Below are positions 1-64,000 of a stretch of DNA of 64,000 nt, piece by piece. The notes under the pieces were generated by a model. The model had not been told where the DNA came from. It made no database searches and saw only the letters and a list, made by a program, of their open reading frames with translations. How positions within the stretch are numbered: the stretch's first letter is position 1; each line of letters starts with the position of its first letter. This DNA comes from Candidatus Faeciplasma pullistercoris (GTDB lineage Bacteria; Bacillota; Clostridia; Oscillospirales; Ruminococcaceae): positions 47,088-111,087 of the forward strand of contig DVLL01000020.1 of NCBI GenBank assembly GCA_018715525.1, given 5' to 3'. The position numbers and the translations under genes were made by a program.

Positions 1-110
1 AAGCCGCGTTAAGGCAAAAAAGCGATAAATCGGAGTGGAACCGCAGCTTACGCCGCCTCCCTGAGCAAAGCACCGTCGGTGCTGCCCGGAGAGCGGCTTT
101 TTATTTTAGA
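1..110 (+). promoter_or_regulatory. 3' part of a T-box leader (antiterminator plus terminator) upstream of cysE-cysS; the specifier region is outside the window
   Basis: T-box-like motif GGAGTGGAACCGCAG at 32-46, then GC-rich hairpin GCCGCcTCC...GGAgaGCGGC with a T-run (52-107) just before cysE. Confidence 0.8.
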
Positions 111-135
111 TCAGCATTTGAAAGGAGACTTTATT

Positions 136-795
136 ATGGACGTTTCCAAGGTTATCAAGGTCATAGGCGAAGAGATAGAGGTAATCAAAAAAAGAGACCC
201 GGCGGCAAAGAGCACATTTGAAATACTCCTTACCTACTCGGGACTTCACGCAATGCTTATATACCGCCTCGCGCACAAGCTTTATACGGCAAGAATGTTC
301 ACCACCGCAAGGGCTTTATCCCAGTTCGGAAGATTTTTGACCGGCATAGAGATCCACCCCGGAGCAAAAATCGGCAAGAGGCTGTTTATAGACCATGGCT
401 GCGGGGTAGTCATAGGCGAGACAACCATAATAGGCGACGACTGCCTTTTGTATCAGGGCGTCACCCTCGGCGGCAACGGCAAGGATAAGGGTAAGCGACA
501 CCCCACGCTCGGAAACAACGTAATGGTAGGAAGCGGCGCAAAGGTCTTGGGTCCCTTCAAGATAGGCAACAACGTAAAAATCGCCGCAAACGCGGTGGTG
601 CTCAACGAAATCCCCGATAACTGCACGGCAGTCGGCGTGCCCGCGAGGGTAGTAAAAAGAAAGGGCATAAGGGTTACAGACGAGCTTGACCAGATCCACA
701 TCCCAGACCCCGTCTCTCAGGAGCTGTGCAAGCAGCTTGCCAAAATAGAAGCGCTCGAAAAGCGTATGGACACTTTTGAATCGAAAGGAAACTGA
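136..795 (+). CDS. cysE: serine O-acetyltransferase
   Basis: LbH hexapeptide acyltransferase (HPGAKIGKRLFIDHGCGVVIGETTIIGDD); ATG at 136 with RBS aaaggag. Confidence 0.95.
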   Translation: MDVSKVIKVIGEEIEVIKKRDPAAKSTFEILLTYSGLHAMLIYRLAHKLYTARMFTTARALSQFGRFLTGIEIHPGAKIGKRLFIDHGCGVVIGETTIIGDDCLLYQGVTLGGNGKDKGKRHPTLGNNVMVGSGAKVLGPFKIGNNVKIAANAVVLNEIPDNCTAVGVPARVVKRKGIRVTDELDQIHIPDPVSQELCKQLAKIEALEKRMDTFESKGN

Positions 796-797
796 AA

Positions 798-2246
798 ATG
801 AAGCTATATAACAGTCTGACAAGGACAAAGGACGAGTTTTTCACTCACACTCCCGGACGGGTGGAAATGTACACCTGCGGACCTACCGTCTACCACTACG
901 CGCACATAGGCAACCTGCGTTCCTATATCATGGAGGACATACTTGAAAAGTACCTTAGATACTCAGGCTATGACGTCAACAGAGTTATGAATATCACCGA
1001 CGTAGGACATCTCACAAGCGACGGCGACACCGGCGACGACAAAATGCTCAAGGGCGCTAAGCGTGAGCACAAGACGGTCATGGAGATCGCAAAATTCTAC
1101 ACCGACGCGTTCTTCGCAGACTGCAAAAAGCTCAACATAGCCATCCCGAAAACAGTAGTCCCGGCGACGAGCTATATCGGGGAGTTTATCAGGGTGATAC
1201 AGGTTCTTCTCGACAAGGGCTATGCCTATGAGTCGGGAGGAAATATCTACTTTGACACCTCAAAGCTGGATAAATACTACGTCTTTAACGACTTTGACGA
1301 GGAGGATCTCGAGGTAGGAGTGAGAGAGGGCGTCGAGGCGGACGGCAACAAGAGAAACAAGACCGACTTCGTCCTCTGGTTCACAAAATCAAAGTTTGAG
1401 GATCAGGAGCTCAAATGGGAGTCCCCGTGGGGTGTGGGCTATCCCGGCTGGCACATCGAGTGCTCCTGCATAAGCCTTAAAAACAACGGCGAGTACCTCG
1501 ACCTCCACTGTGGAGGAATAGACAACGCATTCCCCCACCACACAAACGAAATCGCTCAGTCCGAGGCATACTTAGGGCATAAGTGGTGCTCTCAGTGGTT
1601 CCACGTCCACCACCTGAACACCGACAGCGGCAAAATGAGCAAATCCAAGGGGGAGTTTCTGACGGTATCCCTCCTCGAGCAAAAGGGCTACGACCCGATG
1701 GTATACCGCTTCTTCTGCCTGCAATCCCACTACCGCCGCTCGCTGGTATTCTCCTACCCAAACCTTGACAACGCCGCGACAGCCTATTCAAAGCTTGTGG
1801 CCAAGGTAGCTGCGCTGCTCGGCGCGCAGGGTGTGCCTGACGAGGAAGCCTGCAATCAGCTTCGCTCAGACTTTCGCGCCGCGATGGACAACGACCTTAA
1901 CACCTCGCTCGCGATAACCGCGGTATACAACCTTTTCAAGTCGGACGCGGACAGCGCTACCAAGCTCGCTATGGTAAAGGAGTTTGACAGCGTTTTAAGT
2001 CTGAATCTCATCGAGGCGGCAAAAAAGCTTTCCGAGCAGGGCTCGGGCTCTGACGAGGAGCTTCCGCAGGAGGTGACCCAGCTTCTTGAGAAGAGAAAGG
2101 CGGCGAGAAAGGAGAAAAACTTCGCTCTTGCCGACGAGCTCAGGGACAAAATAGCAGAGCTTGGCTACACTGTCGAGGAGACAAGGCAGGGCACGATAGT
2201 GAGAAAGAAGGACCAAAAGAATATAAGCGGGAGGCTGACGACATGA
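798..2246 (+). CDS. cysS: cysteinyl-tRNA synthetase
   Basis: [31 protein letters not shown] motifs. Confidence 0.98.
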
Positions 2247-2875
2247 GGCTTATCTATAAGGGTAAATTTTCTGGAAACGAAGCGGACATACCGTCTGACG
2301 AGCATAGACCCGGTGCAAAAAAGTTCAAAGAGCCGGAAATGAAGACCTTCATGGTCATGATAAATATCGCCGCGTTAGTTATTTCCGTATCGCTGATAAT
2401 CGTGGTGGCGCTTATTGCCCGACCGATGTCTGACAGGGATTCGGCGCCTTTGATGGGCTTGCAGCTTATCTTAGCGGCGGTATTGTCGATGCTTGTAATA
2501 TTCCCACACGAGCTTCTTCACGCTCTGTGCTTCAAAAAAGAGGTTTACCTTTTCACCTACTTTAAGAGCGGCGCGGCGTTCGTCGTCGGCAACGAGGATA
2601 TGAGCAAGACCAGATTTGTCATTATGAGTCTTTTGCCTAATCTCGTATTCGGCTTTTTGCCGTATATACTCTTTCTTTTATTCAACGAGCTTGTGTTTCT
2701 CGGAGCGCTTGGCGCGCTCTGCATAGGTCAGGGCGCCGGAGACTACCTCAATGTCTTCAACGCGCTCACCCAGGTGCCTAACGGCGCGAAAATCTACATG
2801 CACGGCTTCCACACCTATTGGTATGTACCAGACGGAAAACAACAGCTACAAATTTCTGATAACGAAAGGCGATAA
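2243..2875 (+). CDS. DUF3267-type membrane protein with HELLHA motif
   Basis: multiple TM segments, FPHELLHALCFK zincin-like motif. Confidence 0.7.
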   Translation: MRLIYKGKFSGNEADIPSDEHRPGAKKFKEPEMKTFMVMINIAALVISVSLIIVVALIARPMSDRDSAPLMGLQLILAAVLSMLVIFPHELLHALCFKKEVYLFTYFKSGAAFVVGNEDMSKTRFVIMSLLPNLVFGFLPYILFLLFNELVFLGALGALCIGQGAGDYLNVFNALTQVPNGAKIYMHGFHTYWYVPDGKQQLQISDNERR

Positions 2876-2877
2876 CT

Positions 2878-3672
2878 ATGGCTGAAAAACTTCACAGACC
2901 TCTGCGCGGTCAGGGAAAAAATCCGTTCCGCTCACCGGCGTTCGCAAAATATCTTGGTCTTTCCTTAGTGGCGATAATCATGATAATCGTCTTTATCGCA
3001 ATAATCTGGCTCGCCGGAGCGAGGCAGGCGGGTATACCCGATGAAATCGACTTCATTCAGCTCAAGACCCCGGAGGACTCCGACCCGGTAGTGGTGTTTG
3101 AGACAAACCTCGGAACTATCAAGGCGGTGCTGTTCCCGGAGGACGCTCCGGTTTACTGCGAATACTTCTCCGAGCTTGTAAACTCAGGGTACTATGACGG
3201 AAGCTACTTCTGCGCGCTGGTGGAGTCTGCATACGCGCTCGGCGGGACAAAGTCCCCTGACCCTGAAAACGCAGAAACCCCGGACTCGGACACCCGCTCC
3301 TTCGCGGCCGAGGTCTCGGACAGGGTCTGGCCGATAAGAGGCGCGATAGCGTCCTTTGTCGGGACAAAGGGAATATGGCCGTTTGACGAGAACTGCGCCG
3401 GCTCGAGCTTTATATTCATAAACGACATCGATGACGTTTACATGGACGAGGACGCCCTCAAGCGAGCCTACGGCGACAGCCTCGGCGGAGTGTTCTCGGA
3501 GTACGGCGGAATACCCAACTTCTGCGGCAAATACACCATATTCGCTCAGGTGTACGACGGCTGGGATGTGTTCGACCAGATACTCGGGGCGCAGGCTCTT
3601 GAGAGCTCTCAGCCTGCCTCTGATATAATAATTGAGAAAGCTTACCTTTCCACCTACGGAGAGAGTAAATAA
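2878..3672 (+). CDS. membrane-anchored cyclophilin-type peptidyl-prolyl isomerase
   Basis: N-terminal TM, cyclophilin-like VFETNLGTIKAVLFPEDAP and FCGKYTIFAQVYDGWDVFDQI. Confidence 0.85.
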   Translation: MAEKLHRPLRGQGKNPFRSPAFAKYLGLSLVAIIMIIVFIAIIWLAGARQAGIPDEIDFIQLKTPEDSDPVVVFETNLGTIKAVLFPEDAPVYCEYFSELVNSGYYDGSYFCALVESAYALGGTKSPDPENAETPDSDTRSFAAEVSDRVWPIRGAIASFVGTKGIWPFDENCAGSSFIFINDIDDVYMDEDALKRAYGDSLGGVFSEYGGIPNFCGKYTIFAQVYDGWDVFDQILGAQALESSQPASDIIIEKAYLSTYGESK

Positions 3673-3689
3673 AAGAGTAAAAAAAATAG

Positions 3690-3718
3690 TGGACAACCGG
3701 GAAAAAATGTTGTATACT
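3690..3718 (+). promoter_or_regulatory. sigma-A type promoter TGGACA-N17-TATACT
   Basis: read directly; upstream of the 3818 lipoprotein gene. Confidence 0.65.
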
Positions 3719-3817
3719 ATCTGAGTATATTGCGTCATGAATGTTGGCGCAAAGCGTCCCAAAGGGCAAAAACTCTTTTCGGCGCAAAATTCTTTTTAAA
3801 CGGAAAGGAACAAAAAA

Positions 3818-5047
3818 ATGACCCTTATCAAGAGAATCATAACCGTCCTGCTGGCGATAGCCATAGCCTTATCGCTGGTTGCCTGCGGCGATACCTCATG
3901 GATCGTCAAGGTTGACGGAGAGACGGTCAACAGCGGACTCTACATCTACTATCAGTCACAGGGTTACTCGGCAGCCGGCTATGAGCTTATGGCGGAGGAT
4001 CAGAACTACAACTACTATATGCAGTTAGGCCTGTCCTACATTGACGACCCCATCGGTGAGGAAGGCGAGACTGTCAGAGATTACATGAACGAGTACGCGA
4101 TGAACATGTGCAAGCAGTATGTGGTGGTTGGAAGACTGTTTGACCAGCTCGGGCTTGAGCTTACCGAGGACGAGCTCTCGCTTGTCGACACTCAGGTAAG
4201 AAACCTCTGGAATAACAGCGAGGACGCCCTCGTCAAAGCCGGCATCTCCCAGGACACCGTGGAAAAGGCTATAATCGCAAGCCTCAAGGAGGAAAAGGTG
4301 TTTAACGCCTACTATGAGGTTGGAGGATTGAACGGCACCACCGAGGAGGATATCCAGGGCTACCTTGAGGACAACTACGCGAGAATAAAGTACATCACCT
4401 TCAACTTTGCCGATGATGCGACCGAGGCTGTTGACACAGACAGAAAGAACGAGGCTCTTGAGACAGCTCAGTCCTACCTCGACAGGGCTCTCACCGGCGA
4501 GTCGATGGACGACCTTATAGCGGAATACGCGGAAATACTCGAACAGGCTGAGGCTGAAGAGTCTGCCGAGGAGGATGAAACGGTAAAGGAAAACCTCTCC
4601 GAAATCCAGGAGTCCGAAAACGCAGAAGAGGCCGAGAGCGCAGATGAGAGCGCTGATGGCGCTGAAAGCACCGATGGCACAGATGGCACCGATGAAACCG
4701 AGGGCAGCTCTGATGTGGACGATATCACTTCTCAGTACCCCAATGAGGTCATCATCAACAATGAGGGAACCGCTCCGAGTGAAAAGTTCATCAGCTATGT
4801 ATTCAACAACATCGATACCGGTGAATTCGACCTTGTTCAGGACGACCTGAACGTATACCTTGTTCAGAAGCTCGATATTCTCGAGCGCGACGACATCTAT
4901 GACGACAACCGCGAGACCTTCCTGTATGCTCTGTTTGATTCCGACTACACGGCTCTTATCAACGACACTCTCGCCGACTATACCGTTGAGGTAAATGAGC
5001 GCTCGGTCAAGAGATACAAGCCGGACAGAGCTATCGGTCTTGAGTAA
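3818..5047 (+). CDS. PrsA/SurA-like foldase lipoprotein with an acidic low-complexity segment
   Basis: lipobox LVACGD; SurA-N-like helical architecture; Asp/Glu/Ser/Thr-rich insert EESAEEDETV...DGTDGTDETEGSSD. Confidence 0.6.
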   Translation: MTLIKRIITVLLAIAIALSLVACGDTSWIVKVDGETVNSGLYIYYQSQGYSAAGYELMAEDQNYNYYMQLGLSYIDDPIGEEGETVRDYMNEYAMNMCKQYVVVGRLFDQLGLELTEDELSLVDTQVRNLWNNSEDALVKAGISQDTVEKAIIASLKEEKVFNAYYEVGGLNGTTEEDIQGYLEDNYARIKYITFNFADDATEAVDTDRKNEALETAQSYLDRALTGESMDDLIAEYAEILEQAEAEESAEEDETVKENLSEIQESENAEEAESADESADGAESTDGTDGTDETEGSSDVDDITSQYPNEVIINNEGTAPSEKFISYVFNNIDTGEFDLVQDDLNVYLVQKLDILERDDIYDDNRETFLYALFDSDYTALINDTLADYTVEVNERSVKRYKPDRAIGLE

Positions 5048-5077
5048 AAACAGCCCGCGGGCTAATAAAATCTCATA

Positions 5078-5129
5078 AAATATGCCTCCTGAAGCGGAGC
5101 TTGACTTCGCCTTAGGAGGCATAATTTTT
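5078..5129 (+). terminator. rho-independent terminator
   Basis: atgcctcctgaagcg...cgccttaggaggcataatttttt. Confidence 0.75.
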
Positions 5130-5136
5130 TCGGCTT

Positions 5137-5607
5137 TTATATTTTAAGCTCTTTTCCGTTGAGCCATGCTCCCGCGAGCCTGTCGCCGCAGTAGCTCAGC
5201 TTGAGCGAGAAAAACGGCTCGCCCCCGGACAGTAGGCTAAGAAACAGCTTGTCTCCCTGCCAAATAGGCAGGCTTTCAATAAGAGAAATTTCCACCCATT
5301 CAAGCTCGCCCTCGTCGCACTCGGAGAGCTCTCCCTCAAATCTTTGGCAGGTAAACAGGTGCATCTGCTCGGTGTAGCCTGTGCAGTCGGTAAAGGTAAC
5401 CAGCCCGCGGTATTCCGGGTCTATAAGCCTGAGTCCCGTCTCCTCACGGGCTTCTCTTAACACGCAGTCAAACGGCGATTCACCCTCCTCGAGCTTGCCG
5501 CCTATGCCTATCCATTTGTCCTTATTGATGTCGTTTTCCTTTTTGACGCGGTGGAGCATGAGATACTCCCCCCGCCTCTGTATATAGCACAGCGTCGAAT
5601 TTACCAT
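5137..5607 (-). CDS. NUDIX hydrolase (8-oxo-dGTP diphosphatase-like)
   Basis: Nudix box GGKLEEGESPFDCVLREAREETGL. Confidence 0.92.
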   Translation of the reverse strand: MVNSTLCYIQRRGEYLMLHRVKKENDINKDKWIGIGGKLEEGESPFDCVLREAREETGLRLIDPEYRGLVTFTDCTGYTEQMHLFTCQRFEGELSECDEGELEWVEISLIESLPIWQGDKLFLSLLSGGEPFFSLKLSYCGDRLAGAWLNGKELKI

Positions 5608-5782
5608 AGACGTCTCCTCCTTAGATATAATCGCTTCGCTTTTGAGTGCAGGACCGCTGCATAAAACATCAAATTTTGCTAATACTTAGGTTGTCTTAAA
5701 TATGGGCGGCAGCGCCGTCCGTACCCGGCGGCACGGGAAGATCCAAGATTAAACATGCCGAAGAAAGCGAGTGCATAAGCCA

Positions 5783-6514
5783 ATGAAAAAAGTAAAATTT
5801 CAGCGCAGCGGTCTGGCAGGCAAAGGAATGTATATAGCGCTTTGCATCGGGCTGCTGGCAGTCGGAGTGGCGTCTGCGGTGGGCTATAAGGCGGTGGTTG
5901 GTTCGCTCACCAGCGAGATCATCCCGAACTCAGGCATCGAGCTGACTCCCGACATTGACACCAGCCAGGTTGACTCCATACTATCGGGAGTGCAAAAGGA
6001 TGACGAGTCGGCAGACTCCAAGAATGGTCAGGACGTATCGGAGCAGCAGGTAAACGGCTCAACTGAGAATGTCTCTGACGAGCTGCAAACGCTCTACTAC
6101 GAGCAGGCGAAGATGTATCCCGTGCAGGGCGAGGTGATAAACGAGTACTCCTGGGGAGAGCTTGTCAAGACCACCGGAGGCGTGTGGAGAACTCATGACG
6201 GCATCGACATCGCTGCTCAGGAGGGCGAGGCTGTCAAGGCTATGACCTCCGGCAGCGTCACCGATATCTACAGCGACACCCTTTGGGGCAACTGCGTCGT
6301 AGTTGACCACGGAGACACCCTGACCGGCTACTACTACGGTCTGTCGCCAGATATCAAGGTTACGGTCGGTGAAAGCGTCAGCGCGGGAACCGTGATCGGA
6401 ACTGTAGGCAACACGTCCGACATCGAATCGGACATGGATTCCCACCTTCACTTCGCTCTCAAATACGAGGGCATGTGGATAGATCCGGTCTCATACATCG
6501 AGCCTATGAAGTAG
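5783..6514 (+). CDS. M23 family metallopeptidase, SpoIIQ-like
   Basis: single N-terminal TM; WRTHDGIDIAAQEGEAVKAMTSGSV...NCVVVDHGDTLTGYYYGL...HLHFAL. Confidence 0.8.
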   Translation: MKKVKFQRSGLAGKGMYIALCIGLLAVGVASAVGYKAVVGSLTSEIIPNSGIELTPDIDTSQVDSILSGVQKDDESADSKNGQDVSEQQVNGSTENVSDELQTLYYEQAKMYPVQGEVINEYSWGELVKTTGGVWRTHDGIDIAAQEGEAVKAMTSGSVTDIYSDTLWGNCVVVDHGDTLTGYYYGLSPDIKVTVGESVSAGTVIGTVGNTSDIESDMDSHLHFALKYEGMWIDPVSYIEPMK

Positions 6515-6523
6515 CCCTGCGAT

Positions 6524-6565
6524 TAAGCGCAGCGTTTATCCGTACGGCATAAACGCTGCGCTTGT
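6524..6565. terminator. hairpin terminator between convergent genes
   Basis: AAGCGCAGCGTTTAT-ccgtacggc-ATAAACGCTGCGCTT. Confidence 0.75.
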
Positions 6566-6567
6566 TA

Positions 6568-7437
6568 TTACATAAACAGATTGATTATCATTCCGCTCGC
6601 CGCGCCGATAAGATATAAAACCGCGGTTATCGCTATATTATCGCGAAGCCTCTTGTTTGTGCGGTAAAGCACCACGAGTCCCAAGCCGGCTCCGGTGGAA
6701 AGACCCGCTACAACCGAGCCAAACGACAGGCTGCCGTTCATATACAGGTTTGTCAGGATCACCGACGGGGCACAGTTGGGTATCAAGCCGATAAGAGCGG
6801 CTATCATGGGCTGGAACACGCTGTCAGTCATAAGCACCCGGTTAAGCCTTTCCTCTCCCAAAAGCTCAATACCCGCTCCGAGCAAGAATGAAACAACCAG
6901 CAAAAACAGGAATATCTGCACGGTATGCTTGATCGCAGAGTAGAGTATCCCGTGCTCCTCGCAGCCGCAGTTCTCGCAAAGATCCGCGTACGGCTTCTCG
7001 GAAAGGTTTCCCTTTCTGTGGGCGAGCTTTATCACTCCGTCTATCAAAAGCCCAGCCACCACCGCTATCACAAGCTTTGCAGCGATAAGGCTGAGCACGC
7101 TTGAGGCGCTCTGAGGGTTTGACAAAAGTATCGGTATCGCCTCGTCGCTCGTGGCTACGTATACAGCTATCAGCGTTCCGAGGCTTACAAGCCTTCCGGA
7201 GTACAGATTCGAGACCGCCACCGAGAAGCCGCACTGCGGCACGCAGCCAAGAATCGCCCCTCCCACCGAGCCGAAAGGTCCGAGCTTTCTTAATGCCCGG
7301 GAGAACCTGTCCGACGCCTTATGCTCAAGAGCCTCTATCAAAATATATACCGCAAAGAGAAAAGGCAGCATCTTCGCGGTGTCTATCAGCGCGTCAAGTG
7401 CTATATCCAAAACCTTATCCAAAAATTCCATCAGCAT
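6568..7437 (-). CDS. putative heavy-metal/manganese exporter (ArsP_2/10TM type)
   Basis: two-repeat permease with GCVPQCGFSVAVSNLY and GLIPNCAPSVILTNLY motifs. Confidence 0.75.
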   Translation of the reverse strand: MLMEFLDKVLDIALDALIDTAKMLPFLFAVYILIEALEHKASDRFSRALRKLGPFGSVGGAILGCVPQCGFSVAVSNLYSGRLVSLGTLIAVYVATSDEAIPILLSNPQSASSVLSLIAAKLVIAVVAGLLIDGVIKLAHRKGNLSEKPYADLCENCGCEEHGILYSAIKHTVQIFLFLLVVSFLLGAGIELLGEERLNRVLMTDSVFQPMIAALIGLIPNCAPSVILTNLYMNGSLSFGSVVAGLSTGAGLGLVVLYRTNKRLRDNIAITAVLYLIGAASGMIINLFM

Positions 7438-7472
7438 TATCCTTCCAGAGCCGGGCTAAATTCGCTCATCAT

Positions 7473-7502
7473 ATTATAATTACATTGAGCACAAAATGTC
7501 AA
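7473..7502 (-). promoter_or_regulatory. sigma-A promoter TTGACA-N18-TATAAT
   Basis: read on the minus strand upstream of the 7437 start. Confidence 0.65.
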
Positions 7503-7584
7503 GTTGATTTTGTCAATGCGATATGTTATCATATTTACAATGATATATCAACATCAAAAACATGTTAAAAGGGGTGCGCGAGTG

Positions 7585-8172
7585 ATGAGCAGCGCCAAAA
7601 TTAAATACCTTCTCGCTTCTCAGTCTCCAAGGCGTGCGGAGCTGATGAAATACATAACCGATGAATTTGAAATACTTCCTTCCGACTGCGACGAGACCGT
7701 CCCGGACGGCATAGAGCCGGAGGAAATCCCCGAGCTGCTGGCTGCGAGAAAGGCTCTGAGCGTGAGCAGACTTAAAAAGAACAGGTTGGTAATAGGCTGC
7801 GACACCGTCGTCATCATAGACGGCGTGATCTTGGGAAAGCCCCACACTCCGGACAGAGCGATAAGCATGCTAAAGACTCTTTCCGGCAGGACTCATACTG
7901 TTGTGAGCGGAGTGTGCATATGCTATAAGGGAAAAACCATGTCCTTCTCCCAAAAGACGCTCGTGAGCTTTTACGAGCTTTTCGAGGAGGAAATACGCGA
8001 CTATGTCCAAAGCTGCAAGCCGCTTGACAAGGCGGGAGCGTACGGGATCCAGGACAAGGGCGGGCTGTTCGTCCGCGAGATATCAGGCGACTACTACAAT
8101 ATAGTCGGCTTGCCGGTAGCAAGGCTGAAAAGGGAGATAGACAAGCTTGTCTCCATCTGCGAAAGGGAGTAG
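7585..8172 (+). CDS. maf: Maf family nucleotide pyrophosphatase
   Basis: LLASQSPRRAELMK, GCDTVV, GYGIQDKGG-like motifs. Confidence 0.95.
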   Translation: MSSAKIKYLLASQSPRRAELMKYITDEFEILPSDCDETVPDGIEPEEIPELLAARKALSVSRLKKNRLVIGCDTVVIIDGVILGKPHTPDRAISMLKTLSGRTHTVVSGVCICYKGKTMSFSQKTLVSFYELFEEEIRDYVQSCKPLDKAGAYGIQDKGGLFVREISGDYYNIVGLPVARLKREIDKLVSICERE

Positions 8173-8175
8173 ACC

Positions 8176-8490
8176 ATGGGACTTTTTAAGAAAAAGGACA
8201 AATACGCCCTGTCCCGCAAGGAGCTTATGCGCTTCAGCGGAAAATCTCTCCAGTACGCGGTCGAGAGGATAGACGGGCAGGAAAAGGTCTTGGGCAAGAA
8301 CGGAGGCATAATCGTGCTTGACGACGTAATAGTCGTGATGTGCGAGGCAAAAGAGGTTTTCCGCTGCAAAATCAAGGACTCGACAGTGGCGGAGCTTCTG
8401 AGCGGAAACGGCGTTGAAATAAGCGGCTACGACGCCTATACCGGAGAGAAAAGATACGTTACCGCTCACTACTCCTACTACAGAAAATAA
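8176..8490 (+). CDS. conserved small hypothetical protein
   Basis: ORF directly downstream of maf, likely co-transcribed. Confidence 0.65.
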   Translation: MGLFKKKDKYALSRKELMRFSGKSLQYAVERIDGQEKVLGKNGGIIVLDDVIVVMCEAKEVFRCKIKDSTVAELLSGNGVEISGYDAYTGEKRYVTAHYSYYRK

Positions 8491-8543
8491 TCTCCGGAAA
8501 TTTTCCCGCACAATAAGCGAACGGCGTTATTAAGAGGTTTCAT

Positions 8544-9491
8544 ATGGATGAAATTCAGATGATTGACAGAAAAAAGCTTCTGTTTGTATACAACCCGATC
8601 TCAGGAACAAGAATAATCTCGAGAAAGCTCTCGCAAATAGTCGATATTTTCACAAAATACGGCTATGACGTCACCTGCCACCCTACCCAGCAAAGAAACG
8701 ACTGCATGGAAACAGTTATCCGCTGCCATGACAAATATGACCTTATAGTAATCTCGGGCGGAGACGGCACGCTCAACGAGGCGGTAAACGGCTTTATGAA
8801 ATGCGGCTACCGCAATAGGTTCGGCTATCTGCCCAGCGGCTCAACCAACGACTTCTCTCACTCGATAGGAATGCCGGCGCAGACCGCCGACGCCGCAAGA
8901 GCGATAATGGAGGGCACCCCTATTAGCTATGACCTCGGGAACCTGAACGGAAGGTTCTTTACCTATGTCGCGGGCTTCGGCACCCTCGCCGAGGTCTCCT
9001 ACAGCACGCCCCAGAACCTTAAAAACACCCTCGGCTTTACCGCCTACCTCCTCAACGGCATCTCCGCGCTTTCCTCGATAGAGTCCTACAATATCCAATA
9101 CGAGACTCCCGAAAAATCCGACTCGGGAGAATATCTGCTCGGACTTGTCACAAACTCGCTCTATGTCGGCGGCTTCAGGAACATCCTTGTCAACGACGTA
9201 TCCTTAAACGACGGCTTGTTTGAGATACTGCTCGTAAGAAAGCCTAAGACCGCCGCGGATATGTCTGCCGTGGCGTCGAGCCTTCTCAAGCACGATTTCA
9301 ACAACAGGTTTATAGAATGCTTCAAGTCAAAAAGCATAAGGATAACCTGCGACAAGCCGATATCATGGACGCTTGACGGCGAGAGCGGCGGCTCTTACGA
9401 GCTTTCAATCATAGAAAATCACCATGGCGCGATGAATATCATCGGCGGCAGCGAACAGACCGCGCAGCCGCAAAGACCGGCTGCTGTCTGA
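8544..9491 (+). CDS. diacylglycerol/lipid kinase family protein
   Basis: FVYNPISGTR, ISGGDGTLNEAVNG, LPSGSTNDFSHSIGMP. Confidence 0.93.
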   Translation: MDEIQMIDRKKLLFVYNPISGTRIISRKLSQIVDIFTKYGYDVTCHPTQQRNDCMETVIRCHDKYDLIVISGGDGTLNEAVNGFMKCGYRNRFGYLPSGSTNDFSHSIGMPAQTADAARAIMEGTPISYDLGNLNGRFFTYVAGFGTLAEVSYSTPQNLKNTLGFTAYLLNGISALSSIESYNIQYETPEKSDSGEYLLGLVTNSLYVGGFRNILVNDVSLNDGLFEILLVRKPKTAADMSAVASSLLKHDFNNRFIECFKSKSIRITCDKPISWTLDGESGGSYELSIIENHHGAMNIIGGSEQTAQPQRPAAV

Positions 9492-9526
9492 TGACCCCAG
9501 TGCCGGACAGCCGTAAATGAACATAA

Positions 9527-9579
9527 AAACCAGCCTGACCGCAGCCCTGAAGGCGCCGACAGTCGGCTGGTTTATTTTT
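9527..9579 (+). terminator. rho-independent terminator
   Basis: AACCAGCC...GGCTGGTTTATTTTT. Confidence 0.65.
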
Positions 9580-9618
9580 GATCTTAACGCTTAGTTCTCG
9601 GCTCCAAGCGCCCGCGGC

Positions 9619-11205
9619 TCAACCGACAAGCATTTCGTAAAGCTCCTTTATACTCTTGCCCTTCATCATACCCTTCAGGCTTTCAATCTCATCGATTATC
9701 ATGTCGTCAAGCACGCTCATGCCCAAAAGCTCCACCGGCGCCTTGTCGTCGGTAAAAACAAATCCAGATGGCTCAACCTCATAGATCTCACGCGACACCC
9801 TTTCAAGGAAGTACCTGAGCTCGCTGCTGCCGACGGTTTCCACCATATTATCAAGCTGCTCCTTGCAGTCATAGCTGTCAGAAGCGAAGATCTCCACATT
9901 TCCGCTCCTTGTGTCAGCAGCATAAACGCTGTCAAACACCGAGCATATGGTGGTTTCGAGGCAGTCGTTTATGCCTCCCGGGTTGTCCGTATTCATATTT
10001 ACGTTGACAACTAAAGCTCCGCCGGGATTAAGCTTGTTTTTTACCTCGGTGAAGAACTCGACGCTGCACATCTGGAACGGTATGGTTATATCCTGATAGG
10101 CGTCCACCATGATTACGTCGTAGGTCTTGTCAGTAGCGGCGATATAGGCCCTGCCGTCCTCGGTATAGGTCTTGACGCACTCCGGAAGCTCAAAGTACTC
10201 GTGAGAAAGATTGATTATTTTCTGGTCTATCTCCACTCCGTCTATATCGCTCAAATCATAATATTCCACGCACTGCGAGGCAAAGGTGCCTGTGCCGAGA
10301 CCGAGTACCAGCACCGACAATCCGTTGTCCTGACCCGCTCCGGCCATGGCGGGAGCGGCAAGCGCGTAATCGTAAAACATCCCCGTCAGTCCGCCGTCCT
10401 TAAGCTTTATCGACTGCACGCCGAACAGCACGTTGGTGGACAGTATTATCGAGTCGCCGTCATCCTCCACGCGCAAATAGTTGTATATCGACTCGCCCTC
10501 GTATAAAATATTGTTCGCCCAGAAGGCCATGCCTATATTGTTCGATAAAATACCGAGGACAAGCGCGACGACGGCTATCACCGACGCCGAAACAACATGC
10601 CTTTTGCGAAATATAAAGTATATAAGGCAGACAGCGTAAAGTATCCCCGCGAAAATGACGAATGTAGCCGAAGTCCCGACAAAGGGGATAGTGACAAACG
10701 TGGGAAGAAACGTTCCTATAATGCTTCCTACTGTGTTGCACGCCTCGATTATTCCTGTCGTCCTGCCGTTTTCCTCAAGACTTCCTACTGCGAACTTGAC
10801 AAGGTTCGGCGTGACCATTCCCAAAACAAGCAGCGGGAATACAAAGACAAGTATACAGCTCACAAACGCCGCAGTGACAAGATAGTTGCTTGTGACAAAG
10901 AGAGCAAGCACAAGCGCCACGCCTGCTATAATAAACTTTCCCACAAGGGGTATGAGCATCGTCCATGTCGCGGCGGCAAAGAGCCATACAAAAAGCCTGT
11001 CCGGGTTTTTGTGCTTGTCCGCCATCCTTCCGCCTATGACGTTTCCTAAAGCCATGGCTATCATTATCGTTCCTATGATTATAGTCCATACCATCTGAGA
11101 CGAGGAAAAGTACGGAGCCATAAGCCGGGAAGCTCCAAGCTCTATAGCCATTACCGAAAGTCCGGAAAAGAATCCTGTGACATAAAACAGCCATTTGTTT
11201 TTCAT
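9619..11205 (-). CDS. fused MFS-like membrane domain plus spermidine synthase-like methyltransferase domain
   Basis: N-terminal multi-TM region; C-terminal VLVLGLGTGTFASQCVEYYDLSDIDGVEIDQKII. Confidence 0.85.
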   Translation of the reverse strand: MKNKWLFYVTGFFSGLSVMAIELGASRLMAPYFSSSQMVWTIIIGTIMIAMALGNVIGGRMADKHKNPDRLFVWLFAAATWTMLIPLVGKFIIAGVALVLALFVTSNYLVTAAFVSCILVFVFPLLVLGMVTPNLVKFAVGSLEENGRTTGIIEACNTVGSIIGTFLPTFVTIPFVGTSATFVIFAGILYAVCLIYFIFRKRHVVSASVIAVVALVLGILSNNIGMAFWANNILYEGESIYNYLRVEDDGDSIILSTNVLFGVQSIKLKDGGLTGMFYDYALAAPAMAGAGQDNGLSVLVLGLGTGTFASQCVEYYDLSDIDGVEIDQKIINLSHEYFELPECVKTYTEDGRAYIAATDKTYDVIMVDAYQDITIPFQMCSVEFFTEVKNKLNPGGALVVNVNMNTDNPGGINDCLETTICSVFDSVYAADTRSGNVEIFASDSYDCKEQLDNMVETVGSSELRYFLERVSREIYEVEPSGFVFTDDKAPVELLGMSVLDDMIIDEIESLKGMMKGKSIKELYEMLVG

Positions 11206-11304
11206 AGCGTCCTCCTAAAAAAATAAAGCTGCCCGTCCGCAGACCGGCTGCGCCGCCCTGAAAGCAGCGCAGCCGAAACGTCCCGCAGAGGGCATCACAG
11301 CTTG

Positions 11305-12891
11305 TCAGAAGCTCGCTACGGCTGCCTTTTCAGCCTCGAGCATCTTCTTATAGTTTTCAATGTAGGTATTAAAGCCGGCAACATCGGCAGGATCGGGCTG
11401 CTCGGTTATAGACTTCATGCCCGCAAACACCCTGTTGTCAAGGAAGTCCTCAAGAGCCTCGCCCTCGCCCTTAAGCGCCATGTACTGGGCAAGAACAGCC
11501 ATACCCCACGCTCCGCCCTCTCCGGCGGTCTCCATAACGGATACGGGGGTGTTCATAGCGGCGGCAAGGAGCTTCTGTCCCACGCCCTTTGTCTTGAAGT
11601 AGCCTCCGTGTCCCAAAATCTTATCTATTTCGACATTTTCGGAAAGGAGTATGTCAAGACCTATCTTCAGCGTCGCAAGCGCGGACAAAAGGTGGCAGCG
11701 CATGAGATTTGCAAGGGTAAAGCTGGTGTCGGGAGACCTTAAAACCATCGGTCTTCCCTCGTCAAGATGGGTTATCGGCTCGCCTGAGAAGTAGTTGCAG
11801 GAAACGAGTCCCGAGCAGTCAGCGTCTCCGGTCATCGCGCAGTTAAGAAGCATGTCGTAAAGCTCGGGCTTTCTTATCGGGTGTCCCGAAAGGTTGGCAA
11901 ACTCGTTGAATATCCTTATCCACGCGTCAAGATCGCTTGAGCAGTTGTTGCAGTGCACCATCGCAACAGGCAGTCCGGAGGGGGTGGTTACCATGTCTAT
12001 CTCGGGATAAAGCTTTGAAAGAGCCTTATTGAGCACTATCATCGCGAATACGGAGGTTCCCGCGGAAACATTGCCGGTCTTTGCCCTTACGCTGTTCGTA
12101 GCGACCATGCCGGTGCCGGCGTCTCCCTCAGGAGGACATATCGGCACTCCCGCCTTGAGCGTTCCGGTAGGATCAAGGAACTTCGCTCCAGCCTCGGTGA
12201 GGTATCCGGCGTTCTCTCCGGCGGTAAGCACCCCGGGAAGCACCGTCTCAAGCGTCCAGCCGAAGCCGTAGGGCTTTATGAGCTCGTTGAACTTAGCTAC
12301 CATCCCGGCGTCATAGGTTCCGGTAGAGGAATCTATCGGGAACATTCCGGACGCCTCGCCTACTCCCAGCACCTTGTTGCCGGTGAGCATATAGTGGATG
12401 TATCCGGCAAGGGTGAGCACATAGCTTATATTCTTAACATGCTCTTCCTTGTTTAAAATAGCCTGATAAAGGTGAGCTATGCTCCAGCGCTGGGGAATAT
12501 TGAAGCCGAACAGCTCCGAAAGCTCCTCGCTCGCCTTGGCGGTCATGGTATTTCTCCATGTCCTGAACGGCACGAGCAGGTTTCCGTCCTTGTCAAACGC
12601 CATGTAGCCGTGCATCATCGCGCTGAATCCCATCGAGCCGATAGTCTCCAGCGGAGCGCCGTACTTGTCCGAGTAGTCCTTCGCAAGAATGCGGTACGCG
12701 TCCTTGAGTCCCTCGCTTATATCCTCGAGAGAATATGTCCAAACTCCGTTTTCGAGACGGTTCTCCCAGTCATGCGCGCCGGAGGCGATGACTGCGCTGT
12801 TCTCATCTATAAGTATTGCCTTGATTCTTGTCGAACCGAATTCGATGCCGAGAAATGTCTTTGAGGGGTTGATATTCATATTTGTAGCCAC
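11305..12891 (-). CDS. FGGY-family carbohydrate kinase
   Basis: [49 protein letters not shown]. Confidence 0.88.
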
Positions 12892-13010
12892 CCTTTCTTT
12901 ACAGAAAATATTACCTAGATTATACCCTGCGCGTCCGCCGTTGTCAAGAAATCACAGATATGAACATACCGAAAATGCGTTTAAAAATAATTTTTGTAAC
13001 AAAAATGTAA

Positions 13011-13039
13011 TTGTAATTTTGTTAAGTATGTGATAAAAT
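13011..13039 (+). promoter_or_regulatory. promoter TTGTAA-N17-TAAAAT upstream of murA
   Basis: read directly. Confidence 0.55.
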
Positions 13040-13101
13040 AACTTAGATATTATTAAGGAAAGCTTAAGCACCGCTGATCCGGCGCTTATTAGGAGATATA
13101 T

Positions 13102-14382
13102 ATGGACAAGTTTGTAATCACCGGCGGGATACCCCTGCACGGGTCGGTAGTCATAAGCGGAGCCAAGAACGCCGCTGTCGCGATCGTAGCCGCGACCATA
13201 CTTGCGGACGAGCCCTGCGTGCTTGAGAACGTGCCTGAGATAAGCGATATAAGCATATCCCTGCGCATACTCTATGAGATGGGCGCGAGCATCAAGATAC
13301 TCGGCAAGAACACCATAAGAATAGATACTCGCGGTATTTCCGACCCGGTAGTGCCCTATGACCTTGCCCGCTCGATGAGAGCGTCAAGCTACTTTTTAGG
13401 CACTCTTCTGGGCAGGTTCCACAAGGCTGACGTCCCCATGCCGGGCGGCTGCGACCTCGGAGACAGACCGATAGACCAGCACCTCAAGGCGTTCAACAGC
13501 CTCGGCGCAGAGCATACCATAGACGGAGGAATAGTAAGCCTTCGCGCCGACAGCCTTATAGGCAGCCAGATTTACTTCGACATCAACACCGTCGGCGGAA
13601 CGATAAACGCCATATTCGCCGCCGTAAAGGCTCAGGGTCTGACTGTCATCGAAAACGCGGCCAAGGAGCCTCACATAGTAGACCTTGCCAACTTCCTGAA
13701 CTCGATGGGCGCAGACATCATGGGAGCCGGAACGGATGTCATAAAGATAAGAGGCGTCAATAGGCTCAAGGGCGTGACCTACGCAATTATCCCCGACCAG
13801 ATAGAGGCCGGAACATATATGGTAGCTGCGGCAGCCACCCACGGCGACGTCTGGATAAACAACATCATACCCAAGCACCTCGAATCCATAACCGCAAAGC
13901 TGCGCAAGGTGGGCGCGACTGTCGAGGAGTATGACGAGTGCTTACACATCTACACAAGCGGGCCGCTTGTCAAGACCAGCCTCAAGACGCTTCCTCACCC
14001 CGGCTTCCCGACCGACATGCAGCCCCAGTTCTCCACCCTGTTGACTACCGCGGAGGGCACCAGCGTCGTCACAGACGACATCTTTGACAACCGCTTCAGG
14101 TATGTAAGCGAGCTGCGCAGAATGGGCGCGGACATAACCGTCGAGGGCACCACTGCCGTTATCCAGGGAGTGCGGAAGCTAAAGGGCGCTACGGTAAGAG
14201 CTACCGACCTGCGAGCGGGAGCGGCTCTGGTCATAGCGGGAATGATGGCAAGCGGCGTTACCACCGTTGAAAACATCTTCCACATCGAAAGAGGCTATGA
14301 GAATATCGACGACAAGCTCAAGGGTCTGGGCGCGGACATCAAGAGAGTGTCCGACTACGAGAATGCCCGAAAGATAGTATAA
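13102..14382 (+). CDS. murA: UDP-N-acetylglucosamine 1-carboxyvinyltransferase
   Basis: GAKNAAVAIVAATIL; PMPGGCDLGDRPIDQHL; YPTDMQPQ-like loop. Confidence 0.97.
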   Translation: MDKFVITGGIPLHGSVVISGAKNAAVAIVAATILADEPCVLENVPEISDISISLRILYEMGASIKILGKNTIRIDTRGISDPVVPYDLARSMRASSYFLGTLLGRFHKADVPMPGGCDLGDRPIDQHLKAFNSLGAEHTIDGGIVSLRADSLIGSQIYFDINTVGGTINAIFAAVKAQGLTVIENAAKEPHIVDLANFLNSMGADIMGAGTDVIKIRGVNRLKGVTYAIIPDQIEAGTYMVAAAATHGDVWINNIIPKHLESITAKLRKVGATVEEYDECLHIYTSGPLVKTSLKTLPHPGFPTDMQPQFSTLLTTAEGTSVVTDDIFDNRFRYVSELRRMGADITVEGTTAVIQGVRKLKGATVRATDLRAGAALVIAGMMASGVTTVENIFHIERGYENIDDKLKGLGADIKRVSDYENARKIV

Positions 14383-14402
14383 ACTATAAAAACATGCTTA
14401 TC

Positions 14403-14436
14403 TATGCAGATTCCTGCCTGCGCGGAAATCTGCATA
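14403..14436. other. 12-13 bp near-perfect hairpin in the murA-MBL intergenic region
   Basis: TATGCAGATTCC-tgcctgcgc-GGAAATCTGCATA, one bulge. Confidence 0.7.
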
Positions 14437-14483
14437 ATTATTGGGCTGCCAAAGCCTTAGAATCTGCAAAAGGATGTGTCAGG

Positions 14484-15269
14484 ATGCCAAGAGTATACCC
14501 GCTGTTTTCCTCAAGCTCGGGAAACTCATGCTATATAGGCTCAAAGTCGGAGGGAATACTCATCGACGCCGGCGTCAGCTGCAAAAAGCTGGTCTGCGCC
14601 CTTGGCTCCAATGATATCTCCCCGGCGGCTGTCAAGGCGATATTTATCACCCACGACCACAGCGACCATATCTCCGGGCTTAAAGTCTTTACAAAAAATT
14701 ATAATATCCCGGTATACGCCGCTCCCAAGACAATGGAGTATCTTATCAGCCGCGGACATATATCCTCAAGAGGCGAGGAGGTTGAAATAGGCGTGGAAAA
14801 GGTTGTCGGGGACTTTTCGGTGACATCCTTTGCCACCCCTCACGACGCCGTTCAGAGCGTGGGATACAGAATAGTGACCCCGGACGGAAAGTCCGCCTGC
14901 ATATGCACAGACCTGGGACATATCACTGCGGATGTCGAAAAAAACCTGTGCGGCTGCGAGCTGGTGCTCCTTGAGTCAAACTATGACGAAAGAATGCTCA
15001 GGACAGGATCGTATCCTTACATACTCAAGCAGCGGATAGCCTCGCCGGACGGGCATCTTTCCAACTGCGCCAGCGCGCGCGAGGTCAAACGGCTTATTTC
15101 CGCCGGAACGACAAGGATAATCCTCGGGCATCTGAGCCGGGAGAACAACACTCCTCAGATAGCGGAAAACACGCTTATGCGTGAGCTTGGCGGCGACTTT
15201 GTTCAAAACAAGGATTACCTCATGTACATAGCAAAGCCGGAAAGCACCGGAATGACTGTAACATATTAG
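14484..15269 (+). CDS. MBL-fold metallohydrolase (YycJ/WalJ-like)
   Basis: SSSSGNSCYIG, FITHDHSDHISG, CTDLGH, ESNYDERML; ATG at 14484 after aggatg RBS context. Confidence 0.9.
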   Translation: MPRVYPLFSSSSGNSCYIGSKSEGILIDAGVSCKKLVCALGSNDISPAAVKAIFITHDHSDHISGLKVFTKNYNIPVYAAPKTMEYLISRGHISSRGEEVEIGVEKVVGDFSVTSFATPHDAVQSVGYRIVTPDGKSACICTDLGHITADVEKNLCGCELVLLESNYDERMLRTGSYPYILKQRIASPDGHLSNCASAREVKRLISAGTTRIILGHLSRENNTPQIAENTLMRELGGDFVQNKDYLMYIAKPESTGMTVTY

Positions 15270-15278
15270 AATAAAATT

Positions 15279-15761
15279 ATGAATATAAACATCATCTGCG
15301 TGGGAAAGCTCAAGGAGAGCTGGTGGCGAGACGCCGCAGCCGAATACTCAAAGCGAATAGGAGGATACGCGAGCCTTAAAATAATCGAGGCAAACGAATC
15401 AAGGCTGCCTGACAAGCCGTCTCAAAAGGAAATAGAGCAGGCTCTTTCCGCTGAAGCCGAGCAGATACGCAAATACGCCTCCGAGAAAAAAGCGTACAAC
15501 ATCGCGATGTGCATAGAGGGCAGGCAGATGTCCAGCGAGGAGCTTGCGCAAGCTATTCAGTCAGCGTCGATAAACGGGTTTGGCAGCGTGAACTTCATTA
15601 TAGGAAGCTCGTTCGGGCTCGCCAAGGAAATAAAGGACATCTCACAGCTCAGGCTATCAATATCCAAAATGACCCTGCCTCACCAGCTCGCACGAGTGGT
15701 TCTGACAGAGCAGATATACCGAGCGCTTTCAATAATCAACAACGGAAAATACCATAAGTAG
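15279..15761 (+). CDS. rlmH: 23S rRNA (pseudouridine1915-N3)-methyltransferase
   Basis: SPOUT: VGKLKE.WW, FIIGSSFGL, RLSISKMTLPHQLARVVLTEQIYRA. Confidence 0.97.
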   Translation: MNINIICVGKLKESWWRDAAAEYSKRIGGYASLKIIEANESRLPDKPSQKEIEQALSAEAEQIRKYASEKKAYNIAMCIEGRQMSSEELAQAIQSASINGFGSVNFIIGSSFGLAKEIKDISQLRLSISKMTLPHQLARVVLTEQIYRALSIINNGKYHK

Positions 15762-15766
15762 CAGCC

Positions 15767-15809
15767 AAAAGCGCCGCCCCGTATTTACAACGGGACGGCG
15801 CTTTTTTCG
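15767..15809. terminator. bidirectional terminator
   Basis: AAAAGCGCCGcCCCGT...ACGGGaCGGCGCTTTTTT. Confidence 0.85.
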
Positions 15810-15831
15810 CTCTGTCCTACAGCATTTCCTT

Positions 15832-17712
15832 TTACTTTGCAAACTGCCACTCGTCAAACTCAAAATCGCCCGCGCATACAAAGAATACATTTCTGTCTCC
15901 CTTGATGATGCTGTCAAGCTCGCAGTACACGGTCTCGAAGTCGTCGGTGTCGAACTGGATCTGACCGACCTTGTTGCCGTTCAATCTGCTTTCGCGTATC
16001 TCTATTATGCCCTTGCCCTTGACCGTGGCGGCAAACGCCGAAGCGCCGTCGCCGAAGTCGGCTATGCTTATCGCGATATAGCTTCCGTCAGACATGACCG
16101 CAGTTATCCTGCCGTCAGTCTCGTTATACTCGACTCCCGCGCTGACATTCGAGGTCTCCGCCTGGGACACCTCATACGGGTCGTAGTCCTCTATCTGCGA
16201 CGCTCCCCTGTCGCTCATTCGGCTGAAGGTTATCTTTCCTGTCTGCTCGTCTACCGTGATCTCATCCACGCCTATGCTTCTGTAGCCGTCGGCTCCCTGG
16301 ATATTCATATTCTTGAGCAGCAGAACATTCTGATAGAACAGATAGTACTTGCCCTTGTACTCCTGAAGATGAGTGTGGTTGTTGCTGAACGGGTATCCGT
16401 AGGCGGTGGGGTTCATTGCGTACTCGCCCATATACTCCCAGCTATCCGGGTCTAACGGGTCGTCGGATATCATGTAGCACATGGTGCACATCTGGGGCAT
16501 CGGATAGTCGTAGTCGTTAGACCACTCCCCCCTCTGCTGCCAGTTTGAGCAGTAGGTGAGTATGTACTTCCCGTCTATGTAGTTGAGCTCGTTCGCCTCG
16601 AAGTGATAGGGCGCGGGAACTACAGTCACATCTCCGTCTATAGATATCATATCGTCGCCCAGCTTGGCTATGCGGCAGTTGCCGGTCTGCATACCCGTCT
16701 CGCCGGGGTGCTGCGGGTCTCCGCCTCCGAAGGCTATCCACGCGTCGCCGTTGTCGTCTATTACCACTCCGGGGTCAAACACCCAGAATATCGGGTCGCT
16801 CGAAAGCTGGGACATGCCGTTATGGATAAACGGTCTGCCGACAGGGTCTTCCCACGGACCTGTCGGGGAATCCGCCTTCAAAACGCCTATTCCGCCTCCG
16901 CCTGTGGTAAAGTAGAGGAAGAACTCGGTCTTGCCGTCATCGTTTTCCCTTGCCACTACAGACGGCGCCCATGAAAGCCCTGCCCAGCCGCCGGTGATTT
17001 CCCTTGCCGGGATAACGCCGTGGTAGGTCCAGTTTACCATGTCCTCGGTGGAGTAGCAGGCGATTGAATTTATCTTACCGTAGCTGTTGCTTCCCTTTCC
17101 TCCGTTGGCGTCAAATTCCTGCTGGTCGCAGGTACCGTATACATATAACCTGCCCTCATACTCAACGGCAGTCGGGTCGGCAAAGAAAATATTCGAGGAA
17201 ATAGGATTTGAGTTGCCGAGGGTCTTATATGCTTTTGCGAGCGATGAGGGTATCTCAAGCCCCAGCTCCTTTGTCTCCACCGGCTTGCCGTCCAAATCAA
17301 ACTCATAGCCCTCCGGCTCGGGCTCAGGCTCGGTCACGGTAGTGGCTTTAGTCGTAGTGACGGTTGTAGCCGCAGTCGTGGGCTCGGTCGTGGTTACCGT
17401 AGTCGGGACAGTCGTTGGCTCTGTGGTAGTTACGGTGGTCGGAGCTGTCGTTGTAACTGTCGTCGCCTCGGTTGTGGTAGCTTCTGTAGTAGTGGCTTCT
17501 GTAGTAGTTACTTCGGTGGTGGTAGCTTCGGTAACGACAGCTTCTGTAGCAGCCTCCTCGGTATCGTCCTCGAGCTCTTGTGAGACTGTAGTTACGCTTT
17601 TCTCAGGAAGGGTAGTCACCTCTTCACCGTCTTTGGTATTTGCGCATCCTCCGAGAATCGCCGCCGCCATTACCGCGGCGGTCAGTACCGCGATAAAGTT
17701 TACTCTTTTCAT
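15832..17712 (-). CDS. glycoside hydrolase family 43-like lipoprotein with Thr-rich linker
   Basis: lipobox AAILGGCAN; TTEATTTEAT repeats; NIFFADPTAVEYEGRLYVYGTCD, WVFDPGVVIDDNGDAWIAFGG, LTYCSNW. Confidence 0.88.
   Translation of the reverse strand: MKRVNFIAVLTAAVMAAAILGGCANTKDGEEVTTLPEKSVTTVSQELEDDTEEAATEAVVTEATTTEVTTTEATTTEATTTEATTVTTTAPTTVTTTEPTTVPTTVTTTEPTTAATTVTTTKATTVTEPEPEPEGYEFDLDGKPVETKELGLEIPSSLAKAYKTLGNSNPISSNIFFADPTAVEYEGRLYVYGTCDQQEFDANGGKGSNSYGKINSIACYSTEDMVNWTYHGVIPAREITGGWAGLSWAPSVVARENDDGKTEFFLYFTTGGGGIGVLKADSPTGPWEDPVGRPFIHNGMSQLSSDPIFWVFDPGVVIDDNGDAWIAFGGGDPQHPGETGMQTGNCRIAKLGDDMISIDGDVTVVPAPYHFEANELNYIDGKYILTYCSNWQQRGEWSNDYDYPMPQMCTMCYMISDDPLDPDSWEYMGEYAMNPTAYGYPFSNNHTHLQEYKGKYYLFYQNVLLLKNMNIQGADGYRSIGVDEITVDEQTGKITFSRMSDRGASQIEDYDPYEVSQAETSNVSAGVEYNETDGRITAVMSDGSYIAISIADFGDGASAFAATVKGKGIIEIRESRLNGNKVGQIQFDTDDFETVYCELDSIIKGDRNVFFVCAGDFEFDEWQFAK
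17330..17560 (-). repeat. Thr-rich coding microrepeat (TTEAT / VTTTEPTT) in the GH43 linker
   Basis: visible short-period repeat at DNA and protein level. Confidence 0.85.
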
Positions 17713-17745
17713 TCTTTTCCCTCTTTTCTGTAATTTTTTTCTTCA

Positions 17746-18744
17746 CTATTTTGAAAGTCCCGATATCATTCCCTCATAGTAGCTTTCACTCTCAGGGAAT
17801 ATTTTATGGCTCACACGGTCATACAAGCCGAAGTTCTCTTCTCCTACGCCTACCTCTCCGTTGTCCCAGATAACGCAGGTTATCCCCCTGCGGCAGGCCT
17901 TCGAGAAGAAGTACTCAGCCCATTTTCTGCGTTCCTCAGGATTCCCCTTATTGGTACAGCCTGTCTCGCCGATTATGACCGGCACTCCCTTTTTAATAAA
18001 CCTTGAGAATAGCCCCGACATCAGCCCCGAAATTTCCGTCCTGCAATCGTCGTTAAACTCGGAATACTTCTTGGTGCCGAGCATACAAAGCTGGTAGGGG
18101 GTGTAGGCGTGAACTGAGAGCAGTACCCTGCCTGATGGGTCTTCGGGCAGGGAAAAAGTATTTGACATCGCCGCGCTCGGCGAAGCGGCATACGGCGGAA
18201 CCATTATCATCCTTGCGAAATTCCGCCCTCCGGCTTCCCTTACGGCGTCTACGCAGGTCTGGTTGCAAAGGGCTATCACTCTCGCGGCTTCTTTGCAGTC
18301 AGGATTGTTTTCGTCAAACACCCATTCCTGCGCTGTTCCCGCCAGCCTTGGCTCATTCATGCTCTCAAATATAAGACGCGCGTCATAGTCTGAAAACCTT
18401 TTGGCAAGCTGAGTCCATATCGACCGCATGAAGCTCACCGCGTTTTCGGCGTTTTCAGGCGAGGGGTAGTAGTAATCGTTGTCGTGGTGAGAGTTGATTA
18501 TCACCCTCAGCCCCGCATCCAAAGCCCAGCCTACCACGGTCTCAACCCTGTCCAGCCACTCCGGCTCTATCCGGTAGTCCGGTGCACCAGAGGTGTGCCC
18601 GCCCCACGACACAGGTATCCTTATCAGCCCAAACCCAAGCCCCTTAAGAGCGTCTATCATTTCACGGATGGTGTACGGCTGTCCCCACGAGGTCTCACCC
18701 GGCATCGCGTCAAGCGTATTTCCAAGATTCCAGCCTGCTTTCAT
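17746..18744 (-). CDS. glycoside hydrolase family 5 (cellulase-like), no evident signal peptide
   Basis: GWNLGNTLDA, RIPVSWGGHT, FESMNEPR, PVIIGETGC. Confidence 0.9.
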   Translation of the reverse strand: MKAGWNLGNTLDAMPGETSWGQPYTIREMIDALKGLGFGLIRIPVSWGGHTSGAPDYRIEPEWLDRVETVVGWALDAGLRVIINSHHDNDYYYPSPENAENAVSFMRSIWTQLAKRFSDYDARLIFESMNEPRLAGTAQEWVFDENNPDCKEAARVIALCNQTCVDAVREAGGRNFARMIMVPPYAASPSAAMSNTFSLPEDPSGRVLLSVHAYTPYQLCMLGTKKYSEFNDDCRTEISGLMSGLFSRFIKKGVPVIIGETGCTNKGNPEERRKWAEYFFSKACRRGITCVIWDNGEVGVGEENFGLYDRVSHKIFPESESYYEGMISGLSK

Positions 18745-18851
18745 TTTACTGTCCTACCCCCTTCGTATAAGCCGTTCCCTCCTCGTTTGGCATTCTGCAC
18801 TTCCGAGGAGCTAAGCAGCAAGCCCATATGTTGGTTGTATTGTACAAAATG

Positions 18852-18880
18852 AGTATACATTACTGCCGATGTAATGTCAA
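18852..18880 (-). promoter_or_regulatory. promoter TTGACA-N17-TATACT with internal palindromic operator ACATTAC-N7-GTAATGT (18857-18877)
   Basis: read directly; 7-bp perfect arms inside the spacer. Confidence 0.75.
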
Positions 18881-19033
18881 TCTTAGTCTTTATTTTATCA
18901 CTGTTTTGATTTAGATTAGTCAAACAAACCATTAAAGCAAAAGCCCGCCGGTCGGAATACGGGCATTTCGCATCCGACCGGCAGGACAGCGCAGAGCGAC
19001 AATCCTGCCGGGCTGTCGCTCTGAACATATTAG

Positions 19034-20389
19034 CTAATTCTTAAGGCTGTGAAGCGGAGCGGGTATCTGACCGCCTCGGCTTATAAATTTCGACGGGGAC
19101 TTGGTATTGAGCCTCATGACAGGTCCGCAGCCGAAAAGCCCGCCCCAGTCAAGCTCCTCGCCGACATTTTTTCCTATCGCGGGAATGATTCTCACGGCGG
19201 TAGTCTTTGAATTGACCATTCCTATTGCCGCCTCGTCCGCAATTATAGCGGAAATGGTATCTGCGGTGGTGTCGCCCGGGACAACTATCATGTCAAGTCC
19301 TACCGAGCATACCGCCGTCATCGCCTCAAGCTTCTCAATAGTCAGCGAGCCGCTCCTGGCTGCGTCTATCATTCCCGCGTCCTCGGATACAGGGATAAAC
19401 GCTCCCGAAAGGCCTCCCACAGATGAGCACGCCATGACTCCGCCCTTCTTGACGGCGTCGTTGAGCAGGGCAAGAGCCGCCGTGGTTCCCGGCGCGCCGC
19501 ATTGCTCGAGCCCTATTTCCTCAAGAATATGCGCCACGCTGTCTCCAACCTTCGGGGTCGGAGCAAGGGAAAGGTCAACTATCCCGAACGGCACACCGAG
19601 CCTCTGCGAAGCGGTCACTCCCACAAGCTGCCCCACCCTCGTTATCTTATAGGCGGTGGTCTTTATGATATTGGATACCTCGTTGATGTCCGCGTCGGGG
19701 TGCTTTGCGAGCGCGGAGCGGACTACTCCGGGTCCCGAGACGCCGACATTTATTATGCAGTCCGGCTCTCCGACTCCGTGGTATGCTCCCGCCATAAACG
19801 GGTTGTCGTCCACCGAGTTGCAGAAAACAACCAGCTTTGCGGCTCCGAAGCAGGCGGAATCCACCGTAGCCTCAGCGGTTTCCCGGACTATCCTGCCCAT
19901 GAGCTTGCAGGCGTCAAGGTTTATTCCAGACTTTGTCGAGCCGATGTTTACCGACGAGCAGACCTTCCCGGTGAGCTTGAGCGCCTCGGGAATAGAGTTT
20001 ATCAGCTCCATATCTCCGGACGAGAAGCCCTTATGTACCAGCGCCGAATAGCCGCCTATTAGGTCTACTCCGACTGCTGCGGCAGCCTTATCCATAGTCA
20101 GGGCGAACTTGACCGGGCTCTCCTTGCAGGCGGCGGACACCATGGCTATAGGCGTGACGGATATTCTCTTGTTTATTATCGGGATACCGTATTCCTTTTC
20201 TATCTCGTTGCCGACCCTTACAAGATCCTTCGCGCAGCGGGTTATCTTGTCATAGACCTTTGCGCACGCCTTATCTATGTCCGAGTCAATGCAATCGAGC
20301 AGCGAGATGCCCATGGTTATGGTTCTGATGTCCAGGCACTCGTCCTGAATCATCCGTATGGTTTCCAGAATGTCGCTGAGATTTATCAT
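19034..20389 (-). CDS. PFL/UPF0210 family protein
   Basis: [62 protein letters not shown]. Confidence 0.9.
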
Positions 20390-20409
20390 GTTTTATCTCT
20401 CCCCAAGCC

Positions 20410-20679
20410 CTATATATGGTGCATAGTGTTGAATATGTCCTCGTGCATGACATATATCGAGAGCCCCATGGATTTTCCGAGCTCGCTCATCCTGTCCGAA
20501 AGCTCGCTCAAAGGTGTGGAGAGCCTTGTTATATCCACCAGCATTACCATCGCAAAGACGTCCTGCAAAACAGACTGCGTCACCTCGGTGACGTTCGCGT
20601 TGTACTCGGCGCAGACCGCCGAGACCTTCGCGAGTATTCCTACCGCGTCCTTGCCGATTACAGATATTACCGCTTTCAT
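20410..20679 (-). CDS. ACT domain protein (UPF0237)
   Basis: MKAVISVIGKDAVGILAKVSAVCAEYNANVTEVTQSVLQDVFAMVMLVD; RBS gggagg upstream of 20679. Confidence 0.92.
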   Translation of the reverse strand: MKAVISVIGKDAVGILAKVSAVCAEYNANVTEVTQSVLQDVFAMVMLVDITRLSTPLSELSDRMSELGKSMGLSIYVMHEDIFNTMHHI

Positions 20680-20826
20680 GTGCATATCCTCCCGTACCGC
20701 CGCGACGAAGACCTTGTGTTTAAGTATATTCTCCACGCGGCATAGATTTTACCGATAAGCGTATTGTATCACAGAATTGCGGCTTTGCCAAGTGATTATC
20801 AAAATAAATCCGCCGTTTTTTGACTT

Positions 20827-22023
20827 CTATTCCTCGTACTCAAGCAGCAGCTCCGCCAAGCTCATTCCTAAAAGCCTTCCGCTGTACAACGCTTCCCCGA
20901 GTGAATTTGAGCTTGAGCCCATCTCTATCAAAACAGACGCCGGAGTAAGCTCCTGATTGTAATTCCTCTCGGCAAAAAGTATTGGGCGTGTGAACCCGGG
21001 ATAATCGCTCTCCAACTTTGACTGGAGCTGGGATGCGAACCGAAGGTTATACCTGTACTGCGGGACGTTCATGCAGCCGCAGATTATCATCACCTGAGCG
21101 GCAGTCTGGGAATCCACCTCACATACCGGAGCATATCGAACCCCGTCCGACTCGATTGCGTCCCGGTGTATGTCTATAACCACCTTTATGCTCGGATATT
21201 CCTGGAGAAGCTCCTCTACTCTCTCGCAGCTCCGGTCATACGCCCCGGTATATTTGGGATAATCGTGGACGGTTTGGTCGTGTATCACGCCTATTCCCGC
21301 CGCCTCAAGCTGAGCGGCTATCTCCTCTCCTACGGCTACGATGCTTTTTGTCAGGTCGGTCGTCCTTGAAGAAAACTCGCTGTCATAGCTGTCCCTTGGG
21401 TAGGGTTCATAGCATTCGGTGGTATGGGTGTGCATAATAAGCACCTGCGGGCTTCCGTCCGTCTCGATGCTCAGATACGGCTTGATGCTTGCCTGCTCGA
21501 GAAGATATTCGGTATCTATATCTGTGCTGTTGCGGAGCATTCCCCCGCCGGGCAGCGTCACAAAGGTAGACGACTCGTCATACGAGTAGGTCTTTCTTAT
21601 TATCTGACCGCCATCGCTGTCAAATTCGGTGGGATATGGCAGCTCGCCGGGGTGCTCCTCGTTTTGGTCCTCGGGCTCCTCCGTCTCCTCAGGAGCTTCC
21701 TCTATGCCCCAGCTCTGAGGCTGGATAAGCCCCATCAGCTTATCCGAAAGCTTGGAAAAGTCCGAATCCTCGCCCTGCGGCACAGTCGGTATATTTGGCA
21801 GGTCGGCGTCCGAGGCGTCCGAAGCGTCGTCCTGAGAAGACTCCTGCGTATCGGCAAGAGACAGCTTCGCTGAAGCGGCTGTCAGCGCGGAGAAAAAGCC
21901 CGACGGACTGTCCGCGGAAACGGCGAATATAAGCGCGCTCGTCACCGAAAACACCGCGAAGGCAAAAATACCTCCCGCCATAAACTCAGTTATCTTTTCC
22001 CTTAATTCATTATTTTTCACCAA
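20827..22023 (-). CDS. spoIIP: stage II sporulation protein P
   Basis: VLIMHTHTTECYEPYP, HDQTVHDYPKYTGAYDRSCERVEELLQEYPSIKVVIDIHRDAI. Confidence 0.95.
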   Translation of the reverse strand: MVKNNELREKITEFMAGGIFAFAVFSVTSALIFAVSADSPSGFFSALTAASAKLSLADTQESSQDDASDASDADLPNIPTVPQGEDSDFSKLSDKLMGLIQPQSWGIEEAPEETEEPEDQNEEHPGELPYPTEFDSDGGQIIRKTYSYDESSTFVTLPGGGMLRNSTDIDTEYLLEQASIKPYLSIETDGSPQVLIMHTHTTECYEPYPRDSYDSEFSSRTTDLTKSIVAVGEEIAAQLEAAGIGVIHDQTVHDYPKYTGAYDRSCERVEELLQEYPSIKVVIDIHRDAIESDGVRYAPVCEVDSQTAAQVMIICGCMNVPQYRYNLRFASQLQSKLESDYPGFTRPILFAERNYNQELTPASVLIEMGSSSNSLGEALYSGRLLGMSLAELLLEYEE

Positions 22024-22141
22024 AAATTCATCCTTTCTGTAACCTACGCGTAATTTTTTGTAATATATATAATGTAGACTTTGATTATCCGATGTGCTAA
22101 AATTATATAAGATGAAATATTATCTGAATGAGGTTTACATA

Positions 22142-23128
22142 ATGAAAAAAAGCATACTTTCCGTTCTTATTCTCTGCGGCGTGCTGCTTGCCGGCTGCAC
22201 TTCCATAGACGTCGGAATCAATAAAGACCAACTCACACAGCCGGCTACTGAGTCGGTCGTCACAACAACCGAGGCTGTTACTTCAGTTGCCGCAACCACA
22301 GAGCCCGGTATAACTGTCACAGAACCAACAATTACCGCAGCCGTGTCGGAAACCACAGCCAAAGAACCTGCAACCACGGTTACGGAAGCTGAAGCTACCG
22401 TTACCGAGCTGACTACCTTAGAGCCGCAGACTGAGACTGAGACAGAAACGAAGACGGAAACGCAGGAGCCTCAGAAAGAGGATGATGATTTGCCAGAGCT
22501 TCCGAACGACTACTACTTCCAGACCGAGGACGACTATTTCTTCATAGTGAACAAGGAGATGTTCCTGCCGGACGACTATGAAATCGAGACCGAAACGGTT
22601 CAGGGAAGCTATGAAATGGAAATAACCGCCGCCTACTACTGCCGTAAGATGATAGAGGCGGCAGCGCAGGACGGTATCGGACTCAAGGTCATCTCAGCAT
22701 ATCGCTCGGTGTCCTATCAGGAGGGACTGTTTGAAAGAAATGTCCGCTCAAGAATGGAGGACTACGGCATGAGCTATGAGGAGGCGTACTACGACACCTC
22801 TATCAACATAGCTCCCCCCGGAGGAAGCGAGCACAACGCAGGTCTCGCGGCGGACATAGTCACCGAGGACGACTGGGACACCTACACCGGCTTTGAGGAT
22901 ACCGAGGAATTCAAATGGCTTCAGGAGCACGCCGCCGAATATGGGTTCATCATGAGATACCCCCGCGGCAAGGAGGAGATAACCGGATATATATACGAAC
23001 CATGGCATTATAGATATGTAGGGGTGAAATACTCCAAGGATGTGGCTCAAAGCGGTCTTTGCCTTGAGGAATACTTTGAGAAGTATGTGTGGAACACCCC
23101 TGACAGCAATACAGACACAGATACCTAA
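22142..23128 (+). CDS. M15 D-alanyl-D-alanine carboxypeptidase lipoprotein (VanY-like) with Thr-rich linker
   Basis: lipobox LLAGCTS; SAYRSVSYQEGLFE, GGSEHNAGLAADIV, EPWHYRYVG. Confidence 0.9.
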   Translation: MKKSILSVLILCGVLLAGCTSIDVGINKDQLTQPATESVVTTTEAVTSVAATTEPGITVTEPTITAAVSETTAKEPATTVTEAEATVTELTTLEPQTETETETKTETQEPQKEDDDLPELPNDYYFQTEDDYFFIVNKEMFLPDDYEIETETVQGSYEMEITAAYYCRKMIEAAAQDGIGLKVISAYRSVSYQEGLFERNVRSRMEDYGMSYEEAYYDTSINIAPPGGSEHNAGLAADIVTEDDWDTYTGFEDTEEFKWLQEHAAEYGFIMRYPRGKEEITGYIYEPWHYRYVGVKYSKDVAQSGLCLEEYFEKYVWNTPDSNTDTDT

Positions 23129-23148
23129 GACCTCTGAAAGGAAACTTC

Positions 23149-23631
23149 ATGAATATAGCATTCTTTCTCACACTTAAAAACGACGTCGCATATTTGTACG
23201 ACGACTCATCCTTGCGGCAGGCGCTTGAAAAGATGAGATATCACGGCTACTCGTCCATACCGGTAATTTCCCGCACCGGAAAATATGTTTCAACGGTAAC
23301 GGAGGGAGATTTTCTCTGGTATATGCTCGACAGGAGCACCGATGACACAGACGGTGTATCGATATACGACGCCGAGGACATAAAGCTCAGGGACATAGTC
23401 AAAAACGACAGAGCAACGGCGGTGCGTATAACAGCGACGATGGATGAGCTGTACGAGCTCGCGATGAACCAGAATTTTGTTCCGGTTACAGACGACGAGG
23501 GAATATTCATCGGAATAGTTACCAGAAAAAATATCATCAAATACTTTGTCGCGAGCAGGACCGGAAAAAAGTTTACCGCTCCTCTCAAGTCCAAGTTTAT
23601 CTCCGGAAAGCCAAAATCGGTGTCGGAATAG
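23149..23631 (+). CDS. CBS-domain protein
   Basis: paired CBS-like repeats: SLRQALEKMRYHGYSSIPVISRTGKYVSTVTEGDFL, FVPVTDDEGIFIGIVTRKNII. Confidence 0.85.
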   Translation: MNIAFFLTLKNDVAYLYDDSSLRQALEKMRYHGYSSIPVISRTGKYVSTVTEGDFLWYMLDRSTDDTDGVSIYDAEDIKLRDIVKNDRATAVRITATMDELYELAMNQNFVPVTDDEGIFIGIVTRKNIIKYFVASRTGKKFTAPLKSKFISGKPKSVSE

Positions 23632-23776
23632 GTTGTTTGCTATAAATAGCGCTGGTTTTGTGATTACATCCCCGGCTGACGCCTGAAAGTCCAAAAAGCT
23701 TTCGGTGATTTATACAAAATTTTGTATTTGAAATGTACAATTATTACAATGTTAAGTCTACATGCGATATATATTG

Positions 23777-23805
23777 TTGACAACGGCAGTGCTTGGGTTT
23801 ATAAT
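23777..23805 (+). promoter_or_regulatory. perfect consensus sigma-A promoter TTGACA-N17-TATAAT
   Basis: read directly; precedes a ~90-nt leader and the 23898 ORF. Confidence 0.85.
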
Positions 23806-23897
23806 TAACTTACCAGTTGGCGGCTGACGCTGTTTTTGTAACACTGGCAGCGACAGCTGTTTGAGCACGAGTATAAATTATAGGGGGACTTATTCCA

Positions 23898-24281
23898 ATG
23901 AAGAGAGTAATTTCTTTGGCAATCGTCATTGCTATGGTTCTTGTCACTTTTGTTTCCTGCGGCGTTGTTATTCCTGTAGGAACATATACTGACGGAACAG
24001 GCACATCCATCATCGAGCTCGGAGAGTATGATACCGGCGCGAAGAGCGGAACAATGAAGATCTCTAACACAATTAACACCAATCTTGTATATGAGGGAAC
24101 CTACACCCTTACTGAAAATGAAGCTGATGTATCCAGCCTTCTTACCTTCACCACCTCTGACGGCGAGGTAATGGAGTTTGTATACGATGTAACTCTTGAT
24201 GTTATCCAGGATCTTGATTCTCTTATCGTTTACTACGGCGCTAACTATGTAGATCCTACCGCTACTACCGTTGCTGAGTAA
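23898..24281 (+). CDS. small secreted lipoprotein, unknown function
   Basis: MKRVISLAIVIAMVLVTFVSCG lipobox; RBS aggggga. Confidence 0.75.
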   Translation: MKRVISLAIVIAMVLVTFVSCGVVIPVGTYTDGTGTSIIELGEYDTGAKSGTMKISNTINTNLVYEGTYTLTENEADVSSLLTFTTSDGEVMEFVYDVTLDVIQDLDSLIVYYGANYVDPTATTVAE

Positions 24282-24307
24282 CATTCGCATTCTTAGCAGA
24301 TAATTTA

Positions 24308-24337
24308 AGGCTGTCCCAAGTGGGCAGCCTTTTTATT
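24308..24337 (+). terminator. rho-independent terminator
   Basis: AAGGCTGtCCcaagtgGGcAGCCTTtttatttt. Confidence 0.8.
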
Positions 24338-24392
24338 TTGCGTTTTTCTTTTTAGTTTTTGCTTTTTATTTGCGATTTGCGCCCACGCATCA

Positions 24393-24426
24393 AAAAAGCC
24401 GTGAGAATTTATACTCACGGCTTTTC
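24393..24426. terminator. bidirectional terminator
   Basis: AAAAAAGCCGTGAGaatttataCTCACGGCTTTT. Confidence 0.85.
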
Positions 24427-24448
24427 ATATACGCTGTTATGCTGTCTT

Positions 24449-26266
24449 TCAAAGCTTTGCGCGATCCTTTGCCCTCTGGACATTTGAAAGCGTAATCTTG
24501 CGAAGTCTTATGGACTTAGGAGTTACCTCAACAAGCTCGTCGTCGCCGATGAACTCAAGGCTGTCCTCAAGGCTTAAGATCTTCGGAGGTATAAGCCTGA
24601 GCGCGTCGTCGCTTCCGCTTGCGCGGGTGTTTGTAAGGTGCTTTTTCTTGCACACATTTACCACTATGTCGCCGGATTTAGGAGACTCTCCGACTATCAT
24701 GCCCTCATAGACACCGACTCCCGCTCCGATAAAGAGAGTTCCTCTCTCCTGAGCGTTGTAAAGTCCGTAGGTGACCGCTTCTCCCGTCTCAAAGGCGACA
24801 AGCGAGCCTGTCGAGCGCCTCGGGATGTCTCCCTTGTACTGCTCGTAATCGTAGAACACCGAGCTCATTATTCCCTCGCCCTTTGTATCCGTCAGGAATT
24901 CGTTCCTGTAGCCGAAAAGTCCTCTTGCCGGGACATGGAACACGACTCTCATTCTTGAGCCCACCGGAGTCATCGAGATCATCTCCGCCTTCCTCGAGCC
25001 CATCTTCTCTATCACCGCTCCGACGCTTCCCTCGGGGACATCGACAACCAGCTCCTCGATAGGCTCGCAAAGCTTGCCGTCTATCTCTTTATAGAGGACT
25101 CTCGGGGTGGATACTCCGAGCTCGTAGCCCTCTCGGCGCATATTCTCTATGAGAATGGAGAGGTGCATCTCTCCTCTTCCCGCGACCTTGAAGGAATCTG
25201 TAGAATCTGTCTCGGTCACCCTGAGCGACACGTCCTTGAGAAGCTCCTTAAACAGTCTGTCCCTGATATGCCTCGAGGTGACAAACTTGCCCTCGCGTCC
25301 GGCAAACGGAGAATCGTTTACCGAGAAGGTCATCTCGACTGTCGGCTCGCTTATCTTTACGAAAGGCAGCGGCTCATAGGCGTTGACATCGCAGATAGTA
25401 TCTCCTATCGAGATGCTCTCAATTCCGCTTATGCACACTATGTCTCCGACGGTGGCGGTATCTACAGGCACTCTGTTAAGTCCCGCTATCTGATAAAGGG
25501 TCACTATCTTGCCGCGGTATTCCTTCTTGGAATGGTGATAGTCGCCGATTATGACCTCCTGATTTACCCTGATGGAGCCGCGCTCTATCTTTCCTATGGC
25601 TATTCTTCCTACATACTCGTTGTAGTCTATCGATGAAACAAGGAGCTGGAGCGGCTCATCCGGCTCCCCCTCGGGAGCGGGAATATACTCAAGTATCTTG
25701 TCAAAGAGCGGCACAAGGTCTGTTCCGGGAACATCCTCTGAAAGCGAGGCGGTTCCGTCACGACCAGAGCAGAAGAGTATCGGAGAATCGAGCTGCTCGT
25801 CAGAGGCGTCGAGATCCATCAAGAGCTCATAGCACTCGTCTATTACCTCTTTTATTCTGGCGTCGGGACGGTCTATCTTATTTATAACTATGATTACCCT
25901 GTGACCAAGCTCCAAAGCATGCTGCAATACAAATCTTGTCTGCGGCATAGGTCCCTCGGCTGCATCGACAAGGAGTATGACTCCGTCGACCATCTTGAGT
26001 ATTCTCTCGACCTCTCCGCCGAAATCGGCATGGCCGGGGGTGTCTATGATATTTATCTTGACATCCTTATACATTACCGAGGTGTTCTTGGCGAGGATAG
26101 TTATTCCCCTCTCCCTCTCTATTGCGTTGGAGTCCATTACTCTCTCGTTTACCGTCTGGTTGGCTCTGAAGGTTCCGCTCTGCTTGAGCATGCCATCGAC
26201 CAGAGTTGTCTTTCCGTGGTCAACATGAGCTATTATCGCAACATTTCTTAAGTCGTTCCTTACCAA
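24449..26266 (-). CDS. typA: translational GTPase TypA/BipA
   Basis: NVAIIAHVDHGKTTLVDGML, ERERGITILAKNTS, DTPGHADFGGEVER, full-length. Confidence 0.98.
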   Translation of the reverse strand: MVRNDLRNVAIIAHVDHGKTTLVDGMLKQSGTFRANQTVNERVMDSNAIERERGITILAKNTSVMYKDVKINIIDTPGHADFGGEVERILKMVDGVILLVDAAEGPMPQTRFVLQHALELGHRVIIVINKIDRPDARIKEVIDECYELLMDLDASDEQLDSPILFCSGRDGTASLSEDVPGTDLVPLFDKILEYIPAPEGEPDEPLQLLVSSIDYNEYVGRIAIGKIERGSIRVNQEVIIGDYHHSKKEYRGKIVTLYQIAGLNRVPVDTATVGDIVCISGIESISIGDTICDVNAYEPLPFVKISEPTVEMTFSVNDSPFAGREGKFVTSRHIRDRLFKELLKDVSLRVTETDSTDSFKVAGRGEMHLSILIENMRREGYELGVSTPRVLYKEIDGKLCEPIEELVVDVPEGSVGAVIEKMGSRKAEMISMTPVGSRMRVVFHVPARGLFGYRNEFLTDTKGEGIMSSVFYDYEQYKGDIPRRSTGSLVAFETGEAVTYGLYNAQERGTLFIGAGVGVYEGMIVGESPKSGDIVVNVCKKKHLTNTRASGSDDALRLIPPKILSLEDSLEFIGDDELVEVTPKSIRLRKITLSNVQRAKDRAKL

Positions 26267-26446
26267 AATATTTCCTCTTTTCTCTTTCCTGCATACAAAT
26301 ATACGGCTTTATTTAGTGCATTTATCCTAATTTAATTCACCCTGTATTATATACTCTGTCTTTTCAAAAATCAATAAGCCAATTCTACAAACTTCCCGCT
26401 CCAAGAGTGTTAAAATATAGGCTTTTGTGCGCAAAAGCGCCCCGAG

Positions 26447-27154
26447 TCAGGCGGTTTCAAGCCCGGAAATATCGCATACTATCAGCTTTGCGATCATTAT
26501 TCCCATCGCAGCCGGAACAAATACCGCTGAGGCGGGGGCGTGACGCCCGTTGGAGTTATCCGCCGTGAGCCGAAGCGGCTCTTCCCTTGAATATACCACC
26601 CTGAGCTCCTTTATCCCGCGAAGCCTCAGCTCCCGCCTAAGAGTCCTCGCCAGCGGACATACCGAGGTCTTGTAGATATCAGTCGCCTCGAGCCGAGTAG
26701 GGTCGAGCTTGTTTCCCGCTCCCATCGCGCTCACGATAGGCACTCCCGCCGCCTTTGCCCTTGATATAAGCTCTATCTTTGAGCTCATTGTGTCGATGCA
26801 GTCCGCGATATATGTATATCCCCCCAAGGGGTACTTATCCGCGTTGTCAGGGGTGTAAAATACGTTTACGCATTCAACCTGCGCCAAGGGGTTTATGTCG
26901 AGTATCCTTTTTGCCATCGCCTCGGTCTTAAGCATTCCTGTGGTGCTTTCAAGCGCTATTATCTGCCTGTTGCGGTTAGTCTCACTGACGGTGTCGCTGT
27001 CAAAAAGGGTGATATGCCCTACTCCGCTGCGGGCGAGCATCTCCGCGACATACCCTCCTACTCCGCCTATTCCGAATACCGCAACGCTTGCCTCGCCGAG
27101 ACTTTTCATCCCGTCTTGCCCGAATATTTGCTCGGCTCTTGAAAATATACCCAT
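26447..27154 (-). CDS. tcdA: tRNA threonylcarbamoyladenosine dehydratase (TcdA/CsdL, ThiF family)
   Basis: VFGIGGVGGYVAEMLARSGVGHITLFDSDTVSETNRNRQ. Confidence 0.92.
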   Translation of the reverse strand: MGIFSRAEQIFGQDGMKSLGEASVAVFGIGGVGGYVAEMLARSGVGHITLFDSDTVSETNRNRQIIALESTTGMLKTEAMAKRILDINPLAQVECVNVFYTPDNADKYPLGGYTYIADCIDTMSSKIELISRAKAAGVPIVSAMGAGNKLDPTRLEATDIYKTSVCPLARTLRRELRLRGIKELRVVYSREEPLRLTADNSNGRHAPASAVFVPAAMGIMIAKLIVCDISGLETA

Positions 27155-27229
27155 AGCTTAACTCCTGCCCAAAAAATTATCATTATAAATTTTACGCCTA
27201 ATTATAGCACGCCCGCAAGCCTTTTGCAA

Positions 27230-27256
27230 AAAAAATCCGGGACAAAGCCCGGATCA
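27230..27256 (-). terminator. terminator downstream of coat-protein gene
   Basis: minus strand ATCCGGGCtttGTCCCGGATTTTTTTT. Confidence 0.85.
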
Positions 27257-27277
27257 TGCCTGTTATTTAATTCAGAC

Positions 27278-27739
27278 TCAGCTTTGGTACATGCCGTTCG
27301 CGTTCATATAGGCGTAGAGCTTCTCGCCGTGCTGCTGCTCCTCTGCCTGTATATGGTTCAGCGCCTTGCGCATATTCGTATCAGAAAACTCGAACACGCT
27401 GATGTCATAAAGGGAGGAGACATGCTTCTCCATGGCAAGGCAGTCCATCAGCAAGAACTTATCTATCTCCTCAGAGCGTCTGTCGGCATATCCGACGTTC
27501 TTGCACCAGCGATTGTTCTCGACCGTGAGACCGCCGCTTGGGATCTGCGGGGCAGTTCCGCCTATCATCGAGCTTACCGTGTCAAAGTGCTTTTTCTCAC
27601 AGCCGGCTATCTCGCTGAACAGGTTTTTAAGCTCTGTCGAACACGCAGACTGAGAATACTTTGTATACTTGTCCATGCACAGCTTTTCCTGCTCCCTGAG
27701 TTCCTTTAAGAGTCCTGTTTCCTTCTGTGTCAGTGTCAT
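27278..27739 (-). CDS. CotF-like spore coat protein (ferritin-like)
   Basis: LLKELREQEKLCMDKYTKYSQSACSTELKNLFSEIAGCEKKHFDTVSSMIGG. Confidence 0.85.
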   Translation of the reverse strand: MTLTQKETGLLKELREQEKLCMDKYTKYSQSACSTELKNLFSEIAGCEKKHFDTVSSMIGGTAPQIPSGGLTVENNRWCKNVGYADRRSEEIDKFLLMDCLAMEKHVSSLYDISVFEFSDTNMRKALNHIQAEEQQHGEKLYAYMNANGMYQS

Positions 27740-27805
27740 AACAACATCTCCTTTATATAAGATGTCGTTATTATCTGCACATTTTCCCGGAATATTCCCT
27801 TTGCG

Positions 27806-28723
27806 CTATCCTATCTTTGCCACGTCATAGGGAGTGGTCTGATATACGAAGTAGTTCAGCCAGTTTGAATACAGCAAATTTGCGTGCGCGCGCCACTTCA
27901 CAACCGGCTGCTTTGTGTCGTCGTCGTTCGGGAAGTAGTTCTCGGGGACGCTGATATCCAGTCCCTTGGCCTTGTCCCTGAAGTACTCCCTCGCAAGTGT
28001 GTCCGGGTCGTACTCAGCGTGACCGGTGATAAATATCTGCTTGCCCTCGTTGGTCATGCAGGCAAACACTCCCGCCTGTTTGCTTGTAGCCAACACCTTG
28101 AGCTCGGGACAGCTTTCGACATCCGCCGGGTCTACCGTCGAGTTTCTCGAGTGAGGCACATAGAACACATCGTCAAACCCTCGGAAAAGTATCGGGTTTT
28201 TGTAGTCCACCGTGTGCGGGAAAACGCCGAAAAGCTTCTTTGGCAAAAGATGCTTTTTGATGCCGAAGTGATAATACAGCCCCGCCTGCGCTCCCCAGCA
28301 TATATGGAAGGTGGAGTGGACGTGGGTCTTGCTCCACTCGAATATCTCGCACAGCTCCTGCCAGTACTCGACCTCCTCGAACTCAAGATGCTCAACAGGC
28401 GCTCCTGTGACTATCATTCCGTCGAAGCGCTGATCCTTCACCTCATCGAAGGTCTTGTAAAAGCTGAACAAATGCTCTGCGGAGGTGTTTTTGGACATAT
28501 GGCTCGCGGTGTGCATAAGCTCTATCTCGACCTGCAAAGGCGTGTTTCCCAAAAGCCTTGCGAGCTGCGTTTCCGTTTCCACCTTCGTGGGCATCAGATT
28601 GAGTATCAGTATCCTCAGCGGTCTTATGTCCTGAGTCAGCGCCCTCGTCTCGGTCATAACGAAAATATTCTCAGAGGCGAGCGTTTTTGCCGCAGGAAGG
28701 GTATTAGGTATTTTAATCGGCAT
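27806..28723 (-). CDS. metA: homoserine O-acyltransferase
   Basis: [67 protein letters not shown]. Confidence 0.96.
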
Positions 28724-28830
28724 TAACCGTGGTTCCTTTCTATAATCATGACAAAATACGGCGGTTATCCGGGTCAGACACGCCGCCGTATTCACTCGCT
28801 GATTTTGTTATCGCTTTGATTATCTGATTA

Positions 28831-30114
28831 TCAGACCGACTCAAGCGCCTGTCTGATATCGTCTATGAGGTCCTCGGCGCTCTCGATTCCGCAGGAAAGC
28901 CTTACAAGATCAGGCGATACTCCGGCAGCCTTGAGCTCCTCGTCGTTCATCTGTCTGTGCGTTGCGCTCGCAGGGTGGAGGCAGCAGGTCCTTGCGTCCG
29001 CTACATGCGTCTCGATGGCGCAGAGCTTAAGATGCTTCATGAAGTTTTCCGCAGCCTTTCTTCCGCCCTTTACTCCGAAGCTTACAACTCCGCAGGAGCC
29101 GTTAGGCAGGTACTTTTTGCAAAGCTCGTGGTCTATGTTGCCCTCAAGGTCGGGATAGAACACCCAGCTTATCTTGTCGCTCGACTCAAGGAACTTCGCT
29201 ACAGCCATGGCGTTCTCACAGTGGCGCGCCATTCTCACATGCAGGCTCTCAAGCCCGAGGTTGAGTAAATACGCGCTCTGGGGAGAGGGCGTGCAGCCGA
29301 AATCTCTCATGAGCTGAGCGGTCGCCTTGGTGATATAAGCGCCCGCCTGACCGAAGCGCTCGGCGTAGGTGATGCCGTGATAGCTCTCATCAGGGGTAGT
29401 AAGACCTGGGAACTTGTCGGCGTGAGCCATCCAGTCAAATTTTCCGGAATCGACTATGCAGCCGCCGACAGCGGAGCCGTGACCGTCCATATACTTGGTT
29501 GTGGAATGGGTGACTATATCCGCTCCCCACTCGAAGGGACGGCAGTTTACCGGCGTAGCAAAGGTGTTGTCTACGATAAGCGGAACCCCATGCCTGTGAG
29601 CCGCAGCGGCAAAGCGCTCTATATCAAGCACTCTGAGAGCGGGGTTTGCAATCGTTTCGCCGAAAACAGCCTTTGTGTTCGGCTTAAACGCCGCATCGAG
29701 CTCCTCGTCGGAGCAGTCGGGAGAGACAAAGGTAAAATCTATTCCCATCTTCTTCATTGTAACGGCGAAAAGATTGAAGGTTCCGCCGTAAATAGAGGAC
29801 TCCGCCACGACGTGGTCGCCCTCGTTGGCTATGTTGAACACCGCAAAGAAGTTTGCCGCCTGTCCGGAGGAGGTGAGCATCGCAGCCGTTCCGCCCTCAA
29901 GCTCGCAGATCTTTCTTGCGACCATGTCGCAGGTGGGGTTCTGGAGCCTTGAATAGAAGTAGCCCTCGGCCTCAAGGTCGAAAAGCTTGCCCATATCCTC
30001 GCTGGTAGCGTACTTAAAGGTAGTAGACTGGATAATAGGTATCTGTCTCGGCTCGCCGTTGCCGGGAGTATAGCCTCCCTGTACGCACTTTGTTTCAATT
30101 CTCTGATTGCTCAT
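28831..30114 (-). CDS. O-acetylhomoserine sulfhydrylase (aminocarboxypropyltransferase)
   Basis: IETKCVQGGYTPGNGEPRQIPIIQSTTFKY; HSTTKYMDGHGSAVGG. Confidence 0.95.
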   Translation of the reverse strand: MSNQRIETKCVQGGYTPGNGEPRQIPIIQSTTFKYATSEDMGKLFDLEAEGYFYSRLQNPTCDMVARKICELEGGTAAMLTSSGQAANFFAVFNIANEGDHVVAESSIYGGTFNLFAVTMKKMGIDFTFVSPDCSDEELDAAFKPNTKAVFGETIANPALRVLDIERFAAAAHRHGVPLIVDNTFATPVNCRPFEWGADIVTHSTTKYMDGHGSAVGGCIVDSGKFDWMAHADKFPGLTTPDESYHGITYAERFGQAGAYITKATAQLMRDFGCTPSPQSAYLLNLGLESLHVRMARHCENAMAVAKFLESSDKISWVFYPDLEGNIDHELCKKYLPNGSCGVVSFGVKGGRKAAENFMKHLKLCAIETHVADARTCCLHPASATHRQMNDEELKAAGVSPDLVRLSCGIESAEDLIDDIRQALESV

Positions 30115-30140
30115 ATCTATAAGCCTTTCGTATAGTTTTA

Positions 30141-31208
30141 TCAGACGGTCTGTCTCCAGCCTCTTGTGTCGGGACGCTTGCCCCACTGTATTCCGGTAAG
30201 CTCGTCGTAAAGCTTCTGGGTGAGCTCGCCTATCTTGCCTCCGCCTATCTCGAACACCTCGTCCTTATAGCGGAGCTTTCCGACAGGAGATACAACCGCG
30301 GCGGTTCCCGTTCCGAACACCTCTTCAAGCGTTCCGTTATGTGCGGCTTCGATAAGCTCGTCAACAGAAATCTTTCTCTCCTCGACTTCATAGCCCCAGT
30401 CGCGGCAGAGGGTCAGAACGGAATCTCTTGTGATTCCGGGGAGTATTGAGCCGTTGAGCATAGGTGTGACAACCTTGCCCGCAATCTTGAAGACGATATT
30501 CATCGCGCCGACTTCCTCTATGTACTTTCTCTCGACTCCGTCAAGCCACAGAACCTGAGAATAGCCGTCGTCGTGCGCCTTTACCTGAGCAGCTAAGGAT
30601 GCGGCATAGTTTCCGCCCGTCTTGGCAAAGCCTATTCCGCCTCTTACCGCTCTTACATAGTCGTCCTCTATCCAAATGCCTACGGGAGCGAGCCCGCTCT
30701 CATAGTAGGCTCCGGAGGGAGAAAGTATGACCATGAAGAGGTAGCTCTTTGAGGGAGCGACTCCAAGATGGTCGTCGGTAGAGATGACAAAGGGTCTTAT
30801 ATAGAGCGAGGTTCCCGGCTCATCGGGTATCCAGTCGCGGTCTATGTCGACTACAGCCTTGACAGCCTGCACAAAGTCCTCCTCGGGAATGCTCGGAATG
30901 CAGAGCCTCTTATTTGAGTTGTTGGCGCGCTTCGCGTTCATGTCAGGTCTGAACAGATACACCTCGCCGTTGTCGCCCTTATATGCCTTTAAGCCCTCGA
31001 ACATGGTCTGTCCGTAGTGGAACACCATTGCCGCAGGTGAAAGGGTGATATTATGGAAGGGTTCAATCCTTGCATCGTGCCAGCCCTGACCCTCGTCATA
31101 GTTCATTATGAACATGTGGTCGGTGAAAATATGTCCGAAGCCGAGCTTTTCACCCTTCGCAGGCTTTTTCTTTGGGTTCTGGGTCTTTTCTACTCTGATG
31201 TTAAGCAT
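30141..31208 (-). CDS. ilvE: branched-chain amino acid aminotransferase
   Basis: HYGQTMFEGLKAYKGDNGEVYLFRPDMNAKRANNSNKRLCIP; KTGGNYAASLAAQ. Confidence 0.96.
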   Translation of the reverse strand: MLNIRVEKTQNPKKKPAKGEKLGFGHIFTDHMFIMNYDEGQGWHDARIEPFHNITLSPAAMVFHYGQTMFEGLKAYKGDNGEVYLFRPDMNAKRANNSNKRLCIPSIPEEDFVQAVKAVVDIDRDWIPDEPGTSLYIRPFVISTDDHLGVAPSKSYLFMVILSPSGAYYESGLAPVGIWIEDDYVRAVRGGIGFAKTGGNYAASLAAQVKAHDDGYSQVLWLDGVERKYIEEVGAMNIVFKIAGKVVTPMLNGSILPGITRDSVLTLCRDWGYEVEERKISVDELIEAAHNGTLEEVFGTGTAAVVSPVGKLRYKDEVFEIGGGKIGELTQKLYDELTGIQWGKRPDTRGWRQTV

Positions 31209-31226
31209 TGTTATCAGCTCCTAAAC

Positions 31227-31763
31227 TTATTTATAGTTATATCCGGTCTCAAGTGCCTTGAGATTATAAGCAAGCATATCGGCGTGCTTGGCGGAAACTA
31301 CCTTTTCAAGCGCGCTCTTTATGTCGTCAAAGCTGACGACCCCCGTCTCCCTTATCATCTTGCCCATCATTATCATGTTGGCAAGCGTGGGTATTCCCTC
31401 GTCCGCGGCAAGCTTTGTTGCGGGAATGTAGTACGCCTTGACGTCCTCGCGAGTAACCTTCCTGTCAATAAGGGTTGAATCGACAAATATCGACGCTCCC
31501 GGGACGGCGGCGTTCTCGTACTTATCGAGCGACGGCAGGTTCATGACCGCGAGTATGTCCGGATTGGATACTATCGGAGAGCCGACCGGCGTGTCCGAGA
31601 CTATTACCGAGCAGTTGGCGGTTCCGCCTCTCATCTCCGGACCGTATGAGGGGAGCCAGCTTATCTCCTTGCCCTCAAGAAGTCCCTTATACGCCAAAAA
31701 CTTTCCGGCAAACAGTATTCCCTGTCCTCCGAACCCGGCTATGAGAATCTGAGTATAAGCCAT
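31227..31763 (-). CDS. 2-oxoacid:ferredoxin oxidoreductase gamma subunit
   Basis: ILIAGFGGQGILFAGKFLAYKGLLEGKEISWLPSYGPEMRGGTANCSVIVSD. Confidence 0.93.
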   Translation of the reverse strand: MAYTQILIAGFGGQGILFAGKFLAYKGLLEGKEISWLPSYGPEMRGGTANCSVIVSDTPVGSPIVSNPDILAVMNLPSLDKYENAAVPGASIFVDSTLIDRKVTREDVKAYYIPATKLAADEGIPTLANMIMMGKMIRETGVVSFDDIKSALEKVVSAKHADMLAYNLKALETGYNYK

Positions 31764-31764
31764 G

Positions 31765-32517
31765 TCACTTGCCCTCCTTGTTCGCCGATCTGTCCTTATA
31801 AACGCCGAGCGGATAATAGGGGATCATGTTCGTGTCTATCCATTCAAGCGCCTTTGAGGGCGTCATTCCCCAGTTCGTAGGGCAGGAGGAGATGACCTCG
31901 ACAAGCGAGAAGCCCTTGCCGTTTATCTGGTTCTCAAACGCCTTTTTGATCGCCTTTTTGGCGCTCATGACGTTCTTGACGTTGTTGACCGCGACCCTCT
32001 CGATATATTCCGGTCCGTCAAGAGAGGACAAAAGCTCGCAAACCTTTATGGGATACCCCACGGTGTTCACATCTCTGCCGTAGGGCGAGGTCTGGGTGAC
32101 CTGTCCGGGGAGAGAGGTAGGCGCCATCTGTCCGCCGGTCATTCCGTAGATCGCGTTGTTTATGAATATAACCGTAATATTTTCATTTCTTGTCGCCGCG
32201 TGAACCGTCTCAGCCATACCTATAGAGGCGAGGTCTCCGTCTCCCTGATAGGTAAAGATGATGTTATTGGGCATCGCCCTCTTGAGTCCGGTCGCAACTG
32301 CGGGCGCTCTGCCGTGAGCCGCCTCCACCATGTCGCAGGAGAAGTAGTTGTACGCCATGACCGCACAGCCTACCGGAGCTACTCCGACTGTATCGCCGAG
32401 TATTCCGAGCTCGTCTATAGCCTGAGCCACAAGACGGTGAACTATGCCGTGAGTACAGCCGGGGCAGTAGTGAAGAGGCGCGTCTGTAAGAGCCTTCGGC
32501 TTTTCAAATACTACCAT
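31765..32517 (-). CDS. 2-oxoacid:ferredoxin oxidoreductase beta subunit (TPP-binding)
   Basis: HYCPGCTHGIVHRLV; GDGDLASIGMAETVHAATRNENITVIFINNAIYGMTGGQ. Confidence 0.94.
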   Translation of the reverse strand: MVVFEKPKALTDAPLHYCPGCTHGIVHRLVAQAIDELGILGDTVGVAPVGCAVMAYNYFSCDMVEAAHGRAPAVATGLKRAMPNNIIFTYQGDGDLASIGMAETVHAATRNENITVIFINNAIYGMTGGQMAPTSLPGQVTQTSPYGRDVNTVGYPIKVCELLSSLDGPEYIERVAVNNVKNVMSAKKAIKKAFENQINGKGFSLVEVISSCPTNWGMTPSKALEWIDTNMIPYYPLGVYKDRSANKEGK

Positions 32518-33578
32518 CAGTTGTTCCCTCCTATCAATTCATCAAGTGTTTTAAGTATCTCTTCCGGAGCGGGTATCATTCCGCCAACTCTCGAGCAAAG
32601 GGCAACCGGTCTTAAGCATTCCTCGGCAAGCTTGATATCCTCTATCATCTGTCCCATAGAAAGCTCCACCGAGACAAACGCTTTGACCTTCTCGGCAGCA
32701 GCCGCTATAGCCTTCTTCGGGAATGGCCACAGGGTGATAGGTCTTATCATTCCGACCTTGACGCCCTTTGCACGCGCCGCGGTTATCGCGTTCTTTGCGA
32801 CTCTCGCCGCTATTCCGAAGGCGACGATGCAGTACTCGGCGTCCTCCATCATGTACTCCTCATACATGACCTCGTTCTCCTCTACCAGCTTGTAGCGCTC
32901 AAATCTCTCGAGGTTCTTTCTTTCCAGCTCCTCGGGGACGAGGTAGAGCGAGTTTACTATGTTGTGCTCCCTGACGCCCTTGGTACCGGTCACAGCCCAG
33001 GGCTTGTTCGGCTTATACTCTACAGGCTCGGGCAGAACCACCGGCTCCATCATCTGTCCCATTGTTCCGTCCGCAAGTATCATCGCGGGTATGAGATACT
33101 TGTCTGAAAGATCAAACGCCTTTGCGGTCAGGTCAGCCATTTCCTGAACCGACGCGGGGGCTATTACTATAAGATGATAGTCTCCGTGTCCGCCGCCCTT
33201 TGTAGCCTGGAAGTAATCCGACTGCGAGGGCTGTATGCCGCCGAGTCCGGGGCCTCCTCTTTGCACATTGAGTATCAGCGCGGGAAGGTCTGAGCCGGCA
33301 AGATAGGATATGCCCTCCTGCTTGAGCGAAACTCCCGGGCTTGACGATGAGGTCATCGCCCTGAGTCCTGCGCTCGCAACTCCGTAGATCATGTTTATAG
33401 CGGCTATTTCGCTCTCAGCCTGCAAGAACGTTCCGCCTATTTTAGGCATCCTCTTCGCCATGTAGGCGGCAACCTCGGTCTGAGGAGTGATCGGGTATCC
33501 GAAATAGTGGCGGCAGCCTGCTCTTATCGCCGCCTCGGCAATAGCCTCGTTGCCCTTCATTAGTACCTTTTCTGACAT
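32517..33578 (-). CDS. 2-oxoacid:ferredoxin oxidoreductase alpha subunit (VorB/KorA-like)
   Basis: KGNEAIAEAAIRAGCRHYFGYPITPQTEVAAYMAKRMPKIGGTFLQAESEIAAINM. Confidence 0.94.
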   Translation of the reverse strand: MSEKVLMKGNEAIAEAAIRAGCRHYFGYPITPQTEVAAYMAKRMPKIGGTFLQAESEIAAINMIYGVASAGLRAMTSSSSPGVSLKQEGISYLAGSDLPALILNVQRGGPGLGGIQPSQSDYFQATKGGGHGDYHLIVIAPASVQEMADLTAKAFDLSDKYLIPAMILADGTMGQMMEPVVLPEPVEYKPNKPWAVTGTKGVREHNIVNSLYLVPEELERKNLERFERYKLVEENEVMYEEYMMEDAEYCIVAFGIAARVAKNAITAARAKGVKVGMIRPITLWPFPKKAIAAAAEKVKAFVSVELSMGQMIEDIKLAEECLRPVALCSRVGGMIPAPEEILKTLDELIGGNN

Positions 33579-33601
33579 AGCTTTATTCCTTTCCGCTGAC
33601 T

Positions 33602-33808
33602 CTATTTTTCAACCGTAATGACGCAGTCGGGGCACATTGCAGCGCAGAAGGCGCAGCCTATGCACTTTGACTGATCGGTCATCTGAGCGGGATAGTGACC
33701 CTTTTTGTTGATCTTGTCCTTGGCGAGAACGAGTATTTTCTTGGGGCATGCCTCAACGCAAAGTCCGCAGCCCTTGCAGACGTCCTCCTTGAATGTTACC
33801 TTTGGCAT
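33602..33808 (-). CDS. 2x[4Fe-4S] ferredoxin-like delta subunit
   Basis: CKGCGLCVEACPKK and CIGCAFCAAMCPD motifs. Confidence 0.94.
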   Translation of the reverse strand: MPKVTFKEDVCKGCGLCVEACPKKILVLAKDKINKKGHYPAQMTDQSKCIGCAFCAAMCPDCVITVEK

Positions 33809-33829
33809 CAGAACATCTCCTTAATTTTA

Positions 33830-34501
33830 TCAATTTATATCAAAATATCTCTTCTGAAGCGTCATCGGGAAGACGTCCGGCAGCTTCAAATACCTTGCCA
33901 CCCTGTCCTCCGCGCTTGTAAACAGTACCGGAAGCCCGGAAAGCTCGGACAGCCTGCGCGCCTCATGGACGCTTTCAAGCACCGTCTCAACGGTTGTTTC
34001 CCGCCCTAAGTTCGTGTTGTTTACAATGGCGGTAAAGCCTATTCCTCCCGCCGTCTCTATCTCCCGCATCACCTCGAGCGCCTCCTCGGCTCTTCTTGTC
34101 AGCGGGCGGCAGAAGTTTGCGACAAAAACCATCTCGTAGTCGTTTTCCTCAAGTATATACGGAGCGAAGCGCCCTAAAGCATACGCTCCCCTGTCGTCTC
34201 CGCCTATATCGAGAACGGCGTACCTCAAGCGGTTCTCCACAGCTCCGTAAAGCTCGGAGGGAAGCGCCGGAAGGTCAACATTAGAATTGGCAAATTCCGA
34301 GGATATTATCTGTATCCCCTCGCTCTCGAGCAGCTCGGTGCTGTCCTTAGTGCGAAAATACGGGTTGACTATATCGAGGTCGGCTATGACCACCTGCTTG
34401 CCGCCGGCTCTGAGCATCTGCGCGTAGTTTACCGCTATATTCGTCTTGCCGCTCCCGTAATGTCCGGCAAAAAGCGTTACTCTTCTTATTCTCGTATCCA
34501 T
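33830..34501 (-). CDS. MinD/ArsA/CobQ-like P-loop ATPase
   Basis: FAGHYGSGKTNIAVNYAQ Walker A; VVIADLDIVNPYFRTKD. Confidence 0.85.
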   Translation of the reverse strand: MDTRIRRVTLFAGHYGSGKTNIAVNYAQMLRAGGKQVVIADLDIVNPYFRTKDSTELLESEGIQIISSEFANSNVDLPALPSELYGAVENRLRYAVLDIGGDDRGAYALGRFAPYILEENDYEMVFVANFCRPLTRRAEEALEVMREIETAGGIGFTAIVNNTNLGRETTVETVLESVHEARRLSELSGLPVLFTSAEDRVARYLKLPDVFPMTLQKRYFDIN

Positions 34502-34662
34502 GCACCTCCTGCCGTCGTCAAGCCTAAGCTCCTATGCTAAAACAATCCGCCCCAAAGACGCTTATCCTTGAGGCGTTAGAAAAATCCTTGACCTTTGCTC
34601 AAACCATACGCGCTCTGCAAGCCTTGTTCAGTCTTCTCGCGCTTTTATGATTTACCGCGATT

Positions 34663-34691
34663 ATTCTATCACACCTTAGCGGGAATGTCAA
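34663..34691 (-). promoter_or_regulatory. promoter TTGACA-N17-TAGAAT upstream of the P-loop ATPase/oxidoreductase operon
   Basis: read on the minus strand; ~160-nt leader before the ATG at 34501. Confidence 0.75.
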
Positions 34692-34798
34692 CAATTACAG
34701 CCTGCCGTATTTGTATAAAATGACGCTGTGCCGCAGGATTTTCCGCAAGCAGCCGCTTCCGGGCCTGAAATGTACGCATCATTTGCCGGCCGGTATCA

Positions 34799-37066
34799 TC
34801 AAAGGGCGTTTCTTCTTATCTTGCCGCTGATGGTCTTGGGCAGCTCGTCCTTGAATTCGATTATTCTGGGATACTTGTAGGGGGCGGTGTGATTCTTGAC
34901 ATAGTTCTGGATCTCCTTCTTGAGCTCCTCGCTCGGAACCGTACCCTTTGTCAGAACTATGCTCGCCTTGACGACCTGACCTCTTACCTCGTCAGGAACG
35001 CCGGAAACTCCGCACTCAAGCACATAAGGCAGCTCCATGAGAACGCTCTCGATCTCGAAGGGACCGATGCGGTAACCGGAGGATTTGATAACGTCGTCGA
35101 TCCTCGATACATAGTAGAAATAGCCGTCCTCGTCGCGCCATGCCGTATCGCAGGTGTGATACAGTCCGTCGTGCCATACATCGTCAGTCTTTTCCTGATC
35201 CCTGTAGTAGCCCTTGAAGAGTCCGCAGGGGTTGCCCTTGTCGGTGCGGATAACTATCTCGCCGACCTCGCCGGGTCCGCAGGGGTTGCCGTCCGGGTCT
35301 ACTATATCGACGTCATACTGAGGCGTGGGCTTGCCCATAGAGCCGAGCTTTGGCGTCATTCCGCAGAGATTCGCCATGATGAGGGTGGTCTCGGTCTGGC
35401 CGAAGCCCTCCATTATCTCAAGACCGGTGGCTTCCTTGAATCTCTTGGATACCTCGGGGTTAAGAGCCTCGCCCGCCGTGGTCATGTGCTTTATTGATGA
35501 GAGGTCGTACTTCGAGATGTCCTCCTTGATGAGCATTCTGAGCATTGTCGGAGGAGCGCAGAAGGTGGTTATCTGGTACTTGGCGAAGAGCGGAAGGATG
35601 TCGTGGGCGTCAAACTTGTCGAAGTCATAGACAAACACCGCACCCTCGCAGAGCCACTGCCCGTAGAGCTTGCCCCAGAGCGACTTGCCCCAGCCGGTAT
35701 CCGAGATTGTCAGGTGGAGTCCGTCACGCTCGCAGCAGTGCCAATATCTGGCGGTCACATAGTGACCGAGAGCGTAGGTGTGAGCGTGCTGAGCCATCTT
35801 GGGGTTGCCGGTGGTTCCAGATGTGAAGAACATCAGAGCCGGCTCGCTGCCTGCCGGGCAGTCGTCAGGACGGTCAAACTTCTCGCTGTAAAGCTGGTAT
35901 TCGCTGTTGAGGCTTCTCCAGCCTTCCCTCTCTCCGTTGACCATGATGAGATGCTTAACGCTCGGGCACTGCTTAGCCGCTGCCTCCGCGATCTCGGCGG
36001 TATCGCCGTCGGCGGTGCAGACAAGAGCGGAAACTCCGGCGGAGTTGAATCTGTATACAAAATCATGCTCCTTGAGCTGATTGGTGGCGGGGATAGCGAT
36101 AGCGCCCAGCTTGTGGAGCGCAACCATGCAGAACCAGAACTGATAATGCCTCTTGAGAACAAGCATTACCTTGTCTCCTCTGCCGATACCGAGAGACTTG
36201 AAGTAGTTTGCGACCTGATTTGACGCGCGCTTTATGTCCCTGAAGGTAAATCTGCGCTCGTTGTGATGCTTATCTACATGAAGCATCGCGAGCTTATCCG
36301 GGTACTTGTCTGCTATCGCGTCTACAATGTCAAAGCCGAAGTTGAAGCTCTCGGTGTTCTTGAAGTGGATGCCCTTGAGCGCGCCGTACTCGTCCTCCAC
36401 GGTGTCGATAAACCTCTGGCAGATGAGCTGCTCGGACTTTCCCGCCTGGATCACCTTCTCGCGAATCTCTTCTTCCTTTTCCTCTTCTCCGGGAAGAACC
36501 ACCGCTAAGAACACGCAGTCCTTGCCGTCTACTGCGATCATGCCGTGAGGAGTGGAGGAATTGTAGTAGATGCTGTCTCCCTCGTGGAGAACCTCGACAT
36601 GCTTTCCTACCTGAACCTTCAGGCTTCCGCTTATGATAAGGTCGAATTCCTGACCGTTATGCGTAGTCAGATTGATAGGCTGGTGCTGCTGGGCGGCGGA
36701 ATACTCGTACTTTACCCAGTAGGGCTCGGCGATCTTGCCCTTGAACATAGGCGCAAGGTTGGAGATGTCTATACCGGGCTCCTTCGCAGTCTTCTGACCC
36801 TGTCCCTTCCTTGTCACCGTGTAGGACGTCAGCCTCTCGGCGTTGTGTCCTTCGATAAGGTCCGTAAGGTCAATGTCGAAGGCAAGCGCGCACTTGTGTA
36901 TAAACGTAAACGGAAGATCCTCCTCGGCAGCCTCGTACCTGAGGTATTCTTCCTCGGTCACCTCCGTCTTCTCGGCCATCTCGGCGGCGGTCCAGCCCAT
37001 GATATCCCTCATGCCCCTGATACGAGCGGCGATATCCATAAGTCTTGTCTGAGAATTTGTCGGCAT
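34799..37066 (-). CDS. fused XRE-HTH + cupin + AMP-dependent acyl-CoA synthetase
   Basis: N-terminal HTH IRGMRDIMGWTAAEMAEKTEVTEEEY; cupin HNGQEFDLIISGSLKVQVGKHVEVLHEGDSIYYNSSTPHGM; AMP-binding FFTSGTTGNPKMAQH, GEIVIRTDKGN, PKTISGKIRRNAL. Confidence 0.93.
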   Translation of the reverse strand: MPTNSQTRLMDIAARIRGMRDIMGWTAAEMAEKTEVTEEEYLRYEAAEEDLPFTFIHKCALAFDIDLTDLIEGHNAERLTSYTVTRKGQGQKTAKEPGIDISNLAPMFKGKIAEPYWVKYEYSAAQQHQPINLTTHNGQEFDLIISGSLKVQVGKHVEVLHEGDSIYYNSSTPHGMIAVDGKDCVFLAVVLPGEEEKEEEIREKVIQAGKSEQLICQRFIDTVEDEYGALKGIHFKNTESFNFGFDIVDAIADKYPDKLAMLHVDKHHNERRFTFRDIKRASNQVANYFKSLGIGRGDKVMLVLKRHYQFWFCMVALHKLGAIAIPATNQLKEHDFVYRFNSAGVSALVCTADGDTAEIAEAAAKQCPSVKHLIMVNGEREGWRSLNSEYQLYSEKFDRPDDCPAGSEPALMFFTSGTTGNPKMAQHAHTYALGHYVTARYWHCCERDGLHLTISDTGWGKSLWGKLYGQWLCEGAVFVYDFDKFDAHDILPLFAKYQITTFCAPPTMLRMLIKEDISKYDLSSIKHMTTAGEALNPEVSKRFKEATGLEIMEGFGQTETTLIMANLCGMTPKLGSMGKPTPQYDVDIVDPDGNPCGPGEVGEIVIRTDKGNPCGLFKGYYRDQEKTDDVWHDGLYHTCDTAWRDEDGYFYYVSRIDDVIKSSGYRIGPFEIESVLMELPYVLECGVSGVPDEVRGQVVKASIVLTKGTVPSEELKKEIQNYVKNHTAPYKYPRIIEFKDELPKTISGKIRRNAL

Positions 37067-37104
37067 AAGTTTTTCTCCTTCCAGAAAATAACAGATGATT
37101 TTTA

Positions 37105-37400
37105 TTGAGACGCAAAAAAGCCCGTCTCAAATTTCTTTGAGACGAGCAGCAAATACTGATATCATTGCTTTTGCCCGCGGTACCACTCAAATTGCGCTTA
37201 AACAAGCGCCACTCAGGCTCTGACAAGCCGTATACATTAACGCAGTAGTAACGAAAGACGCCTACCCGCACAATCGCGCTCGGGTCTTCTGCTCGGAAGT
37301 GATGGGATAAGACGCTGCACCTGCCGGCTCACACCACTCCCGGCTCGCTTTAAGCGCATCCTGCGAACTCTCCGTCTTCGTCATCGCATTTATTGCCTCA
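37105..37400 (-). promoter_or_regulatory. T-box leader, candidate Ile (ATC) specifier
   Basis: GAGTGGTACCGCGGGC (37173-37188); stem-I-like ...GCGAGCCGGGAGTGGTGTGAGCCGGCAG...; candidate specifier ATC (37303-37301) followed by ACTTCCGAGC; terminator GCTCGTCTCAAAGAAATTTGAGACGGGCTTTTTT (37114-37147). Confidence 0.93.
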
Positions 37401-37401
37401 T

Positions 37402-37430
37402 ATTTTATCACCTGAATTTTGAGTTGTCAA
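37402..37430 (-). promoter_or_regulatory. sigma-A promoter TTGACA-N17-TAAAAT for the T-box transcript
   Basis: read on the minus strand. Confidence 0.8.
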
Positions 37431-37482
37431 TCTGGCGTTTTGCACAATTAATTATTTGCGTATACATGCAATATCCACAATG

Positions 37483-38289
37483 CTATTCTCCCAATCCAAG
37501 CTTAAACAGCCTGTTAGCGTTTTTCCAGAGGATGTTTTCAAGCTCATTCTCGTCAAGTCCGAGTGCATACAGCTTCCTAAGCTCCTCCGCAGGGTTCCAA
37601 AGCGGGAAATCGGTTCCGAAGAGCACCCTGTCCGTGCCGTAGCTGAGAATAATTTCCCTTCCTCTTTCCGGGGTCATGGCGTAAAGGCTGGACGAGCTGT
37701 CCACATAAAAGTTAGGGAAACCGCATAGCATGCTGACCGCTTCATCCCAGACGGTATAGCCGCCAAGATGAGCGCCTATGAGCTTCAGTCCGGGAAATGT
37801 TTCGAGCACCGGCCTTATTCTGTTAGGGTTAGAGCAATCAAATCTCGAGTCTCCGGCGTGTATAAGGACAGGCAGACCCATATCCTCGCATATCTCGTAG
37901 ATCTTAAGACAGCGGTAGTCGTCCAGCTTATAGCCCTGGATATCGTGGTGAAGCTTTACTCCCCTAAGCCCGAGCTCGACAAGATGCTTTATATCGCCCT
38001 TTATATCGTCGCTCTCAGGGTGGGCTGTGCCGAGACCGACAAACAGCCCTCCACCGTTCATGACCTCCATTGCGATAAACTCGTTTATCGAGCGAACCTG
38101 AGCCGGCTTTGTCGCAACAGAGAATATCACCGATCTGGTTATCCCCGCATAGGCGTCCAGCCGTCTGACAGTCTCAGCCCTGCCGTCATACAGCACGGGT
38201 ATGTTATAAAATTTTCCTATCCCGCTTGAAGCCTTATCAGCTATTTTGTCGGGATATATATGACAATGGCAATCGACAATTTCCTTCAT
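37483..38289 (-). CDS. amidohydrolase family (TIM-barrel) protein
   Basis: IVDCHCHIYPD, GVKLHHDIQGYKLDD, PVLIHAGDSRFD, LIGAHLGG, VLFGTDFPLW. Confidence 0.88.
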   Translation of the reverse strand: MKEIVDCHCHIYPDKIADKASSGIGKFYNIPVLYDGRAETVRRLDAYAGITRSVIFSVATKPAQVRSINEFIAMEVMNGGGLFVGLGTAHPESDDIKGDIKHLVELGLRGVKLHHDIQGYKLDDYRCLKIYEICEDMGLPVLIHAGDSRFDCSNPNRIRPVLETFPGLKLIGAHLGGYTVWDEAVSMLCGFPNFYVDSSSSLYAMTPERGREIILSYGTDRVLFGTDFPLWNPAEELRKLYALGLDENELENILWKNANRLFKLGLGE

Positions 38290-38312
38290 CGAACTTGCTG
38301 TCACTCCTTAGC

Positions 38313-41300
38313 TTAACCTACGTCCTGTATGAGACGATGCGGCTTCTTCTGGTAAGGCTCTCCCATCGAGCTGTCATATGTCTTCATGGGACCTATCAGC
38401 GACTTCTCAAGCGTCACTCCCGGCGCAAGGAGCACCAGCTTCTGCAAAACGGCGTTCTGATCCATTCCCCAGACGCGCAGCCTGTGCTCGCCGCGGCTGA
38501 GTGATATGGGCAGCTTGGCTATCCTTCCGCCCTGCTCTATGGTCGCGAACCATTGCCAGCTCACTCCCGAGACGTAGCCCTTGCCCTGGATGTTGAGCGG
38601 CGTTATGTCCCCGCCGTCGAGCTGCACGCCTATATTGAGGTGCGTGCCGTCGTCAAAGGAGACGTTGTTTCCCTGACCCACATAAACAGCAAGAGTGTAC
38701 TTCGCGTCCGACGGGACGCAAATATTGTATTCAAGCCACGGACCCTTTCCCGCCGGGAAGGAAGGCGTATATGTCGGAAGCATCTTTACCGACACCTGCG
38801 TCTTGCCGTAGCCCTCGAGCACAGTCCAGCGCACTTCCTCGCTCGAGCCGCACGCAGCCCAGCCGTCCGCGTATACGCTCATGATTCCGTTTGACATATA
38901 GTGAAGCTTCTCGGTTTTCGAGCTTATATCCACTACACGCGCGTCCACCCTTATTGACACGCTCTCATTTTCCGAGCTGACGGTAATACTGCCGGTTCTG
39001 TCAGAGCTTAGCTTCGACCAGTCTATGCTGACGGCAAAGCTATGCGAGACCTCATATTCTCCGCTCATTCCGCCGTCTATGAGTATAAAGTCATCCGAGA
39101 CGCCTATAGTATACCTTACCTTTTTGGCTCCGCCGTTAGTCAGATTTACCATATACGCCTGCTTTTCGCTCGACTGGAACGCGGGCAAAGCCGCCTCGCC
39201 GCAGCAGTAGCCCTGCTCGGACTCAGGCAGGTCTACTATCAGCTTAGGCTCTGCCTCCGGCTCTACCCTCTCGGGGACTATCTTGATAGCCGACTGTCCG
39301 TTCCAGCTCGAGTAGTTCATATGCGCCTGAGCGGTCACCCTGCCAAGAACGGGGTCTACATACTCCTTGCAATAGTCGGGAGAGGCTATCATGATGCCGT
39401 GCCATTTCGCAACGCCGTTCAGATCCTTTCCAAGGACTCCGTACTCGGCGGTAAGCTCCTCATCATAGCTCAAATATTTCTCAATAAGGTCGGCGTAATG
39501 GTTTGCCAAGGTCGAGCCGCGCTTTGCGTACAGCTTATTCAGCCCGAACATGATCTGGATTCTCACCACATTCGCGGAAGCAACCGCGGGGTAGTATACA
39601 AGCTGGTAAAACGGTATGTAGCAATCAGTTTCCCTGCTTATCTTACTCTTCAGTGCGTCGGCACGCTTGATTATGCTGTCTATCAGCTCAAGGCGGCAGG
39701 CTGCGTCGTTATAGTGGGTCAGGCTGTAGCTGCACTCGCCCTCAGCCTTGAGGGTCTCAGGCTTGCAGACGCCGTTTAACCACGAGTAGTCATAGATAAG
39801 CTGCGCCATGACCGAGGCGTCCTCGTCCGATACCTCCGGATAGGCAGCGAACTGCTCTTTAACCCACCTGCGAGCGTATTCATCCGCATTGTTTGGGTTA
39901 GTCGTGCCGTACTTCTCGAAGTCATACGCAAGATCCATGAAATAGCTCAGAGGAAGCTCCATCGGTCTGAGGTCGCCGACATTAACTATCCACGCATCGT
40001 CGATTCCGTACTCATAAGCCTGCGTAAGGTTCTCCCATGAGCGCTGGAGCGGCATGGTATTTATCCACATCGAGGTCTTGGGGCTGCCGACGTAGTCGAA
40101 GTGGTAGTAAAGACCCCAGTTGAATTTATCCTTCTGCGAAAGCTCGGGCAAGGTGCGCAGGTAGCCGTTATTGTCCTCACAGAGCATGACTATGCGGTTG
40201 GTGTCCGCGCCGAGGAGACCCGCCACCTCCGGGTCGTCCCTTAAGCCGTGTCCCTTTGCCGCCTCGGGGTCATTTCTCGAGCCGCCGTACCAGCAGTTTT
40301 CGACCTCCTTATACACAGCGAGCAGCAGCGGCGTGTTCTCGACGCCATGCTCGCCCAAAATCCTGTACTGGGTCTTAAGAACCGCCTTTAAAAGCTCTAT
40401 GTTTTCCTCGGTGGTAAGCGTTCTGCCGGTGTTATCTATAAGAACCGAGTCGTTTTCTCCCCTCATGCCTATGGTCAAAAGGTTATTGAAGCCGCCGTTT
40501 CGGTAGATAGCGTCGCTCCAGAACGCCTCAAGGTTATTCGGGTTCAAAAGGTAGTTCCACACCTTCTGACCCTTGTCTGTCGGTATAGCCGGGTCGCGGT
40601 AGGTGATATTCTTGCTCCAGTAGCCCTGAAGCATACCCCACTCCCCTCCGCTTCTCGCCATAGGCTCATGGTGGGACGCTCCCACAGTTATGCCGTACCT
40701 GTCGGCCAGAACCGCGTTAGCGAGGCTCATCGGGTACTCCCCCGGCTTGATATATGAATTTGAGGTATTGCGGATGTTTGTGTCCGGATAGGAATAGGGT
40801 ATATCCTCCCCGGGATGGCTGTCGCAGTACATAAGTCCGCCTAATTTGTAGTGATACTTCTTCTCAAGCTCGGCAAACTTGCCTGTCACTCCCTCCATTC
40901 CGTCCCAGCTGAAGTTATTAGACCACATTGCGGGCCACATGTAGTTGCCCTTGAGCCTGAGTATGAGCTTGAATATCTCGTCGTAGAACATGTAGTTGAG
41001 TCCGCCGAAATGACTGTCGGCAAAGCCGTTGAGGCAGGGGTTTTCGTCGTTCATGAAAAATCCCCTGAAGTTCACCGACGGACGCTTTGATACCGTCTCA
41101 AGAGCCGAAGCGCTGACCCTGAGCTCCTCTTTTTTTACCGGCTTGATGTCCGCCCACCATATCCACGGGCTGACCCCGAAGATATCCTGAGTGATGTGGA
41201 ATATGCCATAGACAGCTCCGCGCTTATCCGAGCCGGCTATTACAACCTTGGTGCGTTCGCCCTCCGATACCACCCTTATCTCATATCTTTCCCAATCTGA

Positions 41301-41567
41301 AGACTTGAAGCTTCCGCCGCTCGCGGATATATGCCACTCCACGCCCTGCGCGGCTATCAGCTCGTCTCCTATGACGCCGGCTATGACATATACGCCGCTT
41401 TTCGGCTCCTCGGAAGCTATCGCCGGTCTCACACCGGTCAGCGCCTCGATATCATCGCAGTACGCCTCGGCTATCAGCGACAGCGAGTCGTAGCCGCTTC
41501 CGTTCGGATCAAGGTAGATAGGAGCAGCCGCTCCCGTTTTCGATGAAGCGAATAGTATTTCTTTCAT
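38313..41567 (-). CDS. glycoside hydrolase family 115 (xylan alpha-glucuronidase-like), no evident signal peptide
   Basis: GVYGIFHITQDIFGVSPWIWWADIKPVKKEEL; FRGFFMNDENPCLNGFADSHFGGLNYMFYDEIFKLILRLKGNYMWPAMW; ASHHEPM. Confidence 0.9.
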   Translation of the reverse strand: MKEILFASSKTGAAAPIYLDPNGSGYDSLSLIAEAYCDDIEALTGVRPAIASEEPKSGVYVIAGVIGDELIAAQGVEWHISASGGSFKSSDWERYEIRVVSEGERTKVVIAGSDKRGAVYGIFHITQDIFGVSPWIWWADIKPVKKEELRVSASALETVSKRPSVNFRGFFMNDENPCLNGFADSHFGGLNYMFYDEIFKLILRLKGNYMWPAMWSNNFSWDGMEGVTGKFAELEKKYHYKLGGLMYCDSHPGEDIPYSYPDTNIRNTSNSYIKPGEYPMSLANAVLADRYGITVGASHHEPMARSGGEWGMLQGYWSKNITYRDPAIPTDKGQKVWNYLLNPNNLEAFWSDAIYRNGGFNNLLTIGMRGENDSVLIDNTGRTLTTEENIELLKAVLKTQYRILGEHGVENTPLLLAVYKEVENCWYGGSRNDPEAAKGHGLRDDPEVAGLLGADTNRIVMLCEDNNGYLRTLPELSQKDKFNWGLYYHFDYVGSPKTSMWINTMPLQRSWENLTQAYEYGIDDAWIVNVGDLRPMELPLSYFMDLAYDFEKYGTTNPNNADEYARRWVKEQFAAYPEVSDEDASVMAQLIYDYSWLNGVCKPETLKAEGECSYSLTHYNDAACRLELIDSIIKRADALKSKISRETDCYIPFYQLVYYPAVASANVVRIQIMFGLNKLYAKRGSTLANHYADLIEKYLSYDEELTAEYGVLGKDLNGVAKWHGIMIASPDYCKEYVDPVLGRVTAQAHMNYSSWNGQSAIKIVPERVEPEAEPKLIVDLPESEQGYCCGEAALPAFQSSEKQAYMVNLTNGGAKKVRYTIGVSDDFILIDGGMSGEYEVSHSFAVSIDWSKLSSDRTGSITVSSENESVSIRVDARVVDISSKTEKLHYMSNGIMSVYADGWAACGSSEEVRWTVLEGYGKTQVSVKMLPTYTPSFPAGKGPWLEYNICVPSDAKYTLAVYVGQGNNVSFDDGTHLNIGVQLDGGDITPLNIQGKGYVSGVSWQWFATIEQGGRIAKLPISLSRGEHRLRVWGMDQNAVLQKLVLLAPGVTLEKSLIGPMKTYDSSMGEPYQKKPHRLIQDVG

Positions 41568-41606
41568 ATGTGTACCTCCGTTGACAGCTATAATCATCCT
41601 TGCTAA

Positions 41607-41635
41607 ATTATATATGATGCAAAGAAATATTTCAA
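41607..41635 (-). promoter_or_regulatory. promoter TTGAAA-N17-TATAAT upstream of GH115
   Basis: read on the minus strand. Confidence 0.65.
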
Positions 41636-41654
41636 GGAAACGGCGGGAAAAAAT

Positions 41655-41692
41655 CAAAAAAGAGCTTCGGGTGTTCCCCGAAGCCCTGATTT
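41655..41692 (-). terminator. terminator downstream of DUF975 gene
   Basis: minus strand GGCTTCGGGgaacaCCCGAAGCTCttttttgatttttt. Confidence 0.75.
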
Positions 41693-41750
41693 TCAAAATA
41701 TATTCGCTCAGTACGGCAAAGCCCGCCATACGGCGTTGCATCAGCAAAAG

Positions 41751-42425
41751 TTACATGACCTCTACCTGAGGCTGAGCGCCGGCACCGGAAGCGGCGTCAT
41801 CATAGAACTTCGCCTGCACAAGCCCGACAAATATCGGGGAAAACGCCGAGAAAAGCACAATCAGGACGAACAGAACAAACGCGAACAGCACCCCGATGTA
41901 AGGAATCGATGCGAACAGGCCGATGACAAGCACGCATACAAAGAACGCAAGATACACAAACACATCCGCCCAGAACATCTTTCCCTTCAGACCGTTGGTC
42001 ATCTTCATAGAGAGCTTGATAGCCTCGGTCGCTCCGACGTCAGGTCTTGTCATCAGTATGTATGGAGTGAATCTGTAGGAATACGCCTTGATTATCGCGA
42101 AGACTATTCCGACTATCGGGATAAGTCCCCAGATAAATATCCAAAGATGCATCCAAGCCATTCCTCCGGCAACTCTCTTGAAGTTGTTGAAGCCGGCGAA
42201 CAGGTCGGCTGACGATACGCTCTGACCCCTCAGACCCTTGAGCATGAGGGCGGCGAGGCTCGCCTCAAGGGTTATGACGATAGGAATGCTGATTATCGGC
42301 AGCACGCCGAAATAGGTCGCGAGAGCCGACAGCAACCCGCTCATAAGCGACAGACCCCACAAAAGAATCGGCTTCTTGGAAAGCACCTGGGCGGCGGCCT
42401 TGTAATTAGCTATTATTGAGTTCAT
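41751..42425 (-). CDS. DUF975 family integral membrane protein
   Basis: multi-TM; MNSIIANYKAAAQVLSKKPILLWGLSL. Confidence 0.75.
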   Translation of the reverse strand: MNSIIANYKAAAQVLSKKPILLWGLSLMSGLLSALATYFGVLPIISIPIVITLEASLAALMLKGLRGQSVSSADLFAGFNNFKRVAGGMAWMHLWIFIWGLIPIVGIVFAIIKAYSYRFTPYILMTRPDVGATEAIKLSMKMTNGLKGKMFWADVFVYLAFFVCVLVIGLFASIPYIGVLFAFVLFVLIVLFSAFSPIFVGLVQAKFYDDAASGAGAQPQVEVM

Positions 42426-42673
42426 ATTTCTTCCCCCTATAAATATTTTTCTGAGAATATTAGCCAACCTAATTATATCACTACATGAAACTTATGTCAA
42501 TATTGACATATGACTTTATTTCTCATAATTCGGCTTTTTAAGCTAATAATATCAGATTCGTTGCTTTTTGCCTTTCTTCAGAATAAAAGTCCCGTTTGCG
42601 CCTGCTTGACTACAGTTAATATTACTCATGCAGGTTTTATTATATGTGCGCTCAAGACGTTTTACTGAAATTC

Positions 42674-42702
42674 TTTACAACGGGGGTTATTCGTGATACA
42701 AT
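42674..42702 (+). promoter_or_regulatory. promoter TTTACA-N17-TACAAT
   Basis: read directly upstream of the aminotransferase. Confidence 0.55.
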
Positions 42703-42771
42703 TATAAATAACGCGTATGCTGGGGGACTATCCTCCTCAAAGATAATAATTTGTTAAAAGGCGGTATAAAA

Positions 42772-43959
42772 ATGGAGTATAAAATATCTGATAAATTTGT
42801 AAACATGAAGCCCTCCGCCATAAGGGAAATATTTAAGAGCCTCGGCAAGCCGGGCTGCATAAGCTTTGCCGCCGGAAACCCGAGTCCCGAGTCCTTCCCG
42901 GTCGAGGAAATAAGAAAAATAACCTCCCGGATACTCTCCGAGGAGCCTATAACCGCTCTCCAGTACGGCGTGACAGAGGGATATCCGAAGCTGCGCGAGC
43001 TGGTCAGCGCGCGCTTAAAAAGAGTGTACGGCATCGGCAGTGACGACGACGAAACCATCATCGTGTCCGGCGGTCAGCAGGGAATAGAGCTTACCTGCAA
43101 GGTCATGTGCAACGAGGGAGACGTGGTCATCTCGGAAAACCCGAGCTTTATAGGCGCTCTCAACGCTTTCCGCTCTCTTGGCGCAAAGCTCGTCGGCGTG
43201 CCCCTGGGAGACGACGGAATGGATATCGCCGCGCTTGAGAAAGCCCTCGCCGAAAATCCCAACGCCAAGATTATCTACACTATCCCGTCCTTCCAGAACC
43301 CCGCCGGAATAACCTCTACCCTTGAGAACAGAAAGGCTGTATATGCACTCGCGTCAAAGTATGACGTTGTCATAATAGAGGACAATCCCTACGGAGACCT
43401 CAGATTCTCGGGCGAGGATGTTCCGACCTACAAGAGCTTTGACACCGAGGGACGAGTGGTTTACTGCGGCTCGTTCTCAAAAATTCTTTCAGCCGGAATA
43501 CGCATAGGCACTCTTACCGCAAACAAGGCGCTTGTCAGCAAGATAGTAGTCGCAAAACAGGTCGAGGACGTTCACACCAACATGTTCTTCCAGATGGTCT
43601 GCGCCAAATACATGTCCGAGTACGACCTCGAGGAGCACATAGCCAAAATAAGAAAGCTTTACAGCCACAAGGCGGGGCTCATGATCAGCGCGCTCGAGAA
43701 ATTTATGCCATCCGATGTCAAGTTTACTCGCCCTGACGGCGGAATATTCCTGTGGTGCAGCCTGCCTGAGGGCTATGACCTCGGCGAATTCATAAAGCGC
43801 TGCTCGGAAAAGAATGTGTTTGTGGTCCCCGGAACGGCGTTCTTGCCAGATGAGTCTGAAACCACACGCTCGTTCAGACTCAATTACTCGATGCCCTCAG
43901 ACGAAGAGATAACAAGAGGTATCAAGCTTCTTGCAGACGTCGTCGCCGAGATGAGATGA
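42772..43959 (+). CDS. PLP-dependent aminotransferase (Aro8/2-aminoadipate type, class I/II)
   Basis: GKPGCISFAAGNPSPESFPVEEI; EDNPYGDLRFSGED; GSFSKILSAGIRIGTL. Confidence 0.93.
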   Translation: MEYKISDKFVNMKPSAIREIFKSLGKPGCISFAAGNPSPESFPVEEIRKITSRILSEEPITALQYGVTEGYPKLRELVSARLKRVYGIGSDDDETIIVSGGQQGIELTCKVMCNEGDVVISENPSFIGALNAFRSLGAKLVGVPLGDDGMDIAALEKALAENPNAKIIYTIPSFQNPAGITSTLENRKAVYALASKYDVVIIEDNPYGDLRFSGEDVPTYKSFDTEGRVVYCGSFSKILSAGIRIGTLTANKALVSKIVVAKQVEDVHTNMFFQMVCAKYMSEYDLEEHIAKIRKLYSHKAGLMISALEKFMPSDVKFTRPDGGIFLWCSLPEGYDLGEFIKRCSEKNVFVVPGTAFLPDESETTRSFRLNYSMPSDEEITRGIKLLADVVAEMR

Positions 43960-44072
43960 TCCCACGCCCTAAATAAAGCTAACGCCCCCGACCCTTCCTT
44001 GACGGAAGAGCCGGGGGTTAAATTTATCCGCACCGCGTTGAGCCTTAAATTCACGCTGCCGGCGACAAGGCT

Positions 44073-44771
44073 CTATTGTTCATCGCACGCCAAAATATCC
44101 GTTACTTCGGCGGTGTCGCCCGCGACCCTAAAGCGCACCGAAAATCCGCCGTACTCAAAAGCGTACTCGCGGTACGCATCGTGCTGATACGCGGGACGAG
44201 GGTCGTTTTTCAGCATCTGCACAACCGCTCTCATGGTCTCCTCAGGCATTTTCCCCGCCAAGCCGTCAGGAACGCTCACCTTGAGTCCGTATCCACTGTA
44301 TTCATCCGAAAAGCTGCACTCCGCCTCCGGGTGGGAGTCGGAGTATTTTACATACGGCTTTATATCAAATATCGGCGTGCCGTTCATGAGGTCGGCGCCG
44401 GCAACCTCAAGCACCCTGCCGTATTTTTCGGTATCCCTGACGCATATTAGACGGACGCAGGAAAGACCCATTGAGTTAGGTCTAAAGGGCGAGCGCGTTG
44501 CAAATACTCCCACCCGTTTATTTCCTCCGAGTCTCGGCGGTCTCACAGTCGGGCGAAAGCTATCCCTTAGTGACTCGGAAAACTGCCATATCAGCCATAT
44601 GTGGCTATACTCCTCTATGCCGCGAAGAGCGTCGGGATTTCTAAACTGCGGCTCAAATATTATCGTAGAGCTTACTCCCTCGAGCAGACCGCTCTGCCTC
44701 GGTATGCCGAATTTGGAATTGAACTCGTTCTGTATGCGCGCTACCGGCTTAATCACAAACTCCCCCGACAT
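44073..44771 (-). CDS. trmO: TrmO/YaeB-like tRNA (t6A37-N6)-methyltransferase
   Basis: KPVARIQNEFNSKFGIPRQSGL; GVFATRSPFRPNSMGLSCVRL; DIKPYVKYSD. Confidence 0.92.
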   Translation of the reverse strand: MSGEFVIKPVARIQNEFNSKFGIPRQSGLLEGVSSTIIFEPQFRNPDALRGIEEYSHIWLIWQFSESLRDSFRPTVRPPRLGGNKRVGVFATRSPFRPNSMGLSCVRLICVRDTEKYGRVLEVAGADLMNGTPIFDIKPYVKYSDSHPEAECSFSDEYSGYGLKVSVPDGLAGKMPEETMRAVVQMLKNDPRPAYQHDAYREYAFEYGGFSVRFRVAGDTAEVTDILACDEQ

Positions 44772-44985
44772 CTTACATCCACTTCCTTTACGTCTTATAA
44801 ACTGACTCAACCCGCTGACACCTGAATCATGTCCGAGTCTTTTTGACCGCCGCTCTCTCAGCAGACAGGACGCCTTCCTCTGCGGCGGATATAACGCTGT
44901 AAAAAGTATATCAGTATTATTCTCTTATTTCAACCCCGCGCACCCCGCCGCCCTGCGCCTCATATAATGCTTAAGAGGTGATTCA

Positions 44986-45789
44986 ATGTCAAATGTCGTC
45001 ATTATGGCGCTGGTGGCTACCTTGGGAACATGGATGGTAACCGCTCTCGGTGCCCTGACAGTCATTTTCTTTAAGGCGGCAAACCAGAAAATACTAAACC
45101 TTATGCTTGGCTTTGCAGCCGGCGTAATGATTGCCGCAAGCTTTTGGTCGCTTTTGCAGCCGGCGATCGAAAGAGCGGAGCTGTACCTATCAACACCGGC
45201 ATGGATAGTGGCAACTGCCGGCTTTTTATGCGGAGCTGCATTCCTTTGGGCGTCGGACAAAATAGTGAGCTATGCCCGAAGAACCCAGAAAAGCTCCTTT
45301 CCCGCAGCCGGTTCAAGACATAACAGGCTCATACTTCTCGTCCTGTCCATAACCCTTCACAATATCCCGGAGGGTCTTGCGGTAGGAGTGGCGTTCGGAG
45401 CTCTGCACAACGGCTCAGGCGACCCGGAGTCGCTGATGGGCGCGGTAGTTATCGCCATGGGCATAGGACTCCAAAACTTCCCGGAGGGTGCGGCGGTGTC
45501 CCTGCCTCTAAGGCGCGAGGGCCTCTCAAGGACAAAGAGCTTCCTTATCGGTCAGGCATCCGGAATTGTAGAGCCCATAGCGGGAGTCATTGGCGCCAGC
45601 ATGGTGGTTCACATACAATCAATGCTCCCCTTTACGCTCGCTTTTGCGGCAGGAGCGATGATTCTTGTCGCGGTGCACGAGCTTATACCCGAATGTCAGA
45701 AAAATCAGGACGCCGACCCCTACCTCGCAACCTCGGGAATAGTAGCGGGCTTCGCCGTAATGATGCTTCTTGACGTAGCACTTGGCTGA
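44986..45789 (+). CDS. ZIP family metal transporter
   Basis: AAGVMIAASFWSLLQPAIE; LSITLHNIPEGLAVGVAFGA; ALQNFPEGAAVSLPL-like. Confidence 0.93.
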   Translation: MSNVVIMALVATLGTWMVTALGALTVIFFKAANQKILNLMLGFAAGVMIAASFWSLLQPAIERAELYLSTPAWIVATAGFLCGAAFLWASDKIVSYARRTQKSSFPAAGSRHNRLILLVLSITLHNIPEGLAVGVAFGALHNGSGDPESLMGAVVIAMGIGLQNFPEGAAVSLPLRREGLSRTKSFLIGQASGIVEPIAGVIGASMVVHIQSMLPFTLAFAAGAMILVAVHELIPECQKNQDADPYLATSGIVAGFAVMMLLDVALG

Positions 45790-45819
45790 TAATTGAACCT
45801 GCGTCGCTCCCATATACTA

Positions 45820-45863
45820 AAAAAGCTGCGTCAAAAAGCGGTATCGCCCTTTGACGCAGCTTT
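45820..45863. terminator. bidirectional terminator
   Basis: AAAAAGCTGCGTCAAA...TTTGACGCAGCTTT. Confidence 0.85.
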
Positions 45864-45872
45864 ACTTCATTT

Positions 45873-46268
45873 TCAAAACATGTAATACAGAGCAAGAAAT
45901 ATCAGCGCAAGCAAAAGCGTGCACAGTCCGACAGCAAGCCACTCCTTGAGCCAAGGCTTTCTTTCCTCAGCCTTCCTGACCTTGAAGTCGTAGAAGGCTT
46001 CAAACTCTTTTCTTCTTGAGGTGAAAGGCTTTATCAGGCTGTCAATGCCGTAGCTCATCATATCGTATGCTCCCTTTGACTTGATCCAGCTGAGAACCCC
46101 GATACCGGCAAGCAGCACGCCCGCCACCACAAGGCAGTCGGATATGCGTCCCATCAGCTCCGCGAGGCTCTCCTGCGAAAAGACCTCCCTGTAGTAAGCG
46201 CAGACCGCAGCTACCACCGCCGCGGCAATAAGCGCGCTTATATACCTGTATTTATTGCCTTTAAGCAT
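45873..46268 (-). CDS. small membrane protein (DUF3899-like), last gene of the opp operon
   Basis: three TM segments; start 6 nt downstream of the preceding stop. Confidence 0.6.
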   Translation of the reverse strand: MLKGNKYRYISALIAAAVVAAVCAYYREVFSQESLAELMGRISDCLVVAGVLLAGIGVLSWIKSKGAYDMMSYGIDSLIKPFTSRRKEFEAFYDFKVRKAEERKPWLKEWLAVGLCTLLLALIFLALYYMF

Positions 46269-46274
46269 ACCGTA

Positions 46275-47522
46275 TTACTTCAATATCTTCATATATCTCT
46301 CATACTCCGCCTGGTTGCACTGAACGAAGTGACCCGGCTTTACCTCCCTGAACGAGGGCTTGTCAACCGAGTAGTCGTGCTCGGCAAGGGGATTGTATGA
46401 GATTCTCTTTCTCTGCTTCTCATATATCGGGTCGGGAAGAGGTATCGCCGAAAGAAGCGAGCGGGTGTATGGGTGCAAAGGATTGAGGAACAGCTCGTCT
46501 GAGGGAGCGAGCTCCACCATCTTTCCGTAGTACATAACTCCTATCCTGTCCGAGAAATACTTTACTACCGACAGGTCGTGCGCTATGAACATTATCGTTA
46601 GTCCGAAGCGATCACGAAGATCGTTGAGAAGATTTATTACCTGAGCCTGAATCGAAACGTCAAGAGCTGATACCGGCTCGTCTGCGATTATCAGGTCAGG
46701 GTTCATTATAATGGATCTCGCGACGCCGATACGCTGACGCTGTCCGCCGGAAAACTCGTGCGGATAACGGCTGGCGTGCTCAGGTACAAGCCCTACCAGT
46801 TCAAGCATCTCGTATACCTTCTGGTTAATGACCTTCTGGTTCCTCTCGCCCTGAATTACAAGTCCCTCGGAAATTATTTCGCGAACCGTCATTCTGGGGT
46901 CCAAGGAAGCTATCGGGTCCTGGAAGATCATCTGGATCTGGGTGACGAGCTTTGTACGCTGCGCTTTTCTGAGCTCGTTTTTATACTCGGCAGTTATTTT
47001 AGCCTTTTCGGCAGGAGACGCTTTTTCAATAAGCGGAAGATACTTTGCGTTTACCGCTTCAACAAGCTTCTCGGAGTACTCCTTGTCGCAGTTCTTCTGG
47101 TCGTAGTTTGCAGCCTTTATCTTCTCCTGCTGCTCCTTGACTATCGCCTGATATTCCGCCTTTATCTTTGCAGCTTCATCTCCGGATGCGCTCTTTAGCT
47201 TCTCGCTCATTTGAGCTCTCGCCTTCTTGATGGCGTCCCTATAGCTGCGAGTTCCCGCGCATATTCTGACGCCCTTGAAGATAACGTCTCCGGAGGTTAT
47301 ATTATAGAGCTTGATTATTGAGCGTCCGGTGGTCGTCTTTCCGCAGCCCGACTCGCCGACCAGACCGAATACCTCGCCCTTCTTGATGTCGAAGCTTACG
47401 TCGTCAACCGCCTTAAGCTCGCTCTGTCCCATCTTGAAGTATTGGCAGAGGTGGTTAACCCTGAGAAGAACATCGGATTCAAGCTCAACATCCACTTTTT
47501 TGTTAAGTTCGTTATTGCTCAT
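46275..47522 (-). CDS. oppF: oligopeptide ABC transporter ATPase OppF with ~100-aa charged insertion
   Basis: GESGCGKTTTGRS, FSGGQRQRIGVARSI, DEPVSALDVSIQ; insertion between Walker A and Q-loop. Confidence 0.92.
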   Translation of the reverse strand: MSNNELNKKVDVELESDVLLRVNHLCQYFKMGQSELKAVDDVSFDIKKGEVFGLVGESGCGKTTTGRSIIKLYNITSGDVIFKGVRICAGTRSYRDAIKKARAQMSEKLKSASGDEAAKIKAEYQAIVKEQQEKIKAANYDQKNCDKEYSEKLVEAVNAKYLPLIEKASPAEKAKITAEYKNELRKAQRTKLVTQIQMIFQDPIASLDPRMTVREIISEGLVIQGERNQKVINQKVYEMLELVGLVPEHASRYPHEFSGGQRQRIGVARSIIMNPDLIIADEPVSALDVSIQAQVINLLNDLRDRFGLTIMFIAHDLSVVKYFSDRIGVMYYGKMVELAPSDELFLNPLHPYTRSLLSAIPLPDPIYEKQRKRISYNPLAEHDYSVDKPSFREVKPGHFVQCNQAEYERYMKILK

Positions 47523-49677
47523 CGCCTGTTCCCCTCTTTTCCTGCATTCTCTTGATTCTGTTCAGTATTATCTTAGGAGGATCGACCTTTGGCGCGTCGG
47601 GATGCAGCAGCCATGTGGCGGCATAGTGAGTATCCGATATCTTGAACATCGGAGGCTGACGCTCAAAGTCAATCTTCATCGCGTACTTGTTTCTCGGTGC
47701 AAACGCGTCGCCCTTAGGCGGGTAAATCATGTTCGGAGGCGTTCCGGGAATAGCCTCAAGCCTTTCGTTGGTGTCAAGGTCTGGCATGGAGGAAAGAAGC
47801 GCCCATGTGTATGGGTGAGCGGAATGGTAGAATATGTCCTCCGAGGTTCCGTATTCTACTATTTTTCCCGCGTACATTACCGCTATCCTGTCCGCCATAT
47901 TCGCAACTACGCCCAAATCGTGAGTGATGAATATTACGGAGAGCTTTCTCTCATCCTTAAGCTTGTTTATAAGCTCGAGTATCTGAGACTGAATGGTAAC
48001 GTCGAGCGCGGTCGTAGGCTCGTCGCAGATAAGTATATCGGGGTCGGCCGCCAAAGCGATAGCTATAACTATGCGCTGGCGCATACCTCCCGAGAACTCA
48101 AAGGGATACTGGTTGTATCTCTTTCTCGGCTCTGCTATTCCAACCTCTTCCATAAGCTTTATGGCTCTCGCCTTTGCTATTTTCTTTGTTACCTTGTTGA
48201 CCACTCCGGAGGCGTTAGCCTTCAGATAATCTATGGCGTCTACCGTCTCTGCTGCGTAGTCTCTCATGGGAGCGGCTTTAAGCGACTCCTCGTAGTGGTC
48301 TATAAGCCTGTAGATCTGGTAAGATATATTATCCTTGGCGCGATCAAGATCTATTATAGCGGGAGCCGGAATGGTGTAGTCTGGTGTCTTGCCCCTTGCG
48401 GCCTTTTTGTCGTACTTGGCCTTTGCCTTGTCGTACTTAGCCTGCTCAGTCTTGTTCTTGACAATCGCGTTGAAGTAGACGTCTATATCCGACTTGAGGG
48501 CTGACGCAAATGTGTAGGTCAGGCTGTCCTTGACGATCTCAAGCCTGTTGATGCAGGCGTTTACCTTCGCTGAAAGCTCTTTTGCAGCAGCGTGACACTC
48601 CGCCTTGTTCAGCTCAGGCTTCTCAAACACCGATACCTTAGCTCTCAGCGCCTCTATAGCCTTGCGCTTATTTTCGTATGATTTCTTCGCTGAAAGCTCT
48701 ATTCCCTGACGTGCCTTTGAGATAAAGTCGAGCATGAAGTTGTCGTCGAGGTACTTGCGCAGGTATACGTTGAGCTCGCTTACCCCCATCTTGGGAAGCG
48801 GCTGACCTGAGAAGGTGACATAGTATCCCATCGCAAAGAAGTTTGGCATCTCAAACGCTATTGCCTCGTCAAGAATCGACTTGATTTTGCGAAGATTGGT
48901 TATAATCTCGGAGTAGTCCCTTGTTTTCTTAGCCTTTGAATGCAGAGCCGGCATGGCGTTTACAAGCTCGTTCAGCGAATCTGCCTTATCCTTGACTACA
49001 TACTCCTGAACGGATGCCTTGGCGTTTTTGGATATTTCCTTGAGCGCAAACGGAAGATCCTTTGCCGCGTTCTTTTCAAGCTGGAATACCAGCTCTGATA
49101 TGTCGCTTGAAGCCTCCTGCGCCGCCTCATGAGCCACGTTGTAGGCCGACTCCAGATCAAGATGCTTATACTCGAACTTATCGAAATTGCGGCACATGCT
49201 GTCTATCTCAGACTCGACAGAGGAGTTTCCCGAGGCAATCGCCTCCCTCATGCTTGCGTCCAGATTCTTAAGATAAGTGTTGAAGTTGGTGCGGCTCTCG
49301 CGCTGTCTTGCCTTTCCCTTGAGTATCATAGCCTCAGTGAGCTGTCTTCCTATCTTAACGATAGGATTAAGGCTGGACATCGGGTCCTGGAAGATCATCG
49401 CTATCTTGTCGCCGCGGATCTTATGGAAATCCTCCTCCGATATCTTAAGGAGATCCTTGCCGTCGTATATTATCTCTCCGCCCTCGATTATGGCGTTGCC
49501 GGCGAGTATTCCCAAAATCGCCTTCGAGGTTACCGATTTGCCTGAGCCAGACTCGCCTACAATAGAGAGGGTCTCGCCCTTGGCAAGATCAAAGCTGATG
49601 TTTCTTACAGCCTGCACCTTGCCGTTAGTGGTGCGGAAGGATATCGTGAGGTCTTTAACATGAAGCTTGTTTTCCAT
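47512..49677 (-). CDS. oppD: oligopeptide ABC transporter ATPase OppD with ~370-aa insertion
   Basis: GESGSGKSVTSK, MIFQDPMSSLNP, FSGGMRQRIVIAIAL, DEPTTALDVTIQ; insertion between Q-loop and signature. Confidence 0.92.
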   Translation of the reverse strand: MENKLHVKDLTISFRTTNGKVQAVRNISFDLAKGETLSIVGESGSGKSVTSKAILGILAGNAIIEGGEIIYDGKDLLKISEEDFHKIRGDKIAMIFQDPMSSLNPIVKIGRQLTEAMILKGKARQRESRTNFNTYLKNLDASMREAIASGNSSVESEIDSMCRNFDKFEYKHLDLESAYNVAHEAAQEASSDISELVFQLEKNAAKDLPFALKEISKNAKASVQEYVVKDKADSLNELVNAMPALHSKAKKTRDYSEIITNLRKIKSILDEAIAFEMPNFFAMGYYVTFSGQPLPKMGVSELNVYLRKYLDDNFMLDFISKARQGIELSAKKSYENKRKAIEALRAKVSVFEKPELNKAECHAAAKELSAKVNACINRLEIVKDSLTYTFASALKSDIDVYFNAIVKNKTEQAKYDKAKAKYDKKAARGKTPDYTIPAPAIIDLDRAKDNISYQIYRLIDHYEESLKAAPMRDYAAETVDAIDYLKANASGVVNKVTKKIAKARAIKLMEEVGIAEPRKRYNQYPFEFSGGMRQRIVIAIALAADPDILICDEPTTALDVTIQSQILELINKLKDERKLSVIFITHDLGVVANMADRIAVMYAGKIVEYGTSEDIFYHSAHPYTWALLSSMPDLDTNERLEAIPGTPPNMIYPPKGDAFAPRNKYAMKIDFERQPPMFKISDTHYAATWLLHPDAPKVDPPKIILNRIKRMQEKRGTGDEQ

Positions 49678-49678
49678 A

Positions 49679-51229
49679 TCAGTCCTCCACTCCTCTCGTT
49701 GACGGGTTGAACGCATCTCTCAAGCCGTTGCCGAAGAGATTGAATGCAATCAGCAAAAGCGCAAAGTATAAAGCCGGGAAGAACATAGCGTGTGGCGAGC
49801 TCGAGATAGATGTCTGACCCTGAGACAGAAGAGTTCCTATGCTCGTGCCGGCAAAAGCTGAAATGTTTACTATTCCGAGGTATGTAAGAGAGGTCTCGGA
49901 GCTTATTACGCTCGGTATTACAAGCGCACAGCTCGTTACAATGGTTCCGAGCGAATTTGGGAAGATGTGCTTGAACATCAGCCGCCAGTCGGACGCGCCC
50001 AGCGTCCTTGCCGCCATTACAAACTCCTGACCCTTGAATCTATAGAACTGCTTTCTTGTGAGCGCCGCCATACCTATCCATCCCGTAAGCACAAACGCGA
50101 ACAGGAAGGACGGCACAATTCCTACCTTTTGCGCCAAGTGCAGCTGGAAGAGAACCGCTACCACTATGAACGGTACGCCGGAAAGTATATCCGAGATTCT
50201 GTCCATGATAAGATCGATGTAGCCGCCGTAGTAGCCCTGAATAGCTCCGTAAATCGCACCGATAGTGAGGTTGATGGCGGAAACGATAATTGCGAATATT
50301 ATCGAGAATCTCGAGCCTATTCCTATAGCGAGGAACAGATCCATGCCCATTGAGTTCGTACCGAAGATGTAGAACGGCTCATGTCCGTTTACATACTGGT
50401 AATAGTTGTAGTAGCACATACGAACCTGAACGGCTCCGGACTTGCGTATGCTGTAGATATAGCTTCCGTCGTCTCCGGGCACTCTTATGGAGTCGTAGGG
50501 CGCACCCTCGACAGCCGAGTTGGTGGAGTAAGCGGGAATAAAGTCGCCGTTTTCGTCATAGACAGGAGTTCCCCTTGAGTCAGATACCTGATACCAGATG
50601 TTTGCTCTGTCCGAAATTCCCTGAATGTCCTCCGGCATTACATAAGGATAAATCACCTGTATGCCGGTCTCGTCCTGCCAGTCCTGAATGGCCTCAAATT
50701 CCTCGTAGCTCAGGACTCTGTACATTACGCCCTGCTCATAATACTTGTTCGTGCTCACCTTGTAGGTATAGCTTATTTTCTCCTGACCGCGGTACATGGA
50801 TACCGTTTCATAGGTGTCAAGTATCTTGATTAGCGGATCCATGCCGGTCTCGACGGCTATGCCCTTCCAGTACGCAAGCTGAATATCGTTGACCGAGGTC
50901 TTTGTGTTGGCTCCGTCAAACAGTCCGATGTCAAGGTCGGCTATCTCCCGTATAAACGGGCCTGAGTTTACATAGAACTTATCCTGATCCGTGATGGAAT
51001 AGGGAGAGATAATGGGAGACAGGATGCTGAATACGAACAGCGCAATGATTATCCATGCTCCCGCCACCGCAGCCTTACTCTTCTTGAAGCGGATCATGGC
51101 GTCAGCGAAATAGCCGCGAGCCTTGGTCTCAAACTTAGCATCGTGAATTTTCGCGTCCAAATGCGCGAACTCGAACATTTCCTTTGGAATATGCTCGTAT
51201 TCCATTTTATTAGCAGAATTATTCATCAT
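49679..51229 (-). CDS. oppC: oligopeptide ABC transporter permease OppC with enlarged extracytoplasmic segment
   Basis: FGTNSMGMDLFLAIGIGSRFS; FVMAARTLGASDWRLMFKHIFPN; ~215-aa insertion after TM1. Confidence 0.92.
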   Translation of the reverse strand: MMNNSANKMEYEHIPKEMFEFAHLDAKIHDAKFETKARGYFADAMIRFKKSKAAVAGAWIIIALFVFSILSPIISPYSITDQDKFYVNSGPFIREIADLDIGLFDGANTKTSVNDIQLAYWKGIAVETGMDPLIKILDTYETVSMYRGQEKISYTYKVSTNKYYEQGVMYRVLSYEEFEAIQDWQDETGIQVIYPYVMPEDIQGISDRANIWYQVSDSRGTPVYDENGDFIPAYSTNSAVEGAPYDSIRVPGDDGSYIYSIRKSGAVQVRMCYYNYYQYVNGHEPFYIFGTNSMGMDLFLAIGIGSRFSIIFAIIVSAINLTIGAIYGAIQGYYGGYIDLIMDRISDILSGVPFIVVAVLFQLHLAQKVGIVPSFLFAFVLTGWIGMAALTRKQFYRFKGQEFVMAARTLGASDWRLMFKHIFPNSLGTIVTSCALVIPSVISSETSLTYLGIVNISAFAGTSIGTLLSQGQTSISSSPHAMFFPALYFALLLIAFNLFGNGLRDAFNPSTRGVED

Positions 51230-52179
51230 TTCTTAGACCCCATTCTGATACGCGGGTCGATAAAGCCGTAGCTTATGTCGACCACAATGTTCGCAGCCAG
51301 TCCTATGGTTGTGTAGAAAATGGTATCAAGCATGAACATCGGGTAATCCTGACCGTTAATGGCGTTTATGTAGAGCTGTCCGACACCGGGCACTCCGAAT
51401 ATTTTCTCAATGATTACCGAACCGCTGAGTATTCCTATGAACGAACCGAAAATAGACGGTACTATAACTACCATGCAGTTGCGGAGCGCGTGCCTTACCG
51501 TAGCCTGAAGCTTTGTAAGACCCTTTGTCCTTGCCAATAGCATGAACTCACTCGTAAGTACCTCGGTAAGCTCCGCTCTGGTGGTACGGGTAAATCCGGC
51601 TATTACTCCGAGAGAAAGAGACAGCACGCAGGGTATCATGCTCCAGAACATCGGCCAGGAGAACCAGTCTGTGCCGTCCTTAATTAGGAATGGGAACCAA
51701 CCCAACTTATACGACAGGAAATACTGGATTATAAACGCGTAAACAAAGCTCGGCACCGAGATAAGAGCCATGGTCGCCGTCGAGATGACATTATCTATCC
51801 ATGTATTCTTCTTGAGCGCGGCTATGATTCCAAAGCCTATTCCTATCGGAATACTGAGGATTATCGAATACAGGTTAACCACAATGGTGGCGGGAAGCTT
51901 TTCCATGAATATTTGGGCAACATCCTGACCGAAATAAAGCTTGTCCGATACTCCAAAGTCAAACTTTGTGAATATATCCCTCAGGTATATTCCGAACTGA
52001 ACAAGATAGGGCTTGTTATAGCCCATGGCCTCGCGGCGAGCCTCAATTATGTCGGAGTGCGGATCACCGACCGGAAGCGGAGCGGGCGGAAGCATCCTGA
52101 TGAGAACAAAGCAGATCAATACTATGACAAACAGAGTCATAAGCATTAACAGCGTTCTTTGAATAATGTATTTTGCCAT
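51226..52179 (-). CDS. oppB: oligopeptide ABC transporter permease OppB
   Basis: FMLLARTKGLTKLQATVRHALRNCM, typical OppB topology. Confidence 0.94.
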   Translation of the reverse strand: MAKYIIQRTLLMLMTLFVIVLICFVLIRMLPPAPLPVGDPHSDIIEARREAMGYNKPYLVQFGIYLRDIFTKFDFGVSDKLYFGQDVAQIFMEKLPATIVVNLYSIILSIPIGIGFGIIAALKKNTWIDNVISTATMALISVPSFVYAFIIQYFLSYKLGWFPFLIKDGTDWFSWPMFWSMIPCVLSLSLGVIAGFTRTTRAELTEVLTSEFMLLARTKGLTKLQATVRHALRNCMVVIVPSIFGSFIGILSGSVIIEKIFGVPGVGQLYINAINGQDYPMFMLDTIFYTTIGLAANIVVDISYGFIDPRIRMGSKK

Positions 52180-52261
52180 CTGACATCCTCCATTTAAAAT
52201 TTTTTGTTTTTATGTATCCTTCAAAGCACTATCGCTTTCAAGCGGTAAAGTTTTGAAAAAA

Positions 52262-52305
52262 ACATGAAAACACAGGCGCAGGACTTTTTGCCCTGCGCCT
52301 GCACC
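52262..52305 (-). terminator. intercistronic hairpin/attenuator between oppA and oppB
   Basis: GCAGGCGCAGGgcaaaaagtCCTGCGCCTGTGTTTTCATGTTTTTTT on minus. Confidence 0.8.
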
Positions 52306-52378
52306 TGAGCAATCAGAAATATTGCTTTTAGTTTTTCGCGGTGCTTTGACAGATAAATCCGCCAAATTCAGCACTGAA

Positions 52379-54958
52379 TTAGTACTTGAGCTCGCCGCCC
52401 TGCTCTGCGATATAATCAGTCCACTCGTCCTCGTTGTAGTTGTACTTCAAGTACTGGATTCCGCCGCGTCCCATAATAGGATTGTACTCCTCAACAACAT
52501 AGTAAGCCTGCTGGGTAAGGAGCGACATTTCGCCATCCTGGATGAGCGGGAGATAGTCATAGGTCTTGAGGAACTCTACCTCGAGAGCTGCAAGAATGTC
52601 AAGTCTTGTGTCAACGTCAGTCATTCCATCGCCGAAGTTGTACTCGGTGCCGCCGAAGTCAACGGTAGCTCCGTTAAGAGCGTCAGACCACTGAACGAGA
52701 GTACCGGTGATCTCGGTTCCGTCGATGGTCATGGTCATCTCGACACTGTTAGCATCGAACCAAGCTCCGTCGTAAGCATAAGCAGGATTTACATATTGAT
52801 CGGTAAGTCCGAACGGATCAAGAGCTGAACCTGACCAGCCGGCGAGTACACAGTCGGACAAACCGGTCTTGATCTTGTCTGACCACGAATTGCCGTAAGG
52901 AGCGGACTTGTAGATCTCGATCTTGCCCTCGAAAGGTGTGCCCTCGGCAGCCTCGTTGACCTTCTCGTTAAGGTAGTTAACAAGCTTGGTCTGGAAGTCG
53001 TCGTCAGCTGAGAGGCAATACTCTATTCTTACAGTCTGATCGGAGATTCCGTCGCCGTCGCTATCGGTGATGTAGCCTGCCTCAAGAGCCTCGTTGAACG
53101 CTGCGGTGAAGAGCTCCTTAGCGGCTACAGGATCGTAACCGGTGATGGAAGCGGCAGCCTCGTCGAGTGAATCATAGTCATCGACATTTACAGAGTAGAA
53201 GTCGCAAAGAGCCTGCTTAGCCTGATCGGTGTCTCTGTACTGAGCACCGGTCTCAGGATCGTAGATGTAGTTGGAACCAACGATACCATAGCCGGCAGAT
53301 CTCGCGGGAGAAATGGTAGCAGCAAAGAGGTCTCTGTCGTAGGAAACCGCAAGAGCCTTTCTGAAGCTGAGGTTGGTCATGGTCTCAAGGTCGTACTGGG
53401 TCTTGTCGAAGTCAGCAGCCGACTCACGCTGTGCAATAGCCTCCCTGTGTCCGTTGAGGATGAGGAAGAAGGTTGTCTCTGCGGGAGTAGCATAGCAGTA
53501 ATCAGAGCTTCTGTAGGTCTCGAAGTCCTCAGCCTGAAGTCCGTAGGTCATGAGCTCGCCCTTGAGGAACATGAGCTTCTGAGTTGAAGCCTCGGCAACA
53601 ACCTGAGTATCGATAGCTGTAGACATGTACATGGGGTAGATCTTGCCGTCCACGGGATCGACATACTGATGCTTGCCGTCGGTGTAGCCGTACCAGTTCT
53701 CGTTTCTCTCGAAGCGCATGTGCTTGTCAGCCTGGTAGTCGGTGAGCTTGTAAGGACCGTAGGACAATGTAGTCTCAACGCTGGTGTTGTAGGTAGAAGT
53801 CCAAACGCCGTTGTTCTCAGAGAGGCAGGACTCATAAAGATCCTCGTTTACAAGCCAGTTAGAGGAAAGGCTGTAAAGAAGGTTGAAGCCGGCCAAAGAC
53901 TTGGAAAGAACCATAGTGATCTGGTAGTCGCCGGACTTGTAAAGACCAACGGTTCCCTCGTATTCAACAACAGGGTTGTCAGTACCTACTACGAAGTAGT
54001 TGTAAGCGAAGTCAGCGGTCTCGTCCCAAGCCTCGGTAGCAATTACGGGAGTGAACAAAGCAAGGTTCTCATCGGTCAGCGGGATAGCTCCGTTCGCGTC
54101 CATCATGTCAACGAGGGTTTCCCAGTTGGTCATGTCGAAGTAAGCGGCTCCGAAGGAATCAACATAGCCCTTGAGGGTATCTCCGCCAAGGTGCGAAAGA
54201 ATAACATTAAGTCCGATGTACATCTTCTTGCCGTCAGCATTTACATACTGTCCGTCCTCATTCTTGGTGAGGTCGGCAAGAGTGTAAGCGCTGGCTGCGT
54301 CAGCATAGGAAGTATGACCTGAGTTAGCATATGCCTCTGCGCCTGCGATGGAGAAGTTCTGCGCATAGTAGTCAACAGCGCGGTAGTTCTTGAGCTCGGG
54401 GTCAAGAAGTCTCTTCATCGAGTAAACGTAGGAATCAGCGTTGATAGGAGTTCCGTCCTCCCAAACAGCATCGGGGTTGAGGTCGATGGTGTAGGCGTAT
54501 CCGGAAGTAGCGGACTCCGGAATGTTGAACTCGGGATGCTCAGCCTTAACCTCTTCAGTTACATCGACAGGCATGGAAGCCGCCATCTCAGGAATGATTA
54601 CATAACCGGTGTAGGGATCCTTGCCCTCTACAGGGTTAAGCTCGTCGTTGTAGATGAAGCTGTAGAATCCAGCTCTGATGAATTCAGTAGGATAATCATC
54701 ATCTTGCGTCTGATATGTATGAGGATTCCAGTTGGTCGCCATAACGCCGACCGCATCCTTGTATACATATTCAGCATCGGGAGCGAACTCTACAACTTCT
54801 CTCTCAGCTTCTTCCTCATTGCCGTCGCCTTCAGCGTTGCCAGACTCGTCAACGGTACCCTGAGTGGTCTCGGGATCATCGTTGGCAGTGTTATCGCAAG
54901 CGGCAAACACGGAAACGACCATGAGTAAAGCCAAGAAAATCGCAAGCAGCTTTTTCAT
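52379..54958 (-). CDS. oppA: oligopeptide ABC transporter substrate-binding lipoprotein
   Basis: lipobox VSVFAACDN; TYSMKRLLDPELKN-like SBP_bac_5 motifs. Confidence 0.92.
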   Translation of the reverse strand: MKKLLAIFLALLMVVSVFAACDNTANDDPETTQGTVDESGNAEGDGNEEEAEREVVEFAPDAEYVYKDAVGVMATNWNPHTYQTQDDDYPTEFIRAGFYSFIYNDELNPVEGKDPYTGYVIIPEMAASMPVDVTEEVKAEHPEFNIPESATSGYAYTIDLNPDAVWEDGTPINADSYVYSMKRLLDPELKNYRAVDYYAQNFSIAGAEAYANSGHTSYADAASAYTLADLTKNEDGQYVNADGKKMYIGLNVILSHLGGDTLKGYVDSFGAAYFDMTNWETLVDMMDANGAIPLTDENLALFTPVIATEAWDETADFAYNYFVVGTDNPVVEYEGTVGLYKSGDYQITMVLSKSLAGFNLLYSLSSNWLVNEDLYESCLSENNGVWTSTYNTSVETTLSYGPYKLTDYQADKHMRFERNENWYGYTDGKHQYVDPVDGKIYPMYMSTAIDTQVVAEASTQKLMFLKGELMTYGLQAEDFETYRSSDYCYATPAETTFFLILNGHREAIAQRESAADFDKTQYDLETMTNLSFRKALAVSYDRDLFAATISPARSAGYGIVGSNYIYDPETGAQYRDTDQAKQALCDFYSVNVDDYDSLDEAAASITGYDPVAAKELFTAAFNEALEAGYITDSDGDGISDQTVRIEYCLSADDDFQTKLVNYLNEKVNEAAEGTPFEGKIEIYKSAPYGNSWSDKIKTGLSDCVLAGWSGSALDPFGLTDQYVNPAYAYDGAWFDANSVEMTMTIDGTEITGTLVQWSDALNGATVDFGGTEYNFGDGMTDVDTRLDILAALEVEFLKTYDYLPLIQDGEMSLLTQQAYYVVEEYNPIMGRGGIQYLKYNYNEDEWTDYIAEQGGELKY

Positions 54959-55084
54959 GTTTTACTTACCTCCAATTATTTTCGCAATTATGCGAATTTA
55001 GCAGTATGCGTTTTCCAGCAATACTGCGCTTAACCGTAAAGCTTTACCGGGATTTAACCCAAGCTTAACTTATAAGTCCTTATA

Positions 55085-55113
55085 ATTATAAGTCGATACG
55101 CGGAAAATGTCAA
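55085..55113 (-). promoter_or_regulatory. perfect consensus promoter TTGACA-N17-TATAAT of the opp operon
   Basis: read on the minus strand. Confidence 0.85.
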
Positions 55114-55304
55114 GAGTATGATGCTTTTATATCATATTTTATGAATATTAAATGAAATTTTAACGCAAAATTCCATGGTTTGAAGGAAATTTTCATGTCA
55201 TTTCCTCTGTTTTACCTGACGGATATGGCCGAACGCCGTCTTCAAGGCTGCAAAAGCAAGCCGGCGCGTTGTTTGATTGCCGACATAAATGTGTGACAAT
55301 AAAA

Positions 55305-55336
55305 GAAAAAGTCCGAACGCGAAGCGCGTCCAGACT
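55305..55336 (-). terminator. hairpin terminator
   Basis: minus strand GTCTGGACGCGcttcGCGTTCGGACTTTTTC. Confidence 0.6.
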
Positions 55337-55516
55337 CAGTCTGTCTTTGGTGACCGAAATTACTGGCACCCAGTAACCATGCGGTTTCCGGTGTGTTTCA
55401 AAAAATTTTTTTGAAAATCTGATACCCTTTTTCGAACCACCGAAGCGTTTTTTCTTGATGTTGATTATTATAATAGAATAAAGGAGTTTTTTTCAACCCC
55501 ATGGAATGTTTGCAAA

Positions 55517-55573
55517 CACAAAAAAGCCGACCATTATTCCATCAATAATGATGAAGTAATGATCGGCTTTTTT
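55517..55573. terminator. 25-bp-stem bidirectional terminator
   Basis: AAAAAAGCCGACCATTATTCCATCA-ataa-TGATGAAGTAATGATCGGCTTTTTT. Confidence 0.9.
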
Positions 55574-55660
55574 CTGTCGACAATTATTTTGTCGGAATAT
55601 CTCCAACTTTTGAAAATCCTCCTATGAACCGGACTTCTAACTTGTCTTTTGAAAGGATAG

Positions 55661-56731
55661 TTAAGGATGGGCCATAAAATCCTTATCTTTTAGTTCTTCA
55701 AGCTGGCGGAGATAGCTTCCAAGGATTTCTTGACGATTTTCAGTCAGCTTTTTATATAAAGTAAGGAAGCACTGCTGTATTTCAGTTTCATTTAGGCTCT
55801 CCATGCTGCACAGATGTTTCCCTTTAAAATGCTTGCGACAGGTCCACAAAACACGTTGGTTTTTCGCAATTCGTCTACAGAAATTTGTCCCGCACTCATC
55901 ACAGACGATTAAACTTGTAAAAGTATACTGTCCATTATTTTGATGTCCATGTCGCTCTGATTTCCGTTTTAATAATTCTTGTGCTTTTCGGAATACCTCT
56001 CTGCTGATAATTGGATCGTGGGTATCTTCGGCGTAATACTGCTTTTTCTGTCCACGATTTATCTTTTTTTGAAAAGGCAGAGTATCTGTTGTGTATCGTT
56101 TTTGAAACAGTTCATCGCCTATGTATCGTTCGTTTGTAAGGATATAGAGAATACCTGTATAACTCCAAATGGGTTCTCCATTTAACTTTGGAATATGTTC
56201 TTTTTGCAGTTCTGCAGCGATTTCCTGTATTCCCATTCCGGAGAGGAAGTTGCCAAATATTCTTTGAACAATTTTAGCTTCTTCCTGTTGTACAATGAGT
56301 ATCCCTTTCTCATCCAGATAGTATCCATAAGGCGCTTGTGACAATCGAAATGTTCCGTTTTTCATTCGAATGACTGCGCCTTTTCGCATATTCTTGGATA
56401 TGGAAATGGATTCTTCTTGCGCAAATGCACTCATCATGCTTAGAAACATTTCATTGCTCATGCTTGCGGTATTGATATGTTCTTTTTCAAAATAAACCGT
56501 AACTCCCAGCTGGCGAAGCTCTCTCACAGCTTAAATGCAGTCCTGAGCGTTACGTGCAAATCTGGAAACCGATTTGACCAGAATTCGATCAATTTTTCCT
56601 TGTCGGCAATCACGCATAAGACGGAGAAACTCATTGCGCTTCGGGCGTGTGCCGATAAGACAGTAATCTGAGAAAACTACAAAATCGGCATCTGCCAAGC
56701 AGGATTGGACAACAAAACAGGCAGCACTCAA
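55661..56731 (-). pseudogene. serine recombinase (large resolvase family) remnant: in-frame TAA at 56531-56533 and missing N-terminal catalytic region
   Basis: KRNEFLRLMRDCRQGKIDRILVKSVSRFARNAQDCI*AVRELRQLGVTVYFEKEHINT continues in the same frame; GILYILTNERYIGDELFQK; C-x2-C Zn ribbon; no YxRVS start motif. Confidence 0.85.
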
Positions 56732-56756
56732 CGTCGGTTGGGTGCTGCCTGTTTTT
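56716..56756. terminator. strong hairpin terminator at the recombinase remnant 5' edge
   Basis: AACAGGCAGCACTCAAC-gtcg-GTTGGGTGCTGCCTGTTTTT. Confidence 0.8.
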
Positions 56757-57050
56757 GTACATCTAAGGGTTGAGAATCACCTGTTTTTTGCGCTGAAAAG
56801 CAAGGATAGCGAAAAGGGTGAAATAGTTGTCGCCTCTGCGCGGTTCTTTTGTGAAACAGCGAATCGCTGCATAGCGGATACCGTTCGCTGGGGAGTGCGT
56901 ATATTTGCGGTCAAGCAAAATACCCCTCAAAACTGTAAAGTCGATAGATAGGTATTTCGATGCAGAGTATGATTGACACTGTAAGAATCGAAAAATCAGA
57001 TTTTAGCACAAAATAATATTGCTAAATGGCGATAACTTCCGTCGCGCCTA

Positions 57051-57092
57051 TTGAAAATAGAATGATTGCTGTGTTATACTGTGTGTACACAC
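57051..57092 (+). promoter_or_regulatory. promoter TTGAAA-N18-TATACT followed immediately by palindrome GTGTGTACACAC
   Basis: read directly; perfect 12-bp palindrome 57081-57092. Confidence 0.6.
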
Positions 57093-57256
57093 GAACGGGT
57101 GGGCACGCTTGACGATCTGATCTACAATGACCTGCTACGTATGCCGTCATCGTTTTGAATGGCGATTCAAAGGCGCATCTCGAAGTGGTCACGGAATATC
57201 AGCCTTTAGATCAGGCTCAATTATTATCATGAAGCAGACGATTGGAGAGATACCAC

Positions 57257-57958
57257 ATGACGATCAACTGTGTATGGGAGCATAACGGCAGAGACACCTT
57301 GCTTTATGCGGTGGATTTTGTAGGTGCATACACCCGCGGAGAAACATTGGAAGCCGCTGTCCGGAAAATGCAAGCAGAAATATGCTCTTATCTCAAATGG
57401 TGCGGCAAAAAAGCAGTAACAAGCATGGATATCGCCATCATCGAAGAAAAGGTTTCCGAGCTTGCGATCTGCGACGCGGACTCTGATGTGCTTTTTGAAA
57501 GCGAAAAAACACCGCTGACAGCAGAAGAATATAAAAAGTTAAAGGCACTTGCGCTGAAATCAGCGCAGGATTTTCTTGCCTTGTATGATTCTGTTCCCGA
57601 TAAGAATGCAACGGCTGCTCCCGAACGCAAGACCTTTTACGGCAAAGTTCCGCGCTCAGCTGATGAAATGTACGAGCATACAAAGAATGTGAATACATAT
57701 TATTTTGCGGAGATTGCTGTGGATGCCGATCATGACGGCAACATATACGAATGCCGCAAGTGGGGATTTGAATCGCTTGAATCTAACCCTGATTTTCTGC
57801 AAAATACCGTCAGAAAAGGCAGCTATGGTGAGGATTGGTCCCTGCGTAAAGTCCTGCGCCGTTTTATCTGGCATGACCGTATCCACGCAAGAGCCATGTA
57901 TCGAATGGCGATAAAAGTGTTCGGGGCGGAGAATGTGGTAAATCCGTTTTGCTTTTGA
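57257..57958 (+). CDS. hypothetical protein; possible HicB-like N-terminus and DinB-like C-terminus
   Basis: ATG 57257 with RBS ggagaga; N-term GRDTLLYAVDFVGAYTRGETLEAAVRKMQAEI; C-term RFIWHDRIHARAMYRMA. Confidence 0.6.
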   Translation: MTINCVWEHNGRDTLLYAVDFVGAYTRGETLEAAVRKMQAEICSYLKWCGKKAVTSMDIAIIEEKVSELAICDADSDVLFESEKTPLTAEEYKKLKALALKSAQDFLALYDSVPDKNATAAPERKTFYGKVPRSADEMYEHTKNVNTYYFAEIAVDADHDGNIYECRKWGFESLESNPDFLQNTVRKGSYGEDWSLRKVLRRFIWHDRIHARAMYRMAIKVFGAENVVNPFCF

Positions 57959-57970
57959 TTGGAGAAGACT

Positions 57971-58765
57971 ATGGACATTGAATTTGTAAATCCGGGCGTT
58001 GATTATATGATTCAGCGGATTATGGACTTTCAGACCGAAGCCGAATCAGCCTTTTGGTCTGAACCCCTATACCGTTTCTATCCGCAGCTTGATAAAGCCT
58101 ATGCTATCAGTTTGCCTTTCTCCGAGAGGAACGAATACATTGAGCGAACAATGCGAGCCGTTTATGCCAAGTTAGAAGATACGATCAATGAAAAGGTAGC
58201 TTTATATATTCGCCATTGGAACGCTTGTAAGCCACAGATTACAGCAGCTTTATCGGATGCTTTTGGCGTGGATTGTGCTAACTTATTTAACGACATACGG
58301 TGCAATTTGAGCTTGAATCCCATTGAGCCACGGTTTCTAAAAGAACGCTGTTATGATACTTTCTATCTGAACAGCGAAAGAGGCGCTATCGGTGGTGGAA
58401 TACATGAGATCATACATTTTGTTTGGTTCCATGTATGGAATGGGTTGTTCGGAGACAGTTACGACGAGTATGAACGCCCATCACTCAAATGGATTTTGAG
58501 TGAAATGGTGGTTGAGTCTGTGATGAAGGATGAACGACTCAGTTCCATCAATCCCTACTTCCCCAGAGAGAACGGCGGCTGCATCTACCCCTATTTCTTC
58601 GATATGGTGGTGGATGGCAAACCGATTTTGGACACGCTGGATGCCATGTACCAGAGTCAGAGTATCGAGGATTTTATGCGGAATAGTTATGCTTATTGCA
58701 AAGAACACGAAGCAACTATCAGAGAGCATATTCAAAATTCGGAGGGCGGTATCTTTGCCGGATAA
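57971..58765 (+). CDS. hypothetical protein with HEXXH zincin-like motif
   Basis: GGGIHEIIHFVWFHVW...WILSEMVVESV; RBS ggagaag. Confidence 0.65.
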   Translation: MDIEFVNPGVDYMIQRIMDFQTEAESAFWSEPLYRFYPQLDKAYAISLPFSERNEYIERTMRAVYAKLEDTINEKVALYIRHWNACKPQITAALSDAFGVDCANLFNDIRCNLSLNPIEPRFLKERCYDTFYLNSERGAIGGGIHEIIHFVWFHVWNGLFGDSYDEYERPSLKWILSEMVVESVMKDERLSSINPYFPRENGGCIYPYFFDMVVDGKPILDTLDAMYQSQSIEDFMRNSYAYCKEHEATIREHIQNSEGGIFAG

Positions 58766-58958
58766 CAGAAATCGCAAACGACCGATACAGGTCAAATTCT
58801 TTGTAGACGAAAAAGAGCTTGCTGCCATCAAGCAGCGAATGATGGAGTCCGGCACGGATAATCTTAGTGCCTATCTTCGCACCATGGCTATGGAGGGGAT
58901 CTTCCCAACTGCCGATTGCGAGAAAAGTTTTAAGCAGGAAAAAACGCAAAAGTCGTAA
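58755..58958 (+). CDS. short MobC-like ribbon-helix-helix mobilization protein (TTG start)
   Basis: NRKRPIQVKFFVDEKELAAIKQRMMESGTDNLSAYLRTMAMEG; RBS ggagg at 58741. Confidence 0.6.
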   Translation: MPDNRNRKRPIQVKFFVDEKELAAIKQRMMESGTDNLSAYLRTMAMEGIFPTADCEKSFKQEKTQKS

Positions 58959-58959
58959 C

Positions 58960-59400
58960 TGCCTTATTACGATTTTTACGAGGAACAGTGCCAACGGTGC
59001 GCAGCCAATTTCTCCGAAATTGTTAAAGGGTTTGGGATGCTGCCCAACAAGTTTTTGCACGAGTGGGTACCGCCGTGCATTGCTTGCCAGAATGGCAAGC
59101 TCCGGTGTGGGTACTCACCGGATTTGCTTGCTATTCTGCAAGAAAATCCCGGTCGTGCCACGCCGGTTTTCACAAGTGTACATACACTTGCTGTGCTTGC
59201 TATTCTCCGTTTCTCATGATAGCAAGCGCCATTTTCCAAATGGAAATAGGAGGCAAACGCCGCCTTGTCTGCCCAAAAGCGAAACGGACGGACGCTGTCA
59301 ATAGCGGCGCAGCCGTTCATCTTGACCATTGACGGCGTTCGTCCGTTTTGCTACTCTGTCTGAATTTTTACATAAAATGAACCGAAGTGAAGGAGGCTTG
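58960..59400. other. oriT-like hairpin-rich region of a mobilizable/conjugative element
   Basis: GCTTGCC-agaat-GGCAAGC (59082-59100), TCCGGTG-N8-CACCGGA (59101-59122), CAAGTGTA-ca-TACACTTG (59173-59190), ~22-bp imperfect IR 59281-59302/59328-59349, adjacent to mobC-like ORF. Confidence 0.5.
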
Positions 59401-59405
59401 ACGAA

Positions 59406-59795
59406 GTGAATCCGAAAGAAAAAGACAATGAGATCATCGAACTGACCGACGAGGAACTGGACGAGATTTTTGCCGATGATGATTTTGATAACGGCGAGGA
59501 GGACGGTGAAATCCGCTCTTTTTATTTCTCCAATCCTGACCCGTATACCAAAGTCAAGCCACGCCCCGACGATGCCCCCAAGAGGGAGTTTTCTTTCGAT
59601 GAAAAGGGCAACATCGTGGTGAAAAATCCGTCCGCCTTTTGGCTGCCCGACGTCAAAATCGTGGAGGAACACGGCGGCACGGAATACACAGTAACCGGCA
59701 GCTACGAGGGAACGGAAACCCTCGACAGGAAGCTCAGACGCATCATGGAACAGAACGCCGCCAATGCCGCCGTCACGGAATTCTCCGTCATATAA
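59406..59795 (+). CDS. acidic accessory protein of mobile element, possibly 3'-truncated at a junction
   Basis: GTG start with RBS gaaggagg; MNPKEKDNEIIELTDEELDEIFADDDFDNGEEDGEIRSFYFSNPDPYTKVKPRP. Confidence 0.65.
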   Translation: MNPKEKDNEIIELTDEELDEIFADDDFDNGEEDGEIRSFYFSNPDPYTKVKPRPDDAPKREFSFDEKGNIVVKNPSAFWLPDVKIVEEHGGTEYTVTGSYEGTETLDRKLRRIMEQNAANAAVTEFSVI

Positions 59796-59796
59796 G

Positions 59797-60452
59797 TATT
59801 GCAGCTTCTGGATCCGTCCTTCCATTTTATTTTTACTGGACATAGACTGAGCGGATACGGTTTTTGCCGCCAGATACACAAGTCCTTCATGATCCTTTAC
59901 GATGACTTCACACGGATTTTCAAAACCACGGTTTGCCATGGAAAGGTTATTGTGATTTTTGATTTGTTCCCGGTAAATAATGAACGGAAAATAGTAACTG
60001 CCATCACGGAGGTAATTACAAATATCCCCGCCATGGAAGTCCCGGCGTCCGGCAAATATTTCTTTGATATGCATCCGGCTTTCCTGTTCAGCCAGCCGAT
60101 CCATAAATTCATCAGAAAACCCTGCTGCCAATGCCCGAAGGGCATTCTCCTTAATCTGTGCAGGAGGGATATCCTGATACTGCATATATTTTTCTAATAC
60201 CTTTTTCTGTTTCTGATACTTTTCCGCCAGTTTGACTCCCGGAACCGTCAAAACCGTTTTACGATTCTCCAGGCGTTCTACAATATTCAGCTTTTCCAGC
60301 GTATCCAGCGTATCCAGCGTACGAGTGACCACCCATTTACTCACATTCAGGCTTCTGGCTGAATCCGTTACCGTACGCTTTGACGGTTCCGCCGTCAGGT
60401 AATAAAGCAGTAGCTGAATTTGAAACGGCGTTAAGTTTTCTTTTTCCAACAT
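59797..60452 (-). CDS. winged-helix transcriptional regulator (metal-dependent/MarR-like), C-terminus probably truncated
   Basis: TPFQIQLLLYYLTAEPSKRTVTDSARSLNVSKWVVTRTLDTLDTLEKLNIVERLENRKTVLTVPG; the ORF beyond ~59797 is only antisense to the 59406-59795 gene. Confidence 0.65.
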
Positions 60453-60493
60453 TAAAATCCCCTCCGCTATTGTATTCGTATAAAGTGAAAAAA

Positions 60494-61300
60494 CTATAAA
60501 TTCAAACGAATCATCTTCACCATACAGAACCGGTCAGAAACAGCCATACTGACCTTGGTGGATAGTTTTAAGCCGTTTTTGGGAATATAACGGTAGTAAG
60601 GCTCTTCTGTCATATCCATAAGTCCACCGCCAATCTTTCCAGCTAAATCCACTGCTGAATCCACATAAAAGAACATCTGCGCATCGGCGTGGCCGACCTG
60701 CTTCATGTATTTCTTTTGCATCATAGCCATACCTTTTCTGTTCACTGTATCAAAAACGACTTCTATGTCTCCGAATTGTCTGAGCATACGAAACAGAGAA
60801 ATGACCTTATCTTCCTCAAAATAGTGAAACAGTCCGCCTGCTGTAACAAGGATAGGGGCGTCGGGCAAATCCGTGCGAACTTGTCTGATCCAATTCTCTG
60901 TAAAAGCATCTCCAGCAAGATAGGTCTCACGCTCCGACTGCGGGAGCAGTTCCCTCCGGTAGTCAATGACGTGTGGCAAATCAACGGCATACCAGCAGGT
61001 CCTTCCGTTATCGCAGCGGTAATAGGTCGTCTCCAGACCGCAGCCGAGCTGGACAATCACACCGTCCAGTCTGCGCTTTAAAAACGACCGGATGAAACGG
61101 TCCATATTAGCAGACCGCACCGCTGAAGCCAGCAGGGTATATTGGCTCTGACTGCCGTTTTCCTGCAGGTCGGACGGCAGCTTTTCTTTTAATTCCAAAG
61201 CCTTTTTATCATATATGATCTGCGGGCAATGCTCGCTGGCATAAATTCTGCCCAGCATGGGGACAAAAAGTGTGTCCTCCACAACGCCTAAATGTGACAT
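60494..61300 (-). CDS. class I SAM-dependent methyltransferase (leucine carboxyl methyltransferase / TcmP-like)
   Basis: FLKRRLDGVIVQLGCGLETTYYRCDNGRTCWYAVDLPHVIDYRRELLP. Confidence 0.85.
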   Translation of the reverse strand: MSHLGVVEDTLFVPMLGRIYASEHCPQIIYDKKALELKEKLPSDLQENGSQSQYTLLASAVRSANMDRFIRSFLKRRLDGVIVQLGCGLETTYYRCDNGRTCWYAVDLPHVIDYRRELLPQSERETYLAGDAFTENWIRQVRTDLPDAPILVTAGGLFHYFEEDKVISLFRMLRQFGDIEVVFDTVNRKGMAMMQKKYMKQVGHADAQMFFYVDSAVDLAGKIGGGLMDMTEEPYYRYIPKNGLKLSTKVSMAVSDRFCMVKMIRLNL

Positions 61301-61331
61301 TCTGTGTCCTCCTTTTTCGAACAGCTTTGTA

Positions 61332-62114
61332 TCAGCCCAGCGCCACATCCAATACCATCATCAAAGTGAAACCGACTGCAAACAGAATGGTTCCCACATT
61401 GGAGTGCTTTCCGGCCGACATCTCCGGAATCAATTCCTCTACCACCACATAAATCATTGCACCAGCGGCAAAGCTCAGAGCATAGGGCAGTACCGGGACT
61501 AAAATTCCTGCCAGAAGGATGGTCAGGAGCGCACCTATCGGTTCTACCGCACCGGACAGCGTTCCATACAGAAATGAGCGGGATTTGGAGAAACCCTCCG
61601 CTTTCAGGGGCATGGATATAATAGCGCCTTCAGGGAAGTTCTGAATGGCGATACCCAGAGAAAGAGCCAGCGCCCCCGCCAGCATGATCCCACTGTCCCC
61701 GTAGAGCCACCCGGCATAGACTGCGCCCACTGCCATCCCTTCCGGAATATTGTGCAGTGCCACTGCCAGAGTCAGCATAGTTGTTTTTCCAAGACTGCTT
61801 TTGACGCCTTCGGCCTCTGAGCTGCCACGATGCAGATGCGGGATCAGCCGATCCAATCCCAGTAAGAATAAAATACCAAGCCAAAACCCAGCTAAAGCAG
61901 GGAAGAAGGACCATTGCCCCATGTCTGATGCCTGTTCCATGGCAGGAAGCAGCAGACTCCATATGGAAGCCGCCACCATAACCCCTGCCGCAAAGCCGGT
62001 AAGCGCACGCTGAACCAGTTCACTCAAATTGTTCCGCATAAAAAAGACGCAGGCTGCGCCGAGCGTCGTCCCGGCAAAGGGTATCAGCAGCCCCTGCCAT
62101 AATTCAAAAGGCAT
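61332..62114 (-). CDS. ZIP family metal transporter
   Basis: AAGVMVAASIWSLLLPAME; LAVALHNIPEGMAVGAVYAG; IQNFPEGAIISMPLKAEG. Confidence 0.94.
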   Translation of the reverse strand: MPFELWQGLLIPFAGTTLGAACVFFMRNNLSELVQRALTGFAAGVMVAASIWSLLLPAMEQASDMGQWSFFPALAGFWLGILFLLGLDRLIPHLHRGSSEAEGVKSSLGKTTMLTLAVALHNIPEGMAVGAVYAGWLYGDSGIMLAGALALSLGIAIQNFPEGAIISMPLKAEGFSKSRSFLYGTLSGAVEPIGALLTILLAGILVPVLPYALSFAAGAMIYVVVEELIPEMSAGKHSNVGTILFAVGFTLMMVLDVALG

Positions 62115-62129
62115 GTCTTTTCACCTCAT

Positions 62130-62390
62130 CTATTTTCTTTTAAACAGGGAAAACCCTTGTCTTTCATAAGGTTCACAATGAATACCCAACACCTTATACC
62201 CGCATTCTTCCACAGCATGTTTCAGCAGCTGCGTGTCAACGGGGTCTTGTATAAGCAGTTCCGTGATTCCTTTTCTGTGAGAAGAAGTCACTTTCTTAAC
62301 AGAAAATACTTTTCTGATCGCATCGTTTATATGAGCCTCACACATTCCACAGGACATTCCATCGATTTTCATTGTTACTTTTATCATCAT
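62130..62390 (-). CDS. heavy-metal-associated (HMA) domain protein
   Basis: KIDGMSCGMCEAHINDAIRKVFSV (GMxCxxC). Confidence 0.9.
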   Translation of the reverse strand: MMIKVTMKIDGMSCGMCEAHINDAIRKVFSVKKVTSSHRKGITELLIQDPVDTQLLKHAVEECGYKVLGIHCEPYERQGFSLFKRK

Positions 62391-62404
62391 TCGATCCTTA
62401 CATA

Positions 62405-62454
62405 GTTAGCGCAGGCTAACCGCGACAAATAAAAAATAGTTAGTTAATTCTAAC
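62405..62454. promoter_or_regulatory. two GTTAG-N6-CTAAC dyads, candidate metalloregulator operators
   Basis: GTTAGcgcaggCTAAC (62405-62420) and GTTAGttaattCTAAC (62439-62454), 34 bp centre to centre. Confidence 0.75.
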
Positions 62455-62602
62455 AAATTGATTTTACCATACCATGCTTCATTTTGTCAAGATACTGTGC
62501 TAAAGTGTTTTCGGATAAAGACAAAGCCACACTCAAAAACAGCCGTGTTTTGCGTGCGGCATTTGCCTGTCATCCGGTTTGTTTCCGCATTAGAAAATCA
62601 CA

Positions 62603-64000
62603 CTATGCCAGCGTCCAGTTCTGGCTTTCTGTCTGTAATTTTACCATGCGGGTATAGATACCGTCTTGCCGGAGCAGGGTATCCGGATCGCCCTCTTCCG
62701 CCACCATACCATCGGAAAGCACGACGATTTTATCCGCACCGGCTACCGTGCGCATCCGGTGTGCGATCACCAGAACAGTTTTGTCTTTGATCAGCCGTGA
62801 CAGAGCTGTCTGTATCAGCGTTTCATTCTCCACATCCAGAGAGGCTGTAGCTTCGTCAAGAAGGATGATCGGCGCGTTCTTTAAGAAGGCACGGGCAATA
62901 GAGATACGCTGGCGTTCTCCGCCGGAGAGCTTACAACCGTTTTCGCCTATGTTAGTATTCCATTTATCAGGAAGCTTCTCGGCAAATTCATCCACATTGG
63001 CAAGCCGTGCCGCAGCCAGAACCTCCTCATCTGTGGCGTCTTTGTTGCCGATACGGATATTTTCCAGTATGGTGTTGTCAAACAGGGTAACATCCTGAAA
63101 CACAATGGAATAAAGAGAAAGCAGCGTTTCCGGATCCACTTTTGAGACATCCATACCGCCTACCGTAATTTTCCCCCGGCTCACACCCCAAAACCGGGCT
63201 GCCAGACGTGACACCGTTGTTTTGCCGCCGCCGGAGGGACCCACCAGTGCGGTCACTTCCCCCTGTTTGGCAGTAAAGCTGACATCCTTTAATACTGTTT
63301 CTCCGGTGTTGTAGGCAAACCCAACATGGTCAAAGGTAATGTCATACCCCTGATTGGAAAGGCTGGTTTTGCCCTGCTGAATGGGATGGTCAAGGATTTC
63401 ATTCATACGGGCGATATTTGTCCGGGTGGAAATTACCGCCGCCAGATTCTGCAGCGCACCCTGCAAGGGATCATAGAGCCGGGAAACCACCAGCAGGAAC
63501 AGGAAGAAGGTCAAAATATTCAAACTACCCTGCATCAGCAAAAAGGAGCCTGCAAGCGCAACCGTGGCAATCCCAAGCTTTAACACAAGGGATGCGGATA
63601 CTACAAATGCCGCCAAACCGAACTCATTGAGAATGGAACGGTGTTCCACCGCGCGTATCTTCTTTTCCAACCCTTTGAGGTATTCTTTTTCAGCGTTGTT
63701 GGCTTTCAGATCCTGCACCGTTTCAATACACTCCTGAATTCCGTCTGCGCAGGTCATTTTCGCATCCATGGACTTCTGATTGAAACCTTCCTGTACCTTT
63801 GCAGAAAAACCTACAATTGCAAACGCCACCGGCATCACCCAAAGAGCCGCCAGCGCCATACGCCAATCGTAGAAGAACAGGCTGACGGCAATCAAAACCG
63901 TAGAGATGATGGATCCGGCAAGCTCCGGGATAAAGTGGGAAAAGCTCTGCTCTAAAAAGGTGCAGTCCGCCATAATGGTGCTGGTAAGATCCGCAAGGTC
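62603..64000 (-). CDS. ABC transporter, fused permease-ATPase, N-terminus beyond window edge
   Basis: frame open to 64000 (DLADLTSTIMADCTFLE); LVGPSGGGKTTVSRL, LSGGERQRISIARAF, LLDEATASLD. Confidence 0.93.
   Translation of the reverse strand, partial: DLADLTSTIMADCTFLEQSFSHFIPELAGSIISTVLIAVSLFFYDWRMALAALWVMPVAFAIVGFSAKVQEGFNQKSMDAKMTCADGIQECIETVQDLKANNAEKEYLKGLEKKIRAVEHRSILNEFGLAAFVVSASLVLKLGIATVALAGSFLLMQGSLNILTFFLFLLVVSRLYDPLQGALQNLAAVISTRTNIARMNEILDHPIQQGKTSLSNQGYDITFDHVGFAYNTGETVLKDVSFTAKQGEVTALVGPSGGGKTTVSRLAARFWGVSRGKITVGGMDVSKVDPETLLSLYSIVFQDVTLFDNTILENIRIGNKDATDEEVLAAARLANVDEFAEKLPDKWNTNIGENGCKLSGGERQRISIARAFLKNAPIILLDEATASLDVENETLIQTALSRLIKDKTVLVIAHRMRTVAGADKIVVLSDGMVAEEGDPDTLLRQDGIYTRMVKLQTESQNWTLA

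Follow-up and report, generated by a model that had tools for sequence, protein, structure and literature searches.

Class I T-box riboswitches such as those of ileS and ilv-leu leaders present a Stem I specifier, a T-box sequence, an antiterminator and a terminator in a standard order, and TBDB lists AUC as the preferred isoleucine specifier (PMC7778990). The available portions of the main text of two surveys (PMC2494555, PMC3766115) make no mention of acyl-CoA or ferredoxin enzymes as T-box targets. The formation of isoleucine from 2-methylbutyrate by reductive carboxylation is, according to the accessible part of PMC2812497, old knowledge in rumen anaerobes, for which that source cites Robinson & Allison 1969, and it has been proposed there for Methanobrevibacter ruminantium, which has a gap in the usual threonine route; the same part describes no regulation of the pathway. 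Among acyl-CoA ligases, MacsMa of Methanosarcina acetivorans has 2-methylbutyrate as its preferred acyl substrate (PMC10455477), and Staphylococcus aureus MbcS, which serves fatty acid synthesis, is selective for 2-methylbutyrate and isobutyrate (PMC10026030).

Here we analyze a 64,000-nucleotide stretch of the Candidatus Faeciplasma pullistercoris genome (hereafter, the window) in which a leader with the standard class I arrangement precedes, unlike ileS and ilv-leu leaders, an operon that joins an acyl-CoA ligase gene to genes proposed to act in reductive carboxylation. We consider it highly probable that an Ile-tRNA-sensing class I T-box controls by antitermination an operon making isoleucine from 2-methylbutyrate, a proposal made without expression, binding or enzyme data. 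The proposed reactions are identical to those put forward for M. ruminantium in the part of PMC2812497 available, but the corresponding genes of the window are grouped in a single operon, predicted to be controlled by tRNA. T-boxes and the 2-methylbutyrate route are each known; we found no literature joining the two, and earlier mention (e.g. in the Vitreschak 2008 or Gutierrez-Preciado 2009 surveys) is not excluded.

A class I T-box leader upstream of the ligase gene

The leader spans positions 37430-37120 of the minus strand and contains a promoter-like site, an AUC specifier, a T-box, an antiterminator and a terminator, all of them except the antiterminator proposed beforehand in a sequence-only reading of this region. 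The promoter-like TTGACA-N17-TAAAAT predicted in that reading lies at 37402..37430, with a TG ahead of the second hexamer and 11/12 consensus matches in a consensus scan. Its stem-I-like sequence was borne out by the covariance model for class I T-boxes (RF00230), an Infernal-type check, which matched end to end over 37393-37135 (model positions 1-219 of 219, 72.5 bits, E=1e-15), covering Stem I, linker stems and antiterminator, with additional support from covariation. The anticipated isoleucine specifier was recovered in register at 37301..37303, with no unrelated amino acid indicated. It is followed by an A and then by CTTCCGAGC, and the specifier loop is closed by a GAAG/CUUC helix (GAAG/CTTC in the DNA) below the codon.

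The two remaining predicted elements were also located. The T-box sequence UUUGAGUGGUACCGCGGGC (37173..37191) contains GAGTGGTACCGCGGGC at 37188-37173, and its UGGU is able, judging from the sequence and in the absence of binding data, to base-pair with a tRNA's ACCA terminus. The intrinsic terminator (37120..37147) comprises a 12 bp stem followed by U6 (TTTTTT) and overlaps the 3' arm of the antiterminator, which folds with the canonical 7-nt bulge; the two structures share this arm and are therefore mutually exclusive. Downstream of the terminator lies a Shine-Dalgarno-like AAGGAG, followed by the ligase ATG at 37066 on the minus strand.

A scan of the leader at Rfam gathering scores returned no match, because its 72.5 bits fall below the RF00230 gathering score of 93, and the leader was detected in E-value mode. 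The same holds for 8/10 T-boxes of this genome, including the window leader and those of pheST, valS, thrS and alaS. Besides this score, the leader departs from described class I T-boxes in its specifier loop, where the AGUA/GAA loop-E letters are absent both in the sequence and in the Rfam alignment. These letters are common in canonical specifier loops and we do not judge them defining. In the specifier loop of the window (37393-37290) and its relatives, conserved ACGG and CC(C/T) flanks replace them, and pairing of the GG with the CC may yield a compact loop.

Comparison with 46 aligned leaders from relatives revealed double compensatory changes at 20/27 predicted pairs, and the hand-written leader structure outscored 500/500 shuffles and every slid control. 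Compensatory changes are present in the helix under the specifier codon, and valine and leucine codons sit at the same specifier position in sister leaders. The invariance of AUC within this alignment is not evidence in itself, since the 46 sequences were chosen as AUC leaders. The leader meets the criteria for a class I T-box, namely a full-length model match, a Stem I specifier and a UGGN bulge in an antiterminator that competes with a terminator; tRNA binding and tRNA-dependent antitermination are inferred, without bench data.

Operon composition and proposed ligase substrate

The first gene of the operon (34799..37066, minus strand, as are all those that follow) encodes an AMP-forming acyl-CoA ligase of 755 aa belonging to a clade designated here ACS1, with glycine at position 460. 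Pfam matches to AMP-binding, AMP-binding_C, Cupin_2 and, weakly, HTH_19 define a ligase with a fused HTH-like and cupin N-terminus. Among the more distant relatives, a stop frequently splits this match, as if HTH-cupin and ligase were separate adjacent genes there. Next come a CbiA/ParA-like ATPase (33830..34501, 223 aa, profile match), which has no assigned role, and the four subunits of a 3-methyl-2-oxobutanoate:ferredoxin oxidoreductase (VOR). These comprise the ferredoxin-like VorD (33602..33808, 68 aa), identified by its ORF and two 4Fe-4S cysteine motifs; the alpha-type VorB (32517..33578), which exceeds its cut-off (NF005507, 547.8 bits vs 399); the TPP-binding beta-type VorA (31765..32517, PF02775, with a PorB/KorB family match under cut-off); and the gamma-type VorC (31227..31763, PF01558), just under the TIGR02175 cut-off (80.3 vs 81.1). 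They are followed by the branched-chain aminotransferase IlvE (30141..31208; TIGR01123, 407 bits for a cut-off of 250; NF009897, 502.5 bits for a cut-off of 307) and, close behind it, by a MetY-type O-acetylhomoserine sulfhydrylase (28831..30186; TIGR01326, 564 bits for a cut-off of 495) whose true start probably lies within the ORF as listed. The ligase-ATPase-VOR-ilvE set recurs in relatives, and MetY is kept in some only. The ATPase adjoins the VOR genes in nearly all VOR-bearing relatives and might assist the iron-sulphur enzyme.

A 300-nt gap between the ligase and ATPase genes contains a promoter-like TTGACA-N17-TAGAAT (34691-34663, minus strand) and a hairpin (34575-34548); a second riboswitch was sought there and not found, with no Rfam match. 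These elements could represent an independent promoter or the relic of a lost Val-type unit, and the T-box may therefore govern mainly the ligase, with VOR and ilvE possibly read independently. In several relatives the gap holds an unrelated stretch without counterpart in the window.

On the basis of these components, uncharged tRNA-Ile would pair with AUC and UGGU, allowing the antiterminator to form and the operon to be transcribed. The ligase would then convert 2-methylbutyrate to 2-methylbutyryl-CoA, ferredoxin-dependent VOR, working in the carboxylating direction, would yield 3-methyl-2-oxopentanoate, and IlvE would aminate this product to isoleucine. The direction of flux is inferred. 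VOR and IlvE are reversible and used for amino acid fermentation in other anaerobes, which leaves room for a catabolic operon degrading isoleucine to 2-methylbutyrate with ferredoxin reduction. A T-box, however, turns genes on when isoleucine is short, and induction by uncharged tRNA is the wrong signal for catabolism and argues for synthesis; the AMP-forming ligase, moreover, consumes ATP and does not produce any. We regard breakdown as the least credible of the readings considered.

The substrate assigned to the ligase is also inferred. Its best PDB match is MacsMa (3etc, 657 bits, aligned over residues 237-752), which resembles it in the ligase domain, the substrate-site tryptophan and the proposed use of 2-methylbutyrate, but is archaeal and lacks the HTH-cupin part in its solved chain. 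Trp442, which aligns with that tryptophan, is conserved in all members of ACS1 and of a sister clade, ACS2. The best NCBIfam match is MbcS (NF047394), at 439 bits well under the cut-off of 850, and the window ligase is thus not an MbcS equivalog. We propose that it is a 2-methylbutyrate--CoA ligase, an activity inferred from the T-box, the operon and the similarity to 3etc. Since MbcS, the top NCBIfam match, acts in fatty acid synthesis, the ligase might instead supply branched acyl-CoA for membrane fatty acids, with the isoleucine switch merely sensing precursor shortage. The VOR and IlvE genes in the operon, retained in many relatives, speak against such a lipid role, which we deem very improbable.

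Specifier codons, ligase clades and ilvC across relatives

We examined 80 named loci, nearly all of them in metagenome-assembled Clostridia and many from herbivore gut samples, together with 30 from the same family. Many relatives encode a tandem pair of ligases with a separate T-box for each. Specifiers were read by alignment column, without selection on the codon, and ligases with no T-box core or a cut leader, which include more distant, mostly unfused paralogs without T-box, were excluded. The specifier was AUC in 93/93 readable leaders of ACS1, the clade of the window ligase, and a valine codon in 40/40 leaders of ACS2 (38 GUA, two GUC). Automatic calls of Ser, Lys, Glu, Pro or Thr in some relatives proved wrong, reading as Ile or Val by eye or alignment column. 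One further ligase on a long basal branch likewise carries AUC, and on a tree of 158 ligases a single state change suffices to account for the Ile/Val label. A later class-wide draw added 26 ligase loci from other families, each with a T-box core; the specifier was AUC for 12/12 Ile-type and GUA for 14/14 Val-type ligases among them.

In both samples, residue 460, which follows Trp459 in DTGWGK, is glycine in every Ile-type and alanine in every Val-type ligase. We take this residue to occupy the position of Val310 in the acyl pocket of Salmonella Acs; by inference, a bulkier side chain here would suit the smaller isobutyrate.

A Val-type ligase making valine from isobutyrate would render ilvC dispensable. 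Within the 30 family genomes, ilvC is absent in 10/10 with tandem ligases and present in 12/20 others. In an overlapping set of 49 named genomes, of unknown completeness, ilvC was identified in 9/9 with an Ile-type ligase alone joined to VOR (in one case in two pieces), several of which were left out of the search for a second ligase, and in 1/25 with a tandem pair. The remaining 15 have an Ile-type ligase apart from VOR and no ilvC; a predicted Val-type ligase was found elsewhere in these genomes, whole in 12 and as fragments in one, with none in two. The leaders of the 12 whole copies all specify GUA or GUC, three of them read by eye. Overall, ilvC is missing from 37/38 genomes with a Val-type ligase vs 2/11 without (Fisher p 2.6e-7, ignoring shared ancestry). 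This association is left unexplained by lipid supply, and the absence of ilvC alongside Val-type copies also counts against a role in breakdown. The only genome with an Ile/Val tandem that matches ilvC (L088, G346) does so with two partial pieces on different contigs (model positions 36-144 and 1-43), possibly contamination or a broken gene.

Many tandem-ligase genomes also carry a Leu (CUC) T-box ahead of a LeuA-like gene, exemplified by a unit at L046:3482-7704 that encodes a LeuA-like protein (HMGL and LeuA_dimer) and a fusion of a TIM barrel with an AMP ligase. CUC was called in 16/18 leaders before LeuA-like genes (L046 being counted twice, as L155). Where checked (L046 and L078), the gene is followed by the fusion, whose TIM barrel is xylose-isomerase-like, and some of the LeuA-like genes, located downstream of the operon, are only 35-43% identical to that of L046. 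A similar Leu T-box and LeuA-like gene occur at L068, L072, L078, L090, L094, L101 and L103. It is possible that this unit constitutes the leucine arm of the same scheme; its substrate is undetermined, and the use of isovalerate is not established.

Branched-chain amino acid supply in the host genome and its relatives

The genome containing the window is a 1.71 Mb draft, 96% complete. It encodes leuA, leuCDB, ilvB, a small ilvN-like gene, ilvC and ilvD as a single series preceded by a Leu (CUC) T-box, with all genes but leuA and ilvC identified by eye. Models for ilvA and cimA returned nothing above cut-off in this genome; its PALP proteins resemble cysK, a TrpB-like protein and thrC, with none looking like ilvA, and its HMGL proteins are LeuA and an oxaloacetate decarboxylase/pyruvate carboxylase-like protein. 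With leu and ilvBNCD genes present and no ilvA or cimA found, the operon may be the only isoleucine route of this genome. Valine and leucine can be made by the usual route and isoleucine apparently cannot, which fits an isoleucine-only switch on the 2-methylbutyrate route; given a draft that is 96% complete, ilvA could be absent from the assembly only. The sequence-only reading had assigned the ligase to isoleucine or branched-chain supply, without naming a substrate, a pathway or the sister valine and leucine switches, and that assignment is supported by AUC in 93/93 leaders, by VOR and IlvE, and by the failure to find ilvA or cimA. An Ile switch is not invariably accompanied by absence of ilvA: several relatives carry both, and some retain ilvA and ilvC beside the Ile T-box ligase.

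A genome with ilvBNCD and no ilvA or cimA found needs a source of 2-oxobutyrate, and an isoleucine T-box would be equally suitable if the ligase activated propionate, VOR carboxylated propionyl-CoA to 2-oxobutyrate and the ilvBNCD enzymes completed the synthesis of isoleucine. However, 39/49 named genomes with an Ile T-box ligase lack ilvC, so that 2-oxobutyrate has no path to isoleucine there. In addition, 2-methylbutyrate is the preferred acid of the closest characterised ligase, VorB belongs to the branched-chain type, and the valine-linked sister clade has no propionate counterpart. We therefore consider the use of propionate unlikely.

Applied to the T-boxes of this genome, a relaxed specifier caller returned Cys, Leu, Val and Thr for those upstream of cys, leu, valS and thrS genes, but it got the Trp leader wrong, at low scores, and is blind to leaders whose core escapes its pattern. 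The left edge of the window (1-63; G000:C11:46958-47150) cuts a second T-box, with specifier TGC (Cys), that precedes genes including a cysS-like one.

Beyond the window, we think it probable, with less assurance than for the operon itself, that, across the class, each of the paralogous ligases feeding reductive carboxylation is placed under a T-box specific for the amino acid that it helps to supply. An Ile type (AUC, Gly460) would act on 2-methylbutyrate, a Val type (GUA/GUC, Ala460) would act on isobutyrate and replace ilvC, and in some genomes a Leu unit (CUC) would pair a LeuA-like protein with a different acyl ligase. The specifier would then serve as a substrate label and as a genomic marker of dependence on the branched-chain acids of neighbors.

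Branched-chain fatty acids (isoacids) are known to be required by, or beneficial to, some gut anaerobes, and the genes and organisms involved are poorly mapped. In the system described here, the amino acid tied to each ligase, and hence its likely acid substrate, can be read from a regulatory RNA, which provides a directly testable gene set in which the sister enzymes of ACS1 and ACS2 may differ in substrate via one active-site residue, and the T-box-ligase pairing offers a marker for cross-feeding.
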